64,000 bases of DNA from contig DVIW01000008.1 in NCBI GenBank assembly GCA_018710945.1, positions 1 through 64,000 of the forward strand. Reading direction: 5' to 3'. The notes under the pieces are model-generated. The model did no database searches. It was not told the origin of the DNA and saw only the letters and a list, made by a program, of their open reading frames with translations. The stretch is from Candidatus Aphodovivens avistercoris. GTDB lineage: Bacteria; Actinomycetota; Coriobacteriia; Coriobacteriales; Eggerthellaceae. Within the stretch, counting starts at the first letter, position 1. Each line of letters opens with the position of its first letter. The translations under genes and the position numbers were made by a program. Shown piece by piece: positions 1-64,000 of this stretch.

Positions 1-1168
1 CGGCGGCGATGCTGTCCACCACGCCGTCGGCCAAGCCGGCGCGCGGCGGGTCGACCACGAGCGCGTCCAAACCGCCCAGCTCGGGCAGCTCGCGCGCCGC
101 ATCGCCGCCGATCACCTCCACCTGCGCGCGGTTCGCCTCGGCGTTGCGGCGCAGATCACGCACCGACGATCCCGCCGACTCCACGGCCAACACGTCGGCC
201 CCGGCCCGCGCCAGCGGGATGGAGAACGTGCCGCCGCCAGCGTAGAGGTCGGCCACGAGCGCGCCGGCAAGCCCGCCGGGCGCGCCTTCCGAAAGGCCCG
301 TCAGCACGGCCTCCACCAGCTTCTCGGCCTGGGCGGTGTTCACCTGGAAAAACGACGGCGCGCTCGTGCGGTACGCAAACCCCGCCAGCTCCTCCTCCCA
401 ACAGCCCTTGCCGGAAAGCACCTCGACCTTCTTCACCTTGCGCGCCTTGCCGGGGTCGGCCAGCACGCGCACGATGCTCGTGGCCTTGAGCGCGCTGGAA
501 AGCGTTTTGGCCACCGCCGCGCGCGGGAAGGGGCCCGGCGTTGTCCACAGCGCCACCTCCACGTCGCGCGTGCGCAGGCTGCCGCGCACGCCCACGCGGA
601 AGATGCCCAGATCCTGGCTGCCGGTGACGAACCGCAGCGCCCCGCGCAGGGCCCGCGGCGCCTTCTGGATGGGGCGGACGGCCACCGGGCAGGCGGCAGG
701 GACTGCCGGCTCGTGCGACCCCTCGCGCAGAAAGCCGAGCGCCAGCGTGCCGTCGGCGGCGCGGGAGGCGGAAAGCTCCAGCTTGTTGCGGTACCCCGTC
801 TGCCGCTTGCTGGGAAGGCACCCCCCCACCAGCTCTTCGGCCGCCGCCGGGTCGAACCCCGCCGTGCGCGAAAGCGCGGCCACCACGTTGTCGCGCTTCG
901 CGGCAAGCTGCGCGTCATAGGACAGGTGCTGCCACGGGCAGCCGCCGCAGGCCCCGCCCAGCGCGCAGAACGGCTCCGCCCGCTGCGGCGAAGGCTCCTC
1001 CACGCGCACCAGGCGCGCGCGGGCGAACGAGGGCTTCTCCTCCACCACCTCCACCAGGGCCGCATCCCCCGGCGCGGCGTGCTCGACGAACACGGCCTTA
1101 CCGTCCGCCAGATGCCCCACGGCCTCCGACCCGTACCCCATGCGCTCTATGCGGACCAACTGCTCCAT
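1..1168 (-). CDS. 23S rRNA (uracil-C5)-methyltransferase, TrmA/RumA family (partial)
   Basis: SAM-dependent C5-methyltransferase acting on uridine in rRNA. The reading frame starts at ATG 1168 (preceded by AGAGGGGA) and runs off the left edge, so about 389 residues are present and the C-terminus with the catalytic Cys is missing. An N-terminal TRAM-like stretch is followed by the iron-sulfur motif CALGGACGGC, with a further Cys in PAACPV, which matches the four-Cys [4Fe-4S] site of RumA. The SAM loop reads DLYAGGGTFSIPLA and the active-site approach motif is VVDPPRAGL. The loop Cys usual in DLFCG-type enzymes is Ala here. The family is clear; the exact target base (RlmC, RlmD or RlmCD type) cannot be decided. 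It is divergent from the tRNA-Arg gene 66 nt away. Confidence 0.93.
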   Translation of the reverse strand, partial: MEQLVRIERMGYGSEAVGHLADGKAVFVEHAAPGDAALVEVVEEKPSFARARLVRVEEPSPQRAEPFCALGGACGGCPWQHLSYDAQLAAKRDNVVAALSRTAGFDPAAAEELVGGCLPSKRQTGYRNKLELSASRAADGTLALGFLREGSHEPAVPAACPVAVRPIQKAPRALRGALRFVTGSQDLGIFRVGVRGSLRTRDVEVALWTTPGPFPRAAVAKTLSSALKATSIVRVLADPGKARKVKKVEVLSGKGCWEEELAGFAYRTSAPSFFQVNTAQAEKLVEAVLTGLSEGAPGGLAGALVADLYAGGGTFSIPLARAGADVLAVESAGSSVRDLRRNAEANRAQVEVIGGDAARELPELGGLDALVVDPPRAGLADGVVDSIAA

Positions 1169-1234
1169 GGTTTCGTGGATTCCCCTCTTCCCGTTTCCGT
1201 TTCGCACCATGATAGCGTATAATCTCCAAGGCTT

Positions 1235-1310
1235 GCCCTCGTGGCCCAGTGGATAGGGCGTCTGCCTCCGGAGCAGAAGACCGCAGGTTCGAATCCTGTC
1301 GAGGGCACCA
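1235..1310 (+). tRNA. tRNA-Arg (anticodon CCG)
   Basis: A complete 76-nt cloverleaf can be folded by eye: acceptor GCCCTCG/CGAGGGC, D-stem GCCC/GGGC, anticodon stem TCTGC/GCAGA with loop CTCCGGA (anticodon CCG), and T-stem GCAGG/CCTGT with TTCGAAT. The discriminator A and the 3' CCA are encoded. It decodes CGG. A terminator follows 10 nt later. Confidence 0.97.
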
Positions 1311-1320
1311 GCAAACAAGC

Positions 1321-1347
1321 AGGGCCGGCGGACTCGCCGGCCCTTTT
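1321..1347 (+). terminator. Intrinsic terminator after tRNA-Arg
   Basis: A perfect 9-bp stem, GGGCCGGCG / CGCCGGCCC with loop ACTC-like gact, is followed by TTTT. It ends the tRNA transcript. Confidence 0.9.
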
Positions 1348-1739
1348 CGCACAGCGCGCCTTGTTGGGAAGGCGCCGTCGTTGGGAGAGCCGCCATCGCC
1401 GATTCGCCGCAACATACCCGTCTCGCCGAAGGCGCTGAAGAAGCGTCCGGGGACGCCGGACGCGCTCCGGGCGCAGACGGCGCGCTGACGCCGGACGCGC
1501 TGCCGGACGCGCCGACCGCCGAGGGCGCGGCTGAAGCGGAAGCCGACGGCGCCGCGGGCGCGGCCGAGGCCGCGGTCGAAACCGGCGACGAGCCGGCCCC
1601 GGCAAGCGTTGCGCCCGCAGCGAATGACGAGCCAGCCGCGCCCGCGAACGGCGCTGCCAGCGAATCCGAAGCCGCAGCGCGCACCAGCTCCGAACCCGCG
1701 TCCGAGCCAGCCGAGGACGCCCGCCCGCTCGTCATCATC

Positions 1740-2957
1740 ATGCACGCCTCCGTGGGCTCGGGCCACCGCAGCGCCGCCAAGGCGGTGGCGCAGGCCTTCG
1801 AGATGCTGGCCCAGGAGGGCGACCCCCTCGTGCCGCCCGACGTGGAGGTAGAGGTGCTCGACGTCCTGGACTGGGGCCGCGTGAAGTTCGACGGCGACAA
1901 GACCGCCTCGCTGTTCACCGGCTTCACCCGCCCCATCTACGACCTCACCTGGCGCTACACCTTCACAGGGCGCCTTCTGTGGGGCGGGGGCACCATCTGG
2001 TCGCGCATCATGTTCCCCGCCTTCACCGAGCACGTGCGCAAGCGCGCGCCGCTGGCCGTCATCTGCACGCACATCACCGCGGCGAACGTGGCGGTGGGCG
2101 CGCGGATGCTTTCCGGGCAGGACTGGCCCATCGTCTGCGTCCCCACCGACTACGAGACCGAGGGGCTGTGGCCCCACCTGCATGCGGACCTGTTCTGCGT
2201 GGCCAGCGAGTCGATGGCCGAGACGCTGCGCCCGCGCAAGGTGCCCGAGGAGCGCATCCAGATAACAGGCATCCCCACCCGCGACGACTTCCGCCGCAGC
2301 TACGACCAGCAGCAGGTGCGCGAGGAGCTGGGGCTTCCCGCCGACAAGCAGGTGGTCCTGGCGCTGGCCGGCGCCTACCTGCCGCGGCCCTACGTGCGCT
2401 TCCGCGAAACCCTGGACAAGGTGCTGCCCTATCTGCACTCCTTCCCCAACCTGCACCTGGCCATCGTCACCGGCAACGACCAGGACTACGCGCGGCATCT
2501 GAAAAGCGCCTGCGAGGACCTGGGCATCAAGAACGCCTCGGTGTTCGGCTACGTGGAGCGCATGGCGGCGCTGATGGCGGCAAGCGACCTGGTCATCTGC
2601 AAGTCGGGCGGGCTGACGGTCACCGAGTGCCTGTGCGCGCAGGTGCCCATGGTGCTTCTGGGCAAGGCCTACGGGCAGGAGAACATCAACGTGCGCACGC
2701 TCACCGCCTCGGGCGCCGCCATGCACGCCACCACCGCCCGCGAGCTGGTGGACACGCTGCGGCACGTGGCGCGCAACCCGCAGAGCGCCCGCGCGATGCT
2801 GATCAACGGCAGCTTCCTGCGCCGCCCCGACGCGGCCCGCGACATCGCGCGCGCGGCCCTGCGCCTGGCGGCCAACCCCGCGCCTCCCGGCGATGCCGTC
2901 CGCCGCAAGCGGTTCGCGCACTTCTACTGGGGACGCAAGCCCGCGCACATCCGCTGA
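1740..2957 (+). CDS. GT28-family glycolipid glycosyltransferase (MGDG synthase/UgtP-like)
   Basis: Predicted glycosyltransferase that adds a sugar from a nucleotide sugar to diacylglycerol-type lipid at the membrane face. The MGDG-synthase N-domain motif HASVGSGH lies at the very start, and the GT28 donor-binding region is CKSGGLTVTECLCAQVPMV near residue 285. The ATG at 1740 is the first standard start in frame but it falls inside the first beta strand (PLVIIMHASVG) and has no ribosome binding site. The frame is open upstream as far as 1257, and from about 1395 to 1739 it reads an Ala/Pro/Glu-rich leader with high third-position GC and no ATG, GTG or TTG. The true start is therefore probably upstream and non-standard (see findings). 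Family assignment is good; lipid substrate is unknown. Confidence 0.85.
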   Translation: MHASVGSGHRSAAKAVAQAFEMLAQEGDPLVPPDVEVEVLDVLDWGRVKFDGDKTASLFTGFTRPIYDLTWRYTFTGRLLWGGGTIWSRIMFPAFTEHVRKRAPLAVICTHITAANVAVGARMLSGQDWPIVCVPTDYETEGLWPHLHADLFCVASESMAETLRPRKVPEERIQITGIPTRDDFRRSYDQQQVREELGLPADKQVVLALAGAYLPRPYVRFRETLDKVLPYLHSFPNLHLAIVTGNDQDYARHLKSACEDLGIKNASVFGYVERMAALMAASDLVICKSGGLTVTECLCAQVPMVLLGKAYGQENINVRTLTASGAAMHATTARELVDTLRHVARNPQSARAMLINGSFLRRPDAARDIARAALRLAANPAPPGDAVRRKRFAHFYWGRKPAHIR

Positions 2958-3100
2958 CGCGCAGCGCAGCGCAACGCCGCGCCCGGCGCCCGGCGGCAGA
3001 CGACCGGCGGTCACGCGGCAGCGCGGCGGCCGCCGGCCAACCGACCAACGAAGACGAAAACGAAGACGAACCACGAAACCATCGAAAGGAACGTTTCCCT

Positions 3101-4654
<1,554 letters not shown>

Positions 4655-4680
4655 GCGCGGCTCCCAACAAAACGACGGCG

Positions 4681-4737
4681 AAGGGCTCCCCGCAGCCGCC
4701 GGCATGGCCGGCCCGCTGCGGGGAGCCCTTCTCGTTT
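4681..4737 (+). terminator. Intrinsic terminator after the helicase
   Basis: Long stem AAGGGCTCCCCGCAGC / GCTGCGGGGAGCCCTT, with an inner GCCGGC hairpin, followed by TCTCGTTT. It lies 26 nt after the helicase stop. Confidence 0.85.
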
Positions 4738-4990
4738 GCCACCAGCCCGCCGCCGCTTGCGCACCACCCGCCCGAAGCGCTTTCCGCACCACGCCAGCCG
4801 CGCGTCTCGCTGCGTTGCCGCGCGGGCACGGCGCGCTGCCGCGCCGCGCTTCCCCAGCAGCGGCCCGCGCAGCCGCGCGCCCGCGCCGTCCGCCTTTCGG
4901 CACGCGGAAAGTCCCCGTTGGGCGAAATGGCACCCGGCGCGCGCGGCCCTCACGCTAAGGTGGATGGCGACGAAAGAAGGAGGAGGACTG

Positions 4991-5371
4991 ATGAGGATCG
5001 CTGTAGCGAGCGACGGTTTGGACGTGGCGTCTTATTTCGGAGCGGCCAGCAGCTTCATGTGCTACACCGTCACGCGGGGCATCATCACCGAGTGCCAGAA
5101 CCTCCCCAACCCCCACCTGGCCATCGACGGGCTCATCAAGCTGTTCCACGAGGTAGGGGTCGACATCCTCATCGTCGGGCGCATCGAGTACGACGTCGCC
5201 AACGTCCTGTGCCACGGCGGCATCGAAGTGGTGGCCGGCGCCCAGGGCAACGCCGCCGACGTGGCCCGCGCCTACCTGAGCAAGACCCTCACCGGCGTCG
5301 AGGCCGTGTGCCATCTGGACGACCCCGGCTACACCCTCGGCGAAGAGCACACCGCCCCCAGCTACGCCTAG
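4991..5371 (+). CDS. NifX/NifB-associated (dinitrogenase FeMo-cofactor) domain protein
   Basis: Small soluble protein of 126 residues with a very strong ribosome binding site (AAGGAGGAGG, 5 nt before ATG 4991). It starts MRIAVASDG and keeps the alpha/beta layout of the NifX/NafY fold: first strand, IITECQNLPNPH, GVDILIVGRI, and a final GIEVVAGAQGNAADV strand-helix. Such domains bind iron-sulfur or molybdenum-iron clusters or their precursors. No nif genes are nearby, so a role in metal-cluster handling for other enzymes is inference. The usual His/Cys ligands are sparse (four Cys, scattered). It is flanked by terminators on both sides, so it is a single-gene unit. Confidence 0.82.
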   Translation: MRIAVASDGLDVASYFGAASSFMCYTVTRGIITECQNLPNPHLAIDGLIKLFHEVGVDILIVGRIEYDVANVLCHGGIEVVAGAQGNAADVARAYLSKTLTGVEAVCHLDDPGYTLGEEHTAPSYA

Positions 5372-5408
5372 CCCGCCGCACCGCGGCCTCACAACAGGAA
5401 ACCGAAGG

Positions 5409-5434
5409 AGCCCGCACCCGCGGGCTTTCGTTTT
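5409..5434 (+). terminator. Intrinsic terminator after the NifX-like gene
   Basis: Stem AGCCCG / CGGGCT around CACCCG, then TTCGTTTT. It lies 38 nt after the stop codon. Confidence 0.8.
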
Positions 5435-5544
5435 GCCCGGAATCGGCCGCTTTGGCAGGCGCCTCCCGCCGAGCCGTCCTACGCATCGCAGGCGGCCCGG
5501 CCGCTTCCGCATCGTACGCCAACGCCCCCCGCAAACGCGTTCCA

Positions 5545-5580
5545 ACACGAAGAAAGCCCCGCCGAAGCGGGGCTTTCGAG
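5545..5580 (-). terminator. Terminator of the infC-rpmI-rplT operon
   Basis: Perfect 11-bp stem GAAAGCCCCGC / GCGGGGCTTTC with a TTCG tetraloop on the minus strand (5552-5578), followed by TTCGTG. It lies just past the rplT stop. Confidence 0.85.
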
Positions 5581-5602
5581 CGCGTCTTGCGTCGCGTAAG
5601 GG

Positions 5603-5956
5603 CTACAGGGCCTTCTTGGCGATCTCGACGATGGCAGCGAACGCAGCGGGGTCGTTCACGGCCATGTCGGCGAGCACCTTGCGGTCCAGCTCCACGCCGG
5701 CCTTCTTCAGGCCGTTCATGAACACGGAGTAGGACAGGCCGTTCAGACGGGCGCCGGCGTTGATGCGGGTGATCCACAGACGGCGGATCTCGCGCTTCTT
5801 GTTGCGGCGGTCACGGTACTGGTACTGAAGCGAATGCTGGACCTGTTCCTTCGCCGCCTTGTAAGTGCGGGACTTCGCGCCGTAGTAACCCTTGGCGCGC
5901 TTCATGATGGTGCGGCGCTTCTTGTGCGCGTTCAGTGCACGCTTAACACGAGCCAT
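5603..5956 (-). CDS. rplT: 50S ribosomal protein L20
   Basis: Full-length L20 (117 residues), beginning [15 protein letters not shown], a basic helix that binds 23S rRNA, with the conserved [18 protein letters not shown] segment. The ribosome binding site AAGGAGTG precedes the ATG. It is the last gene of the infC-rpmI-rplT operon, 22 nt after rpmI. L20 is the usual autoregulator of such operons, which fits the leader hairpin at 6799-6832. Confidence 0.99.
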
Positions 5957-5978
5957 TTATATCACTCCTTAACAGTTC

Positions 5979-6176
5979 TTAACGAAGGCCGATGTTGCGG
6001 GCGACGTTCTTCGCGTCAGCGGCGGAGACGCCGGTCTCATGACGGAAGTTGCGCTTGCGCTTGGAGCTCTTCTTCGTCAGGATGTGGCTCTTGTAGGCCT
6101 TGCCGCGCATGATCTTGCCGGTACCCGTCACGCGAAAGCGCTTCTTGGAACCGCTGTGCGTCTTCATCTTAGGCAT
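5979..6176 (-). CDS. rpmI: 50S ribosomal protein L35
   Basis: L35 of 65 residues: [21 protein letters not shown] then the [15 protein letters not shown] core. Its start codon overlaps the end of infC by 8 nt, so translation is probably coupled. Confidence 0.99.
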
Positions 6177-6765
6177 TGTCGGTGTCCTTCCCTTCTGCTT
6201 CCTTCTTGCCGTCGTTCTTCTTCTTTTTCTTCGCCGCCATCGCCGAGGGCAACGGGGCGATGAGCATGTGCATGTTGCGGCCTTCCATCTTCGGCTGGCT
6301 CTCGATGACCGCCACGTCCTTCAGATCGTCCGCGAGGCGCTCGAGGATGGTCAGGCCCTGCTCCGGATGCGCCATCTCGCGGCCGCGGAACATGATGGTG
6401 ATCTTCACCTTGTTGCCGGCCTCCAAGAAGCGCAGCACGTGCTTCTTCTTGGTGGTGTAGTCGCCCACGTCGATTTTCGGACGGAACTTCATTTCCTTCG
6501 TCTCGATCTTCGACTGGTTCTTACGCGCCTGCTTCGCCTTGATGGCCTGGTCGTACTTGAACTTGCCGTAGTCCATGATGCGGCACACCGGCGGGTCGGC
6601 CATGGGCGCGATCTCCACGAGGTCGAGGTCCTCGTCCGCGGCGATCCGCTTGGCCTGCGCCAGCGGGAAAATGCCCATCTGGGTGCCATCGTAGTTGATC
6701 AGGCGGCACTCGCGCACCGTGATCTGGTCGTTGAGCCGAGGCTCTTGAGCAGCTATTGCGCTCAC
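6169..6765 (-). CDS. infC: Translation initiation factor IF-3
   Basis: IF-3 checks start-codon pairing on the 30S subunit. The N-domain ([22 protein letters not shown]), linker helix and C-domain ([26 protein letters not shown], then [13 protein letters not shown]) are all present, followed by a Lys-rich tail. The listed start is GTG 6765 (198 residues). An AUA three codons later (6754-6756) is better spaced from the purine run AAGGAAGGTGA and would be a non-canonical start of the kind used for infC autoregulation elsewhere; see findings. The open frame continues upstream through the leader and attenuator, so longer starts are unlikely. Transcription is from 6947-6974 through an attenuator at 6799-6832. 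Confidence 0.96.
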
Positions 6766-6798
6766 CTTCCTTTCCCCCGCGGCGTTGCCGCCGCGAAC

Positions 6799-6832
6799 AA
6801 AAAAACCCGCAGCTCCGGGAAGCTGCGGGTTC
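6799..6832 (-). promoter_or_regulatory. Attenuator hairpin in the infC leader (L20-leader-like)
   Basis: On the minus strand AACCCGCAGC / GCTGCGGGTT closes around TTCCCGGA and is followed directly by TTTTTTTGTT, a full intrinsic terminator 34 nt upstream of infC. A terminator inside the leader of infC-rpmI-rplT is the usual layout of L20- or translation-responsive attenuation. No alternative antiterminator was traced. Confidence 0.8.
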
Positions 6833-6946
6833 GCGTGCGTCATGCGGCCGCTTGCGCGGCGCCCGTATTCATGCGACCCATCAGCAGCCGAAGCGCCGAA
6901 CCAGGTGGGAGGCTTCGCAGCCCCCGCTTGTTTGAACAGCTCACAT

Positions 6947-6974
6947 AGTTTAGCACAACGCCGTCCTCGTGCAA
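6947..6974 (-). promoter_or_regulatory. Predicted promoter of infC-rpmI-rplT
   Basis: Minus-strand -35 TTGCAC (6969-6974) and -10 TAAACT (6947-6952), 16 nt apart, about 180 nt upstream of infC and ahead of the attenuator. Confidence 0.55.
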
Positions 6975-7055
6975 GGATTCTCCATAGGTGCTTGGACGCA
7001 TGGGCGCCGTTGCTGGGTTCGGGTCGTTCCGCGGGCCTGTCGGCCCACGGAACCA

Positions 7056-8222
7056 TTAAGCGTTCACGTAGACGTAGATCAGGCGAATGGTGTCGGCCAG
7101 GTTGTTGGAGGCGTTGGCGGTGGTGTAGTCGTAGGACAGGGTGGCCGACCAGGTGCGCTCGGCGCCGTCGATGGTCACCTTGCCCTCGAACGAGCAGTTC
7201 TCGCGCACGAGCTTCTTGCCGGTGCTGTCGTAGGTGGAGTACTCCGCCTTGTCCTCGGGCAGCACGGCGGCGCCCATCTCCACGGGGATGCCCGCTTCCT
7301 GCAGGGTCTTCTCCACCACGTGGTCGTTGCCCACGGCGTCGGCGAAGCTCAGCGAGCCGTAGCCCAGCGACGCGGTAGGAGCCGAGTAGCCCGCCTGCAC
7401 CACCTTGCCGTCCTCGCCCAGGCCCAGGTACACCGTCGGCGTGCCCGAGCGGGAGTCGGCCGGCTCGTCGGCCAGCGCCACCGTCAAGCTCTGCTTGATG
7501 GGGTTGCCCTCCTCGTTCACCTCGCGCGTGCTGGTGACTGTGGCTCCGCCGCCCACGGCGGCCAGCGCGTCGTCCTGGCCCATGCCCAGAAGCGAGGCCA
7601 GATCAGGCGCGGTGACCAGCTTCTCGGTGCCGGACGAGGCATCCTCCACGCCCTCCTGCAGCGACGCGGCGGACGACGAGCCCTGCGCCGCCATCTGCAC
7701 GGCGGTGTCGGAGGCGGTGCGCACCAGAAGCACGGTGGCCACGGCCGCCGCGACCAGAAGCACCAGCAAAACGATGATGACGCCGATGAGGATGCGCCGC
7801 ATCCGGCGGCTCTTGTGCTGGTAGGCGGGCACGTCCTCCTTGCCGTGGCGGCCGGCGGCCTGCTCGCGGCCCGCGTCGCGGCCGAACACGTCGTCGGCGG
7901 CGAGCAGCGGCGGGCGCGCTGGCGGTTCCAGGCTCTCCAGCGCGTCGGGGTAGTCGTCCTCGGTGTCGCCGCGGTAGCTGAACCCGCCGGCGTGGGCGCC
8001 TTCGCCCACCGGGGCGAAGGCTTCGGTGAGCCCGATGTGCTCGTCGCCGGCGGCCCGCGCCTCGCGGAACGCGGCGTCATCGGCGACGTCCACCGGAGCG
8101 AACGCCTCGGTCAGGCCGATGCGCTCGTCAGAGGCCTTCGCGTCCGCAGCGCGGCGCGCGCCTGCGTTGGAAGCGGAATCGGAAGCGGCGTCGAACGGTT
8201 CGTTTGCAGCGTGTTTGGGCAT
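7056..8222 (-). CDS. Single-pass membrane protein with a duplicated cytoplasmic motif, function unknown
   Basis: A 388-residue protein, not recognised. ATG 8222 is preceded by AAGGAAGG; an in-frame start 12 codons upstream lacks a good site. The N-terminal about 140 residues are acidic and disordered and contain the decapeptide IGLTEAFAPV twice (residues 35-44 and 63-72). A membrane helix spans about residues 144-167 after an RRMRR stop-transfer cluster, so the N-terminus should be cytoplasmic. The extracellular part of about 220 residues is mixed alpha/beta, ending in YDYTTANASNNLADTIRLIYVYV. The layout suggests a surface or envelope protein whose cytoplasmic tail has a repeated docking peptide; that is inference. 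A GC-rich dyad without T-run follows the stop. Confidence 0.8.
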   Translation of the reverse strand: MPKHAANEPFDAASDSASNAGARRAADAKASDERIGLTEAFAPVDVADDAAFREARAAGDEHIGLTEAFAPVGEGAHAGGFSYRGDTEDDYPDALESLEPPARPPLLAADDVFGRDAGREQAAGRHGKEDVPAYQHKSRRMRRILIGVIIVLLVLLVAAAVATVLLVRTASDTAVQMAAQGSSSAASLQEGVEDASSGTEKLVTAPDLASLLGMGQDDALAAVGGGATVTSTREVNEEGNPIKQSLTVALADEPADSRSGTPTVYLGLGEDGKVVQAGYSAPTASLGYGSLSFADAVGNDHVVEKTLQEAGIPVEMGAAVLPEDKAEYSTYDSTGKKLVRENCSFEGKVTIDGAERTWSATLSYDYTTANASNNLADTIRLIYVYVNA

Positions 8223-8319
8223 GGTCGCGCCTTCCTTCTCGTATATATCATGTTGCACGGCGCTCCGGGACGCGCGGGCCGCGCAGCTGCGCGCCGCCGG
8301 CGCCGGAGCGCCGCGGGCA

Positions 8320-8751
8320 TCACCGGAAGCAGAAATAGTATACCCCGAAGGCGATCAGCCCCAAAACGGCCACGATGATGACGGCCTTCTGCACGCCGCC
8401 CATCTTCGAGCCCTCCAGGTCCTCCAGGCTCGTGCCGCGCGTGCCGTCGGTTCGGCGCAGCGCGGGCGACTCCCCCGCCCCATCTGCCACGTCCGCTGAC
8501 GGCGCCGCCTGCGGCTCGGAGCCGCGCGCGTCTTCCGCGTCGGAATCGAAATCGGCGTCGGCGTCCGCATCGGCCACGTCCGCCGCGGCATCGCGGGCCG
8601 GCTCCGCCCCGGCGTCCGCGTCCGCTTCCGCGCCGCGCTCCGCCGCCGGCCCGTCCGCGCCCTCCGAGCGCGGCGCGCCCGCCTCGATGACGATGTCGTC
8701 CTCGTCGTCCATGGAAACGGCGATGCGGGAGAACTTCCTCTCTGCAGCCAC
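8320..8751 (-). CDS. Small acidic tail-anchored membrane protein, unknown
   Basis: A 143-residue protein starting at GTG 8751 with GGGAAGGGG upstream. Residues 20-95 are strongly acidic and Ala-rich (runs such as ADADADFDSDAED). One membrane helix closes the protein (about residues 120-140, KAVIIVAVLGLIAFGVYYF), giving a cytoplasmic acidic domain anchored at the C-terminus. It lies on the same strand as, and 97 nt upstream of, the membrane protein at 7056-8222 and may be co-transcribed. No known family is recognised. Confidence 0.72.
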   Translation of the reverse strand: MAAERKFSRIAVSMDDEDDIVIEAGAPRSEGADGPAAERGAEADADAGAEPARDAAADVADADADADFDSDAEDARGSEPQAAPSADVADGAGESPALRRTDGTRGTSLEDLEGSKMGGVQKAVIIVAVLGLIAFGVYYFCFR

Positions 8752-9332
8752 GGCGGCCCCTTCCCTTCAGCAGGACGCAGCGCGCCCCGCCCCTTCTCCT
8801 TGCGGGCGGCGCGCTGCGCGCCGAACCCGTCCCTCTGCAAGCGGACGCACCCGGCGCCCGTCCCAACGATCCGCCCCATTATAAAGAAAGAGGGGCCGCC
8901 CGGCCCCCGCGCACCCGCGCCTTCCAGGAAGTCCGCACGGCGCCGTCACCTGCGCGCCGCGCCGCAGCGCCCCGCCCCCGAGCAAAGCCCGCACGCGTCG
9001 CCGCGCCGCAGACGCGTCCGTACCGCGAAGCCGCGCAGCCCGCGCAACGCCATCCGCCACGGCCCGGCGCGCCACGACGCCGCCCCGCCCGTCCGCGCAA
9101 CGGGGCCGCTTCCCCGCCCGCGTCCCGCCCGCACGCCGCCGCCTTCCGGGGGCCGTTTGCATCCCTTCGGCAGATTAAATCCATATTAACAGCACGTTCA
9201 CTGTTCCTCCACATGCTTTATTAGGGTAGAGTATGGGAATACGTTCGACGCCCCTGCGCGTTGGACGTTCGGGCGCTTCGGCGCCCCGTGACGTGCCCCG
9301 CACCCGCGGGGCGGAGGGAAGGAGACCATCCG
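8752..9332. other. Very GC-rich intergenic region, no convincing gene
   Basis: Open frames here have poor codon structure and no ribosome binding sites. On the minus strand GGGGCC / GGCCCC (about 8892-8907) is followed by TCTTTCTTTAT, a terminator-like element, and the same T-rich run contains a perfect TATAAT (8878-8883) that could serve the acidic protein at 8751. The last about 150 nt (from 9180) are less GC-rich and should hold the promoter of the peptide-transport operon. I found no clear -35/-10 pair there. Confidence 0.5.
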
Positions 9333-10973
9333 ATGGAAGAGAAGTATTCGTTCAGCAGGCGTCGTTTCCTCGGCCTGCTCGGTGCTTCCGCCGCAAGCTT
9401 TGGCCTGGTGAGCATGGCCGGCTGCAGCGGTGGGGAGACCTCCGGCGGCGAGGGCGGCAGCGAAGGCGGCGAGGGCGGCGCGATCGCCGAGTCGATCACC
9501 TACGCCCAGAGCGCCGATCCGCGCGCGCTCGACCCTGCGTTCTTCGATGACGGCGAGTCCGCAAAGGTCTCTGCCAACATCTTCGAGGGTCTGTACCGCT
9601 TCGGCGACACCGACACCACCGTCGTCCCGTGCCTGGCCACCGACCTGCCCGAGATCAGCGACGACGGCCTGGAGTACACCATCAAGCTGCGCGAGGGCGT
9701 GAGGTTCCATGACGGCACCGACTTCAACGCCGCCGCCGTGGTCACCTCCATCGAGCGCCAGCTCGAGCCCAACCGCACCTCCGACATGCCCTACGCGTCC
9801 TTCGTGTTCGGCGAGGAGGCCGCCGGCACCGGCGTCGCCTCCATCGAGGCGGCCGACGACTACACCGTCAAGATCACGCTGCGCGCCGCCAACACCGCGT
9901 TCGAGAAGAATCTGGCCATGGCCTTGGCCGCCCCGATCGTCAGCCCCGCCTGCCTGGAGGCGTCGGGCGGCAACGTCGGCGAGGATCCCACCGGTGCCGG
10001 CACCGGCCCCTACAAGTTTGTCAGCTGGACCAAGCAGTCCAACGTCACGCTTGAGGCCAACGAGGACTACTGGGATACCGAGAACGCGCCCAAGACCAAA
10101 AACGTCGTGTTCCGCATCATCCCCGAGAACAACACGCGCGTGACCGCCCTGACCAACGGCGAAGTCGACATCATCGACGGTGTCGATCTGGCCTCCGTCG
10201 ACCAGATCACCAACAACGGCTACGAGCTGTTCGCCGAGGACGGCATGACCATCAACTACATGGCGTTCAACACCGACAGCGGCGTGTGCACCGACAAGGA
10301 GGTCCGCAAGGCTATCGCCCAGGCCGTCAACGTGCCGGAGCTCGTCGAGACCGTCTACGGCGAGTACGCCACCGTGGCGACCTCCGTCATGCCGTTCTTC
10401 ATGGCGCCCTACGTCGAGGACATCAAGCAGACCGAGTACGATCCCGACGCCGCCCGCGAGACGCTGGCCGCCAAGGGCGTGACCGAGCTCGCCTGCATGA
10501 CCTACACCAACTCCCGCCCCTACAACACCAAGGGCGGCTCTGAGCTGGCGCGCCTGATCCAGGGCTACCTGCAGGAGGTCGGCGTGACGGTGAACATCAC
10601 CGAGTACGACTGGACCACCTACAAGACCAAGTGCCAGACCGATCCGTACGACATCTGCTTCTACGGCTGGACCGGCGACAACGGCGACCCCGACAACTTC
10701 ATGAACCTGCTGGCCGACTCCAACTGGTCCATCAACGTCGCCCGCTGGAACAACCAGGAATACCAGGACCTCATCGCCCAGGGCGTCACGCTTCCCGACG
10801 GCGAGGAGCGCAACGCGATCTACCACCAGTGCGAGGAAATGGTCGCCGAGGAGCAGCCGTGGCTGCTGATCTCCCACTCGCAGAACCTCTGCGGCTACAG
10901 CCCCAAGGTGCACGACTTCTACTACCATCCCACCGGAGTCGTGTTCATGAGAGGCGTCACCAAGGACGCGTAA
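9333..10973 (+). CDS. Peptide ABC transporter substrate-binding lipoprotein (DppA/OppA type, Tat-exported)
   Basis: Family 5 extracellular solute-binding protein of 546 residues, with AAGGAG 8 nt before ATG 9333. The N-terminus has a twin-arginine motif SRRRFLGLL and a lipobox SMAGC, so it is exported by Tat and then lipid-anchored at Cys 30. A Gly/Glu spacer is followed by the SBP_bac_5 core, including SADPRALDPAFFD, DGLEYTIKLREGVRFHDG and the conserved VRKAIAQAVNVPEL. It captures peptides for the DppBCDF pump encoded just downstream. Between it and the permease lie a terminator and a hairpin-rich leader, which should let the binding protein be made in excess of the membrane parts. Confidence 0.94.
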   Translation: MEEKYSFSRRRFLGLLGASAASFGLVSMAGCSGGETSGGEGGSEGGEGGAIAESITYAQSADPRALDPAFFDDGESAKVSANIFEGLYRFGDTDTTVVPCLATDLPEISDDGLEYTIKLREGVRFHDGTDFNAAAVVTSIERQLEPNRTSDMPYASFVFGEEAAGTGVASIEAADDYTVKITLRAANTAFEKNLAMALAAPIVSPACLEASGGNVGEDPTGAGTGPYKFVSWTKQSNVTLEANEDYWDTENAPKTKNVVFRIIPENNTRVTALTNGEVDIIDGVDLASVDQITNNGYELFAEDGMTINYMAFNTDSGVCTDKEVRKAIAQAVNVPELVETVYGEYATVATSVMPFFMAPYVEDIKQTEYDPDAARETLAAKGVTELACMTYTNSRPYNTKGGSELARLIQGYLQEVGVTVNITEYDWTTYKTKCQTDPYDICFYGWTGDNGDPDNFMNLLADSNWSINVARWNNQEYQDLIAQGVTLPDGEERNAIYHQCEEMVAEEQPWLLISHSQNLCGYSPKVHDFYYHPTGVVFMRGVTKDA

Positions 10974-11029
10974 GTCCTGCGAGATCGTCTCTCAGTCGCG
11001 ACCGCGCTCGAATGGGCGTCTAGCGGCGA

Positions 11030-11067
11030 AACCGGACCCGGAACTCCACCGGGTCCGGTTTTCGTTT
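11030..11067 (+). terminator. Terminator between peptide-binding protein and permease genes
   Basis: Perfect 11-bp stem AACCGGACCCG / CGGGTCCGGTT, then TTCGTTT, 57 nt after the stop codon. It probably works partially, giving more binding-protein mRNA than permease mRNA. Confidence 0.85.
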
Positions 11068-11128
11068 ATCGACTGCCTCAGAACCGTGCGCGACCACGGC
11101 GGGACGCTGCATGAAAAAGGCGGCGGAT

Positions 11129-11342
11129 GCGTTCGGAACGCACTTCGGAACGCTCGTGCGAATCGCCCGAAACGCCGTTTTCTTCATGGAGCGCACCGCT
11201 AGATGTGTTTTACCGCCAAAACGGCGGAGGTTGCGATACACTTCTCCACTGGCTTTCTTTACCGAAAGCCGTTCCGCGTTTCGCAAGACGGGGCGAAACG
11301 CTTGGGGAACGGATACGTTCCCCACCCTGTCTCGACAACAGG
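11129..11342 (+). promoter_or_regulatory. Hairpin-rich leader upstream of the peptide permease operon
   Basis: Six short perfect stems follow one another: GCGTT/AACGC (11129-11141), CCGCC/GGCGG (11213-11227), GGCTTTC/GAAAGCC (11251-11270), GCGTTTCGC/GCGAAACGC (11276-11301), TGGGGAAC/GTTCCCCA (11303-11324) and CCTGT/ACAGG (11326-11342). The last ends 21 nt before the permease start. GC content is lower than in the flanking genes. No known riboswitch consensus was recognised, and no T-run follows any of the stems. Confidence 0.55.
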
Positions 11343-11363
11343 ATCGGCAAGAAGGGGGCTTTT

Positions 11364-12383
11364 GTGCTCAATTACATCATCAAACGCATTCTTTTGGTGA
11401 TTCCCGTCCTGCTCGGCGTTACCGTCATCATCTTTTTGATCACGCGCGTCCTCGCTGCCGACCCGGCACCCGTCGTGCTGGGCGAGCATGCGACGCCCGA
11501 TCAAATGGCTGCATGGCGAGCCGACAACGGACTGGATGATCCGATCTGGCTGCAGTACGTCAACTTCCTGGTTGGCGCCTTGCAGGGCGACCTGGGGACG
11601 TCGTACTACACCCACACCGCCATCACCAAAGAGATCGCCGCCCGATTCCCCGCCACCGCCGAGCTGGCCATCTGCGCCATCGTGGTCGCATCGGTCATCG
11701 GCATCGCGCTGGGCGTTCTGGCTGCGGTCAAGAAGAACAAGCTGGCTGACAACATCAGCATGATCATCGCATTGATCGGCATCTCGATGCCGGTGTTCTG
11801 GTCAGGTATTCTTCTCATCCTGCTGTTCTCCGGAATCCTGGGCATCCTGCCCTCAAGCGGCCGCATCGACCCGCTTCTGCAGCCCACGGGCGGCACAGGG
11901 TTCTACATCATCGACACCATCGCGCGCGGCGACTGGGAGGCTTTGGGCGACGCGCTCTACCACCTGATCCTGCCGACGGTCACGCTGTCGCTGTACTCCA
12001 TGGCCATCATCACGCGCATGACGCGCTCGGCGATGCTGGACACGCTGAAGGCCGATTACGTGCGCACCGCGCGCGCAAAGGGACTTTCCAAGGGCTCGGT
12101 CTACATCAAGCACGCCCTGCGCAACGCAATGCTGCCGGTCACGACCGTCATCGGCCTGCAGTTCGGCAGCCTGCTGGGCGGCGCGCTTCTGACCGAGACC
12201 GTGTTCAGCTGGCCCGGCATCGGCAAGTACGCGGTCGACTGCGTGCTCAAAAGCGACTTTCCCGCCGTCCAAGGCATCGTCATCTTGGTTGCGGTGATCT
12301 TCGTGTTCATGAACCTGATCGTCGACATCATCTACGCCTACCTTGATCCGCGCATCAAGTACGGCGCGAAGGAAGAGGGGTGA
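11364..12383 (+). CDS. dppB: Peptide ABC transporter permease (DppB type)
   Basis: Membrane subunit of the dipeptide/oligopeptide importer, 339 residues. GTG 11364 follows AAGAAGGGGG, and the protein opens with the usual MLNYIIKRILLVIPVLLGVTV helix. Six membrane helices are expected. The EAA loop DYVRTARAKGLSKGSVYIKHALRNA contacts the ATPases, and the C-terminus YAYLDPRIKYG is typical of DppB. The stop overlaps the start region of the next gene. Confidence 0.95.
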   Translation: MLNYIIKRILLVIPVLLGVTVIIFLITRVLAADPAPVVLGEHATPDQMAAWRADNGLDDPIWLQYVNFLVGALQGDLGTSYYTHTAITKEIAARFPATAELAICAIVVASVIGIALGVLAAVKKNKLADNISMIIALIGISMPVFWSGILLILLFSGILGILPSSGRIDPLLQPTGGTGFYIIDTIARGDWEALGDALYHLILPTVTLSLYSMAIITRMTRSAMLDTLKADYVRTARAKGLSKGSVYIKHALRNAMLPVTTVIGLQFGSLLGGALLTETVFSWPGIGKYAVDCVLKSDFPAVQGIVILVAVIFVFMNLIVDIIYAYLDPRIKYGAKEEG

Positions 12384-12388
12384 TCCGC

Positions 12389-13324
12389 GTGAGCCAGAAC
12401 AAGCAGCTCGCTACCGAGCCCGCCGCTTCCGTCGAGGCGACCCAGCCCGCGCAGCCCGTCCGCGAGAAGCGCGAGGGCATCTGGCGCGATGTCGTCGCCG
12501 GTATCGTGTCGAACAAGGCGTCGCTGGTGAGCGGCATCTTCATCCTTATCTTGGCAGTCATCGCCATCGTCACCGCCGCCGCGCCGGGGATCCTGCCCTA
12601 CGATCCCTACCAGCAGGACCTGGGGCAGTCGCTTCTGCCCCCCTCGGCGGAGCATTGGTTCGGCACCGACCTGCAGGGCCGCGACATCTTCTGCCGCGTG
12701 ATGGTGGGCACGCAGATCTCGCTGTCGGTGGGCCTGATCGCCGTTGCGTTCTCGCTGACGATCGGCGTCATTTTGGGCTCCATCGCCGGTTACAAGGGCG
12801 GCTGGGTCGACACCGTCATCATGCGCATCATGGATATGATGCTGGCGATCCCTTCCATCCTTTTGGCAATCGCCATCATGGCGGCGCTGGGCCCCGGCAT
12901 CGAGAAGGCCGTCGTCGCCATCGGTTTGGTGTCCATCCCCGAATACGCCCGCATCGTGCGCTCGGAGATCCTTGCCATCAAGGAGAATGACTACGTTGCC
13001 GCTGCGCGCGTCATCGGCGACTCCAACTTCAAGATCGTCTTCCGCCACGTGCTGCCCAACGCGCTGCCGTCCATCATCGTGCGCGCCACGCTGGGCATCT
13101 CCTCGGCCATCCTCGACTGCGCTGCGCTGGGCTTCTTGGGCCTGGGCGTGCAGCCGCCCGCAGCAGAATGGGGCGACATGCTGGGCCGCGGCCGCAACGA
13201 GCTGTTCCGCGCCCCGTGGCTGATGATTTTCCCCGGTCTTGCCATCACGCTGGCCGTGCTCGCCTTCAACCTGCTGGGCGACGGCATCCGCGACGGCCTT
13301 GACCCCAAGTCCAGGAAGAGGTAA
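12389..13324 (+). CDS. dppC: Peptide ABC transporter permease (DppC type)
   Basis: Second permease, 311 residues from GTG 12389 ([11 protein letters not shown]). GAGGGGTGATCC upstream is a near-perfect anti-16S match at good spacing; a GTG at 12380 in the same frame overlaps the dppB stop and is the alternative. A disordered N-tail is followed by the DppC N-domain ([37 protein letters not shown]) and the EAA loop ([24 protein letters not shown]). It forms the channel with DppB. Confidence 0.95.
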
Positions 13325-13328
13325 TTCC

Positions 13329-14443
<1,115 letters not shown>

Positions 14444-14444
<1 letters not shown>

Positions 14445-15499
14445 TGACCGAGCAAAAGCGCAAAGACGCTGCCCAGCAGAGCGGCCGACGCGGGCTCGAT
14501 GACGACATCCTGCTGGATGTCCAGCATCTGACCAAGCGCTTCGCCGCCGACCGCAACTTCTTCGGCAAGGCCACCTCGTACGTGCATGCCGTCGAGGATG
14601 TCAATTTCTTCATCCGCCGCGGCGAGGCGTTCGGCTTGGTGGGCGAATCGGGCTGCGGCAAGACAACCATCGGCAAGATGATCGCCAACCTGCTCACTCC
14701 CACGTCCGGCAAGATCATCTTCGAGGGTGAGGATCTGGTGGAGATGTCCCCCGCCGAGCGCAAGCAGCGCTGCAAGGACATCCAGCTGATCTTCCAGGAC
14801 CCCTACGCGTCGCTGAACCCGCGCATGCGCGTGGGTGACATCGTGGCCGAGCCCATCCTGACCAACAAGCTGCTGCCGCGCGACCAGGTGGACGACCGCG
14901 TGTGCGAGCTGCTTGAGCGCGTAGGCCTGGCCAGCTACATGCGCAACCGCTACCCACACGAGTTCTCCGGCGGCCAGCGCCAGCGCGTGGGCATCGCGCG
15001 CGCTCTGGCCGTGAAGCCGAAGCTGATCATCTGCGACGAGCCGGTGTCGGCTTTGGACGTGTCCATCCAGGCGCAGGTGCTCAACCTGCTGGACGACCTG
15101 AAGGAGCAGTTCGGCCTCACCTACCTGTTCATCGCGCACGGCCTGAACGTGGTCAAGCACGTCTCCGACCGCGTGGGCGTGATGTATTTGGGCAGGATGA
15201 TGGAGATCGCCCCGAAGAACAGCCTGTACAACGATCCGCTGTCGCCCTACACCCAGGCGCTGCTGTCGGCCATCCCGTCGGTGGACCCCAACGACAAGCG
15301 CGAGCGCATCATCCTGGAGGGCGACGTGCCGAGCCCCATCGACCCGCCGGCGGGCTGCCGCTTCGCGGGCCGCTGCTTCGCCAAGGTGGAGGGCTGCGAC
15401 GAGGCGGCGCCTCCCCTGCGCGAAGTGAAGCCCAACCACTGGTGCGCCTGCCACCGCTACGACGCCTGCCGCAAGGCGCCGGCCGCGGCCACCGACTAG
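14444..15499 (+). CDS. dppF: Peptide ABC transporter ATP-binding protein (DppF type)
   Basis: Second ATPase, 351 residues. Walker A GESGCGKTT, Q-loop FQDPYASLNPRMRVGDIV, signature FSGGQRQRVGIARAL, Walker B LIICDEPVSALDVS, and the C-terminal oligopeptide domain with PPAGCRFAGRCFAKVEGC. It pairs with DppD. It is the last gene of the operon, before a strong terminator. Confidence 0.96.
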
Positions 15500-15597
15500 G
15501 AGGCTTGCAAGCGGAGCTCGGCGCGCTAGTCGCCTGGAGGCGGCTGCGACCCGGTGCCCCGCACGTGCAACGCGCACGCAGAGCACGGCTTCAAACG

Positions 15598-15631
15598 AAC
15601 GGCCCGCTTCGGCGGGCCGTTTCCTTTTTCG
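15598..15631 (+). terminator. Terminator of the peptide transporter operon
   Basis: Perfect 10-bp stem AACGGCCCGC / GCGGGCCGTT with a TTCG tetraloop, followed by TCCTTTTT. Confidence 0.92.
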
Positions 15632-15725
15632 CGGCGCGCGACGGCATCCCCCGCCCCGCTTTGTGCGACAATGCGTAGCGGCACACTTGGGGCCGCAGAC
15701 GCGGCCATGCGAAGAAAGGGCGGCT

Positions 15726-18700
15726 ATGACCAACGACGAGCGGACGGAGCTGGCGGTCGGGTCGCTTCTCCATGGCTTTGCCGTGCAGAAGCGCGAGCAG
15801 CTGGCGGAGATCGACGGCGAAGCCTACGTGCTGCTGCACGAGAAGAGCGGCGCGCGGCTGCTGTACCTGAGAAACGACGACGCGAACAAGGCGTTCTCCA
15901 TCTCGTTCAAGACGCCTCCGGCCGACGACACGGGCGTGTTCCACATCCTGGAGCACTCGGTGCTGTGCGGCTCGGAGAAGTTCCCCGTGAAAGAGCCCTT
16001 CGTCAACCTGCTGAAGAGCTCCATGCAGACCTTCCTGAACGCGCTGACGTTCTCCGACAAGACCATGTACCCGGTGGCCAGCACCAACGAGCAGGATCTG
16101 CTGAACCTGATGGACGTGTACCTGGATGCGGTGCTGCACCCCGCCATCTACCGCAAGCGCGCCATCTTCGAGCAGGAGGGCTGGCACTTCGAGCTCGAGG
16201 GCGGCGCCGAGGCTGCGGCGCCGGCGCGGGCGGATGCGGAAGGGGCCGGCGAGGCGGCGAACGATGGCGCTGCTGGTGCGGCGGACGCGGCGGACGGCGG
16301 CGCTGCCGGCACGACGGATGACCGGCGCCTGCGCTTCAACGGCGTGGTGTACAACGAGATGAAGGGCGCCCTGTCGGATGCGAGCAGCGTGCTGTACGAC
16401 GAGCTGCAGGCCGCCCTGTTCCCCGACGGCGCCTACCGCTACGAGTCCGGCGGCGACCCGCGCGCCATCCCCAGCCTTTCCTACGAGCGCTTCCTGGACG
16501 AGCACCGGCGCCACTACCGCCTGGACAACAGCTACCTGACGCTGTACGGCGACGTGGACATCGACCGCATGTTGGCCTTCTTGGACGAGCGCTACCTGTC
16601 CCCCGTCGCCGACGAGCAGGCCGCCGACCGCGCCCGCCGCGCGCAGGAAGAGAACTGCGGCGAGGACGCGTTCGCCGCGCGCGGGCTGGCGCTGCAGAAG
16701 CCCGTCTGCACGCTCGGCCGTGTGCGCACGATGGACACCGCGCCGGAGAACGCCGGCATGGGGCTGGGCTTCGTCATCGGCGGAGCGCGCGACAGGCTGC
16801 GCATCATGGCGGTGGACGTGCTGCTGGACGCCATTATGGGCAGCAACGAGGCGCCGCTGAAGCGCGCGCTTCTGGACGCGCAGCTGGCCGACGACGCGCT
16901 GGGCTTTCTGGCCGAGGCTACCCTGCAGCCCTTCGCCGTCATCGAGCTGAAGGGGCTCAAGGACGGGGCGGCCGCGCGCTTCCGCGACGCCGCGCGCGCC
17001 GAGCTGGCGCGGCTGGCCGACGGCGGGCTCGACCACGAGCTGGTGGAGGCGTCGCTTTCGCGCTACGAGTTCGTGATGCGCGAGCGCGAGTTCGGCATGG
17101 CCGACGGCGTGGCGCTGTCGATCTCGGCGCTGTCCAGCTGGCTGTACGATGACGAGGCGGCCACCAACAGCCTGCGTTACGAGGACGCGTTCCCCCTGCT
17201 GCGCACGCGGCTGCGCGAGGGCTGGTTCGAGCAGCTCATCCGCGAGGTGCTCCTGGACAACCCGCACCACGCCGAGGTGGAGGTGCGCCCGCAGGCGCCT
17301 GAAGGCACGCCGGAGGAAGAGGCGCGCCTGGCCGCGCTGCAGCAGCGGATGGACGGCGACGACTTCGCCCGCATTGACGCGGACGTGGCCGAGCTGCGCC
17401 GCCTGCAGGCCGAGCCCGACTCCCCCGAGGCGCTGGCGACCCTGCCCTCCCTCACGCGCGACGACCTGCAGGACGCCCCCGCCGAGCCCGCCTACGGCTT
17501 GGACGAAACGGCGCCGGTGACCTGCATCCGCCACGAGGTGCCCACCCACGGCATCGCCTACGCCACCTGCTACTTCGACCTCAGCCGCGTCTCGTTCGAC
17601 GAGCTGCCCTACGTCACCGTGCTCTGCGGCGTGCTGGGCAAGCTGGGCACCGCGCACCGCAGCGCCGCCGAGCTTGACACGCTCGTAAACGGCAAGCTGG
17701 GCAACCTGTCGTTCCACACCGACGTGTTCGAGTCCGAGCGCGACCCAGGCGCCCTCGTTCCCAAGATCGTGGTCGGCTCCAGCGCGCTTTCGGAGAACGT
17801 CGGCTGGCTGGCGCGGCTGCCCCGCGAAGTGATGCGCGAGACCGATTTCTCCGACGCCGCGAAGATCCGCGACATCCTGCTGCAGCAGCGCGTGAGATGG
17901 GAGCAGTCCTTCGCCCAAGCCGGCCATTCCGCCGCCCTGGCGCGCGTGTCCAGCTACTGCCAGCCCGCCGGCGTGCTGCGCGAGAAGCTGCGGGGCGTGG
18001 ACTACTACCGCTTCCTGAAGGATCTGCTGGCGCACTACGACGAGCGCGCCGAGGCCCTGGCGGCGAAGCTGGCCGAACTGGCCGCGCGCCTGTTCTCCGC
18101 CGATGCGCTGACGGCGAGCTTCGCCGGCTCGCCCGAGGACTACGCGCGCTTCTGGGAGGAAGACGGCGCCCAGCTGCCCGCCGTCGGCGCGGCGCCGGGG
18201 CGCCTGGCCGTCCCCGCCCCCGTCGTGCGCAACGAGGCGTTCATCGTGCCCACCGACGTGTGCTACGCCGCCCAGGGCTTCGACCGGCGCCTGCTGGACG
18301 CCGCAGCGCCCTACACCGCCGCCTGGCAGGTGGGCGCCCGCGCGCTGTCCTACGATTACCTGTGGAACGAGGTGCGCGTGCGCGGCGGCGCCTACGGCGT
18401 GGGCTTCCAAGCGGCGCGCACCGGTGGGCTGCGCTTCTACTCCTACCGCGACCCGCACCTGGACGAGACGTTCGCCCGCTTCGATGACGCCGCCGCCTGG
18501 CTGGCCGCCTTCGACCCGGACCGCGCGGAGCTGGACGGCTACGTGGTCAGCACCGTCGCCGGCTTCGACAGCCCGCAGAAGGCGCGCATGCTCATGCACC
18601 GCCAGGACAGCGCCTACTTCATGGGCCGCACGCCGCAAGACCGCCTGGCCTCCCGCGCCGAGATGCTCGGTGCGAACGCGCAGGCGCTTGCCGACCTGGC

Positions 18701-18812
18701 GGACGCCATCGCCCAGGCCAACGCCCGCGGCGCGCGCTGCGCGTTCGGCAGCAAGGACATCCTGGGCGTCTCGAAGGCGAAGCTCGAGGTGATCGACCTG
18801 CTGAACGGCTAG
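15726..18812 (+). CDS. M16C metallopeptidase (PreP/falcilysin-like)
   Basis: Large zinc peptidase of 1028 residues with the two-lobed M16C layout, probably degrading free peptides in the cytoplasm (no signal peptide). ATG 15726 follows GAAAGGG. The inverted zinc motif HILEH is at residues 73-77 and the distal Glu ligand is E211 in NGVVYNEMKG. Between them lies an Ala/Gly/Asp-rich insert (about 159-200) not usual for the family. The M16C-associated domain covers the middle. Near the C-terminus the substrate-clamping region reads LWNEVRVRGGAYGVGF, with the conserved R and Y. Its position after a peptide importer suggests it may digest imported peptides, but it has its own transcription unit. 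Confidence 0.93.
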   Translation: MTNDERTELAVGSLLHGFAVQKREQLAEIDGEAYVLLHEKSGARLLYLRNDDANKAFSISFKTPPADDTGVFHILEHSVLCGSEKFPVKEPFVNLLKSSMQTFLNALTFSDKTMYPVASTNEQDLLNLMDVYLDAVLHPAIYRKRAIFEQEGWHFELEGGAEAAAPARADAEGAGEAANDGAAGAADAADGGAAGTTDDRRLRFNGVVYNEMKGALSDASSVLYDELQAALFPDGAYRYESGGDPRAIPSLSYERFLDEHRRHYRLDNSYLTLYGDVDIDRMLAFLDERYLSPVADEQAADRARRAQEENCGEDAFAARGLALQKPVCTLGRVRTMDTAPENAGMGLGFVIGGARDRLRIMAVDVLLDAIMGSNEAPLKRALLDAQLADDALGFLAEATLQPFAVIELKGLKDGAAARFRDAARAELARLADGGLDHELVEASLSRYEFVMREREFGMADGVALSISALSSWLYDDEAATNSLRYEDAFPLLRTRLREGWFEQLIREVLLDNPHHAEVEVRPQAPEGTPEEEARLAALQQRMDGDDFARIDADVAELRRLQAEPDSPEALATLPSLTRDDLQDAPAEPAYGLDETAPVTCIRHEVPTHGIAYATCYFDLSRVSFDELPYVTVLCGVLGKLGTAHRSAAELDTLVNGKLGNLSFHTDVFESERDPGALVPKIVVGSSALSENVGWLARLPREVMRETDFSDAAKIRDILLQQRVRWEQSFAQAGHSAALARVSSYCQPAGVLREKLRGVDYYRFLKDLLAHYDERAEALAAKLAELAARLFSADALTASFAGSPEDYARFWEEDGAQLPAVGAAPGRLAVPAPVVRNEAFIVPTDVCYAAQGFDRRLLDAAAPYTAAWQVGARALSYDYLWNEVRVRGGAYGVGFQAARTGGLRFYSYRDPHLDETFARFDDAAAWLAAFDPDRAELDGYVVSTVAGFDSPQKARMLMHRQDSAYFMGRTPQDRLASRAEMLGANAQALADLADAIAQANARGARCAFGSKDILGVSKAKLEVIDLLNG

Positions 18813-19028
18813 GAAAACGGACGGCAGAGCGCGCGGGAGCCAGGCAGCTGGACGGCCGGCCGGCTCCCGCCCCCCCTGCGGAGCGCGCCCGCGGCGGCGG
18901 CGGAGGCGCATTCCTTACGGTTCGGTAAATTGCTACTCCATTTGCAGCATTTTCCGAGCGAAACGCCGCGCGATTGGCTATACTCGCACTGAACGAAGAT
19001 AAAGGAGCGCGCGCACGGCGTTTGCGCG

Positions 19029-19034
19029 TACAAT
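19029..19034 (+). promoter_or_regulatory. Candidate -10 box for the sufC-sufB unit
   Basis: TACAAT 66 nt upstream of the sufC start. No good -35 is visible at 16-18 nt. A second -10-like TATACT lies about 50 nt further upstream near 18979. The region 18813-19028 otherwise holds only a 9-bp GC dyad (18833-18870) past the peptidase stop. Confidence 0.35.
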
Positions 19035-19099
19035 AACCCCGGCATCCATCGGGCCCGCGCCAAGCAGGGCGGGCGCACCGAGAGAAAGATAGGTTCACC

Positions 19100-19870
19100 A
19101 TGCTTGAGCTGAAGAACATCGTCTTCGAAGTGAGGACCGAAGACGGCGCCATCAAGCGCATCATCGACGATCTGTCCCTCACCATCCCCGACGACCGCTT
19201 CACGGTCATCACCGGCCCCAACGGCGGCGGCAAGTCCACGCTGGCGAAGCTGATCATGGGCATCGAGAAGCCCACGAGCGGCCGCATCCTGTTCAACGGC
19301 GAGGACATCACCGACCTGTCCATCACCGAGCGCTCCAAGCGCGGCGTCGGCTACGGCTTTCAGCAGCCCGCCCGCTTCAAGGGCATGAAGGTGAAGAAGC
19401 TGCTGGACATCGCCGCCGGCAAGCGCCTGCCGATGCTGGCCTGCAACGAGTACCTGGCGAAGGTGGGCCTGTGCTCGGCCGCCTACCTCACCCGCGAGGT
19501 GGACAAGTCGTTGTCGGGCGGCGAGGTGAAGCGCATCGAGATCGCCACCATCCTGGCGCGCGACCCGAAGCTGGCCATCTACGACGAGCCCGAGGCCGGC
19601 ATCGACCTGTGGAGCTTCGACCGCCTCACCGAGACGTTCCGTGACATCCACGAGGCGCGCGACGGCCGCTCCATCGTCATCATCTCGCACCAGGAGCGCA
19701 TCATCCAGCTGGCCGACGAGATCGTGCTTCTGCGCGACGGCAAGGTGGAGCGCACCGGCGCCCCGGCCGACCTCATGCCCGTGCTCGGCTTCACCCCGAA
19801 GGGCATCCCCGGCTGCCAGCTGTCCGAACCCACCGAGCTGCACCTCACGGAGATCCCCACTACGTGCTAG
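19100..19870 (+). CDS. sufC: SufC-like Fe-S assembly ATPase (SMS-type SmsC)
   Basis: ATPase of the Fe-S scaffold complex, 256 residues. Walker A GPNGGGKST at residues 39-47, signature SLSGGEVKRIEIATIL, Walker B LAIYDEPEAGIDLWSF, H-loop IISHQERI. The GIDLWS sequence after Walker B and the C-terminal extension (FTPKGIPGCQLSEP) set it apart from sugar or peptide ATPases. It is followed 64 nt later by a short SufB/SufD-like protein and by no sufS, sufU or sufE, which is the two-gene SUF-like minimal system (SMS) found in archaea and strict anaerobes. Confidence 0.93.
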   Translation: MLELKNIVFEVRTEDGAIKRIIDDLSLTIPDDRFTVITGPNGGGKSTLAKLIMGIEKPTSGRILFNGEDITDLSITERSKRGVGYGFQQPARFKGMKVKKLLDIAAGKRLPMLACNEYLAKVGLCSAAYLTREVDKSLSGGEVKRIEIATILARDPKLAIYDEPEAGIDLWSFDRLTETFRDIHEARDGRSIVIISHQERIIQLADEIVLLRDGKVERTGAPADLMPVLGFTPKGIPGCQLSEPTELHLTEIPTTC

Positions 19871-19934
19871 CCCACAACCCGCCGCGCTTGCGCCGCCCTG
19901 CGGCGACGGGCGCTTTCAAAGATAGGAGCCGATC

Positions 19935-20864
19935 ATGGCAGTAGACCTTTCCCCCATCGACGAGAACCTGCTCGCCGAGATAGCCAGCATGCACGGCATG
20001 CCGAAGGGCGCGTTCAACATCCGCAAGGACGGCCAGCTGGTCGAGCGCCACTCGTCCGCCTTCATCGAGATCGCAACCAAGACCGACAACCCCGGCATCG
20101 ACATCCGCATCAAGGACGGCACGAAGGGCGAGACGGTGTACATCCCCGTCATCGTCACGAAGTCCGGCATCAAGGACGTCGTGTACAACACCTTCTACAT
20201 CGGCGACGACTGCGACGTGAAGATCGTCGCGGGCTGCGGCATCCACAACTGCGGCGACGAGGCGTCCGAGCACGACGGCATCCACAGCTTCCACATTGGC
20301 AAGAACAGCCGCGTGCGCTACGTCGAGAAGCACTACGGCGAAGGCGAGGGGACCGGCGAGCGCATCCTGAACCCTACCACCAACGTCTACCAGGCCGAAA
20401 ACTCCTTCTGCGAGATGGAGATGGTGCAGCTGCGCGGCGTCACCTCCACGGTGCGCGACACCAACGCCGAGCTTGCCACCGGCGCGAAGCTCGTGCTCAT
20501 CGAGAAGCTGCTGACGCACGGCTCGCAGGAGGCCGTTTCGAACATGAAGGTTGAGCTGAAGGGCGAAGGCTCCAGCGTGCAGGTGATCTCGCGCTCCGTG
20601 GCGCAGGACGACTCGGTGCAGGTGTTCAACCCGCTCGTGATCGGCGAGACGGCCTGCCAGGGCCACGTGCAGTGCGACGCCATCATCATGGGCAACGCCA
20701 AGGTGAAGGCCATCCCCGGCATCGAGGCCGCCAGCGAGGACGCGCAGCTCATCCACGAGGCCGCCATCGGCAAGATCGCCGGCGACCAGATCGTCAAGCT
20801 GATGACGCTGGGCCTGACCGAGGAAGAGGCCGAGAAGGAGATCATCGACGACTTCCTGAACTAG
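19935..20864 (+). CDS. SufB/SufD-like Fe-S scaffold protein (SMS-type SmsB)
   Basis: Scaffold subunit of 309 residues, clearly shorter than classical SufB (about 480) because the N-terminal region is reduced. The right-handed beta-helix core runs from about residue 45 to 260, with a Cys-containing stretch CGIHNCGDE, then SFHIGKNSRVRYVEKHYGEG. The C-terminal helices (IHEAAIGKIAGDQIVKLMTLGLTEEEAEKEIIDDFL) carry the SufC-binding and conserved Glu/Asp region. With SufC it should build [Fe-S] clusters. The sulfur donor is not encoded nearby. Confidence 0.92.
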   Translation: MAVDLSPIDENLLAEIASMHGMPKGAFNIRKDGQLVERHSSAFIEIATKTDNPGIDIRIKDGTKGETVYIPVIVTKSGIKDVVYNTFYIGDDCDVKIVAGCGIHNCGDEASEHDGIHSFHIGKNSRVRYVEKHYGEGEGTGERILNPTTNVYQAENSFCEMEMVQLRGVTSTVRDTNAELATGAKLVLIEKLLTHGSQEAVSNMKVELKGEGSSVQVISRSVAQDDSVQVFNPLVIGETACQGHVQCDAIIMGNAKVKAIPGIEAASEDAQLIHEAAIGKIAGDQIVKLMTLGLTEEEAEKEIIDDFLN

Positions 20865-20933
20865 AAGGTTTGCGCCGTTCTGGCGAGCGGTGCACCAGGC
20901 CGCCGCTGCGAAGCGGGACGAGGCCGACGCTTC

Positions 20934-20976
20934 AAGGCTCCGTGACGGGCAGCAGCCCTGCCGCGGAGCCTTTTCG
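20934..20976 (+). terminator. Terminator of the sufC-sufB unit
   Basis: Stem AAGGCTCCG / CGGAGCCTT around an inner GCAG hairpin, followed by TTTTCG, 70 nt after the stop. Confidence 0.85.
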
Positions 20977-21112
20977 TCATTCGCGCGCGACGCAGCCGTT
21001 CTCGCCGTCGACACGAACGGAATGGAAGGGCGGTTTTTGCGTTGGCGGCGAAAAGGGAGGCAGCAGAGGGGACGGCGAGCCCCTCCCCTTTTCCTGCCCT
21101 TCCCTTCAAAAC

Positions 21113-21151
21113 GACGGGAGGCGACCCCGCTTGGAGCCGCCTCCCGTTTCA
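21113..21151 (-). terminator. Terminator downstream of the amino-acid binding lipoprotein
   Basis: Stem ACGGGAGGCG / CGCCTCCCGT, read on the minus strand with CGTTTTG after it, 45 nt past the stop of the minus-strand lipoprotein gene. Between this and the sufB terminator (20977-21112) I see no gene. Confidence 0.6.
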
Positions 21152-21195
21152 TCTCGCTGCGATAGCCTAGGTTCGCAGGAACCAGGCGCTAGACG

Positions 21196-22164
21196 CTAGG
21201 CCAAATCGGATGGCGACAAGGCGTTCTCGCCCACGCCGCCCTCGCTGGCGGTGTCAGAGCCGCCCTCGGCGGCGTCGCCTTCATTGGCACCCTCTTCGCC
21301 TTCGGACCCTTCCTCGGACTCGGACGGGGTGGCGGTGGCGCCGGCGGTCAGGGGCACGCTGTCGAGGTTCCAGTCCTGGCCGAGCCACTTCTTGTTCAGG
21401 ATGTTCACCATGCCGCCGTCTTCCAGGGCGGACAGCGCGTCGGCGACGGCCTGCTTCAGCTCGGTGTTCGAGTCGAGCAAGGCGATGCAGTACCCGCTGG
21501 GCTGCTGCATCAGCGCCACGATGGTCGCCTGCGAACTCTCGCTGCCGCTTTGCGCGTAGACGCCGCGCACCGCATCGGCGGCCACGTAGGCGGCATCGCC
21601 CGACGCCATCGCCTCGAACGCCTCGGACAGCCCGCTCACGCGCTCAAGCGCCTCGGCGCCGAACTCGTTCTCGGCCATCCAGGAGCTCGTGGAGGAAGTC
21701 TGCACCGCGATGACGGGCGAGGAATCGGCGGTGGGCACCTGCGCGTTCGCATCGTCGGCGAACAGGGCCACGGCCGTCTGCAGGTACGGGTCGGACTCCC
21801 ACACCTCCTTCGAAGCGGAGCCTTCCTCGACGCCCAGCACCACGTCCACGTCGCCGTCTTCCAAGGCCTTGTCGAAGGTGGCGCCCACGTCCACCACTTC
21901 GACCTTCAAGCCCAGCTCGTCGGCGAGCGCGGCGGCCAGATCCACGTCGTAGCCCACCAGGTCGCCCGCGCTGTTGGTGCCTGCCAGCGGCGCTGCGGAG
22001 GAATCGACGCCCACGCGCAGCACGCCGTCCTGGCCGATGGCCGGCGAAGAAACCGTCGGCGTGGGCTCAGGTGGGCTGTAGGGCTCCTGCGACGAGCAAC
22101 CGGACAAAGCGCACACCGCCGCCGTCAGGGCGGCGCAGCACGCGGCAAGGGCTTTCAAACGCAT
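21196..22164 (-). CDS. Family 3 amino-acid/polar solute-binding lipoprotein
   Basis: Extracellular solute-binding protein of 322 residues. ATG 22164 follows GGAGGAACGAC. A Sec signal with lipobox ALSGC anchors it at Cys 22. The PBPb-type core has LRVGVDSSAAPLAG, GYDVDLAAALADELGLKVEVVD, and the C-terminal ALEDGGMVNILNKKWLG, all typical of polar amino acid binding proteins of ABC importers. A Glu/Gly/Ser-rich tail of about 45 residues follows. No permease or ATPase gene is adjacent, so it is an orphan binding protein here or a receptor-type sensor. Confidence 0.9.
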   Translation of the reverse strand: MRLKALAACCAALTAAVCALSGCSSQEPYSPPEPTPTVSSPAIGQDGVLRVGVDSSAAPLAGTNSAGDLVGYDVDLAAALADELGLKVEVVDVGATFDKALEDGDVDVVLGVEEGSASKEVWESDPYLQTAVALFADDANAQVPTADSSPVIAVQTSSTSSWMAENEFGAEALERVSGLSEAFEAMASGDAAYVAADAVRGVYAQSGSESSQATIVALMQQPSGYCIALLDSNTELKQAVADALSALEDGGMVNILNKKWLGQDWNLDSVPLTAGATATPSESEEGSEGEEGANEGDAAEGGSDTASEGGVGENALSPSDLA

Positions 22165-22340
22165 GTCGTTCCTCCATCTGCGCACAACGTTTCGCACGGC
22201 TCCTTCCGGCTGACCTAGTCTTTGCCCCCACACTCGCGCACTGGGGAGTGAGCGTTAACCCGTGCCCTCTCGCCCGCTGCGGCCGGATGCCGCCGATATC
22301 GACGGGCGGTGCGACTTACCTCTAGGACGCGCCATGATCG

Positions 22341-22430
22341 CCGCGCGGCGAGCGCGCGGCTTACGTGGATCCTTTCGACCGCGTCTGCCTTGGACTTGGG
22401 ATTCCTCCCGCAACTACAGACCCGAAAGGA
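22341..22430 (+). other. Nested inverted repeats in a 487-nt intergenic region
   Basis: Within the 22165-22651 spacer, TCCTTTCG (22370-22377) pairs with CGAAAGGA (22423-22430), GTCTG (22383-22387) with CAGAC (22417-22421) and GGGA (22398) with TCCC (22406), forming one interrupted stem. CCGCGCG/CGCGCGG (22341-22359) forms a hairpin just before. There is no T-run, so it is not a terminator. The element lies 222 nt upstream of comF and could equally be read from the minus strand. No riboswitch class was recognised; the rest of the spacer shows nothing. Confidence 0.4.
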
Positions 22431-22651
22431 GCACCAAACAGTGTAGCAGATCAGCGAAAAGGCCGAAAGCGCAGATGGGAAACGCCTGCGCCCGTTCTGC
22501 CGCGCAAGCTTCGCGCTGGAACGACGCCAGGTCCCGGCAACCCACAGGCGGCTTTCGCGGCGGAAGCGCGCAAGGAACGCGCTGGATGCGCGCAGGAAGC
22601 GGGCGGCGGGTGCGCAACCGCCCGGCAAGGTGGCGGCGCTACCCTTTTCGC

Positions 22652-23392
22652 ATGGCGACGATCATCGAAACGCTTAAGCAGTGCGCATCCATCGCGACGG
22701 AGGCGATGGCGGAGACCCTGTGGCCCACGCGCTGCGCGGTGTGCGATGCGCCCGGCCAGGTGCTCTGCGACGCGTGTCGGGCGCGCCTGCCCTATCTGGA
22801 CTGGTGGCGGGCCTGCCCGCGCTGCGGGGCCCCGTTCGGGCGCGTGCAGTGCACCGAGTGCAACGACGCGATGCTGCAGCTTATGGGACGGGCGCGCCTG
22901 CCGTTCGCCTCGTGCGCCAGCGCCACCGTCTACGAAGGAGCGCCCGCGCGCATCGTGCGGACGTACAAGGACCGCGGCGAGCGCCGTCTGGCGCGGGAGC
23001 TGGCATACGTCATGGCCGCCAGCCTGCCGCCGGCCTGGCGCGCGGAGCGTCCGGCCCTCGTGGCGGTGCCCGCCACCGGCAAGGCGCTCAGGGCGCGCGG
23101 CTTCGACCACATGGCCGATGTCGCCGCCGCGCTGTCGGAGCTGACGGGGCTTCCGCTGACGCAGCCGCTTGCGCGACCGCGCAGCATCGACCAGCGGAAT
23201 CTGGGAAGAAAGGAGCGCTTCGAGAACATGCGCGGGCGATTCGCCGTGCTGCCCGGCGCCACCGTGCCGCCGCGCATCCTGCTCGTCGACGACGTGCTGA
23301 CCACGGGGGCAACGCTGATGGAAGCCGCCGACGCGCTTCTGGCCGGAGGCGCGCAGCAAGTCCGCTGCATCACGTTCGCGCGCGTGTGGTAG
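22652..23392 (+). CDS. comF: ComF family phosphoribosyltransferase-like protein
   Basis: A 246-residue protein related to ComFC, the amidophosphoribosyltransferase-like factor used in DNA uptake and recombination. Four CxxC pairs in the N-terminal 70 residues (C28/C31, C39/C42, C55/C58, C67/C70) form zinc-ribbon sites. The PRPP-binding motif ILLVDDVLTTGAT lies near residue 210. The start at ATG 22652 has no strong ribosome binding site, so the exact N-terminus is not certain. No other competence genes are visible. Confidence 0.9.
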   Translation: MATIIETLKQCASIATEAMAETLWPTRCAVCDAPGQVLCDACRARLPYLDWWRACPRCGAPFGRVQCTECNDAMLQLMGRARLPFASCASATVYEGAPARIVRTYKDRGERRLARELAYVMAASLPPAWRAERPALVAVPATGKALRARGFDHMADVAAALSELTGLPLTQPLARPRSIDQRNLGRKERFENMRGRFAVLPGATVPPRILLVDDVLTTGATLMEAADALLAGGAQQVRCITFARVW

Positions 23393-23542
23393 CGCACGGG
23401 TGTGCAGGCAAGCGCGCAGACGGGCAGAGGCAACAAAGATGGAGTGGGAGCGAGGGCGAGCGCACAGACGAGCCGACGCGGCGTCGGCAGGCGAATAGAA
23501 ACATGGGCAGACACGTCGGTGCGCGGTTGCGCAGGCAGGCTT

Positions 23543-23602
23543 CGCAAGCCAGCCTACAGACTGCAGGCCCGCTTGCAGCCCGCAAGCCAATCTACAGGCT
23601 GC
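23543..23602. repeat. Two-copy 22-nt direct repeat at the 3' end of the glycosyltransferase gene
   Basis: Copies at 23543-23564 and 23581-23602, 38 nt apart, agree at 19 of 22 positions (CGCAAGCCA..CTACAG.CTGC). The second covers the stop codon of the glycosyltransferase gene, so the first looks like a duplicated gene end. Confidence 0.6.
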
Positions 23603-24911
23603 GGCGCTCCTGGGCGGCGGACTCGGCGAACTCCGACACGTCCACCGAGATGCTGTGCTTGATGGGCTTCCAGCTGCACTTCTTCACCAGCGCCACCAGG
23701 GCGATGGGAATGTAGGTGAGCATGAAGAACGGGAAGGTGAACATGTAGAGCACCTTCTTGCCCGTGGTGGAGCGGATGGAATCCCATTCCACGAAGGTGG
23801 TCAGCACGCCGAACATGAACATGAAGATGACGTAGTTCATCAGGCAGAAGCAGATGGAGCTGACCGAGGAGGCCACCATCACGCCCGTGGACATGACGCC
23901 CGCCGCCGCCATCGCGATGATGATGGCGTTGAACAGCACCGACACGATGGTCAGCAGCATGCCCGGCGCGATGGTCATCAGCATGTCGTAGCAGGCGAAG
24001 CGCGCGCCGCGCGGGTTGGTGAAGATGCCCTTCACCAGACGCCAGCCGTACTTGCCGAACACCTGGTAGAAGCCCTTCGCCCAGCGGAAGCGCTGGTTCC
24101 ACGAGTCGCGGAAGGTGATGGGCTGCTCGTCGTAGAGGATGGCCGTGGGGGTGTAGGCGATGCGCACGCCCTCCAGGATGCTGGCGGCCGAGAACTCGAT
24201 GTCCTCGGTCAGCAGGTGCCACTTCCAGCCGCCCGCCTTCTCGATGATGTCGGCGGCGATGAAGAAGCCCGTGCCGGAGATGGCGCAGCTAGTGTTCAGC
24301 GTCAGGCGCGCCTGGTTCAGGAACTTTGCCTCGCGCAGGAACCACACCGCGTAGCCGGCGGAGATCCAGTTGGAGCCGTAGTTCTTGGAGTTGCGGTAGC
24401 TGGTGGAGGCCTTCGCGCCCGCGTCGAAGGTCTTGTTCATCTCGCGGAAGTAGTTCACGTCCAGCACGTTGTCGGCGTCGAACACGAAGTAGGCCTCGTA
24501 GCCCTTGTCGGCGTACTGCGAGCGGATGACCGAGAAGCCGTAGTCCAGCGCGTAGCCCTTGCCCACCTGCTCGGTGTTGGTGCGCGGGAACACGATGGCG
24601 CCCGCGTCGCGCGCCACCTGGGCGGTGTTGTCGGTGCAGTTGTCGGCGATCACGAACACGTCGATGAGCTCGGCCGGGTAGTTCTGCACCTTGATGGAGT
24701 GGATGAGGTCGCCGATGACCGCGCTCTCGTTGCGCGCCGAGACGACGACGGCGAAGCGGTGGTTCTTCTTCGCCACGATCTCCTTGGGCTTGCGGGTCAG
24801 CACCACGAACACGTAGAACAGCTGGTAGGTGTAGCAGAGGGTGAACACCAGAAAAACGCTGAAATTGAAGATGTCGATGAACGAGATCTGCGAGAAGAAC
24901 TGATCGAGCAC
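23592..24911 (-). CDS. Processive family 2 glycosyltransferase, membrane-bound
   Basis: A 439-residue polysaccharide-synthase-like enzyme. GTG 24911 follows GGAGGAGTAAAG. One N-terminal membrane helix (about 14-38) precedes the GT-A domain: HRFAVVVSARNES, FVFDADN (DxD), LLTEDIEFS (TED) and QRFRWAKG (QxxRW), the hallmarks of processive enzymes such as cellulose, hyaluronan and poly-GlcNAc synthases. Three to four membrane helices follow. The acceptor is likely an extracellular polysaccharide, but no partner genes are nearby, so the product is unknown. Confidence 0.92.
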   Translation of the reverse strand: MLDQFFSQISFIDIFNFSVFLVFTLCYTYQLFYVFVVLTRKPKEIVAKKNHRFAVVVSARNESAVIGDLIHSIKVQNYPAELIDVFVIADNCTDNTAQVARDAGAIVFPRTNTEQVGKGYALDYGFSVIRSQYADKGYEAYFVFDADNVLDVNYFREMNKTFDAGAKASTSYRNSKNYGSNWISAGYAVWFLREAKFLNQARLTLNTSCAISGTGFFIAADIIEKAGGWKWHLLTEDIEFSAASILEGVRIAYTPTAILYDEQPITFRDSWNQRFRWAKGFYQVFGKYGWRLVKGIFTNPRGARFACYDMLMTIAPGMLLTIVSVLFNAIIIAMAAAGVMSTGVMVASSVSSICFCLMNYVIFMFMFGVLTTFVEWDSIRSTTGKKVLYMFTFPFFMLTYIPIALVALVKKCSWKPIKHSISVDVSEFAESAAQERRSL

Positions 24912-25015
24912 CTTTACTCCTCCATCCGCCCTACAGCATCGCCGGATGCGCCCGCGCGTCGTTGGGAGGCGCCCCGGCTTGCGCACGCCCTCCGTCCGCT
25001 GCGCAAACTTTCGAC

Positions 25016-25043
25016 AGTATAGCCCCCTCAACGCAAAAGTGAA
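25016..25043 (-). promoter_or_regulatory. Predicted promoter of the glycosyltransferase gene
   Basis: Minus-strand -35 TTCACT (25038-25043) and -10 TATACT (25016-25021), 16 nt apart, about 105 nt upstream of the start. Confidence 0.55.
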
Positions 25044-25235
25044 CGTCGCAGAGCCGAGCCGTTGCCAAAACTTGGGATTCCGCCGGGGAAAACACCCGTT
25101 TCGCCAAAGGTTCTGCACACGGCCTCCATAAAATGCAGAAGAGGATGCGCAGGCGTGGCGCACTTGGATGGCCTCAACAGCAAGGGGCTTCCAGACGAAA
25201 CTCCCGCCGGCAAACGAGTCCCTGACGAGCTCGGA

Positions 25236-25392
25236 CAACGAAAAAGCCCCTTTGGGCCGAACCTTGGTCCGCCCAAAGGAGCAAAAACGTCGTCAATCAC
25301 GTCGAAGCCGCAGCAAGATGTCTTGTTATCCCAGCCCAAACGCCAGTCAGTGAGGGCGCCGGAAACTTCCGCGGTTCGGCAGAACCGCGGAA
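25236..25392 (-). terminator. Double terminator region after ahcY
   Basis: Directly after the ahcY stop is a perfect 11-bp dyad TTCCGCGGTTC / GAACCGCGGAA (25367-25392) without a good T-run. Further on is a 12-bp stem GCTCCTTTGGGC / GCCCAAAGGGGC (one mismatch) followed by TTTTTCG on the minus strand (25236-25275). The second is a full intrinsic terminator. The remaining spacer to 24912 holds only the glycosyltransferase promoter. Confidence 0.75.
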
Positions 25393-25393
25393 C

Positions 25394-26650
25394 CTAGAAG
25401 TTCCAGGAGTTCATGTAGGCGATCTGCTCCTCGGTGAGCGTGTCGATCTCGATGCCGAGCGTCTCCAGCTTCACGCGCGCCACGCCGTCGTCGATGTCGG
25501 CGGGCACGTCGTACACCTTGCACTCCAGCTCGCCCTGGTGCTGGTAGAGGTACTCGGCCGCGAGCGCCTGGTTCGCGAAGCTCATGTCCATGACCGACGC
25601 GGGATGGCCCTCGGCGCAGGAGAGGTTCACGAGGCGCCCCTGCGCGAGCACGATGATCGTGCGGCCGTCGGGCAGCGTGTACTCCTCCACGAGCGGCTTG
25701 ATCTCCTCCTTCTTCACCGCGTGCTCCTCCAGCCAGCCGAGGTTGATCTCGGAGTCGAAGTGGCCGGAGTTGCAGAGGATCGCGCCGTCCTTCATGTTCT
25801 CGAACGCGGGGCCGTCGATGACCTTGCAGTCGCCTGTGACGGTAACCCACACGTCGGCGTAGCGCGCGGCCTCCTCGGCCTTCATCACGCGGTAGCCCTC
25901 CATGTGCGCCTCGAGCGCCTTGAGGGGGTCGACCTCGCACACGATGACGTCCATGCCCATGCCCTTCGCGCGCAGCGCCAGGCCGCTGCCGCAGTAGCCG
26001 TAGCCCGACACCACCATGGTGCGGCCGCACAGCAGGCGGTTCGTGGCGCGCACGATGCCGTCGAGCGTGCTCTGGCCCGTGCCGTAGTGGTTGTCGAAGC
26101 AGTGCTTGGTGTTCGCGTCGTTGATGTTGAACACGGGGTAGCGCAGCGAGCCCTCGCGCGCCATGGCGGCCAGGCGCACCACGCCGGTGGTGGTCTCCTC
26201 GGTGCCGCCGATCACGCCGGCCAGCTTGTCGGTGAACTTGGTGTGCAGCGCGGTGTCGAGGTCGGCGCCGTCATCCATGATGATCTGCGGGTTCGTGGCG
26301 CACACAGCGGCGATGTGCTGCTCGTAGGTCTCCATGTCCTCGCCGGTGATGGCGTGCACCTTGATGCCGAAGTCGCGCACGAGCGACGCGGCGGTGTCGT
26401 CCTGGGTGGACAGCGGGTTGGAAGCGCACAGCGTCACGTCCGCGCCGCCCGCCACGAGCACGCGCATGAGGTTCGCGGTCTCGGTGGTCACGTGCATGCA
26501 CGCGCCGATGCGCACGCCCTCAAGCGGCTTCTCGCGCTCGAAGCGCTCGCGGATCTTCGCGAGCACGGGCATGTCGCGGTCGGCCCACAGGATGCGGGCG
26601 AGGCCGGCATCGGCCAGGTTGATGTCTTTGATGTCGTAGCTCTCGGTCAT
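25394..26650 (-). CDS. ahcY: Adenosylhomocysteinase
   Basis: SAH hydrolase of 418 residues, splitting S-adenosylhomocysteine to adenosine and homocysteine with bound NAD. Substrate-site motifs are present ([32 protein letters not shown]), followed by the Rossmann domain [20 protein letters not shown], and the usual C-terminal region [16 protein letters not shown]. The C-terminus stops at NSWNF, lacking the PF-KPDHYRY tail of longer enzymes, as in archaeal and some anaerobe forms. It recycles SAH produced by methyltransferases. Confidence 0.96.
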
Positions 26651-26955
26651 GTGCGCTCCATCGCTTCAAGGGACCCGGCGGGCCCCGCTCATCTTGCTTC
26701 GAGGACCGCGCGCCCGCGCTTTCGCGCCGAGACCGCGCAGCCCCGTCTTTCTGCGACTGCGAGCTTATCACACCCGCCGCCTCGCCCGCCCGCCCCCGCC
26801 CCGATCGCCACACAAACAGGCGAAGCCACACCGGCGGGGCGCAGTGTGGCGGCGCGGCAACGCGGCGGGGCAATGGAGCGTCGGGGCGATGCAGCGACGC
26901 GGCGGCAGGCGAGACGACGGCACAGAAGCAGTCCGGACGCCCCTCCCTTTCCGCG

Positions 26956-27014
26956 CATCGTCGTTCCTTTCGCGCGTAAAATGCGCCATCGAACGCGCGA
27001 AATGGACGAAGATG
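26956..27014 (+). repeat. Intergenic hairpin element, copy A
   Basis: Arms 26956-26977 and 26993-27014 (19 of 22 pairs) with a 15-nt loop. The core is CTTTCGCGCGT / ACGCGCGAAAT. Followed on the right by GTGTTCCC and preceded by the C/T-rich CCCCTCCCTTTCC. Confidence 0.85.
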
Positions 27015-27112
27015 TGTTCCCGGGGCTACCAATCGCGAACCAACAAGCGAGCGATCGCGAAACCGGCACGCAAGCACCCCTCCTCCCCTTCCCCACCCAT
27101 CCCCCATTCGCA

Positions 27113-27171
27113 CATCCTCGTCCCTTTCACGCGCCAAACGCGCCGCAAGACGCGCGAAAGGGATGACGATG
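27113..27171 (+). repeat. Intergenic hairpin element, copy B
   Basis: Arms 27113-27134 and 27150-27171 with a 15-nt loop. The core is CCCTTTCACGCG / CGCGCGAAAGGG. Right flank GCGTTCCCAGCGCCCAGCC; left flank is a long C-rich tract. Confidence 0.8.
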
Positions 27172-27446
27172 CGTTCCCAGCGCCCAGCCGAGCCACCAAC
27201 GACCAAAGACCCGCGAAAACGACACTCAAGCATGTCAGCGTGCATATCGGGCAGCACACGAACTCGCATGAAGCGGCGTTCCCACTGCGTGCGCCCCCGA
27301 AACGCGCCTGCCGAAAACCTTTCCGACCTGCAAGGATGTTGCGCAACATTCGCTCTCTTCCGCTTGTGCTTTCATAGCTTCAGCGCATGCTGCGCGCTCG
27401 GAAACGCGCCGCGCTGCTCAGAGAACCTCGAAAAAGGAGGAAACGT

Positions 27447-28229
27447 ATGAGAATCGCGAAAACGGCCAGTGCCACTGCGGCAACCCTGCTCATGACGGCA
27501 GCGCTTTTGGGCGCCGCTGGCTGCTCGGCCCCCGCTGCCCAGGACGGCGAGACCGCAGAGCCCGCCACCCAAGAGCAGACGACTGAAGAGGCGGAACCTT
27601 CGGCCTCGAGTGCATCCAAGATAACGGACACGTCTCTGCCTTTTGAAAGCGGCTACGAAGGAGAAGGGGCAATAGAGAACGTGCCCTCTTCCGAATTGAC
27701 CGATCTAGCTAGCTTCACGCTCCTGGGGGCAAGCTATTCTCTCCCCTGCGACATGGCCGCCTTCACTGAAAACGGGTGGGAAATAGACAGCAGCTCAGGA
27801 TACCAAGAGCTCGAGTCCATGACAGCGGCTCCGGGGCCCGTCATGGTTTGCGACAACGCTGGATTCGAGAAGGACGACCTGGGATTAACACTTCAGAGCG
27901 AGAACCGAACCGACTCCACTGTGCCATGGACAGAATTCACCGTCACGTCGGCAGAAGTATCGAACGCCAGCTCCGGTATTGACATCTCCGACTCTTTCTC
28001 CACCGCCAAGGGACTCAGCGTCGGCGACACCGTTCGCACCGCCATAGAACTGTATGGCGACCCCAGCTTCGTAGCTTGGAACAGCGATGGAACCAACATT
28101 TACTTCATGCAATGGGATTTCGATGCGGAATCCGGATCGGATTTCCTTTCCGTCACTTTGGAAGCGGGGATTTCCGACGAGGGCACCATCGATTCGATCA
28201 CTATTGACGCCGCAATCAAATCGTTCTAG
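27447..28229 (+). CDS. Lipoprotein of unknown function, lower GC
   Basis: A 260-residue protein with an excellent ribosome binding site (AAAAAGGAGG) before ATG 27447. The Sec signal peptide ends in lipobox GAAGC (Cys 26), then a Thr/Glu/Ala-rich spacer of about 40 residues. The rest is a compact domain with ASFTLLGASYSLPCDMAAFTENGW, a pattern seen in many Gram-positive lipoproteins with repeated structural units, and two Cys that could pair. Codon use is visibly less GC-rich than in its neighbours. Hairpin copies B and C flank it. Function unknown; surface-exposed. Confidence 0.85.
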   Translation: MRIAKTASATAATLLMTAALLGAAGCSAPAAQDGETAEPATQEQTTEEAEPSASSASKITDTSLPFESGYEGEGAIENVPSSELTDLASFTLLGASYSLPCDMAAFTENGWEIDSSSGYQELESMTAAPGPVMVCDNAGFEKDDLGLTLQSENRTDSTVPWTEFTVTSAEVSNASSGIDISDSFSTAKGLSVGDTVRTAIELYGDPSFVAWNSDGTNIYFMQWDFDAESGSDFLSVTLEAGISDEGTIDSITIDAAIKSF

Positions 28230-28347
28230 CCAGCGCATTCGACGCGCTTGAGCCTCTCTGCGCTTGCGGCGAATGCCAAATGGCTGTCTTCGCCGCAAGC
28301 GCTTCGTCTCTCTCTCCCTTCCCTACCCTCGCCTTTCCCCTTCCGCG

Positions 28348-28406
28348 CATCGTCGTCCCTTTCGCGTGCCAAAAGCACCCCCGGACGCGCGAAAAGGACG
28401 CGGATG
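28348..28406 (+). repeat. Intergenic hairpin element, copy C
   Basis: Arms 28348-28369 and 28385-28406, 15-nt loop. The left arm has TCGTCGTCCCTTTCGCGTG, the right ACGCGCGAAAAGGACGCG. Right flank CGTTTCTAGCGCCCAACCGA resembles that of copy B. It lies between the lipoprotein stop and the SixA-CHAD promoter; the rest of 28230-28490 shows nothing more. Confidence 0.82.
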
Positions 28407-28490
28407 CGTTTCTAGCGCCCAACCGAGCCTCCAAACGCAAGCGCCCCGCCCCATTCCCCATCGCTTCGGTAACGGGCTTGGCGCGAGGGG

Positions 28491-28518
28491 TTGCCAAACG
28501 GGCGACGCCCAGTACACT
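28491..28518 (+). promoter_or_regulatory. Predicted promoter of the SixA-CHAD gene
   Basis: -35 TTGCCA (28491-28496), 16-nt spacer, -10 TACACT (28513-28518), 40 nt before the start codon. Confidence 0.65.
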
Positions 28519-28558
28519 GGGGGAAACGCAGGACGCGGCTTATCGGGAGGCGGGCGCC

Positions 28559-30022
28559 ATGGCGAAAACGCTGGTACTCATGAGGCACGGCAAAGCGCAG
28601 ACGCGTCGCGAAGGACTGCCCGATTTCGACCGCCCGCTCACGCGCGCCGGACGGCGAACGCTGCAGGCGACGCTTCCCTCGTCGCTGGGGCTGTGGCCGC
28701 GCAAGACGCCCTGCGCCATCTGGACGAGCCCCGCCCTCCGCACGACCCAGACGGCGGACTGCCTGGCGGCGGCCCTCAAAGCCCGCGGCACCCGCGTCAC
28801 CGGCATCGAAGAGCGCACCTGCCTGCTTGACCAGGACCTTCCCTCCTTCTTGCGCGAGTTTGCCGATGCCGATGTGGAATGCGTCGCCGTCGTCGGCCAC
28901 AACCCCTTCATCGAAGAGCTGTGCGCGCTGCTCACCGGCGCGAACGTCCATTTCTCGCCCGGTGCCCTGGCTGCCATCCAGCTGCCGGAAGCGGAGGCGG
29001 AGCCGGCATTGGGCGACGAAGCGGCCGCCCACACCAGCAGGGAGCCAATGCCGCGCGACAGCGCAAACGATGCCGCCGACGCCATGCCCGCGTCGGCATC
29101 GGAGACAAAAGACGGCCTTGCCTCCAGCCACGAGTTCAACCTGGAAACCGTCAGCCAAGCCGCCGCGCTCGCGGGAGCCCGCCTGCTCTGGTTCGTCCAA
29201 GGTGCGGCATGCGGCCCCTGGAGGACGCTTGTCGAGCTGGAGGACGTGGTGAAGGCCGCCCATGCGCAGATGGAGGCGCGCCTGCAGGACTTCCTCCGCG
29301 ACCCCGACGAAGTGGAGACGCTGCACAAGCTGAGGGTGTCCATCCGCACGCTGCGCAGCCTGCACCGATTCCTGCGTCCCTTCCACCGTGCCGCAGCGGC
29401 GCGCGAAGTGCAGCGCGACCTGCGGACGCTCGTGCTGCCCACCTCGCGGCTGCGCGAGCTGGACGTGCTCATCGACGAGGCAAGCCAGATGGAACCGCCC
29501 GCAACCGACCTCGTGGCGGCCTGCCGCGCACTGCGCGAGCAAGAGCGCGACCGCGTGTTAGCCGCGCTCACCAGCCCGAAGGCGAGCGCCGCGCTGACGG
29601 GTGCCAGCAAGGCGGCGCGGAAATACCGCTGGAAGCGCTCCGTCGAGCGCAACGGCCTGCGCGAGGCGCAGGTGGCGGCGCGGTTCGCCCAGATGGAGCA
29701 CGAGCTTGATCAGCAGTTGCAACGCACCGACCTGGCCGATGCGGAAGCGACCCACGACGTGCGCAAGGCGGCCAAGCGCGTGCGCTACGCGGCGGAGCGC
29801 TTCGGCTCGTTCGTCGGCGAAGAGCGCGCTGCCCGCGCGAGCGCGCGCATGAAGGGCGTGCAGGACAACCTGGGCGCGCTATGCGACGCGCGCGTGAACG
29901 TCGCCATCGTGGAAGGGTTCCCGCGAGCGGGCCTGTCGGAGAGCGCCCTGCGCGACCTGGCCGCCCTTGACGCGAAGAGCCGCTACTTCATCGCCACGAA
30001 GCTGCGCAGCGCCGGCGCGTGA
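28559..30022 (+). CDS. SixA-type histidine phosphatase fused to a CHAD domain
   Basis: A 487-residue two-domain protein. Residues 1-125 form a SixA-like histidine phosphatase (LVLMRHGKAQTR with catalytic His 9-11, TSPALRTTQTA, VVGHNPFIEEL). A linker of about 60 disordered residues follows. Residues about 200-485 form a CHAD domain, an alpha-helical bundle rich in conserved His/Arg/Lys (VETLHKLRVSIRTLRSLHRFLRPF, EATHDVRKAAKRVRYAAERFG). CHAD domains bind polyphosphate, so the fusion suggests a phosphatase directed to polyphosphate granules or histidine-phosphorylated proteins there; that is inference. GGGAGG lies 8 nt before ATG 28559. Confidence 0.9.
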   Translation: MAKTLVLMRHGKAQTRREGLPDFDRPLTRAGRRTLQATLPSSLGLWPRKTPCAIWTSPALRTTQTADCLAAALKARGTRVTGIEERTCLLDQDLPSFLREFADADVECVAVVGHNPFIEELCALLTGANVHFSPGALAAIQLPEAEAEPALGDEAAAHTSREPMPRDSANDAADAMPASASETKDGLASSHEFNLETVSQAAALAGARLLWFVQGAACGPWRTLVELEDVVKAAHAQMEARLQDFLRDPDEVETLHKLRVSIRTLRSLHRFLRPFHRAAAAREVQRDLRTLVLPTSRLRELDVLIDEASQMEPPATDLVAACRALREQERDRVLAALTSPKASAALTGASKAARKYRWKRSVERNGLREAQVAARFAQMEHELDQQLQRTDLADAEATHDVRKAAKRVRYAAERFGSFVGEERAARASARMKGVQDNLGALCDARVNVAIVEGFPRAGLSESALRDLAALDAKSRYFIATKLRSAGA

Positions 30023-30081
30023 CAGCGCGCCAAGCACCTGACCCGCCGCGGGCGCCGCGGCCGAGAGCGAAAGGAAACCGC

Positions 30082-30351
30082 ATGGGACTGTTCGACGGCA
30101 AAACCGAGGAAGAGAAAGCCTACGAGCGCGTGGCCAAGGCCCTTGACCAGCTGCGCATCCAAGAATCCGACGGGAAGCTGCACGCCGGCATCTTCGAGAT
30201 AAGCGGCCTGGCCGACTGCGGAGCGGCATCGGCCACGCTCAACGGCGTGCTGGGCTTTCTGCAGGAGAAGGGCCATGAGATCGCGGACGTGAAGATCTCC
30301 GACAGCGGCAACGCCACCCTGGGCATGAAGATCCTCGTGCTCTACCGCTGA
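30082..30351 (+). CDS. Small conserved-looking protein of unknown function
   Basis: An 89-residue soluble protein, MGLFDGKTEEEKAYERVAKAL at the start, with AAAGGAAACCGC before the ATG. No signal peptide or membrane helix. The fold is probably helix-helix-strand, with a closing SDSGNATLGMKILVLYR strand. It follows the SixA-CHAD gene by 59 nt on the same strand, possibly co-transcribed. Not recognised. Confidence 0.75.
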   Translation: MGLFDGKTEEEKAYERVAKALDQLRIQESDGKLHAGIFEISGLADCGAASATLNGVLGFLQEKGHEIADVKISDSGNATLGMKILVLYR

Positions 30352-30530
30352 CGCCAGCGCGCCATCAGGAAGCACGCCCCCGCACCCAAAAGGACGCATG
30401 AGACGGCGGCTGCGGCGACAAGCGCGGCAAGCGGCAGACCAGCCGATGCAGCCGCCGCCATCACAACGCCAAACGCGAACGAGGCCCATTCGTAGCCGAG
30501 AACGGACCCGCGCCCGAAAGACAGGCGCAC
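30342..30530 (-). CDS. Possible two-helix small membrane protein
   Basis: A 62-residue frame from GTG 30530, with two hydrophobic helices (about residues 14-33 and 36-54) and a basic C-terminus MARWRQR. It overlaps the end of the preceding plus-strand gene by 10 nt. The upstream GACGAG is a weak ribosome binding site. It could also be a chance frame in Ala-rich DNA. Confidence 0.35.
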   Translation of the reverse strand: MRLSFGRGSVLGYEWASFAFGVVMAAAASAGLPLAALVAAAAVSCVLLGAGACFLMARWRQR

Positions 30531-30568
30531 CTCGTCGTGTCGCCGATATCGAGCGGCGCGTTGCCCTC

Positions 30569-30671
30569 ATTCCAATCCACGCAGTCCTCCGTGGGACTGC
30601 GACGCGGTCCTCGCGGGTCGGGTCGATCCACTCGTAATTTCAATCCCCGCAGTCCCCCGCGGGACTGCGAC
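30569..30671 (-). CRISPR. Two-repeat orphan CRISPR, type I-C-like repeat
   Basis: Two 35-nt repeats (30637-30671 and 30569-30603) agree at 31 of 35 positions and enclose one 33-nt spacer (30604-30636). On the minus strand the repeat begins GTCGCAGTCCC and ends GATTGAAAT, with an internal stem CAGTCCC / GGGACTG, the pattern of type I-C repeats. The copy nearest the leader matches the consensus end; the distal copy is degenerate (ends GATTGGAAT), as expected for a terminal repeat. No cas gene is in the window. A promoter lies on the leader side at 30698-30726. Confidence 0.8.
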
Positions 30672-30697
30672 CGCAACATGTTGCGTTGCTGGGCTTT

Positions 30698-30726
30698 ACT
30701 ATATCCCGTATCTTGCGGCAACGCAA
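30698..30726 (-). promoter_or_regulatory. Predicted CRISPR leader promoter
   Basis: Minus-strand -35 TTGCGT (30721-30726), 17-nt spacer, -10 TATAGT (30698-30703), directed into the array. Between it and the first repeat is the perfect palindrome CGCAACATGTTGCG (30672-30685). The remainder of this spacer up to 30965 shows no gene. Confidence 0.65.
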
Positions 30727-30965
30727 AGGGCGTGCTCGTTCCGAAGCCCTATCTCGGCACCGCGCCGTTTCGTTCTCGGTGCGAACCTTTCGCATGAAAG
30801 CTGATCGCTTGCGACTCGCACCGGGGGGCGCATCGCTCCGTTCGGCCGAACCAACCCCAATCAGCACCCCCTCAACACGTAGCGCACCGCCCCGACCAGT
30901 GCGAACAAGCTATGTACCGCAGCCCAACCCTGCTTCGCGTCCCCGCGCAGCGAGTCTGAACGCCA

Positions 30966-31457
30966 TCACGCCAGCGGCGCACCTTGCGCACGCGCATCCT
31001 CCGACCGCTCCATGTGCAGGAGCGGAAACGCGTTGCCCTGGCCGTCGCGGGCCGAGCGGGCCACCACGCAGAAGCCCTCGTGCTCGTAGAAACCGCGCGC
31101 CTGCGGATTCTGCTCGTTCACGTCGAGGCGATGCGCGTCCCAATGCGCGACAGCGTGATCCAGCAGCGCCGCGCCCGCGCCCTTGCCGCGGAAGCCGTCG
31201 TCCACGAACAGCATCTCCAGCTTGCCCTGCGACGCGCCGGCGAACCCGACGGGAATCCCGCCCTGAAACGCAACGGCAAGCTGGGGAATCCCCACAAGCT
31301 CCGCGCGAACGAGCGGACGCATGCCCACAATGTCGCTTTCCGCAAGGAAACTGTGCGTCGCACGCACCGAGCGCTCCCACACACCCGCCAGCCGCTCGAC
31401 CAGCCCATCCTCGCGCGCATCGGCTGGCACTTCCTCGATGACGAACTCGTCGCCCAT
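30966..31457 (-). CDS. GNAT family N-acetyltransferase
   Basis: A 163-residue acetyl-CoA-dependent transferase. ATG 31457 follows GGGAGGG. The CoA-binding motif is LFVDDGFRGKGAGAALLDHAV, preceded by the beta-4 strand of the fold, and followed by DVNEQNPQARGFYEHEGF, the NP..A..FYE..GF motif of the small-molecule and ribosomal-protein acetylases. The substrate is unknown. Confidence 0.92.
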   Translation of the reverse strand: MGDEFVIEEVPADAREDGLVERLAGVWERSVRATHSFLAESDIVGMRPLVRAELVGIPQLAVAFQGGIPVGFAGASQGKLEMLFVDDGFRGKGAGAALLDHAVAHWDAHRLDVNEQNPQARGFYEHEGFCVVARSARDGQGNAFPLLHMERSEDARAQGAPLA

Positions 31458-31632
31458 GTCGTCCCTCCCGTTCCTTCGCAACCGCCTTTCGGCACGCCCA
31501 TCCTACCGCATCGCGGCCCGAAAAAGCGGCGGACGGCAGCTTCGCGCCGCAACGAACGCCAACCGCTTCCCTTCCCAAACCGCGGCGCCTATGATGGACG
31601 CAGCGAAAACGGCAACCGACGGGAGGCAGCCA

Positions 31633-32469
31633 ATGGAACGCAGCGAACTTGACCAGGCGGTCACGGAGCTTTTTGAAAGCAAGCCGTCCTTCACGTCGAT
31701 AGAGGGCCGTGACGGCACGAGCGCGCGCGTCCGTCTGTTCGACGCGCCCCTTGCGGGAACGGCCAGCGCGCGCGACCCGCTCTTCGAGCGCTTCAAAGAG
31801 CCGGGCGTCATCGGCCCCAGCTTCCGCACGCCGCAGGAGTGGCTGCCTGGCGCGCGCAGCGTCGTGGCGCTGTTCTTCCCCTTCTCCGAGGCCGTGCGCG
31901 CCTCCAACCGCGGCGACGTGCGAGCAACGTCTGCCGAATGGCTCCACGGACGCATCGAGGGCCAGGCCTACCTAGCCGAGCACATGGCGAAAGGGCTGGT
32001 CGCGTGGTTCGAAAGCCGAAATGCCCAGGCCATCGCGCCCGCGCTGGACGGCAGCTTCGCCATTAAGCGCGTGCCCAACCCCGCCATCCCCGGCGACTGC
32101 ATGTTTGAAAGCGCCTGGTCGGAGCGGCATGCCGCCTATGTGGCGGGGCTGGGGACGTTCGGACTGTCGCGCGGCCTCATCACCCGCCGCGGCATGGCGG
32201 GGCGCTTCCTCAGCCTGGTGACGGACGCCGAGCTGGAGCCGACCGTACGGCCCTACGCGGGCGTGCACGACTACTGCCTGATGTGCGGTGCCTGCGTGCC
32301 GCGCTGCCCCGTCGGCGCCATCTCGACCGCCGCCGGCCGCGTCAACCGTGCCTGCCACGCCTATCTGAACGAAACGAAGGAACGCTACGCCCCGCGCTAC
32401 GGCTGCGGAAAATGCCAAACGGCCGTGCCCTGCGAGTTCGAGATGCCCCGTCAGCCCCAGACGCGCTGA
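31633..32469 (+). CDS. Iron-sulfur protein related to epoxyqueuosine reductase (QueG-like)
   Basis: A 278-residue protein with GGGAGGCAGCC before ATG 31633. The N-terminal two thirds resemble the QueG-type cobamide-dependent domain (WLPGARSVVALFFPF, WSERHAAYVAGLGTFGLSRGLITRRGMAGRF). A ferredoxin-like C-terminal region has CLMCGACVPRCPVGAIS and then C...YGCGKCQTAVPC, enough Cys for two [4Fe-4S] clusters. It lacks the HEAT-repeat tail of true QueG, so it may act on another substrate. It is a stand-alone gene with a possible -10 TATGAT at 31590. Confidence 0.85.
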   Translation: MERSELDQAVTELFESKPSFTSIEGRDGTSARVRLFDAPLAGTASARDPLFERFKEPGVIGPSFRTPQEWLPGARSVVALFFPFSEAVRASNRGDVRATSAEWLHGRIEGQAYLAEHMAKGLVAWFESRNAQAIAPALDGSFAIKRVPNPAIPGDCMFESAWSERHAAYVAGLGTFGLSRGLITRRGMAGRFLSLVTDAELEPTVRPYAGVHDYCLMCGACVPRCPVGAISTAAGRVNRACHAYLNETKERYAPRYGCGKCQTAVPCEFEMPRQPQTR

Positions 32470-32629
32470 CGCACGCTCGCGTGCAGCCACGACGGCAGCC
32501 TCGGACGCCCGACGAGAAGAGCACCGGACGGTAACAGCCCCGCAACGCCCTCCCACCAAGCCTTGGGGGGGCAGCCTTTCCGTATGATGGACGCGAAGCG
32601 AACCGCTTGAAGCGCGAAGGAGGCGGCAG

Positions 32630-33259
32630 ATGGGACGAATGGCGAAGGCAGGGGCGCTCGTGGGCGCATGCGCGCTGGCGACCGCACTGCTCGGCGGATG
32701 CGTCGTAGCCGACAACGATCCCGTTGACCTGGGGAAAGCCAAGAATTCGCTCAAAAGCGCCCTTGAGGGGCTCGAACAGGGAAGCGACAGCGTTGCCGAA
32801 GGCTTCGAGAACATGGGCGAAGACCTCGCCGCCATCCCCAACGACATGGCGGACGCTGCGCTCGACAAGGCCGCGCGCATCGAGATCTCGCGTGCGGACG
32901 GCCCGGCCTCCACGCTCGAAGGCGCCGAGGTGGCCGCGTTCGTGCGCCAGCTCGGCATCGGGTCGTGGACGCCTGCTGACGACGGCGCGCTGGCCAAGGC
33001 GCAGCCCGCCGCCACCGCGGCCATCTGGCAGAACGAGACGGTCAAGCTGGGGCAGGACCCCGCCGACGTGAACCAGCAGCAGGTCGCCACGATGAGCTGC
33101 TATCCCGATTTGGGCATCATCACCATCGAGCTGACCGTTGCGCAGGACGGCGGCATCTGGCTGTTCGGCGACCTCGGCGTCGATCTCTCCCGCGAAGCAC
33201 AGCGCCTCCTCACCTTCCACGTGCCCGACAGCGCTCTCCGCGTGTTTGAAACCGCCTAG
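32630..33259 (+). CDS. Lipoprotein of unknown function
   Basis: A 209-residue protein with GAAGGAGGCGG before ATG 32630. Signal peptide with lipobox LLGGC (Cys 24). A helical stretch rich in Lys/Glu (KAKNSLKSALEGLEQGSDSVAEGFENM) leads to a beta-rich domain. It ends by overlapping the 3' end of the convergent sensor kinase gene by 4 nt. A -10-like TATGAT lies at 32583. Not recognised. Confidence 0.85.
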   Translation: MGRMAKAGALVGACALATALLGGCVVADNDPVDLGKAKNSLKSALEGLEQGSDSVAEGFENMGEDLAAIPNDMADAALDKAARIEISRADGPASTLEGAEVAAFVRQLGIGSWTPADDGALAKAQPAATAAIWQNETVKLGQDPADVNQQQVATMSCYPDLGIITIELTVAQDGGIWLFGDLGVDLSREAQRLLTFHVPDSALRVFETA

Positions 33260-34839
33260 CGCGTCGCGGGAATGCGCACGATGACGCGGGCGCCCGCGAT
33301 GCGGCCCGCGTCGTCGCTGCGATTCGACAGCTCCAACGTGCCGCCGTGCGCGGCGACGATCTCCGACGCGGAGAACAGCCCGATGCCGTAGTGGCGCGCG
33401 CTGGTGCCCGCTGCTGCGTGCCCGTTCTCGCTCGCGCCCGCGCTCGAGCGCGCCGCGTCGCCGCGGAAGAAGCGCTCGCAGCCGTGCACGAGCGCCTCAG
33501 GCGTGAAGCCGGGGCCGTCGTCGTCCACCGTGATCGCAAGGGCGTCGCCCCGCGCAGGCACCGCAGCCGTTGCCGCGCCGCCCTGCACGGCGCGCTCCAG
33601 CGCGAACGCCAGCCGCACCTCACCGTGCGCGTGGTCCACCGCGTTCGCCACTGCATTCATGACGGCGCGCGCAAATGCTCCTTCATCGCATTCGAGGCGC
33701 GCGGTTGCGACCTCGGACGCGCACGTTGCCGCAAAGCCGACGCCCGCCGCACGCGCGACCGCCTCCGCCTGGCGTTCAACCTCCGCAGCAAGTTCCCCCG
33801 CGCCCATCACGCGTTTACCGCTGGACGCCGCACCGCGCGAGGCATCGATGAGCAGCTGCACATGGGCGTCGAGCTGCTGGGCGGCGCGCGCGATGTCCGC
33901 CGCAGCCGCAGAGACCTCGGCATCGTCGCGCTCCACGCTCGCCGCACCGCTGGGCGCGCCCAGCTCCTCGGCCACATAGTCCGCGTTCGCGCGCACCACC
34001 GACAGCGGTGTCTTGAGGTCGTGCGCGAGTGCCGCCACCTGGTCGCGCTGCTGCTGCTCGGCCCGCCAGCGCGCCTCGAGCGACTCCGCCAGCGACACGC
34101 GCATACGCTCCATCGCGCCGAGCACGTCGTTGACCTGGCGCACGTTGCTCGCCCCCACCGCAAAGTCGAGCTCGCCGCGCGCGATACGCTCCGCTGCATC
34201 GGTCAGCGGCGCCATCTTCCGCACGATCACGCGGCTCGCCCGCCGCGCGATGAGCGCGATGGCCACCACGCTGCCCGCGCAGCCCGCCACCAGCAAGAGG
34301 TTCTGTGGGTTCGGCAGCGCATCATGCAGCTCGCGCGAGACGAACTGAGGCAGATACGTGCTGGTGAGGATGCAGATCGTGCCGTCAGTCAGCACGAACG
34401 CCGAGTAGGTGACGCCGCCCTCACCCGCCGTCACGGGCGCCGCGGCCGCATCGGCGACACCACTCCACGGCGCGAACTCTTCCGCAGCCACCTCGAGCGC
34501 CCGCTGCGCGCGGTCGGCGGGAAGGTCCGTTTCCAGCAGCGCGCCGTCTCCGCTGACAAGCAGGTAGTGGTAGGCCGTGGGCACGAGCGCCGCGTCGAAC
34601 GCGGGCGCCGCGCGCAGGACGGCGGCCGCCTCGTCATCGTGCGAGGGACCGTAATCGGCCGCGTACACCACCCCCTGCCCAATGGCGATCGAGAAGCACG
34701 CGAGCGCCGCGACCCACACCGCCCCCAGAGCGACGATCACGTACGCGAAGTACCGCGCGATGACGAGCGCAAGCGGCATTCCGCGGCGCGCCTCCGCACG
34801 CTCGCCCGCGCGGCCCGTCTGATGCCCTCTACGTTCCAT
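33256..34839 (-). CDS. Sensor histidine kinase of the lantibiotic-immunity-like module
   Basis: A 527-residue kinase with two membrane helices (about 24-55 and 180-200) around an extracytoplasmic sensor domain of about 120 residues, then HAMP, DHp with phospho-acceptor His 273 (ALAHDLKTPLS), N-box AVMNAVANAVDHA, G1 DDDGPGFTPEA, and G2 HYGIGLFSASEI. It lies 104 nt downstream of its response regulator gene. It probably senses an antimicrobial peptide or envelope stress and switches on the upstream ABC transporter; that is inference from context. Overlaps the convergent lipoprotein gene by 4 nt. Confidence 0.93.
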   Translation of the reverse strand: MERRGHQTGRAGERAEARRGMPLALVIARYFAYVIVALGAVWVAALACFSIAIGQGVVYAADYGPSHDDEAAAVLRAAPAFDAALVPTAYHYLLVSGDGALLETDLPADRAQRALEVAAEEFAPWSGVADAAAAPVTAGEGGVTYSAFVLTDGTICILTSTYLPQFVSRELHDALPNPQNLLLVAGCAGSVVAIALIARRASRVIVRKMAPLTDAAERIARGELDFAVGASNVRQVNDVLGAMERMRVSLAESLEARWRAEQQQRDQVAALAHDLKTPLSVVRANADYVAEELGAPSGAASVERDDAEVSAAAADIARAAQQLDAHVQLLIDASRGAASSGKRVMGAGELAAEVERQAEAVARAAGVGFAATCASEVATARLECDEGAFARAVMNAVANAVDHAHGEVRLAFALERAVQGGAATAAVPARGDALAITVDDDGPGFTPEALVHGCERFFRGDAARSSAGASENGHAAAGTSARHYGIGLFSASEIVAAHGGTLELSNRSDDAGRIAGARVIVRIPATR

Positions 34840-34943
34840 GCTCGTTCGCCCTTCTCCTTCGCCTTCCGCTTCAGCACGCTTGCGCTCCGTCGCTGCACGC
34901 ACTGCTTCCGCACGCCTGTGCTCCGCCGCCGCGGCGCGCGGCC

Positions 34944-35615
34944 TCACAGCGCCCACTTGTAGCCCATCCCCCACACGGTCGCGATGGGGTCGACGCCCGC
35001 CGCGGCCAGCTTCCTGCGCGCGCGGCTCACGTGCATGGAGATGGCCGCCGCGTCGACGTCGCTGTCCCAGCCGAGCGCCGCCTCGCGGATCTGCTCGCGC
35101 GAGAGCACCTGGCCGCGGCGGCGCGCGAACAGCTCGCAAATCGCGTACTCGGTGGGCGTGAGCGGCACGGGCGCGTCGCCTACGCTCACCGTTCTGGCGC
35201 CCAGGTCGATGCGCAGCGCGCCGAACGCAAGGGCGTGCGTGCGCTCGCGCCGTTCGCGCCGCAGGTGCGCCGCCACCTTCGCGCGCAGCTCGGCCGCGCC
35301 GAACGGCTTGCGGATGTAGTCGTCGGCGCCGAGGCCGTAGCCTGTCACCGCGTCTTCTTCGGCCACCTTGGCCGTGAGGAAAAGGATGGGGCCGTCGAAG
35401 CGCGGGCGGATGCGCCGCACGAGCTCGAAGCCGTCGATGCCGGGCATCATCACGTCGCAGATGACCAGGTCAAGGCGAGCGAGGTCGATGTCCCGCCCGT
35501 CCGCCACGGCGAGCGGATCCGCGACGCCTTCCACCTCGTGCCCGTCGCGGCGCAGCACGCGCGCGAGCGCATCGAGGATCGCCTGCTCGTCGTCTATCGT
35601 CAAGATGCGCGCCAT
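34944..35615 (-). CDS. OmpR/PhoB family response regulator
   Basis: A 223-residue regulator: receiver domain with acidic pocket DDE at residues 8-10, phospho-acceptor Asp 54 (VICDVMMPG), Thr/Lys switch LTAK and RKPF, then a winged-helix DNA-binding domain (LTPTEYAICELFARRRGQVLSREQI, SMHVSRARRKL, VWGMGYKW). It should bind direct repeats of about 11-bp period; such repeats sit upstream of the transporter operon at 38935-38960. Hairpin copy D lies between it and the YxeA-like gene. Confidence 0.95.
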   Translation of the reverse strand: MARILTIDDEQAILDALARVLRRDGHEVEGVADPLAVADGRDIDLARLDLVICDVMMPGIDGFELVRRIRPRFDGPILFLTAKVAEEDAVTGYGLGADDYIRKPFGAAELRAKVAAHLRRERRERTHALAFGALRIDLGARTVSVGDAPVPLTPTEYAICELFARRRGQVLSREQIREAALGWDSDVDAAAISMHVSRARRKLAAAGVDPIATVWGMGYKWAL

Positions 35616-35686
35616 GAGCGCCCCTTTCTTTCGTTGTTCCTGCCGCATTCTAGCGAACTGCGGCGCGCGCGGCTGCGACCCTCTTG

Positions 35687-35749
35687 CGAATCCGCGACCG
35701 TTTCGCGCGCAAACCGCGCCCGCGAACGCGCGAAACGGTCGCGGATTCG
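35687..35749 (+). repeat. Intergenic hairpin element, copy D
   Basis: Perfectly paired arms 35687-35710 and 35726-35749 except the innermost pair, loop 15 nt. The left arm begins CGAATCCGCGACCGTTTCGC. Compared with copies A-C, C/G pairs in the outer stem have changed on both arms. It separates the YxeA-like gene from the response regulator gene within the same gene run. Confidence 0.9.
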
Positions 35750-35818
35750 TTCGGGGACGCGAACGCGCGGGCGAGCCACGCGCTGCCAGTCCCCGCGCGC
35801 CGTCCGCGCGCCTGCTGC

Positions 35819-36247
35819 CTACGCCTCGCCCCCGAGCGCCGAGAGCGCCGCAGCGGGCACGTCTGCCGCCTCGACGGCGCGGTAGTGCGCACCCGTGCCG
35901 CCCTTCACCTCGATCTCGAGGTACCCTTCGCCCGTCGCCTGCGCGCCGAACGCGATGATCTGCAGCTCGCGGGCGTTTCCCTGCTCGTCGACAGCCTCCA
36001 CGCGGTACACGTAGTTGGTGCCCGCGCCCGTCGCGTCGGCGTAGCTGTCCGTGAAGGCGTCGGGCTCGGGCGTGCGCGCCCACATCGTCACCACAGGGTT
36101 CGGCAGCACACGGTCGACCACCGACTGCAGCGCCGCGCCCCATCCGCCCGAGCAGCCACCGAGCAGCGGCAGCGCCAAGCACGCCGCCAGCAGCGCTGCC
36201 GCCAGTGCTCCAAGTCGCCACGGCGCACGTCTTCTCGTATCACGCAT
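35819..36247 (-). CDS. YxeA-family-like lipoprotein of the immunity module
   Basis: A 142-residue protein with lipobox LLGGC (Cys 32) after a long positively charged signal region. The mature part has YVYRVEAVDEQGNARELQIIAFG, then GYLEIEVKGGTGAHYRAVEAADVPAAAL, matching the YxeA (DUF1093) pattern of a small beta-barrel lipoprotein often found beside bacitracin and lantibiotic resistance transporters. Its start overlaps the end of the upstream permease gene, so it is in the same operon. The YxeA assignment is by pattern only. Confidence 0.75.
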   Translation of the reverse strand: MRDTRRRAPWRLGALAAALLAACLALPLLGGCSGGWGAALQSVVDRVLPNPVVTMWARTPEPDAFTDSYADATGAGTNYVYRVEAVDEQGNARELQIIAFGAQATGEGYLEIEVKGGTGAHYRAVEAADVPAAALSALGGEA

Positions 36248-37154
36248 CGTTCCTGCCCTCCTCGAACCGATCGAACCACCACGCAAGCGCCGCCACCGCA
36301 AGCACGCTTGCCGCCGCGCAGGCCGCGCCCACGAAGCGTGCCGCGCTCTCCACCTGGGCCAGCGCATCAGGCTGCGCCCACAGCACGGCGAGCGCGGCCT
36401 CCACCGCCAGCGATCCGAGCCGCGCCGGCCACGCGAACGGCACGGCCCCGAGCAGCCCCATGGAAGCGGCACCCGTCAGCTCGCCCGTCATGAGACCGTG
36501 TGCGAAACCGCCCACCGCGAAGAACCCGAGCAGCAGCCCCACGGCGCCCACGCCGATGGCCGCATTGCGCCCGAACCGCAGGGCGAGCGCCAAGCTGAGC
36601 GCATACAGCGGGATACTGCCCGCCGCGATGCCGCACGCCGACAGTGCCAACGCGCCCACGCCCACCTCGAGCCGACCCGCCGCGGCCAGCACGGCAGCGA
36701 ACAGCCCCGCGGCAACCGCCAGCGCCGCTAACCCCGCAAGCCACAGCGCCGCGAGCTTCGCCAACACGGCGATGCGGCGCGCGGGCACCGCCAGCAGGTT
36801 CGCCATCCTGCCCGCACGGCGCTCCTCGTCCACGGCGAGCCCGCACACGATACCCGCCATGAGCGGCATCATCGCCCCGAGGAACTGCGCGAACGCGTCG
36901 GCCCCGAGCGCGGGATCCCACGCCGCCACGGCGAAGTACGCCCCGCAGGCGAGCCCAGCCGCCACCGCGCACGCCGCGTGCACCACCGCAAGCGGCGTGC
37001 GCGCAAACCGCCGGAGCTCCGAGCGCAGCGCCCGCGGGAACGTCATGCGCCCGCCCGCGTGACGCGTCCGCACGTCCGCAGTGCAGCGCCCCGCAGCGCG
37101 CCCGGCACCCGCACCCACATCGCGCGCCGCCGCTTCCGCCTTCCACATGCTCAT
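36240..37154 (-). CDS. ABC-2 type permease, lantibiotic immunity (MutG/EpiG-like)
   Basis: A 304-residue membrane protein with a strong ribosome binding site (GGAGGAGGTGCG). After about 40 basic residues come six predicted helices typical of ABC-2 permeases (MTFPRALRSELRRFARTPL at the cytoplasmic entry, GIVCGLAVDEERRAGRMANLL before helix 3). It overlaps the upstream permease by 4 nt (ATGA) and the downstream lipoprotein by 8 nt. Together with the sister permease and ATPase it forms a three-part exporter that removes peptides from the membrane. Confidence 0.87.
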   Translation of the reverse strand: MSMWKAEAAARDVGAGAGRAAGRCTADVRTRHAGGRMTFPRALRSELRRFARTPLAVVHAACAVAAGLACGAYFAVAAWDPALGADAFAQFLGAMMPLMAGIVCGLAVDEERRAGRMANLLAVPARRIAVLAKLAALWLAGLAALAVAAGLFAAVLAAAGRLEVGVGALALSACGIAAGSIPLYALSLALALRFGRNAAIGVGAVGLLLGFFAVGGFAHGLMTGELTGAASMGLLGAVPFAWPARLGSLAVEAALAVLWAQPDALAQVESAARFVGAACAAASVLAVAALAWWFDRFEEGRNDA

Positions 37155-38161
37155 CGCACCTCCTCCGACCGCGCGAACCACGCCTCGCCCGCCGCCGTCA
37201 GCACGGCGAACGCCGCAGCGCCCACCGCGATGCCCGCGACGATCAGCACATCGTTCGCCACGAGCGCGCCGCCGAGCGTCATGTCGGCCGCAAGCGGCTC
37301 GCCGCTCGGCAGCACGGGAATGAACGCCGTGGGGATGACCATCGTGGCCGTCGGCGGGAACAGCTGCGGCAGCGGCACGAGCGACCACGCAAACCCGCAG
37401 CCCAGCTGCACCACGAGCGGCACGAAGATGCCCGCCAGCAGCCCGAGACGCGCCGTGAGGAACAGTCCTGTGGGGATCATCCACGCGCTCGTCGCCGTCA
37501 CGGCAAGCGCCGCCGCAAGCATCGTGGCCAGAGCTGCCGGCGGCGCCGCGCCCGCGCCTCCCGTCATCACGACGGCCACCGCGTAGAGCGTGAACACGAT
37601 GAGGTTCGCCAGAAGCGACAGTCCGAGGCAGTACAGCGCCTTCGCCCACCACGCCGCACCGAGCGGCGCGCCCGACCCAAGCAGCGCGCGGTTGCGCAGG
37701 CGCGCATCAGCATTTGCCACGCAGCCCGTTACAAGCGCGATCATCACGTCCATGAGCAAGGCGTACCAGTAGTTCCACGGAGAGAACGACACGGGACCGC
37801 CGTTGCCAAGCGCCGCTGCCAGCGCCAGAAGCGGAAACGGCAGCGCCATGATCACCGCCAACCGCAGCGGTGCGGCGTGGCGGAACTTGAGCGCCTCGGC
37901 TCGCAGCGCCCGCCCGAGCGTCGCGCGTGGCGCTGCACTCGCTCGACCGCCGTTGCGAACCGCAGGAGCGGCATGCTCTGCGGCTTTGCTGATCCCGCAG
38001 TCGCCGTGCGCCCAGCCCGCGGCCGGCGCGCCCGCAGAAACGTCCGACACGGCCGCTTCCCCACGCATCGCCGCAGACGAGCGCGCCGCAAACGCGCCAG
38101 AGCCAGCAGCCGCCCTCGTCGCGCGCGTCGGCGACGCCGCATTCGTTATCGCGCCCCTCAT
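37151..38161 (-). CDS. ABC-2 type permease, lantibiotic immunity (MutE/EpiE-like)
   Basis: A 336-residue permease from ATG 38161, overlapping the ATPase stop by 4 nt. The first about 85 residues are Ala/Gly/Arg-rich and look like an added cytoplasmic leader. The permease core begins LRAEALKFRHAAPLRLAVIMALPFPLL and includes WNYWYALLMDVMIALVTG, a motif region common in MutE/EpiE/BcrB-type proteins. Six helices are expected. Confidence 0.87.
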   Translation of the reverse strand: MRGAITNAASPTRATRAAAGSGAFAARSSAAMRGEAAVSDVSAGAPAAGWAHGDCGISKAAEHAAPAVRNGGRASAAPRATLGRALRAEALKFRHAAPLRLAVIMALPFPLLALAAALGNGGPVSFSPWNYWYALLMDVMIALVTGCVANADARLRNRALLGSGAPLGAAWWAKALYCLGLSLLANLIVFTLYAVAVVMTGGAGAAPPAALATMLAAALAVTATSAWMIPTGLFLTARLGLLAGIFVPLVVQLGCGFAWSLVPLPQLFPPTATMVIPTAFIPVLPSGEPLAADMTLGGALVANDVLIVAGIAVGAAAFAVLTAAGEAWFARSEEVR

Positions 38162-38868
38162 GCCGCCCGCCCCTTTCGGCACACGTCCATGAACAGCGCT
38201 TCAAGGTCCTCGCCCACGTGCAGCTCGTCCTCATAGGCCAGGCGCCCCTCGTAGATGATGCCCACGCGGTCGGCCATCTGCTGCACCTCGGAGAGGATGT
38301 GGCTCGACACGAGCACCGTAATGCCCGCTGCGGCGAACGAGCGGATGAGGTCACGCAGCTCTTCGATGCCGATGGGATCGAGCCCATTCGTCGGCTCGTC
38401 GAGGATGAGCAGCTGCGGATCGGCCAGAAGCGCAAGCGCGATGCCAAGGCGCTGCTTCATGCCCATTGAGAAGCGGCCCGCGCGCTTGGAGCCCGCGCTC
38501 GCCAGCCCCACGGTGCGCAGCACCTCGTCGATGCGCGCCGCAGGCAGTCCGAGCAGCGTCGTGCGCACGCGCAGGTTCTCGCGCGCCGAGAGATTGGGGT
38601 AGATCGGCGCCTCCTCGATGAGCGAGCCGATGCGGTACAGATCAGCGCGCCGCCACGGCCGCCCGTCGAAGAGGATCTCGCCCGCCGTCGGGCGCAGCAT
38701 CCCGCAGATCATCTTGAGTGCAGTCGATTTCCCCGCGCCGTTGGGGCCCAAAAGCCCGTACACCCGCCCGCGCTCCACGTGCAGGCACACGTCGGCCACC
38801 GCCGCGCCCGCCTCCGTGTCGCGCCCGAACCGCTTGGTGAGCCCGCGCGTTTCCAGCATGCAATCCAT
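38158..38868 (-). CDS. ABC transporter ATP-binding protein, lantibiotic immunity (MutF/BcrA-like)
   Basis: A 236-residue ATPase with AAAGGAGC before ATG 38868. Walker A GPNGAGKST (41-49), Q-loop region SLIEEAPIYPNLSARENL, signature FSMGMKQRLGIALALL, Walker B LLILDEPTNGLDPIGIEEL. The EEAPIYPNLSA segment is typical of BcrA/MutF ATPases. It is the first gene of the operon ATPase-permease-permease-YxeA-like, followed by regulator and kinase genes. Confidence 0.93.
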   Translation of the reverse strand: MDCMLETRGLTKRFGRDTEAGAAVADVCLHVERGRVYGLLGPNGAGKSTALKMICGMLRPTAGEILFDGRPWRRADLYRIGSLIEEAPIYPNLSARENLRVRTTLLGLPAARIDEVLRTVGLASAGSKRAGRFSMGMKQRLGIALALLADPQLLILDEPTNGLDPIGIEELRDLIRSFAAAGITVLVSSHILSEVQQMADRVGIIYEGRLAYEDELHVGEDLEALFMDVCRKGRAA

Positions 38869-38934
38869 GCGTGCTCCTTTCTCCCCGCGTCCCACCACAC
38901 GCGGAACGCCCGTTACAGGAACAAGCATGGAGGC

Positions 38935-38960
38935 TGCTTCTAACGAAGCCTTAACGGTTG
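38935..38960 (-). promoter_or_regulatory. Candidate response-regulator binding site
   Basis: On the minus strand CGTTAAGGCTT and CGTTAGAAGCA lie head to tail (CGTTA repeated with an 11-bp period), 67-88 nt upstream of the ATPase start. This spacing is the classical OmpR-family direct-repeat layout. Confidence 0.5.
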
Positions 38961-39030
38961 GGAAAAAATATGCGACGCGAGACGCAGAACGGGGCACGAC
39001 AGCGCCGCAGCGCCGCACCCGCACGACGTC

Positions 39031-40077
39031 TCAGAACGGCACGAAGCAGAACGTCTTAGCCGAAGTCGATCGCGAGCGGCTCAAGCGCCCGTGCTCATCG
39101 GCAGCCTCGCGGCGCCAGGGAACGCCGAAACGCTTGAGCAGACGCGCGAAGTGCGTCGCATTCATCACGTCGCGGTACGAGAAGCGCACGATCGGTATGC
39201 CGTACGCCGTGAGCCGCGACTCCCGGCGCCGCTCGTCCTCCAGCACGCGCAGGGCGTCACGACCGCCGCGCAGCGAGGCGTCCTCGTACTTCGCGCGGCC
39301 GTCGAACTCGCCGATGACGCGCAAGCCGTCCTCGCGCATCCAGAGGAAGTCGACGCGGTACGTCCGCCCCTCATCGAGCGGTCGTTTGAAGGAGACCTGC
39401 AGGTCAGGCAGGGCGAACCCCTGCTCGATCATCGCGGCGCGCGCGACGGACTCCCCCGCGCTCTCGCTGCGCGCATCGGCGTAGCGCAACGTCCTGACCG
39501 CGTGGCGCACGCCCGTCTGCCGACTGCCTTTTTCGAGAAAGGACGCTTCCAAGCGGCCACGCACTGCGCGGCCCGACCGCAGGGCCGCGTCTGCCAGGGC
39601 AAGCGCGCGCTTGAACCCAGCCGTCCTCATGCAATCGAGCAACGTGCGCTCAAACGACGTGACGCGGATCCCCTCCACAACGCAAACATCCTCGTCATCG
39701 GGCATAACATGGAACCGCACCCCGCGCGTGGCGCGCGCACGACACGCGCGGGTCGTTGCGACGTGCACCTGCCGCGTCGACGCGAACGACGCAGGCAGAT
39801 CGTAGGCCAGCACCGCCGACCCGAAGCAGAACACCCAATCGGGATGCAGCTTCTGCAGGGCACGAAGCGTGAACTGCGCTCGATCGCGTGTGGAAAGGCT
39901 CTCCCAGCAGGAACGACGCGCATACACACTGCGCGCAGGCCGAACGACCTCGTCGCGCGCCGCAAGGCGCCGAAGCGCATCCCGCAGGCGCGGATCGACC
40001 GTCGCCAGGCAGCAACGCTGCCGCTCAGCGTGCGCGAAGAGCCGCTCCAGCTCCGCGATGCGATGCCTCGATCCCAT
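39031..40077 (-). CDS. AbiEi-like protein with a PD-(D/E)XK-type nuclease domain
   Basis: A 348-residue protein, ATG 40077 preceded by GGAAGGGGG. The N-terminus resembles the winged-helix AbiEi domain (DPRLRDALRRLAARDEVVRPARSVYARR: a helix-turn-helix then the basic wing). The middle (FRAL...PDWVFCFGSAVLAYDLP, VEGIRVTSFERTLLDCMR) follows the AbiEi C-domain pattern. The last 120 residues have YRVDFLW and VIGEFDGRAKYED, an arrangement of D, then E-x-D-x3-K, as in PD-(D/E)XK or DUF559-like nucleases. No AbiEii toxin gene is adjacent. Antitoxin, nuclease or both remain open. Confidence 0.75.
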   Translation of the reverse strand: MGSRHRIAELERLFAHAERQRCCLATVDPRLRDALRRLAARDEVVRPARSVYARRSCWESLSTRDRAQFTLRALQKLHPDWVFCFGSAVLAYDLPASFASTRQVHVATTRACRARATRGVRFHVMPDDEDVCVVEGIRVTSFERTLLDCMRTAGFKRALALADAALRSGRAVRGRLEASFLEKGSRQTGVRHAVRTLRYADARSESAGESVARAAMIEQGFALPDLQVSFKRPLDEGRTYRVDFLWMREDGLRVIGEFDGRAKYEDASLRGGRDALRVLEDERRRESRLTAYGIPIVRFSYRDVMNATHFARLLKRFGVPWRREAADEHGRLSRSRSTSAKTFCFVPF

Positions 40078-40182
40078 GGCGCGCCCCCTTCCGCACGCTC
40101 CCCTTCCTTTTCCGCAGTATCTCACGGAACGACGCACCTTTGCGCAGAGATCCGCGGTGCCGCCGCAGCTGGCACCAAGCCG

Positions 40183-40449
40183 TCACTTTAAGCGAATGGC
40201 AGGGTTCCCCCGCGACCCGATCGTCGTCTGTTTCGCGCGCTCGCGGGGCGGTTTAGCGCGCGAAACGGACGACGATGCGCGGTCGTGTGACACGCCTGCC
40301 GCTGGCGCTTTGGGCCGCCGATGGCCGCAGCTCGGGCATACGTCGTCATCCACCGCGCGCTGCGCGCCGCACACTGGACAGGTGCCGTTCAGCTCGCGCA
40401 ACCGGTCAACCTTGCCGCACCGATTGCACATCGAGCACACGTAGCACAT
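40183..40449 (-). CDS. Small zinc-ribbon protein whose 3' end contains a hairpin element
   Basis: An 88-residue frame from ATG 40449 (GGGAGTGCAAG upstream). The first 45 residues hold eight Cys as MCYVCSMCNRCGK, CPVCG and CPSCG, two zinc-ribbon or rubredoxin-like knuckles. The C-terminal about 30 residues are basic and encoded by hairpin copy E and its flank, so the original gene may have ended earlier. It lies 143 nt downstream of the ferredoxin subunit gene on the same strand. Function unknown; nucleic-acid or metal binding is likely. Confidence 0.65.
   Translation of the reverse strand: MCYVCSMCNRCGKVDRLRELNGTCPVCGAQRAVDDDVCPSCGHRRPKAPAAGVSHDRASSSVSRAKPPRERAKQTTIGSRGNPAIRLK
40219..40277 (+). 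repeat. Hairpin element, copy E (inside a small gene)
   Basis: Arms 40219-40240 and 40256-40277, 20 of 22 pairs plus one G-T, loop 15 nt. Core TGTTTCGCGCGC / GCGCGCGAAACG. It overlaps the 3' part of the zinc-ribbon frame. Confidence 0.87.
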
Positions 40450-40592
40450 CTTGCACTCCCCCCATCTTGCCGAACGCGCCCTGATCCCGCAGAAAGCCAG
40501 CGCCCCGGCACCGCGCCCCGCAAGGCGCCGCGCATTCCCCGCAAAAGAAGCGCCCGCACGCAACGGCGCGCGGGCGCAATCCGTCGAAGCGG

Positions 40593-40931
40593 CTACACGA
40601 ACAAGGCCATCTTCCTCGAATCCATCTTCTTGGCCAGCTCTTCAACAGGACCGTAGTGCATGCACCCCGCTTGGCAGTGCTTCACGCACGTCGGCTGCTT
40701 CCCTTCAGCGGTGCGCGCGGCGCACAGGTCGCACAGCTCCGTCGGGACGGGAAGGAATTCGTACTGGAACCGACCGCCGCCCAGATCGTGCGGCCCGATC
40801 TCGTAGGGGCTGATGCCCACCTTTCCCTTCTCCAGCAGCTTCTTCGGCTGGTAGCCGTGCTCCTGCTGGCAGGCGATCTCGCAGGTGTGGCAGCCCGTGC
40901 ACCACTTGTAGTCGATAAGGAGCCCGTACAT
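40593..40931 (-). CDS. Two-cluster ferredoxin subunit of the molybdopterin oxidoreductase
   Basis: A 112-residue electron-transfer protein with AGGTGGT before the ATG. Cys at 11, 14, 17 and 21 form the first cluster motif (CTGCHTCEIAC); Cys at 67, 70, 82, 86 and 90 supply the second (CDLC ... TCVKHCQAGC). It is shorter than DmsB/NrfC-type subunits (about 200 residues, four clusters), so only two [4Fe-4S] clusters can be held. It starts 10 nt after the catalytic subunit gene stops and no membrane anchor gene follows. It passes electrons to the molybdenum subunit. Confidence 0.92.
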   Translation of the reverse strand: MYGLLIDYKWCTGCHTCEIACQQEHGYQPKKLLEKGKVGISPYEIGPHDLGGGRFQYEFLPVPTELCDLCAARTAEGKQPTCVKHCQAGCMHYGPVEELAKKMDSRKMALFV

Positions 40932-40941
40932 CTCGTACCAC

Positions 40942-43296
40942 CTAGCCTTCCCATTTGCTGATGCGGCACAGCTGCGACTTATAGGAGTTGCCCAACCCGG
41001 TCTTGCCCGGCCGCATCGGCATCAGCTTGTTGATGTTGCATTCCATGACGCCGAACAGGCCGGCTTCCGTTCCGTCGTCTTCAGCGTGACCCTTGCGTTC
41101 GGGGAACCACCAGCCGTGGTCGGCCGACACCACGCCCTGCTTGATGCGCGGCGAGACTTCAGCGCGCTCGCGACAGGAACCGAAGGGGTTCTCGATGAGC
41201 ACCCAGTCCCCGTCTTCGATGCCGTAGCGCTCGGCGTCAACGGGGTTGATCATCACCTGCGGACCCGGATGGATGGCGCGCATGGAGGGCGCCTGGCGAT
41301 GCTCGGAATGGAACAGGCTCCAACGACGCGCGCCCGTCGTGAGCACCAACGGATACTCCCGAGCCAGCTCCGGCGAGCTCACCGGGCTCTCGGGCGGCTC
41401 TTCGAACGACGAGAGGGGGTTGTAACCCATGTTCTGCATGGCGATGGAGTAGAAGTTGTAGCGTCCGGTGTCGGTGTTGAAACCGGGCTGGCCGTCAGGA
41501 CGCAGCTTGCCGGTCTTGTACTTGTAGTACTCGAACTCCGGATAGGCCCAGGTGCGCTCTTTGATCTGCTCGTAAGTGAACGGGGAGCTCTGCAGGCAGA
41601 AATCGTAGAAGTCCTCGTCGCGCGTCCAGGGCACCTTGTCAGCGCCATGGAAACGCCGTCCCACCTCGTAGATGATCTGCTGGTCAGATTTGCACTCGCC
41701 CAGAGGCTCGATGCACTGCGCCACCGCGCCCAGCTGGTAGGGCTGGTGCCCTGTGATGCCCGCGCGCTCCGCGAACGTGCAGGCGGGAAGGAAGACGTCC
41801 GCCGCGGCCATCGCCGTGGGTGTCATGAACAGGTCCACCACCACGTTGAACTCCGTGCCCTGGATGGCGGGCAGGATGCGCTGCGGCGCGGCGCCCATGT
41901 TGGCGATGGGGTTGTTCGTCTCCAGCCACAGGCACTTCACCGGATAGGGCTTGCCCGTCTCAAGCGCCTCGAGCTCCATGTCCTGGCTGATGGCCGCCAT
42001 GGACCGGCACCCGTTGTACTCCTCGTTCATGCGCCTGGAGCCCGGAGCCGCCCATTCAGGGGCGGGCAGCGCCTCGATGGCGGAGAAGTCGGACATCCAG
42101 GTGGATCCCACGCCGAAGCACGGGCGGCCGCACACCATGGAGCCGGGCTTCTCGAAATTGCCGGTGACGGCCAGAAGGTCGAACACCGCCATGCCCGTGA
42201 TGAACCCCTCGGGCGTGTGGTCCATCGCCACGCCCCACTGCAGGCAGGCGGAACGGGCGCGGCCCAGCGCGCGGGCGCATTCCGTGATCTTTTCGGCATC
42301 GACGCCGCAGATCTCGGCAACGCGCTCGGCGGTGTAGCCCTTGATGCTCTCGGCGAACTCGTCGAAACCGTAGGTCCATAGATCGATGAACTCGTGATCC
42401 TGCAGATCCTCCTGGATGATGATGTTGGAAAGCGCCAGCGCCAGCGCGCAATCGGTGCCCGGACGCACCTGGAACCAGTACTCCGCCTTGCCGGCGAGCC
42501 AGGTGAGCTTGGGATCCATGCAGATGATCTTCGAACCGCGCTTCATGCACTCCACGATCCAATGGCCCAGCGTGCCGTCGGAGTTGGCCACGACAGGGTT
42601 GTTGCCCCACACCATGATGTACTCCGGCACCTCGAAGCGCGGGTCGTCGTAGCGCTCGGGGAAGAACTGCGAGTAGTCGCACACGAACATGTCGCCCACC
42701 TTCAGCGAGGTGGAGAACAGGCGCGGCGCGTAGCACGCCTGGCCCGAAAGGAAGCCCATGCCGTAGTTGGGCGTGCCCAGCATCTGGGCGAGCATCGGCC
42801 CGTAGCCGTTGATGTCGCGTCCGGTTCCCTGATGCACGAAGATCGACTCGGCGCCGTATTCCTTGGCGATGCGCGTGATCTGCTCGTAGATGATGTCGTA
42901 AGCCTCGTCCCAGCTTATCTGCTCCCAAGCGTCCTTGCCGCGGTTCTCGCGGGCGCGCTTCATCGGATGCAGGATGCGGTCGGGATGGTAGATCATCTCC
43001 TTGGCCGCAAGGCAGCGCAAGCAAAGGCGCCCCTGGTTGTGCGGGTTCTCGGGATCGCCCTCGATGTGGTCGATCACCCCGTCCTTCACGTAAACCAGCA
43101 AACCGCAGTTCTGATGGCAACCCGGGCCGGTGCGGGCGTTGGTCCTGATGACCGTCATCCCGTCTTCCTCCCACGTCCATTCACGGCCCGTGGCGTCATC
43201 CTGGGTCGTCGCATCGCGCGCCTCTTCTTTGACGAAGAACGATCCGTAGACATCAGCCTCGATCTCGTTTTTGACCGTCGGGGTTTCAGCGGACAT
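40942..43296 (-). CDS. DMSO reductase family molybdopterin oxidoreductase (dehydroxylase-like catalytic subunit)
   Basis: A 784-residue Mo-bisPGD enzyme. Iron-sulfur ligands are visible as C60-x3-C64 and C92-x2-C95 (GPGCHQNCG, GRLCLRC); the first Cys of the usual CxxCxxxC motif is absent. The three Mo-cofactor regions follow (SWDEAYDIIYEQI; WLETNNPIANMGAAPQ; C-terminal MINPVDAERYGIEDGDWV and NPFGSCRERAEV). There is no twin-arginine signal, so the enzyme should be cytoplasmic. With its ferredoxin subunit, divergent LysR and MFS carrier it matches the gene layout of catechol dehydroxylases of Eggerthella and Gordonibacter, which remove a ring hydroxyl from dietary or host catechols. Substrate is not deducible from sequence. 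Confidence 0.9.
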   Translation of the reverse strand: MSAETPTVKNEIEADVYGSFFVKEEARDATTQDDATGREWTWEEDGMTVIRTNARTGPGCHQNCGLLVYVKDGVIDHIEGDPENPHNQGRLCLRCLAAKEMIYHPDRILHPMKRARENRGKDAWEQISWDEAYDIIYEQITRIAKEYGAESIFVHQGTGRDINGYGPMLAQMLGTPNYGMGFLSGQACYAPRLFSTSLKVGDMFVCDYSQFFPERYDDPRFEVPEYIMVWGNNPVVANSDGTLGHWIVECMKRGSKIICMDPKLTWLAGKAEYWFQVRPGTDCALALALSNIIIQEDLQDHEFIDLWTYGFDEFAESIKGYTAERVAEICGVDAEKITECARALGRARSACLQWGVAMDHTPEGFITGMAVFDLLAVTGNFEKPGSMVCGRPCFGVGSTWMSDFSAIEALPAPEWAAPGSRRMNEEYNGCRSMAAISQDMELEALETGKPYPVKCLWLETNNPIANMGAAPQRILPAIQGTEFNVVVDLFMTPTAMAAADVFLPACTFAERAGITGHQPYQLGAVAQCIEPLGECKSDQQIIYEVGRRFHGADKVPWTRDEDFYDFCLQSSPFTYEQIKERTWAYPEFEYYKYKTGKLRPDGQPGFNTDTGRYNFYSIAMQNMGYNPLSSFEEPPESPVSSPELAREYPLVLTTGARRWSLFHSEHRQAPSMRAIHPGPQVMINPVDAERYGIEDGDWVLIENPFGSCRERAEVSPRIKQGVVSADHGWWFPERKGHAEDDGTEAGLFGVMECNINKLMPMRPGKTGLGNSYKSQLCRISKWEG

Positions 43297-43320
43297 TCCC
43301 TTCTCCTTTCCACAAAACGT

Positions 43321-43345
43321 CGCGGCGCCAAATGGCAGCGCCGCG
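43321..43345. promoter_or_regulatory. Dyad in the oxidoreductase/LysR divergent spacer
   Basis: CGCGGCGC and GCGCCGCG separated by 9 nt, lying 25-49 nt upstream of the oxidoreductase start. It could be an operator or an mRNA hairpin. A -10-like TACAAT for the LysR gene lies at 43562-43567. The rest of the 341-nt spacer shows no gene. Confidence 0.45.
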
Positions 43346-43637
43346 CAGCCCCGTCCCTTGCGGGAAGCAGCGAGCTTACGGCAGATGGGGGCTGCTGAAA
43401 GATCGCATGGACGAAGCGAGGGAAGCGGGCGTCGGGCAAGCCCCGCCGCCCTCGCTTCACCGTCCGAGGGAAGAGTACGCCCGCTCCGCCCAAGAAGCGC
43501 CGACGAAAAAGGAATGGCCCATTCAAACGGAGCCCGCCGTGCCCCTCCGCAGGCGTTGGCTTACAATGAGGCGCGGCAAAGCGAAAGCGGCGCCCGTCGG
43601 CTGCGCAACCCAACCGACGGGAGAAGGGGGCGCCCAG

Positions 43638-44558
43638 ATGAACATCGACCTGCTCAGAGAATGCGTGCACCTTGCATCGAGCCTGAGCTTCACGGAGACG
43701 GCCAAGCGCTTCTACATAACGCAACCCGTCCTGAGCAAGCACATCGCCAGCGTGGAGAAAGAGCTGGGGCTCGACCTGTTCATCCGCAGCAAGAACGGCG
43801 TGCACCTGACGAAGGTGGGACGCGCGTTCATCCAGGACGCCTCGCACCTGCTTGACGGCTACGACGGGATGCTGGAGCGCGCACGGCACATCGCCTCGGG
43901 GAAAGACGCCATCATCAACATCGGCTACCTGCACGGGGCCAGCTCCCGGTTGCTGCCGCAAGCGCTCAAACGCTTCAAGAAGGGGCATCCGACCATCGAG
44001 GTGAACTACCTGTCGATGGAGATAGACGAGATCCCCCAGCGCCTCAATGGCAACGACATCGACTTCGCCGTGACCAGCGACCTCGCAAGCTTCGATTCCG
44101 ACCGCTTCAACCAGGTGGAGCTCTACCCGGATTCGCTGTGCCTCATCGTTCCCCGCGGCCACCGGCTTTCAGAGCGCAGCATCATACGCCTCGATGACCT
44201 CAAAGGCGAGGAAATCATCGTGCCGCGCTCGTCGTTCATGCCCAACGAGTCGACCTACATCAACAAGATCCTCAGCCCCATCGTCGAGTCCATCCGCCCC
44301 AAGCGGCTCATCGGTGACCTGAACAGCATCGCCATGTCCATGGCCATCGAGAACTGCGCCGCCATCGAGTTCGACCACCTCAGGAACATCTTCAGCCCCG
44401 ACCAGTTCTCGTTCATCCCCCTCGATGCGAACATTCCCGCGTTCAACGTCGTGGCAGCCTGGAAACGGGCAGGGGAAACGGAGGCAATGCACGATTTGGC
44501 TGTCGAGCTCAAGCGGCAGTGCATCGCCAAAGGGCTTTGCCCCGCCGAATCGCGGTAG
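43638..44558 (+). CDS. LysR family transcriptional regulator
   Basis: A 306-residue regulator with AGAAGGGGGCG before ATG 43638. The N-terminal winged HTH reads LASSLSFTETAKRFYITQPVLSKHIASVEKELG, followed by the linker helix and a two-lobed effector domain (INIGYLHGASSRLLPQALKRF; DIDFAVTSDLASFDSD). It is divergent from the molybdenum oxidoreductase gene and 194 nt ahead of the MFS gene, so it probably controls both in response to the pathway substrate. Confidence 0.94.
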   Translation: MNIDLLRECVHLASSLSFTETAKRFYITQPVLSKHIASVEKELGLDLFIRSKNGVHLTKVGRAFIQDASHLLDGYDGMLERARHIASGKDAIINIGYLHGASSRLLPQALKRFKKGHPTIEVNYLSMEIDEIPQRLNGNDIDFAVTSDLASFDSDRFNQVELYPDSLCLIVPRGHRLSERSIIRLDDLKGEEIIVPRSSFMPNESTYINKILSPIVESIRPKRLIGDLNSIAMSMAIENCAAIEFDHLRNIFSPDQFSFIPLDANIPAFNVVAAWKRAGETEAMHDLAVELKRQCIAKGLCPAESR

Positions 44559-44752
44559 CCCATCTTTATTTGCATGACCCATACCTCTTTCGTAGGCGAA
44601 GGCGGATCGCAGCGCCCCTAGAATCTCGGTGAACCGGGGGGCGGGGCGCTGAAAGCCGCTCCGCAAGGGGAATCCCCGGCAGCACTCTGCGTCGTCGGGC
44701 GACACGCAAGCGCGCAGAAATCCGTCTCGCTTTCGAAAAGGAGGGGTTTTCC

Positions 44753-46024
44753 ATGTCTGATTCTTCCAAAAGCGCCGCCAGCACGTTCAAGACGGCCGGA
44801 TGGGGCGTCATGGACCGCCAGCTGACGAACAGGGAACGCTGGCTGTGCTTCTGGGCGCTGTTCTGCTTCGGCACCTGCTGCGTGTACCAGTGGATCATGC
44901 CGTCGTCCATCCTCACCAACATCGGCGAGGAGTTCGGCATGAGCCTTGACACCGCAGGCTGGATCATGTCCATCTTCACGCTGACCGGCCTCATCCTGGC
45001 GTATCCCGGCGCATGGATCATGCGCAACGTGGGCATCAAGATCTCCATCCTCATCACCGCCATCCTCACCATCGTCGGCAACATCCTGGCTCTGGTGGCG
45101 ACGAGCGGCGCGATGTTCATCTTCGCGCGCGCCGTGCAGGGCTGCGGCTTCGGGCTCATCTCGGTCATCGGCCCCAACATCATGCCGCGCCTCTTCCCGT
45201 TGGAGCGCCAGGGCTTGGTCATGGGCATCTGGTCGCAGTGGGTGTGCCCCGGCATCGCGCTGGCGGCGCTTTCCACCCCGCTGATCTACTCGGCGTTCGG
45301 CTGGCAGGCCACCTTCATCCTCTCGCTCACGCTGCAGATCATCACCACCATCCTCGTGCTGGTGTTCGTGAAGATGCCCACCGTGCCCGAGAACGTGCTT
45401 GCGGCGAAAAACGAGGGGCGGCCCGACGGCGCCAAGCCCTCGCGCGCCTACGTCGTCAGCGCCTTCGTGGTGGGCTTCTGCTTCCTTGCCTGGTGCACCA
45501 GCTACCCGACCTTCAACACCTTCTACCCCACCTACGCGCAGACCGTCCAGGGCATGGACCTGTTCACCTCGTCCCTGACCACGCTCGTGGCAGCCATCGC
45601 AACTATACCGGGCGGCATCATCTTCGGCCTTGTCGCCGACAAGATCCGCCAGCGCAAGGCGATGCTGATCATCGGCTACCTGCTGCTCATCCTCGTTGCC
45701 GCCACCACGCTGTGGGCGGGCGAGCAGAACCAGGCGCTGGCCTGGGCGTCCATCATCTTCCTGGGATTCTTCTGCGCAGGCCTGGTGCCCACGATGTCGC
45801 GCGCCCTCATCCCGGTGCTCGCACGCGAGCCGCGCACCACTGACTACGCGCTGACCGGCATGGCTTTCGTCACGCAGCTGGGCGGGTTCATCGCCGCGTT
45901 CTTCGGCACGATCGCTGCAGGATCCTCCTACCAGTTCGCCGCGCTGAGCTTCGTGGTGCCGCTGTGCGCCGCTGCCGTCATCGTGTTGCTGTTCGTGAAG
46001 AACGACCGCAAGCTGGAGGCATAG
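44753..46024 (+). CDS. Major facilitator superfamily transporter
   Basis: A 423-residue carrier with AAAAGGAGGGG before ATG 44753 and 12 predicted helices. Helix 1 begins RWLCFWALFCFGTCCVYQW; the loop 2-3 motif is PGAWIMRNVGIK; the loop 8-9 equivalent is GLVADKIRQRKAM. It resembles the anion/aromatic acid group of MFS proteins. Its place beside the oxidoreductase and LysR genes suggests uptake of the aromatic substrate or export of the product. Confidence 0.92.
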   Translation: MSDSSKSAASTFKTAGWGVMDRQLTNRERWLCFWALFCFGTCCVYQWIMPSSILTNIGEEFGMSLDTAGWIMSIFTLTGLILAYPGAWIMRNVGIKISILITAILTIVGNILALVATSGAMFIFARAVQGCGFGLISVIGPNIMPRLFPLERQGLVMGIWSQWVCPGIALAALSTPLIYSAFGWQATFILSLTLQIITTILVLVFVKMPTVPENVLAAKNEGRPDGAKPSRAYVVSAFVVGFCFLAWCTSYPTFNTFYPTYAQTVQGMDLFTSSLTTLVAAIATIPGGIIFGLVADKIRQRKAMLIIGYLLLILVAATTLWAGEQNQALAWASIIFLGFFCAGLVPTMSRALIPVLAREPRTTDYALTGMAFVTQLGGFIAAFFGTIAAGSSYQFAALSFVVPLCAAAVIVLLFVKNDRKLEA

Positions 46025-46073
46025 GGGGTAAGCCTGGAATCCCTGCGCCTTCGCCATCGCAGGCGCGTCGCCT

Positions 46074-46108
46074 CGAAGGGCCCGGAGCATCCGGGCCCTT
46101 CGTCGTTT
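46074..46108 (+). terminator. Terminator after the MFS gene
   Basis: Perfect 13-bp stem CGAAGGGCCCGGA / TCCGGGCCCTTCG with loop GCA, followed by TCGTTT, 50 nt after the stop. Confidence 0.9.
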
Positions 46109-46198
46109 CCGGGCAAGGCGCGATGCGGGAGCAAGGCCGCGAGGGGTGCGCCGTGCGCTCGTTTGGCGATCCGGAGGACGGACGTTGCATAAGCCGCG

Positions 46199-47344
46199 TC
46201 AGTCGCGCCAGATGATGCGTTCGTTTATGTAGTCGCCCAGATGGGGGACGGCGAAGCGGACGAGGCCGTGGCCCGCCGGCTCGATGACCTGTTCGCGGAT
46301 GAGGCTCGCGCGGTACTTGCTGGCCCAGCTTGGGGTGCGCCCCGTCCGAAGCGCGATGTCACGCATGGACGACGGGCGCCCGCCGTCAGACGCCATCGCC
46401 TCGATGAACAGCCGCTGGGGGCTGCGCAGCCCGTAGTACGTCGGGGCGCACACCGCCTCGTGGTAGGCGGACAGCGCGTCGGCGCGGCCGCGCTCCACGT
46501 CCTCGGCGGAAACCGTGTCGGAGCCGCGCAAGTCGGCGGCGCGCCACATGTAGTAGCCGACCAGCTGGATGAGGTAGGGATGCCCCTCCGCCGCATCGGC
46601 CGCACGCTGCGCCACTTCAAGCTCGATGCGCTTCCCGGCGCCCTGAACCGCCTCGTAATACGCATCGCGCGTGTCGGGAAGCGGCACCTCGGCAAGGTAC
46701 TGGCGCTGCGCCCGGCAAAGGAACGTGAGCACCTTGTCGCCCACCAGCTCGTCCACAAGTGAGGGCAGGCCTGCAAGCACCAGTGCAACGCCGCGCTTCT
46801 CGTCATCAGGGGCATCGGTCATGTCCTGGTCAGCAACGACATGCTGGAACGCCACGGCCAAGGCGGCAAGGTCGTCCATCGAAGCAGCCTGCGCCTCATC
46901 GACGGTTATCACCACTCCCTTGCCCCGCTTCGCCTTCTTCAGCCGCTCGTCAATCGCCTTGCGCAGCGTGAGGGAGCCCAGCTCGGACGCGGAAAACGAC
47001 ACGCCGCCCAAGCTTGCGGTCCCCAGGCCGGCAACGCCGGCCGACGGCTCGATGCGCGCCCCCTGGAGGCGCAGGTGCTCTGGGGAAAGCGCCTCGACCA
47101 GGCGCTCGCAGAGGCCAGACGCGGCCGTTTCGGAAACGACTTCCCAGCCCCGCGCCAGCGCAACGCGGCGCAGTTCGGCGAGCATGACGGTTTTGCCGTA
47201 GCCGCGCTGGCCCGACACCAGCATCAAACGGCCCGGGGCTCCGGCCCCGTTCTCCAGCCCCTCCACGAAATCGTCCACGACGGATTGGCGCCCCACGAGA
47301 ATGGGTGGCATCTTCCCCGCCGTCGGCTTGAAGGGATTCGCCAT
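46199..47344 (-). CDS. AAA ATPase of the ORC/STAND-like type
   Basis: A 381-residue ATPase: Walker A VSGQRGYGKTVML (near residue 45), Walker B VVITVDEAQAASMDDL, sensor-1 LVLAGLPSL, then a helical lid and a C-terminal winged helix (MRDIALRTGRTPSWASKYRASLIREQVIEP). This form, GxxGxGKT with DEAQ and a C-terminal wHTH, is common in actinobacterial and archaeal Cdc6-like ATPases of unknown role. The promoter region has a tandem 10-bp repeat at 47377-47396. Monocistronic. Confidence 0.88.
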   Translation of the reverse strand: MANPFKPTAGKMPPILVGRQSVVDDFVEGLENGAGAPGRLMLVSGQRGYGKTVMLAELRRVALARGWEVVSETAASGLCERLVEALSPEHLRLQGARIEPSAGVAGLGTASLGGVSFSASELGSLTLRKAIDERLKKAKRGKGVVITVDEAQAASMDDLAALAVAFQHVVADQDMTDAPDDEKRGVALVLAGLPSLVDELVGDKVLTFLCRAQRQYLAEVPLPDTRDAYYEAVQGAGKRIELEVAQRAADAAEGHPYLIQLVGYYMWRAADLRGSDTVSAEDVERGRADALSAYHEAVCAPTYYGLRSPQRLFIEAMASDGGRPSSMRDIALRTGRTPSWASKYRASLIREQVIEPAGHGLVRFAVPHLGDYINERIIWRD

Positions 47345-47376
47345 CTTGCACCCCTCTCCCTCGCTTATTTTCTACC

Positions 47377-47396
47377 ATTTTATACTATTTCATACT
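47377..47396 (-). promoter_or_regulatory. Tandem 10-bp repeat upstream of the AAA ATPase gene
   Basis: ATTTTATACT and ATTTCATACT lie head to tail (9 of 10 match) in an AT-rich island 33 nt upstream of the start. The minus strand reads AGTATAAAAT, which also gives a TATAAA-type -10, so an operator over the promoter is likely. Confidence 0.45.
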
Positions 47397-47537
47397 GCGT
47401 TCCGCTCATAGCACAGCAAAGAAAAGGGACACGCAAGGCGTCCCTTTTTGAAACAGCTGAAAGAAAAGGCAAATCCGAGGCGGAATACTCCGGAATCCGA
47501 TACACGCCGAAAGCGCTGACCCTTGCCGCCCCTCCCG

Positions 47538-48383
47538 CTATCGCTCGTTGCGGTTGCGTTTGGCCAGCTTGACGCCAACCTTTGCGGCGACCGCCACGCC
47601 GCGGGCGGCGAGGCCCGCTCCTGCCTTGGCGGCGCGCGCCGCCGCGCCCGCCACCACGGGTGCGGCCTCCTTCGCGCTCTCTGCGACGACGGGTGCCGTC
47701 TTCGCCACCGCGTCGGCCACCTCGGGCGCTCGGCGGCGCACCGCATCGGCTGCCGCGCCCGCCGCCGCCGGCGCCTTCTCGGCAGCAGCCCGCGCCACCC
47801 CCGAGGCTCGGCCCGCAACCTCAGGTGCCCTCTGCACAACCGCGTGCGCCGCCGCGGACGCCTTCCCCGACGCGGCGTGCGCCGCCTTCGACGCCTGCTC
47901 CTTCGCGACGGCGCCGAGCTTGTCGGCCGCCGCGTCGAGCTTCTCCTCCATCGGCGTCGCCGCGCGGCCCGTGAAGTTGCGGTGCCCCTTGCTCGCCATC
48001 GCCGCACCGCCTGCGATGAACGCCACGCCGGGCCCCGGCAGCACGCACAGCGGCACGCCGGCCGCCGCCATGACGGCGCCGCCCGCCATCTGGGCCGCGC
48101 CCTTCGCCTTCTTCGCAGCAGGGACGCCGCCCGAGCCCTTCGCGCCGGCGCACGCCGCCGATCCGCGCCGAGCGCCGCCCGAGCCGCCGTCCTTGGGCGC
48201 CGCAAAACCGCCCGATGCCGCAACGCGCGCGCCAGCTTCCGCGCTTGCGGCGCTTTCCCCCTCTTCCACCTGCGCAAACACCGTGGCTGGCGCATCCTTG
48301 TCGGACACGTCGGCCACGGTCACGTTGCGCGCGGGAACGCACGCGTCGTCGTTGAATCTGCCGTTTCGGGAAGCGCGAGCCAT
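47538..48383 (-). CDS. Ala-rich protein with a PGPG membrane hairpin and an amphipathic repeat tail
   Basis: A 281-residue protein from ATG 48383 (GAAAGGCTTTGCG upstream; a GTG at 48398 is an alternative). The N-terminal 90 residues are disordered. Residues 95-125 form a hydrophobic hairpin with LCVLPGPGVAFIAGGAAM, as in small PGPGW-type membrane proteins. The last about 140 residues are an Ala/Val-rich helix with regularly placed Lys/Arg/Glu and repeated APEVA, APVVA and ARAA blocks, like LEA or apolipoprotein-type amphipathic helices. A -10 TACAAT lies at 48417-48422 (minus strand). Function unknown; membrane-surface binding is suggested. Confidence 0.75.
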   Translation of the reverse strand: MARASRNGRFNDDACVPARNVTVADVSDKDAPATVFAQVEEGESAASAEAGARVAASGGFAAPKDGGSGGARRGSAACAGAKGSGGVPAAKKAKGAAQMAGGAVMAAAGVPLCVLPGPGVAFIAGGAAMASKGHRNFTGRAATPMEEKLDAAADKLGAVAKEQASKAAHAASGKASAAAHAVVQRAPEVAGRASGVARAAAEKAPAAAGAAADAVRRRAPEVADAVAKTAPVVAESAKEAAPVVAGAAARAAKAGAGLAARGVAVAAKVGVKLAKRNRNER

Positions 48384-48477
48384 CGCAAAGCCTTTCACGC
48401 AAGGGACGTCGGCTCCATTGTAGCGGCCAAGGCGCCGCCCGTCGCGGCGGCCCCTCCACGGTTTGGCAACGGCTGCG

Positions 48478-48963
48478 TTACGCCTTCGGCGTGGGGACGG
48501 CGGGAGCCTCGATCTCGCCGGCGCAGTGCGGGCAGCGCGTGGCGCCCTCCTTCACCTCTTCGAGGCAGAACGGGCACGCAAGCGGCACCGTCTCAACCTC
48601 GACGACCTCGCCGTCCCTGCCCGTCACCTTCCCCACGAGGCCCTTCGCCAGGCCCGTGCCGATGTTCTGCGCCTGGTTGAACGCCTTCACGATGAAGAAC
48701 ACCACCAGCGCCACGATGAGGAAGTTGATGACGGCGCTGATGAACGCGCTGAAGTCGATGCCGTTGTCGGTGCCGGGCACGGGGATGGTGAGGCCGGCCA
48801 CCTCGGTGCCGCCGCCCGTCACCAGCTTGATGAGCGGGTTGATGATGTCGTTGGTGAGCGACGCGACGATGGAGGTGAACGCGCCGCCGATGATGACGCC
48901 GACGGCCATGTCCATCACGTTGCCGCGGTTGATGAACTCTTTGAACTCGGAAACAAGGCTCAT
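48478..48963 (-). CDS. mscL: Large-conductance mechanosensitive channel with a C-terminal zinc ribbon
   Basis: A 161-residue MscL. The amphipathic N-helix and TM1 ([27 protein letters not shown]), the periplasmic loop and TM2 ([18 protein letters not shown]-like) are complete. In place of the usual C-terminal helix bundle there is an extra [18 protein letters not shown] zinc ribbon (residues about 131-150) and an Ala/Pro tail. It releases solutes under osmotic downshock. Fed by a strong ribosome binding site (GAAAGGACG). Confidence 0.95.
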
Positions 48964-49195
48964 GCGTTTCGTCCTTTCTCGCAGGGCGCGGACCTGCCCT
49001 AACGCCCCTTCGGTTCGGTCGCTTGCGGCGAAGCGAACGCTGCGCGCCGGCTGCCGGGCGGCGATGTTCTGAAAACTCCGCGCAATGATACACGTCCGCG
49101 GTGACCCAACGGTTCCCGCGCCGAATTCGCACACCGCTTCAACGAGAAAGCGAACCGCAGCCGTTTCAGGCTGCATGCCGAAGATGCCGGCCCGC

Positions 49196-49319
49196 CTTCG
49201 CCGGCCCTTTGCCAACCCTCAGCGGCCCCTTGGCAAACCTCCTCCAAACCTTCGCCGGCCCTTCGCTGGACCCTTGCCGGCCCCTTCCGCATCCCTTCGC
49301 CAGCCCTTCCCGCATTCCG
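49196..49319. repeat. Degenerate tandem array of about eleven 10-13-nt units
   Basis: Units such as CTTCGCCGGCC, CTTTGCCAACC, CTTCGCTGGACC, CTTGCCGGCC and CTTCGCCAGCC follow each other with a period near 11 nt. Consensus CTTCGCCGGCC. It ends 8 nt before hairpin copy F. Confidence 0.65.
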
Positions 49320-49327
49320 CCTTCTTC

Positions 49328-49386
49328 GATCTTCGTCCTTTTCACGCGTCTGACGGCTTGCGGAACGCGCGAAAGGGACGAAGATC
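49328..49386 (+). repeat. Intergenic hairpin element, copy F
   Basis: Arms 49328-49349 and 49365-49386, 15-nt loop. Left arm GATCTTCGTCC, core TTTTCACGCGT / ACGCGCGAAAG. The C/T-rich tract to its left is here a tandem array. Confidence 0.82.
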
Positions 49387-49651
49387 CGCGCACGACGGAA
49401 GCTGCGCCTGCCGGGAACGAGCGCAACGCCCCCCATCGCCGGCAAACGCCGCACCCACCCCATCGACGACGAACGCTGCGCTCGGCGCACCCACCGCGCT
49501 CGTCCGACACACCCGTCGCGCTCATCCGACACACTCGTCACGTCATCCGGCACGCCCGCCGCGAAAAGCCGTTGCAGCGCACCTTGCACGGCCTGCAAGC
49601 CGTCTGCGCCGCAAGGCGTTCCTCATCGCCCATCGCCCAGTAACGCTTTTT

Positions 49652-49720
49652 GTTCTATATGATCTATTACAAATAGTTCGCTTCTATGCTACGATGTCAG
49701 TGTTATAGAACATATAGAAC
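49652..49720 (+). promoter_or_regulatory. Promoter and triple operator of the GntR-regulated operon
   Basis: -35 TTACAA (49667-49672), 17 nt, extended -10 TGCTACGAT (-10 at 49690-49695). GTTCTATATG (49652-49661) upstream is an exact inverted copy of CATATAGAAC (49711-49720), and TATAGAAC also occurs at 49704-49711. The downstream sites cover the expected transcription start. They are likely operators for the GntR/YtrA-type protein encoded at 50963. Confidence 0.65.
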
Positions 49721-49732
49721 AGGAGGCGTCTC

Positions 49733-50836
49733 ATGGAGAACCGGCATCACGTCCAAGACGCGACGAACCGCGCCGCGTCGCCCGTAACCCCGACCGCCGC
49801 TCAGCCCGCCGCCTGCACCGCGCCCGAGGCGAAGCCCCGCCGCGCCTGGTCGCCGCTTGCGCGCGCCGTCATCTACGTCGTTGTCACGTTCGTTCTCACC
49901 TGGGCGGTCGAGTTCGGCGTCATCTGGCCCGCTGCCACGAGCAGCACGGGCCCGCTCGCAGGCTACGGCATGGCAAACATGTCGGTGATGGTCTACGCGC
50001 TCATCGCTGGCATGATGTTCGTGCCCACCGTCGGTATGCTTATCACGCGCCTCATCACGCGCGAGGGCATGCGCGATGCTTGGGTAAAGCCCTTCGCGTT
50101 CCGCCGCACGTGGATGTGGTGGGTCGCCGCCTGGCTCGGCACCATCGCGCTGGCCGCCGTGGGCGCGATCGTCTACTTCGTCGCGTTCCCCGGCGACTTC
50201 GACCCCTCCATGAGCGCGATAGCGGCCGCCACCCTGCAGACCGCCCAGGCGCAGGGCCTCCCCCTCACCGAGGACCAGGTGCGCCTCGCGCTTTACAGCC
50301 AGCTTGTCGTGCTGTTCTTCGTGCCGTTCCTCAACGTCATCGCCGCGTTCGGCGAGGAATGGGGCTGGCGCGGCTATCTCATGCCGAAGCTCATGGAGCG
50401 CCTTTCCGTCGTGCCAGCGCTGCTCGTCATGGGCATCATCTGGGGGCTGTGGCACCTGCCGCTCACCATGCTCGGCCACAACTACGGCACGAGCTACGCG
50501 GGCTACCCCGTCCTCGGCATCGCCGCCATGTGCTGGATGTGCTGCTGCGTGGGCGTGTTCCTCTCGTGGCTGACGCTCAAGACCGGCACGTGCATCCCCG
50601 CCGCCATCGCGCACGGCTTCTTCAACGGCTGCGCGAGCGCGGGCGTGCTGTTCTCGGCCTCGGGCGGCAACGCGCTTGTCGGTCCCGCAGCCGTGGGCGT
50701 GATCGGAAGCGTCGGCTTCGCCATCGCGGCCGTCGTCGTGCTCGTGGCGCTGCACCGCCGCCAGCGCGCCGGCCTGCCGCTGTCGCCGCGCAACGCGTTC
50801 GCGCGCACGCAGCCGTACGAGGCGCGCGACCGCTAG
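49733..50836 (+). CDS. CPBP family intramembrane metalloprotease
   Basis: A 367-residue membrane protein with GGAGGCGTC before ATG 49733. Eight or so helices. The three CPBP (Abi/CAAX-protease) motifs are present: FGEEWGWRGYL, IWGLWHLPLTML and IAHGFFNG, which supply the Glu and His metal ligands. A Thr/Ala/Pro-rich tail of 35 residues precedes helix 1. In Gram-positives these proteins often serve bacteriocin self-immunity or prenyl-protein processing. First gene of an operon with a GntR regulator. Confidence 0.93.
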   Translation: MENRHHVQDATNRAASPVTPTAAQPAACTAPEAKPRRAWSPLARAVIYVVVTFVLTWAVEFGVIWPAATSSTGPLAGYGMANMSVMVYALIAGMMFVPTVGMLITRLITREGMRDAWVKPFAFRRTWMWWVAAWLGTIALAAVGAIVYFVAFPGDFDPSMSAIAAATLQTAQAQGLPLTEDQVRLALYSQLVVLFFVPFLNVIAAFGEEWGWRGYLMPKLMERLSVVPALLVMGIIWGLWHLPLTMLGHNYGTSYAGYPVLGIAAMCWMCCCVGVFLSWLTLKTGTCIPAAIAHGFFNGCASAGVLFSASGGNALVGPAAVGVIGSVGFAIAAVVVLVALHRRQRAGLPLSPRNAFARTQPYEARDR

Positions 50837-50962
50837 CCGCCGCCGCGCCGCAGGGCGCTCCCCGACCCGCAGCGCACCCGCTGCAGACGCTCGCGGCGGG
50901 GCGCCCGCGCACCGCGCGCCCGCCGTCCGCACCCCGCCACCCCGACCGAAAGCGAGCATCCC

Positions 50963-51511
50963 ATGATCCTCCGCATCGACCAAGCCTCACCCGATCCCAT
51001 CTACCAGCAGATACGCGACCAGATCGTCGCCGCCATCGCACGCGGCGAGCTGAAGGCGGGCGACCGCCTGCCCGGCGTGCGCGCCCTCGCGAGCGATCTG
51101 GGCGTGAACCTGCACACCGTCAACAAGGCCTACGCCGTGCTGCGCGACGAGGGCTACCTGCTCATGCGCGGCCGCGCCGGCGCCTGCATCGCCGACTTCC
51201 AGCAGACCGCCACGCCCGAGCGCCTCGCCGCCAGCGCCGCGCGCCTCACCGAGCAGCTCTACCGCCTCGCGCTCGAGCACAGCGCGCAGGGCGGCACCGA
51301 GGAGCAGTTCGTGGAAGAGGCCCGCCGCGAGGCCGCGCGCGCGTTCGCCGACCCGGGCATCGCCGGAGCCGCGCGCGACATGCACGTGCTCGGACTCGAC
51401 GCCGCGGGCAACCGCCTCGTCCCGCGCGACGCCCGCGACGCAGCTGCAAACCCGCTGCAGGCGCGCGGCGGCGCAGCACCCGCATCCGTCACCGGCCCCG
51501 AAGGAGCGTGA
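50963..51511 (+). CDS. GntR family regulator, YtrA type
   Basis: A 182-residue repressor. The wHTH is typical (SPDPIYQQIRDQIVAAIARGELKAGDRLPGVRALASDLGVNLHTVNKAYAVLRDEGYL). The short helical effector domain and Ala-rich tail fit the YtrA group that controls ABC or protease operons and senses envelope stress. It should bind the TATAGAAC sites at 49652-49720 and so regulate its own operon. Confidence 0.92.
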   Translation: MILRIDQASPDPIYQQIRDQIVAAIARGELKAGDRLPGVRALASDLGVNLHTVNKAYAVLRDEGYLLMRGRAGACIADFQQTATPERLAASAARLTEQLYRLALEHSAQGGTEEQFVEEARREAARAFADPGIAGAARDMHVLGLDAAGNRLVPRDARDAAANPLQARGGAAPASVTGPEGA

Positions 51512-51516
51512 TCGCC

Positions 51517-52659
51517 ATGTTCGCCGCCACCATCGGCATGTTCGCCTCGATGACGCTCGCCCTCGGGCTGCTGCTCGCGTTCACGCCTTACCTCATGCGC
51601 CACAACGAGTGCTTCGCCGTCACCGTGCCCGCCGCCGCGCAGGCCGACCCGCGCATCGTCGCGCTCAAGAAGCGCTACGCTACCGTCATGCTCGCGCTGA
51701 CCGCCGCGGCCACCGTCGTCTCGCTTGTCGCGGGCGTCCTCATCGCCTCCGGCGGCGAACAGGCGGAAAGCGCACGTGCGCTCGCGGGCTCGTTCGCCGA
51801 GTGCGCCGCCATCCTCGTCCTTGTCGTCGCCTCGTTCGCCCTCATGCTATGCAACCGCCGCACCGTGATGGGACTCAAGAAGCAGGAGGGCTGGGGCGCG
51901 GAGCGCACGCGGGTCGCCGCCGTCGTGGCCGAGACCGACCTCCCCGGAGCCCTGCCGCTTGCCTGGAACCTGCTCTACCTCCCCGTGATCCTCGGCACAC
52001 TCGCACTCGGCCTCGCGCTTTACCCGCACATGCCCGACATGCTGCCCATGCACGCCGATATCAACGGCACCGTCACGCGCTACGAGCCGAAAACGCTTGC
52101 CACCGCCATCGGGTTCCCCGTGCTGCTCGAGGCGTTCCTCGCCGCCTGCTTCACGTTCACGCAGTGGATGATGCTGCGCTCGAAGCGCCCGACCGACCCG
52201 TCGGCGCCGGCCACCTCCGCGCTCGCCTACGGCCTGTTCGCCCGCGCTCAGAGCGTATTCCTGCTGGTCATCGGCATACTCCTCGGCGCAGGCATCGGCA
52301 TTTTGTTCATGCTCTCGTCGGCAGGGTTCATCGGGCTTGGGCAGGCGGGCGCCATCATCGTCGTGCTGTGCATCCCCATCGTCGTCGGCAGCATCGCGCT
52401 GTCGGTCGTCTACGGCCAGGCGGGCAGCCGCGTGTTCAGGCGCATGCAGGGCGACGCGCCCCTGCTCGCCGACGATGACGAGCACTGGAAGCTCGGCCTC
52501 TTCTACGTCAACCACGACGACGCGAGCCTGTTCCTGCCCGAGCGCTTCGGCATCGGCTGGACGATGAACTTCGCCCGCCCCGCCGCCTGGGCCATCATCC
52601 TCGGCGGCGCCGCGGCCACCGCCGCATTCGTCGTCGCCCTCGTGCTGATCGTCGGCTAG
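51517..52659 (+). CDS. DUF1648/DUF5808 membrane protein
   Basis: A 380-residue membrane protein, AAGGAG 10 nt before ATG 51517 (GTG 51508 is in frame but too close to it). About eight helices. The DUF1648 signature lies in the middle (YPHMPDMLPMHADINGTVTRYEPK, with P and H in fixed places), and the DUF5808 C-terminal domain is LGLFYVNHDDASLFLPERFGIGWTMNF. These proteins often sit beside YtrA-type regulators in Gram-positives, as here. Role in envelope stress is inferred. Confidence 0.9.
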   Translation: MFAATIGMFASMTLALGLLLAFTPYLMRHNECFAVTVPAAAQADPRIVALKKRYATVMLALTAAATVVSLVAGVLIASGGEQAESARALAGSFAECAAILVLVVASFALMLCNRRTVMGLKKQEGWGAERTRVAAVVAETDLPGALPLAWNLLYLPVILGTLALGLALYPHMPDMLPMHADINGTVTRYEPKTLATAIGFPVLLEAFLAACFTFTQWMMLRSKRPTDPSAPATSALAYGLFARAQSVFLLVIGILLGAGIGILFMLSSAGFIGLGQAGAIIVVLCIPIVVGSIALSVVYGQAGSRVFRRMQGDAPLLADDDEHWKLGLFYVNHDDASLFLPERFGIGWTMNFARPAAWAIILGGAAATAAFVVALVLIVG

Positions 52660-52671
52660 CGGACGGTGCTC

Positions 52672-54030
52672 CTACCCCTTCGCCTGCGCGGACGCGCTCG
52701 CAGACGAGCTCGCGTGCGCGTCCGACGCCGCGTCCGAGCCGCCCGCCGCGCTCGCGCCCGCGCCGTCGACGCGGCTCGAGTCGTCGGGCGTGATCGACAT
52801 GCTCTGGAAGCGGTGCTCCATGTAGGCGTTGTCGAAGTGCTCCGCGTAGAACTGCTCCACCGGCGAGGTCGCCTGGATGCCCGACACGCGCTCGAACCAG
52901 CAGTCGAGCGCCTGCAGCGTCATGACGCCGTTCACCAGCATGAGCACCGCGCACAGCGTCGTGAACGAGTAGCGGATCTTCCACGGAATGACGTTGATGA
53001 GCTTGAGCAGGTACGGCAGGCACAGCTTGATCCACGCGAACCCGAGCGCGCCCCACATGAGCATGAACGGCGTGGACGTGCGCCCCTGCGCGATGACGGC
53101 GATGGGGTCGGGCACACCGAACAGCTTCATGCCCGAGTAATCCCAGGCCACGGCGCCGAACGCGGTCTGCATGAACCAGCTTACGAAGAACTCGAACGCC
53201 CCGCCGATCACCGCCGACACCACGAAGATGATGACGGGGTTCGACTTGTAGAAGCGGTTGAGCGCCACCGTCATGAGCACGGCGCCGAACCCGTAGATGG
53301 GCGAGAACGGCCCGAACAGCATGCCGGCGCGGTCCTGGTAGTGCCCGGGATCGACCACGACCATGTGGTACACCGTCTCGATGAGAAGCCCCAGCACGCA
53401 GCACACGACGAACACCCAGAACAGGTTGAAAAAGTTCAGCTCGATGTAGCCCTTGCCCTCGGGGTCGCGCCCGAGCGTGCCGTCCTCGGCCGCCTCGCGG
53501 TCCTGCATGCTGCGCAGGCGGCGCTGCAGCGCGCGTTCCTCGCGCAGAGACGGGTCCATCGTGACCGACAGCGCCAGCAAAATGACGAGCTGCACCGCTG
53601 GCGCGATGAGGTGCTCGCCCAAACCCTGCAGCATGATGTCGAGCAGGATGCGCAGGATGGTCAGCGCGATGAGCAGGTACGACCAGCGCGCGGCATGGCG
53701 GCGGCGGTTGCGCAGCAGCATGATGCCGAACACGATGAGACACGCCGCGTTCACCACGATGACGATAAACGACAGCACCGAGACGATGGCGGTCAGCGTG
53801 ATGTCGCCCACCGCCACGAGGTCGGGACGCTCGAACACCGCCCAGATCACCATGCCCATGAACAGCAGCGCCATCGGCACCGTGATGATGCCGTCGACTA
53901 GGCACAGCACGCCGTACACCTTCGCGATGAGCGGCGTCTTCTTCCGATCGGCGGGAAGCGGCTTGTCGGGGTCGAACTGGTTTCCGTCGGGGTCGTATAC
54001 CCCGTCGGGCTTCTCAACGTCGAGGCTCAC
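52672..54030 (-). CDS. Putative ABC-transporter type IV membrane protein (CmpB-like)
   Basis: A 452-residue protein from GTG 54030, which has AAGGAG at ideal spacing; an ATG at 54108 lacks one. The first half has four helices. The second half holds the CmpB-like domain (NLFWVFVVCCVLGLLIETVYHMVV, GPFSPIYGFGAVLMTVAL, FFVSWFMQTAFGAVAWDYSG), widespread in Firmicutes and Coriobacteria and of unknown transport role. Ser/Ala-rich C-terminal tail. It is convergent with the GntR operon, 12 nt apart, with no terminator between. Confidence 0.88.
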   Translation of the reverse strand: MSLDVEKPDGVYDPDGNQFDPDKPLPADRKKTPLIAKVYGVLCLVDGIITVPMALLFMGMVIWAVFERPDLVAVGDITLTAIVSVLSFIVIVVNAACLIVFGIMLLRNRRRHAARWSYLLIALTILRILLDIMLQGLGEHLIAPAVQLVILLALSVTMDPSLREERALQRRLRSMQDREAAEDGTLGRDPEGKGYIELNFFNLFWVFVVCCVLGLLIETVYHMVVVDPGHYQDRAGMLFGPFSPIYGFGAVLMTVALNRFYKSNPVIIFVVSAVIGGAFEFFVSWFMQTAFGAVAWDYSGMKLFGVPDPIAVIAQGRTSTPFMLMWGALGFAWIKLCLPYLLKLINVIPWKIRYSFTTLCAVLMLVNGVMTLQALDCWFERVSGIQATSPVEQFYAEHFDNAYMEHRFQSMSITPDDSSRVDGAGASAAGGSDAASDAHASSSASASAQAKG

Positions 54031-54184
54031 TGCGCACTCCTTGGTCGGGACGGGCTTCCCGCGCGCCGGCGACGCGGCGGGTCCTGCTTGCGAGCCATCA
54101 TAGCGCATGGGCGCCGAAACGCCTGCGACGCATACCAGCCGTCACCCATCCGTGGAAGAACGGCGCCCAGCGGCCATCCCGCCG

Positions 54185-54265
54185 CTAGCGGCCCTCCTTC
54201 ATCAGGCGCGCGATGAGGCGCATGAGGGCGCGGCGGTGCAGCGTGCCGAGCAGGATCCCATACAT
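54185..54265 (-). CDS. Candidate 26-residue amphipathic peptide
   Basis: ATG 54265 is preceded by GGAAGGCGGGT at correct spacing and opens a 26-codon frame reading MYGILLGTLHRRALMRL then IARLMKEGR. It is hydrophobic on one face and Arg/Lys-rich on the other. It lies between the CmpB-like gene and MarR gene. Could be a small membrane peptide or chance. Confidence 0.35.
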   Translation of the reverse strand: MYGILLGTLHRRALMRLIARLMKEGR

Positions 54266-54380
54266 ACCCGCCTTCCGATGAAAAGGGCGCAGCGCACAGC
54301 ATCATGCCGCGTCGGCGCCCCTCCGGCGGCGGACGCGAACCGCGCGCATCGGCTTGCATCCGCCGCTCTCTGCTTCTATA

Positions 54381-54440
54381 GTTAACGAACGTCAATTCTA
54401 GTTAATACTTGACTTATGTCAATGATTGAGCAACGTTAAC
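54381..54440 (+). promoter_or_regulatory. Palindromic operator region upstream of the MarR gene
   Basis: An AT-rich island with TTGACTTATGTCAA (54409-54422, 5-bp arms) and an outer pair GTTAACG (54381-54387) / CGTTAAC (54434-54440). Such dyads in front of marR genes are usual autoregulatory sites. TTGACT within the inner dyad could be the -35 box. Confidence 0.55.
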
Positions 54441-54455
54441 TTTGTGGAGGGTTCC

Positions 54456-54929
54456 ATGACGACAATCATGCAGGAGCAGACGCTCGTCAAGGCGTCGATG
54501 TACTTCCACGAGCTGTTCAAGAAAGCGGTGCTCGCCAGCAGTGCCGCGGGCCAGTTCACCCGCACGCAGATGGACCTCTTGATGACCTTGGGCATGGAAG
54601 GGCCTTTGAGCATGTCGGCGCTCAGCGAACGCGTAGGCATCGCGCCCGAACAGGCCACGCGCGCCATGAAGGGCCTGCGCGAGCGCGGTCTCGCCGCGGC
54701 CGAGCGCAGCGACGAGAACCGCCGCATCGTCATCGCCCAGCTGACCGAGCAGGGGGCGCTGTTCATGGACGAACACGTGCGCGCCATCAACGAGAACCTG
54801 CGCGCCACCCTCGAAGGCCTCTCCCCCGACGAGCTGGAACGGCTCTCGCAAGCCGCCTCCGACATCGTGGCGCTCATGCGCAAGACCACCCTCAAGCACA
54901 CCGTCCCCGACCCCGAAGCCAAGCGCTGA
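54456..54929 (+). CDS. MarR family transcriptional regulator
   Basis: A 157-residue winged-helix regulator. TGGAGGG precedes ATG 54456. The wHTH reads MEGPLSMSALSERVGIAPEQATRAMKGLRERGLAAAERSDENRRIVIAQLTEQG with the wing DENRR. Flanking helices form the dimer. Target genes are not obvious; autoregulation through the dyads upstream is likely. Confidence 0.94.
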   Translation: MTTIMQEQTLVKASMYFHELFKKAVLASSAAGQFTRTQMDLLMTLGMEGPLSMSALSERVGIAPEQATRAMKGLRERGLAAAERSDENRRIVIAQLTEQGALFMDEHVRAINENLRATLEGLSPDELERLSQAASDIVALMRKTTLKHTVPDPEAKR

Positions 54930-54942
54930 AGAGCGGACGACA

Positions 54943-55053
54943 TCACGCCACGTCAAAGCCCCAGCGCCCGAGCGTGCGCGCCATGACGAGCGCGAGCGCC
55001 AGCGAAGCCGCCACCACGCACAGCACCACCGCCGCCATCTCACCGCGAAGCAC
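54943..55053 (-). CDS. Candidate 36-residue single-helix membrane protein
   Basis: GTG 55053 follows AAGGAAGGGGTC, a strong ribosome binding site. The frame reads MLRGEMAAVVLCVVAA, a hydrophobic helix to about residue 23, then ARTLGRWGFDVA. It is convergent with marR. Hairpin copy G lies just upstream, in what would be its leader. A longer frame reading through the hairpin is less likely. Confidence 0.45.
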   Translation of the reverse strand: MLRGEMAAVVLCVVAASLALALVMARTLGRWGFDVA

Positions 55054-55080
55054 GACCCCTTCCTTTTCGCAACCCTTCGG

Positions 55081-55143
55081 CAGATCCGCGACCGTTTCGC
55101 GCATCTGGAGCCCCTTTGAGCGCGCGAAACGGTCGCGGATTTG
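55081..55143 (+). repeat. Intergenic hairpin element, copy G
   Basis: A perfect 19-bp stem (55084-55102 with 55122-55140) plus outer pairs; the loop is 19 nt. The left arm reads ATCCGCGACCGTTTCGCGC, the same outer-stem variant as copy D. Confidence 0.9.
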
Positions 55144-55398
55144 CAGAAGCGCCGCCCGACACGCGACTTTACCCCGATTTTGCACGGCGGCGGCCATCCG
55201 CGCGCAGCGGCTTTGGTATGTTGGAGGGCAGTCGAAAACCACGCGAGCGCAGCCCCTGCGCCAGCGCGAACGCGGTCCACGGCCGCGCCTTCAGACGCCG
55301 GCCGCAACGCAGCCGCAGGCGCCGCCCGCAGCCCGAAGCCGCGGCGCGCCCGCAAGCGTCACCCGAACGCAGCCCGCCCGCGGCCGAAAGGAGCAGCC

Positions 55399-56337
55399 GT
55401 GATCGAATACTTCCGCACCGACGAGCGCACGCACTCCCTCGTCAAGCTGGACGAAGAGGAAGCCGGCTGCTGGATCGCCCTGTTCGAGCCCACCGACGGC
55501 GAGCTGGCCGCCATCGCGCACCGCTTCGCCATCGAGGAAGAGGACCTGCGCGCCCCGCTCGACTTGGAAGAGGTCTCCCGCGTCGAGACGAACGACAACT
55601 ACACGATGTTCATCGTGGACACCCCCGTGCGCAGCCACGCGAAGGCGCCCTACGGCTACGAGACCATCCCCTTCGCCGTGTTCGAGACGCCCCACCACGT
55701 CGTGTCGGTGTGCTCGCGCTACCACGTGCCCATCGTCTCGGTGCTCAAAGGCCAGCGCGGCCTCTACGACACCTTCCAGATAAAGGAATTCACCAGCGAC
55801 CTTCTGATGGCCTCATCCACCGCCTACTTCCGGGCGCTGCAGGCCCTCAACCGCCGGCGCATGCAGGTGGCGCAGGTCAGCGCGAAGCCCTCGCGCAAGG
55901 ACCTCGAAGAGCTCTACGCCCTGGACGAGTCGTTCGTCTACTTCACCACCTCGCTGGCCACCAACGACTCCGCCTTCGAGCGCTACCGCCGCTACGTGCT
56001 TTTAGGCTGCAGCAAGGAGGTGCGCGAGCTGTTCGAGGACGTGGCGCTGGAGAACCGCCAGGCGCTTGAGACCACGCGCATCTACTCGGACATCCTGGAC
56101 TCCGCCATCGACCACTTCGGCCTGATGATGGACTACGACCTGAACCGCACCATGCAGTTGGTGGCAACCCTCACGCTCGTGCTGTGCGTGCCCACCGTCA
56201 TCGGCGGGCTGTTCGGCATGAACCTGGGCGGCATCCCGCTGTCGGAATCGCCCTACGGCTTCGTCATCGTCACGGGCATCACAGCGGTGATCCTGCTGCT
56301 TTTGCTGTTGCTGCTGAAACGGCTGAAGTGGTTCTAG
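55399..56337 (+). CDS. corA: CorA family divalent cation transporter
   Basis: A 312-residue CorA-like channel starting at GTG 55399 after AAAGGAGCAGCC. Cytoplasmic funnel domain, long stalk helix, then two C-terminal membrane helices with the signature FGMNLGG. The tail KRLKWF is basic. Carries Mg2+ (or Co2+/Ni2+) along its gradient. The residues after GMN (LGGIP) are as in Gram-positive CorA-like proteins. Confidence 0.94.
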   Translation: MIEYFRTDERTHSLVKLDEEEAGCWIALFEPTDGELAAIAHRFAIEEEDLRAPLDLEEVSRVETNDNYTMFIVDTPVRSHAKAPYGYETIPFAVFETPHHVVSVCSRYHVPIVSVLKGQRGLYDTFQIKEFTSDLLMASSTAYFRALQALNRRRMQVAQVSAKPSRKDLEELYALDESFVYFTTSLATNDSAFERYRRYVLLGCSKEVRELFEDVALENRQALETTRIYSDILDSAIDHFGLMMDYDLNRTMQLVATLTLVLCVPTVIGGLFGMNLGGIPLSESPYGFVIVTGITAVILLLLLLLLKRLKWF

Positions 56338-56356
56338 GCACGCCGCGCGCATACGC

Positions 56357-56362
56357 TATAAT
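56357..56362 (+). promoter_or_regulatory. -10 box of the DUF1846 gene
   Basis: Perfect TATAAT 93 nt upstream of the start; -35 not clear. Confidence 0.45.
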
Positions 56363-56454
56363 CGGTTGGTTCAGAAGCGGAACGGCCCCAGCGCGCCCCA
56401 GGCGGCGGGCGCGGATGGCGGGCCGTCGTTCAAGGTGAAGGAGCGTGGGCGTCC

Positions 56455-57933
56455 ATGCGCAACGGATTCGACAACGACAAGTACATCGAGCTGCAGGCGG
56501 AGCGCATCAAAGAGCGCATCGCCCAGTTCGGCGGCAAGCTGTACCTGGAGTTCGGCGGCAAGCTGTTCGACGACTTCCACGCCAGCCGCGTGCTGCCCGG
56601 CTTCCAACCCGACACCAAGATCCGCATGCTGGAAAGCCTCATCGACGACGTGGAGATCATCACCTGCATCAACGCCAACGACATCGAGAAGAGCAAGACC
56701 CGGGGCGACCTGGGCATCACCTACGACGACGACCTGCTGCGATTGATGGACGTGTTCCGCGGCATGGGCTTTCTGGTGGGAGACGTGGTCATCACGCAGT
56801 ACGCCGGCCAGCCCGACGCCGACGCCTTCCGCCGCCGCCTGGACGCGCTGGGCATCAAGAGCCGCCTGCACTACCCCATCGCCGGCTACCCCTACGACAT
56901 CGCCCACATCGTCAGCGACGAGGGCTACGGGAGGAACGAGTACGTGGAAACCAGCCGCCCGCTGGTGGTGGTGACGGCCCCCGGCCCCGGCTCGGGCAAG
57001 ATGGCCACCTGCCTCTCGCAGCTCTACCACGAGAACAAGCGCGGCATCAAGGCCGGCTACGCGAAGTTCGAGACCTTCCCCATCTGGAACCTGCCGCTGA
57101 AGCACCCGGTGAACATCGCCTACGAGGCCGCCACGGTGGACCTGGACGACATGAACGCCATCGACCCGTTCCACCTGGAGGCCTACAACGAGACCACCGT
57201 CAACTACAACCGCGACATCGAGATCTTCCCCGTGCTGAAGGCCATGCTGGAGAAGATCATGGGCGCCAGCCCCTACCAGTCACCCACCGACATGGGCGTG
57301 AACATGGCGGGCAAGGCCATCGTGGATGATGAGGCCGTCTGCGAGGCCGCCAAGATGGAGATCGTGCGCCGCTACTTCCAGACCGCCGTCGAGGTGAAGC
57401 GCACCGGCGCCGGGGAAGAGCGCCTGGAGCGCCTGGAGCTTCTTATGAACCAGGCCGGCGTGGACGCGAACTACTCCCCCGCCCGCAGCGCGGCGCTGCT
57501 TAAGGAAGAGACCACCGGCGGCCCGGCCGGCGCGATGGTGCTGCCCGACGGCACCGTGGTGACGGGCAAGACCTCCACGCTTCTGGGCGCAGCGTCCTCG
57601 CTTCTGATGAACGCGCTGAAGGGCGTGGCGGGCGTCGAGGACATCGACGTCATCTCCGATGACGTGATCGAGCCCATCTGCCACCTGAAGACCGCGCACC
57701 TGCACGCGCGCAACCCGCGCCTGCACTCCGACGAGACGCTTCTGGCCCTCACCGTCAGCTCGTCCACCAACCCGCTGGCTGGCAAGCTGATCGACTGCGC
57801 CGAGCGCCTGCGCGGCTGCGACGCGTTCTTCTCGGTCATCATCTCCGAAACCGACGAGCGCCTCTACCGCACCCTCGGCATCAACGTCTGCTGCGAGCCG
57901 AAATACGAGCAGCGCCGTTACTACCACAAGTAG
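56455..57933 (+). CDS. DUF1846 (UPF0371) protein
   Basis: A 492-residue cytoplasmic protein matching DUF1846 over its full length, starting MRNGFDNDKYIELQAERIKE and including TAPGPGSGKMATCLSQLYHE, an ATP-loop-like GPGSGKMAT, and HARNPRLHSDETLLALTVSSS. The family is common in Firmicutes and anaerobes and structurally multi-domain, but its biochemical role is not established. Followed by a terminator. Confidence 0.93.
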   Translation: MRNGFDNDKYIELQAERIKERIAQFGGKLYLEFGGKLFDDFHASRVLPGFQPDTKIRMLESLIDDVEIITCINANDIEKSKTRGDLGITYDDDLLRLMDVFRGMGFLVGDVVITQYAGQPDADAFRRRLDALGIKSRLHYPIAGYPYDIAHIVSDEGYGRNEYVETSRPLVVVTAPGPGSGKMATCLSQLYHENKRGIKAGYAKFETFPIWNLPLKHPVNIAYEAATVDLDDMNAIDPFHLEAYNETTVNYNRDIEIFPVLKAMLEKIMGASPYQSPTDMGVNMAGKAIVDDEAVCEAAKMEIVRRYFQTAVEVKRTGAGEERLERLELLMNQAGVDANYSPARSAALLKEETTGGPAGAMVLPDGTVVTGKTSTLLGAASSLLMNALKGVAGVEDIDVISDDVIEPICHLKTAHLHARNPRLHSDETLLALTVSSSTNPLAGKLIDCAERLRGCDAFFSVIISETDERLYRTLGINVCCEPKYEQRRYYHK

Positions 57934-57958
57934 CGCCCGCCGCCCCATCCCGCCCGCA

Positions 57959-58001
57959 TCAAAGCGCCTGCCTCGACTCCGAGGCGGGCGCCTTTCGTTG
58001 C
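57959..58001 (+). terminator. Terminator after the DUF1846 gene
   Basis: Stem AAAGCGCCTGCCTCG / CGAGGCGGGCGCCTTT (one wobble and one mismatch), loop ACTC, followed by CGTTG. Confidence 0.75.
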
Positions 58002-58127
58002 GGGGAAAAAGCTGGCGCGCGTTTGCATGATGCACGGGAACCGTGCCTGTCCGCCTGTAACGAGGCGGCAGAGCCCGTGCCGCCACCCGCTCGCCCGCTC
58101 GCTGGGCGGACGAGCAGGCAGCCGCGC

Positions 58128-59039
58128 CTAGAAGAACACCTTGGAGACGTGCTCGTAGAAGCCCTCGCGCTGGTAGCGCAGCAGGATGGTGGGCTGCTCG
58201 CCGCGGCGTACGTAGACGCGGCGAGCGGGGGCGGGCAGCTCCAGGCGCTCGCCGTCAACGAACAGCGCCGCCTCGCGCCCGTAGGCCCCCTCGGGGCGGT
58301 CGAGCAGCTCCACCTCCACCACGTCGCTCTCCGCCGTCACGATGGCCCGCGAGCGCAGCGTGTGGGGCGCCAGCGGCACCGCCACCAGGCCGCCGAACCC
58401 CGGCGCCACCAAGGGCCCGCCCGCCGACAGCGCGTAGCCGGTCGAGCCGGTGGCCGTGGCCACCACCACGCCATCGCCGCGCATGTCGGCCACCTTCGAC
58501 CCCGACACGCCCAGCGAGAAGTCGATCAACCGCCCGTTGGCCCCCTGCGTCACCGCCAGCTCGTTGAGCGCGAAGAACGACCGGCTTCCCTCCACCGGCG
58601 CTTCCAGCCCGCCTGCCGCGTCGGCGTCGTCGCCCCACGGGTCGCGCTCGCCGTCGCACACGACATCCACCTGCAGATTCGCGCGACGCTCGCGCACCAC
58701 GTCCCCCGCCAGGGCCGCCGCCACGATGGCCACCACGCCGTCGTCGCTGGCGTTCGCCAGAAAGCCCAGCCGTCCGAAGTTGATGCCCAGGATGGGCACC
58801 CCCGAACAGCCGATCTGCCGCGCCGTGCGCAGAATGGTGCCGTCGCCGCCCAGCACCACCGCCATGTCCACGCCGGACTCCACCAGCTGGCGCACCTCGC
58901 CCTGCTCGGCGGGCCCCGTCAGATCCGATGACGCCACCAGCGCGTGGCCGATGCCCTGCGAGCCGAGGTAGGCGGCCAGAAGCAGCGAGGCGTCGATGGC
59001 CTGGGGGTTGGAGTTATTGCGCACGATGAGAACGAGCAT
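58128..59039 (-). CDS. nadK: NAD kinase
   Basis: Phosphorylates NAD to NADP. 303 residues, AAGAAGG before ATG 59039. GGDGT motif at residues 64-68, the NE-type motif FFALNELAVTQGANGRLIDF, and the GSTGYALSAGGPLVAPG loop are intact. It contains a short acidic insert (GERDPWGDDADAAGGLEAP) in the small domain. Divergent from murJ with overlapping promoters. Confidence 0.97.
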   Translation of the reverse strand: MLVLIVRNNSNPQAIDASLLLAAYLGSQGIGHALVASSDLTGPAEQGEVRQLVESGVDMAVVLGGDGTILRTARQIGCSGVPILGINFGRLGFLANASDDGVVAIVAAALAGDVVRERRANLQVDVVCDGERDPWGDDADAAGGLEAPVEGSRSFFALNELAVTQGANGRLIDFSLGVSGSKVADMRGDGVVVATATGSTGYALSAGGPLVAPGFGGLVAVPLAPHTLRSRAIVTAESDVVEVELLDRPEGAYGREAALFVDGERLELPAPARRVYVRRGEQPTILLRYQREGFYEHVSKVFF

Positions 59040-59059
59040 GAATGCCTTCTTTTCCGCTT

Positions 59060-59080
59060 TGCTATGATGGGATGATTATA
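59060..59080. promoter_or_regulatory. Overlapping divergent promoters of nadK and murJ
   Basis: Plus strand: extended -10 TGCTATGAT (-10 at 59063-59068), 42 nt upstream of murJ. Minus strand: TATAAT (59075-59080), 36 nt upstream of nadK. The two -10 boxes are 6 nt apart, so the polymerases should exclude each other. Confidence 0.5.
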
Positions 59081-59109
59081 GCGAAGGAACCGAAGGGAAA
59101 GCCGCCGCC

Positions 59110-61197
59110 ATGTCCGACAAGCTCTCGCGAGCACGACATATCCGCAAGCCGGAGCCGTTCCCGCCCGGCTCGACGGCGGCCCTCCCCATCGTCGGCAAGC
59201 ACGGCGGCGCCGACCGCACGCGCGGCGAGGCGGCCCCCGGGCCGGCACCCGCGCGTCGCGAGGCGCCCGCGGGCCGGCCGCGCCACGCCGGCGCCTCTTC
59301 GGTCCCTGACCAGCGCGCGGCCCGCGCCGTCGCGAACGCAACGCGCACCGCACCCGCCGAAGCCCCTGCGGCCCGCACGGCCGCGCGCAACGCCGCGACC
59401 CGCGCAACGCAACCGGCTCGCACGGCCGCCAGCGGCCCTGCGGCGGCACGCCTCGGCAAGCACGGCGGCATCGACCGCACGCTCGAAGCCGCTCCCGCCC
59501 GTCGCGCACGCCACGCCGGCGTTGACCGGACGCTCGCCGCGCCTGAACCCCAGCCCGAACGCGCCGCCGAAGCCGAGACCGAGTCCGCCTCCGCATCGGA
59601 GCGCGGCGACGACATCGGCTCGTCGGCCGCCCTCATCAGCGTCTGCACCATCGTCTCGCGCATCACCGGGTTCATCCGCACCTGGGCGATGGCGTTCGCC
59701 CTGGGCGCCAGCCTGCTGTCCAGCTCCTACCAGGTGGCCAACAACCTGCCCAACATGCTCTACGAGCTGGTGGTGGGCGGCATGCTGGTGACGGCGTTCC
59801 TCCCCGTCTACGTGTCGGCGAAAAAACGCCTGGGCACCGCCGCCAGCAACGAGTACGCCTCGAATCTGCTCACCATCGTCGTCATCTTCCTCGGCGTCCT
59901 GTCGGTCCTGTGCATGGCCTTCCCCGGCGTCGCCATCTACACGCAGAGCTTCTTCTCCGATCAGGGCGACATGGCCCAGGCCACGTTCTTCTTCCAGTTC
60001 TTCGCCATACAGATCGTGTTCTACGGCGCCTCAACCGTGATATCGGGCCTGCTCAACGCCAACCACGACTACCTGTGGTCGTCTATCGCGCCGGTGGCGA
60101 ACAACCTCATCGTCATCGTCACCTTCGTCGCCTACGCGTTCGTGGCGCCCAGCCAGCCCGATCTGGCGCTCTACATCATCGCCATCGGCAACCCCCTGGG
60201 CGTGTTCGTGCAGATGGCGCTTCAGATCCCCGCACTCGCCCGCAACGGCATCCGCCTGCGCCCGCGCGTGGACCTGCACGACCCCGCCCTGCGCGAGACC
60301 ATCGGCATCGGCCTGCCCGCCGTGGGCGTGATGGTAACCTCGTGCATCGCCGTATCGGTGCAGAACGCCGCGTCGCTGGTGTTCTCCGACGCCGGCCCCT
60401 CGGCGCTGCTCTACGCGCGCCTGTGGTACACGCTGCCCTACTCGTTCCTCGTGGTGCCCATCACCACCACCATGTTCACGCAGCTTTCGGAAATGGAGGC
60501 CGAAGGCAACGCCGAAGGTGTCAAGCGCGGCATCGTATCGGGCACCAACCAGATCCTGTTCTTCACGGTGCCCTTCGCGCTCTATCTGCTGGTGTTCTCG
60601 TTCCCGCTGGTCAGCCTTTTGCACGTGGGCGCGTTCACGATGGACAGCGTCAGCCTCATCGCCGGCTACCTGGGCGTTCTGGCGTTCGCGCTGCCCTTCT
60701 ACGGCGTGAACACCTACCTGCAGAAGATCTTCTCCAGTCTGCGGCGCATGGGCGTGTTCGCGACGGTGAACCTTGTCGCCATGCTCGTGCAGGTGGCCAT
60801 CACCGTGGGCGGCGCGGCGCTGGCTTCGCGCGGCATGCCCATCGGTGTCATCGCCGCAGGCGAGGTGGCGTTCAACCTGCTGGCCGACGTGTGCCTGTTC
60901 GGCTACCTGCACCGCCGCCTCGGCGCGTTCGGACTGCGCTCCACCGCCCGCGCGTTCTTAAGCGCGCTCGTGCTGGGCGCGGCGGGCGCAGCAGCGGGCG
61001 CCGGCGTGCTGTGGGCGCTTGAAAGCTTCGTCGGGCCGCTGTCCGGCTCGCTTGTCCAGTCGTTCGCCTACGTGGTCGCCGGCGGCATCGTCAGCCTGCT
61101 GGTGACGTTCGGCTTGGCCATCGCGCTGAAGGTGCCGGAATCGGCGCTGCTCGTCGGCATCATGGCGAAGGTGAAGGGAAAGCTCAGCCGTAGCTAG
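59110..61197 (+). CDS. murJ: Lipid II flippase MurJ with a repetitive N-terminal extension
   Basis: A 695-residue protein. The MurJ/MviN core of 14 helices starts near residue 170 (SSAALISVCTIVSRITGFIRTWAMAFALG, then SYQVANNLPNMLYELVVGGMLVTAFLPVYV). It flips lipid II for peptidoglycan assembly. The first about 165 residues are basic, Ala/Arg-rich and disordered. They carry a repeated motif: GKHGGADRT (29-37), GKHGGIDRT (116-124) and RHAGVDRT (134-141). Such extensions in Actinobacteria may recruit regulators; here the motif is unexplained. AAAGCCGCCGCC upstream gives a modest ribosome binding site. Confidence 0.92.
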   Translation: MSDKLSRARHIRKPEPFPPGSTAALPIVGKHGGADRTRGEAAPGPAPARREAPAGRPRHAGASSVPDQRAARAVANATRTAPAEAPAARTAARNAATRATQPARTAASGPAAARLGKHGGIDRTLEAAPARRARHAGVDRTLAAPEPQPERAAEAETESASASERGDDIGSSAALISVCTIVSRITGFIRTWAMAFALGASLLSSSYQVANNLPNMLYELVVGGMLVTAFLPVYVSAKKRLGTAASNEYASNLLTIVVIFLGVLSVLCMAFPGVAIYTQSFFSDQGDMAQATFFFQFFAIQIVFYGASTVISGLLNANHDYLWSSIAPVANNLIVIVTFVAYAFVAPSQPDLALYIIAIGNPLGVFVQMALQIPALARNGIRLRPRVDLHDPALRETIGIGLPAVGVMVTSCIAVSVQNAASLVFSDAGPSALLYARLWYTLPYSFLVVPITTTMFTQLSEMEAEGNAEGVKRGIVSGTNQILFFTVPFALYLLVFSFPLVSLLHVGAFTMDSVSLIAGYLGVLAFALPFYGVNTYLQKIFSSLRRMGVFATVNLVAMLVQVAITVGGAALASRGMPIGVIAAGEVAFNLLADVCLFGYLHRRLGAFGLRSTARAFLSALVLGAAGAAAGAGVLWALESFVGPLSGSLVQSFAYVVAGGIVSLLVTFGLAIALKVPESALLVGIMAKVKGKLSRS

Positions 61198-61441
61198 ACC
61201 GGAGGAACGCACAAACACCTCACCGGCGCCGGCAGCAGCACGCCAAGCGAACGCGCAAACAGCGCCATCTTCCGCACGCTGTGCGGGATCGACCCTCGCC
61301 CTGCACCCCGATCTACGCTTTCCGACGCGCAAGCGGCGCCGTCCGCCGCACGCTGCAGGACCGCTCCCTGCGCGCCCGGCACCCCGCCTCGCGCCCCCTG
61401 ACGCGCAGGCGCACGGCCAGCCAGCCGCTTCGTCTCCGTCG

Positions 61442-62215
61442 CTACAGCGGGCGGAGACGCCCGGGTTCCACCGTCAGCAGCACCGGGCCGTCCTCGGTGA
61501 TGGCGACCGTCTTCTCGAAGTGCACCGACGGCCGGCCGTCCTCGGTGCGCACCAGCCAGCCGTCGTCCATCTGGCGCGTGCGGCAGCTGCCGGCGTTCAC
61601 CATCGGCTCGATGGCCAGCACCATCCCCACCGCCAGCTTCACGCCGCGGTGGCGCCAGCCGTAGTTGGGGACGTTGGGCGCCTCGTGCATGTCGCGCCCG
61701 ATGCCGTGGCCCACGTACTCGCGCACCACGCTGCAGCCCGCCTCGCGCGCGCGGTGCTCCACCGCGCTGCCGATGGCGCCCATGCGGTTGCCGGCGCGGG
61801 CACCCTCGATGCCCGCCCACAGGCACTCTTCGCCCACCTGCAGAAGGCGGCGCTTCTCTTCGGACACCTCGCCCACGGGAAACGTCCAGGCGTTGTCGCC
61901 CACCCAGCCGTCCACGACGGCGCCCGTGTCGATGGAGATGATGTCGCCCTCGCGCAGCACCACGTCCTTGGAGGGGATGCCGTGGATGATCTCGTCGTTC
62001 ACCGAGGCGCATATGCTGGCGGGAAAGCCCGCGTAGCCCTTGAACGCCGGAACGCCGCCATCGTCGCGTATGACGGCCTCCACAGCCTCATCGATCTCCC
62101 AGGTGGACGCACCAGGGCGGCACAGCTCGCCCGCCACGCGTAGCGCCTTGGCCGACAGACAGCCCGCTTCCTTCATCGCCTCTATCTCGGCCGCCGATTT
62201 CAAGATGATGCCCAT
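61442..62215 (-). CDS. map: Methionine aminopeptidase type I
   Basis: A 257-residue enzyme removing N-terminal Met. AAGGACG precedes ATG 62215. Metal ligands are all visible: DIISIDTGAVVDGWVGDNAWTF (two Asp), GHGIGRDMHEAPNVPNYG (His), MVLAIEPMVNAG (Glu) and the closing ITEDGPVLLTVEP (Glu). It lacks the N-terminal zinc finger extension. Confidence 0.97.
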   Translation of the reverse strand: MGIILKSAAEIEAMKEAGCLSAKALRVAGELCRPGASTWEIDEAVEAVIRDDGGVPAFKGYAGFPASICASVNDEIIHGIPSKDVVLREGDIISIDTGAVVDGWVGDNAWTFPVGEVSEEKRRLLQVGEECLWAGIEGARAGNRMGAIGSAVEHRAREAGCSVVREYVGHGIGRDMHEAPNVPNYGWRHRGVKLAVGMVLAIEPMVNAGSCRTRQMDDGWLVRTEDGRPSVHFEKTVAITEDGPVLLTVEPGRLRPL

Positions 62216-62331
62216 GCGATCACGTCCTTCGCCGTTCGCTTTCACGTCGCGTTTCCCACAATCCGCTGCAACAGGATGTCGCCCTCTCCCGCCCGCTGCG
62301 CAAGGCGAAGCCGAGACCAAGGCGAACCTCC

Positions 62332-62366
62332 CAAAAAACGGAAACCCCGCCGCAGCGGGGTTTCCG
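62332..62366 (-). terminator. Terminator of the NlpC/P60 gene
   Basis: Minus strand GGAAACCCCGC / GCGGGGTTTCC with loop TGCG, followed by GTTTTTTGG. Confidence 0.9.
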
Positions 62367-62387
62367 AACAAGTCGGTTCAAAGAGCG

Positions 62388-63464
62388 CTAGTAGCGCACG
62401 AACACCATGCCGCTCTGCACGGGGCCGATGATGACGCCCACGCCGTAGGTGGCGCAGTGGATCATCTGGCCGCCGCCGATGTAGATGCCGCAGTGGTTCT
62501 CGTTCACCGCCACGTCGCCCGGCTGCGGGTTGCTGGTGTGCGGCCAGTTGAGGAACGTGTAGGTGGTGCCCAGACGGCTGTAGGCGCCGGTCAGGCAGTA
62601 GGCCACGAAGCCGGAGCAGTCGAAGGCGCCCGGGCTGCACGCGCCCCACACGTACTCGGCGTTGCCGATGTAGCTGTAGGCGCGGTCGACCACCGCGTTG
62701 CCGGTGACGGCGTTGTACGGCGGCTCGCTGTAGCCGTTGTCGGTGTTGTTCGACGGCGCGTTCTCGATGGCGTTGTCGATGACGTCCTGGGCAGCAGCCT
62801 GCTCGGCAGCCTCCTGCGCGGCGCGCTCCTGCTCAAGCAACTCGGCGGCCTCGGCCGACAGGCTGTCGTAGGTGGCCTGCATCTCGGCGACGGTAGCCTC
62901 GGCCTCGTCCTTGATCTCCTTGGCCTCGGCGGCCTTGTCAGCGGCGATCTGCTCCTGCTCGGCGTAGACGGCCTTCTCGTCCTCGATCTGCTGGCGCAGA
63001 TCCTTCGTCTCGTTCACCAGGTCGGTGTCGTTCTGGTTCATCTTGTCCAGCATGTCCCAGTTGGTGACGAACTCGCTGAACGACGACGAGCCCAGAAGCA
63101 CGTCGAGGATCGTGGCGCTGCCGTTGCGGTACATCGAGCGCGCACGGTCGCCCAGACGCTCCTGCAGATCGGCGATCTCGTCGGTCGCCTCGTCGATGCG
63201 ACCCTGCGCCTCTTCCATCTTCTGCTGAGCCTGCTCCTGCTCTTCCAGGGCGGCGTAGTAATCGTTGGAAGCCGTGTCCAGCTGCTCCTGCATGGCGTTC
63301 AGCGACGCCAGCACCGACTGGGCCTCCGCCTGCTTGTCGGCGGCGGTCGGGTCGGCATATGCCTTGGTGGGCGAAGCCACCGGCATCATGATACCCACGG
63401 CGAGCACGGCGGAAAGGGCCGCCGACCCCGCGACGCGGAGGGGGTTGTGCTTCGAATGCTCCAT
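62388..63464 (-). CDS. Secreted NlpC/P60 peptidoglycan hydrolase with coiled coil
   Basis: A 358-residue secreted hydrolase with GAGGAGG before ATG 63464. The signal peptide ends near AYA-DP (residue 37). A long coiled coil (about 40-225) with LGSSSFSEFVTNWDMLDKM resembles the RipA/CwlO/PcsB type regulatory region that FtsEX or similar systems act on. The NlpC/P60 domain has catalytic Cys in FDCSGFVAYCL, His in VNENHCGIYIG and the third polar residue in MIHCATYG. It cleaves the peptide stem, probably at cell separation. Confidence 0.95.
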   Translation of the reverse strand: MEHSKHNPLRVAGSAALSAVLAVGIMMPVASPTKAYADPTAADKQAEAQSVLASLNAMQEQLDTASNDYYAALEEQEQAQQKMEEAQGRIDEATDEIADLQERLGDRARSMYRNGSATILDVLLGSSSFSEFVTNWDMLDKMNQNDTDLVNETKDLRQQIEDEKAVYAEQEQIAADKAAEAKEIKDEAEATVAEMQATYDSLSAEAAELLEQERAAQEAAEQAAAQDVIDNAIENAPSNNTDNGYSEPPYNAVTGNAVVDRAYSYIGNAEYVWGACSPGAFDCSGFVAYCLTGAYSRLGTTYTFLNWPHTSNPQPGDVAVNENHCGIYIGGGQMIHCATYGVGVIIGPVQSGMVFVRY

Positions 63465-63625
63465 ATTAGGCCTCCTCGTTGCTTTCGTCTGCCTTGATCC
63501 GGGAACCCTCGTCAAGGCAACCGCTTTCAAGGATACCAACCCCATCCTGCGGGGTCAGCCCGTTTCAATCAATGCCCACAGACCGGACACATTCTCAACG
63601 GCGCGTAAAGCGCCCCGTATAGCAG

Positions 63626-63652
63626 AAAAGGAGCCCGAAGGCTCCTTTTCCC
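63626..63652 (-). terminator. Terminator downstream of rplA
   Basis: Symmetric stem AAAAGGAGCC / GGCTCCTTTT with a CGAA-type loop, functional in either direction; it lies just past the rplA stop. Confidence 0.88.
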
Positions 63653-63668
63653 GATAGGTTCGTGCGCG

Positions 63669-64000
<332 letters not shown>

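Follow-up and report, generated by a model that had tools for sequence, protein, structure and literature searches.

A one-spacer type I-C CRISPR array linked by its leader to a distant cas operon is probably a satellite array

Results

A minus-strand array of two repeats and one spacer

The stretch of DNA analysed here, 64,000 nt long and hereafter called the window, carries on its minus strand a leader (read from 30822 to 30672), followed by a leader-proximal repeat (R1), a single spacer and a leader-distal, partly degenerate repeat (R2) (Table 1). The two 35-nt repeats, at 30569-30603 and 30637-30671, are spaced 68 nt apart and identical at 89% of their positions, and the degeneracy of R2 affects its handle. 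The array agrees with type I-C in its repeat ends (GTCGC...GATTGAAAY) with a stem, in a spacer length within 32-38 nt and in the I-C leader lying upstream of the first repeat; cas genes, which are usual but not required next to such an array, were not adjacent to it. In 100 dinucleotide-preserving shuffles of the window, no pair of 35-mers at CRISPR spacing reached 31/35 (the best shuffle gave 27/35), and R1 and R2 were the sole pair to do so in the real window. The original prediction had described two repeats around one spacer, type I-C-style ends, a minus-strand orientation with a leader, and degeneracy of the leader-distal copy, and all of this was confirmed.

R1 folded into a stem of 10 bp, one of them a terminal U-G pair, at -19.8 kcal/mol, and none of the shuffles was equally stable. 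R2 retained an 8-bp stem at -14.2 kcal/mol, and the repeat of the main array of the same genome (see below) folded at -17.6 kcal/mol. The window repeat was present in exactly two copies within the 2.45-Mb genome. No copies were found in 99 related genomes, and the repeat pattern had no match in ~85,000 species genomes (a set in which its own genome is perhaps not included) or among IMG/VR viral contigs.

Directly downstream of the array, a membrane-like open frame of ~71 aa (30345-30557, minus strand) was observed. It has neither a clear start nor a good match to any family and may be what is left of a truncated gene. The window also contains six copies of a dispersed ~81-nt repeat of inverted-repeat character, at least some of them intergenic.

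Table 1 Positions of the array, its leader and other features discussed in the text
Feature	Position	Strand	Sequence	Remark
Whole leader	30672..30822	-		Promoter expected within, putative
45-nt palindromic element	30778..30822	-	GGTGCGAG-N26-AGGTTCGCACC	Starts 151 nt upstream of R1
Leader-repeat junction motif	30672..30685	-	CGCAACATGTTGCG	From alignments and junction table
R1, leader-proximal repeat	30637..30671	-	GTCGCAGTCCCGCGGGGGACTGCGGGGATTGAAAT	
Single 33-nt spacer	30604..30636	-	TACGAGTGGATCGACCCGACCCGCGAGGACCGC	
R2, leader-distal repeat	30569..30603	-	GTCGCAGTCCCACGGAGGACTGCGTGGATTGGAAT	Partly degenerate, 31/35 vs R1
Dispersed repeat, ~81 nt	26938-27018, 27095-27175, 28330-28410, 35671-35751, 49310-49390, 55065-55145			
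cas2-side array	L012:8614-8712 (contig C26)			Own leader, usual cas2-side position
Unlinked I-C array at orthologous position	L316 (G128), L317 (G127)			Two species of one other genus

A leader palindrome in helical phase with the first repeat

The 45-nt palindrome of the leader has the pattern GGTGCGAR-N29-YTCGCACC. Exactly three copies are present in the genome, each array having one upstream, and the pattern was absent from 100 shuffles of the window. A leader covariance model built solely from eight other genera of the family recovered the window copy on the strand of the array with 44.6 bits (E 6e-8), and scored the leaders of the main array and the cas2-side array of the same genome at 49.1 bits and 30.9 bits, respectively. 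The element and the first repeat are 151 nt apart in the window; in 18 other leaders of the family this distance was 147-151 nt, the commoner range, or 159-161 nt.

An exact-pattern scan of ~85,000 genomes for the element returned at least 118 stretches, mostly from Bacillota among the matches listed; an I-C repeat was located at the expected distance for 83 of the 129 matches listed. The distances, again among the matches listed, clustered at ~138, 147-149, 158-163, 168-174, 180-181 and 190 nt. When these 83 arrays were combined with 19 family leaders (102 arrays), the phase coherence at 10.5 bp was 0.67, and jittered sets (n = 5,000) did not exceed 0.28; the set includes related genomes, so that p is inexact, and counting each distinct distance once gave p ~0.001. 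The element therefore looks like a DNA motif that is kept in helical phase and serves in spacer integration, and from its spacing in whole helical turns we infer that a protein binds this DNA in alignment with the site of integration. A reading of the leader hairpin as RNA structure was dropped, because the spacing follows helical turns and inspection by eye revealed no compensatory changes in the arms; an Rfam search of the element returned nothing credible. The loci with the conserved element (window 30778-30822, L013, L016-L028 and L198-L315) belong mostly to Bacillota and the family of the window.

At the other end of the leader, the palindrome predicted to abut the first repeat was verified and coincides with the conserved leader-repeat junction, whose counterpart in the leaders of related I-C arrays is roughly CAATATRTTGCG and at which Cas1-Cas2 would integrate. 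Beyond the 45-nt palindrome and the junction, the leaders of the window array and the main array have little else in common. The promoter proposed within the leader (-35 TTGCGT at 30721-30726, -10 TATAGT at 30698-30703) is a weak candidate: no promoter, this pair included, passed a consensus scan, and TTGCGT matches TTGACA at only three of six positions.

A complete type I-C operon and two further arrays in the same genome

The prediction had suggested looking elsewhere in the genome for a type I-C cas operon, and a complete one, cas3-5-8c-7-4-1-2, was found on contig C26, with all seven proteins (Cas3, Cas5c, Cas8c, Cas7c, Cas4, Cas1c and Cas2) above the cut-offs of their NCBIfam models; Cas5c is encoded on the minus strand at L012:13666-14340. 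Searches of the genome with Csd1 and Cas1 gave matches on contig C26 alone; the statement that cas genes are lacking is thus right for the window and wrong for the genome. Beyond the operon lies the main array, with 72 copies of a 33-nt repeat and spacers of 32-38 nt. A two-repeat, one-spacer array with degenerate repeats, which looks to be decaying, and a hicAB toxin-antitoxin pair are placed between cas2 and the main array, the small array being the one on the cas2 side. With a complete operon and two more arrays carrying the same leader in its genome, the window array is not the 'orphan' it had been called. Contigs C26 and C43 share the same composition, and hence neither looks like contamination.

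The suggested search for further arrays with the same repeat found none, the two copies in the window being the only ones in the genome, and the main repeat differs from the window repeat in its stem sequence and in length (33 vs 35 nt). Absence of I-C cas genes or of a matching repeat elsewhere had been put forward as evidence against the prediction: the first did not occur and the second did, which is moot because of the leader homology. The link to the cas system of C26 is made by shared leader architecture, not by a shared repeat.

Unlinked arrays in related genomes

The leader model detected further arrays away from the I-C cas1 in related genomes. A four-repeat degenerate array was found in genome G128, 184 kb from its cas-linked array, and an eight-repeat array with the same leader was found in genome G127 at the orthologous position, with flanking blocks 87-93% identical on both sides of the array. 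The only Cas1 match in G127 lies 166 kb away and is weak, with E 2e-26 where the I-C matches reach ~1e-100. The orthology indicates that speciation need not remove an unlinked I-C array, and, with no strong I-C-like Cas1 in G127, such an array can apparently outlast the adaptation genes.

A decayed unlinked array was present in a third genome, G134; there, as in the window, an ABC/regulator/kinase stretch of five genes is located ~2.3-2.4 kb upstream of the leader. A single ancestral satellite position was not supported, as the kinase orthologues of G127 and G128 are more than 1 Mb from the satellite arrays. Comparison with two congeners for an empty site found no syntenic locus. The handle base G was considered as a mark of satellites and proved not diagnostic, being present also in a 52-repeat array (L207).

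In another genome (G051), two leader-bearing I-C arrays with different repeats are located 4 kb apart (L318, C3:70000-89900). No Cas1 was found in this genome, and among the genes next to the two arrays are those for a reverse transcriptase and a cytosine methylase.

Spacer target searches

Blastn of the spacer against phages and plasmids gave chance-level matches only, and neither the protein-level pattern of the spacer in IMG/VR nor a PAM+seed pattern search produced a match. Exact matches to viral contigs were obtained with two parts of the spacer, an inner stretch of 19 nt and its first 17 nt; these contigs were rejected as its source, since over all 33 nt only 21-24 positions agreed and no TTC PAM was present. 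Self-targets of the window spacer in its own genome (99% examined) were within the shuffled expectation, as were those of the cas2-side spacer, whose best match lies inside a coding sequence. When the main array was searched against phages, all matches were repeat-like and came from faecal phage records that lack annotation. The open frame of the window spacer had been read as a sign of coding origin; a stop-free frame of 33 nt is expected by chance.

Discussion

Of the three options first offered for the locus, a satellite array served in trans is favoured by the leader kinship and the complete operon on C26. We conclude that the locus is probably a genuine type I-C satellite, and that any service it receives in trans would come from that operon. 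Both repeats keep strong stems despite a sequence unlike the main repeat, and related genomes also have unlinked arrays with this leader. Speaking against this reading are the single spacer, the lack of a target in the phage, plasmid, IMG/VR and own-genome searches, the degenerate handle of R2 and the negative promoter consensus scan. Moreover, Cas5c and Cas1-Cas2 may reject the window repeat, since it is unlike the main repeat and is in no other searched genome. The best reading is a low-activity satellite of a known kind. A survey of multiple arrays reports reduced length for distant arrays in several types, I-C included, and a tendency towards differing repeats where an array is not near cas (PMC12814883); the window array fits both without any special explanation.

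By analogy with known type I-C systems, transcription of such a satellite would begin in the leader, and Cas5c would cut 3' of each repeat stem to leave an 11-nt 5' handle. The predicted crRNA, ~68 nt long and beginning GGGAUUGAAAU-UACGAGUGG, would have the GGGAUUGAAAU handle in front of the 33-nt guide and end in a 3' hairpin contributed by R2. It would load the Cas8c-Cas7-Cas5c Cascade, and the loaded Cascade would recruit Cas3 to a TTC-flanked target, with immunity as the expected result. The leader is sufficiently well kept that insertion of new spacers by Cas4-Cas1-Cas2 would in principle still be possible, and the single spacer and diverged repeat suggest that such addition is rare or has ended.

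The strongest competitor, though a good deal less probable, is a dead relic, in which a formerly active satellite would by now be reduced to a single spacer, with transcription and processing lost. Its one spacer, degenerate end repeat, repeat unlike the main repeat and lack of a promoter consensus would all be explained, and clear decay is seen in the cas2-side array of this genome. The window array has nevertheless kept the palindrome, the phased distance and the junction motif, better than the cas2-side array has, and R1 folds as well as the main repeat. It is unlikely that unlinked leader-bearing I-C satellites constitute a maintained class in the family, with a position fixed over speciation, a repeat of their own and possibly a distinct job; if they do, that job might be long-term memory or host regulation.

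The proposal of a regulatory guide, a short-seed crRNA-like RNA of the CreA or CreR kind that represses a host promoter through Cascade, seems quite improbable. One spacer between two non-identical repeats is indeed the layout of creA of CreTA (PMC8501985). Published creA genes, however, lack a leader and have strongly diverged repeats with little in common (PMC8501985, PMC9458426), whereas the window array has a full leader, repeats that are 89% alike, no seed-matched promoter and no toxin gene recognised among its nearest genes. The creA seed comprises positions 1-5 and 7-11 with a TTC PAM in a promoter, and 10 counted positions were required; the longest TTC-adjacent run in the genome (99% examined) had 7, below most shuffled spacers and thus not above chance. 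No TTC+6 match to the window spacer was found on C26, and the cas promoter was free of seed matches. Because such matches are short, the seed result argues against a guide role without amounting to exclusion; with the leader present and the cas promoter unmatched, a regulatory role is not supported. A phage RNA anti-CRISPR (Racr), a solitary repeat unit in a virus or prophage, was also rejected, as there are two repeats with a leader, no viral contig with the repeat, and recognised neighbours encoding CHAD/phosphatase, GNAT and Fer4 proteins.

Recent import of a foreign repeat type from another lineage or a mobile element is very hard to credit: the repeat type is unlike that of the main array of the host and the handle GGGGATTGAAAT resembles those of unlinked arrays in another genus, but none of the other genomes or viral contigs searched has the repeat, the flanking genes that were recognised are of an ordinary chromosomal kind and the composition is that of the host. 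The palindromic nature of both repeats, common in dispersed intergenic repeats, might speak for a pair of hairpins arisen by chance or for an ordinary dispersed repeat; this reading is refuted by the correctly placed I-C leader, the shuffles and the count of exactly two copies in the genome.

Compared with the C26 arrays and the I-C arrays of other genera, the satellite array in the window shares the 45-nt palindrome, the junction motif, their spacing, the GTCGC...GATTGAAAT repeat layout and the 33-nt spacer, and differs in its 35-nt repeat with a different, longer stem, its one spacer and the lack of adjacent cas genes. Upstream motifs phased with the first repeat are reportedly present in the leaders of some CRISPR subtypes. 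Like such phased leader motifs (Santiago-Frangos et al. 2021), the element described here keeps a constant helical phase relative to the site of integration, and its palindrome matches come mostly from Bacillota and the family of the window. The phasing of the palindrome offers a testable prediction on how such I-C systems locate their integration site. An array that appears as an 'orphan' within a window may also be assigned through its leader to a distant cas operon when its repeat no longer matches. The window array resembles the Cas-distant second arrays of type I (PMC12814883) in being short, distant from cas and unlike the cas-linked array in its repeat, and differs from them in that its link to cas is made via the leader and not via a shared repeat.
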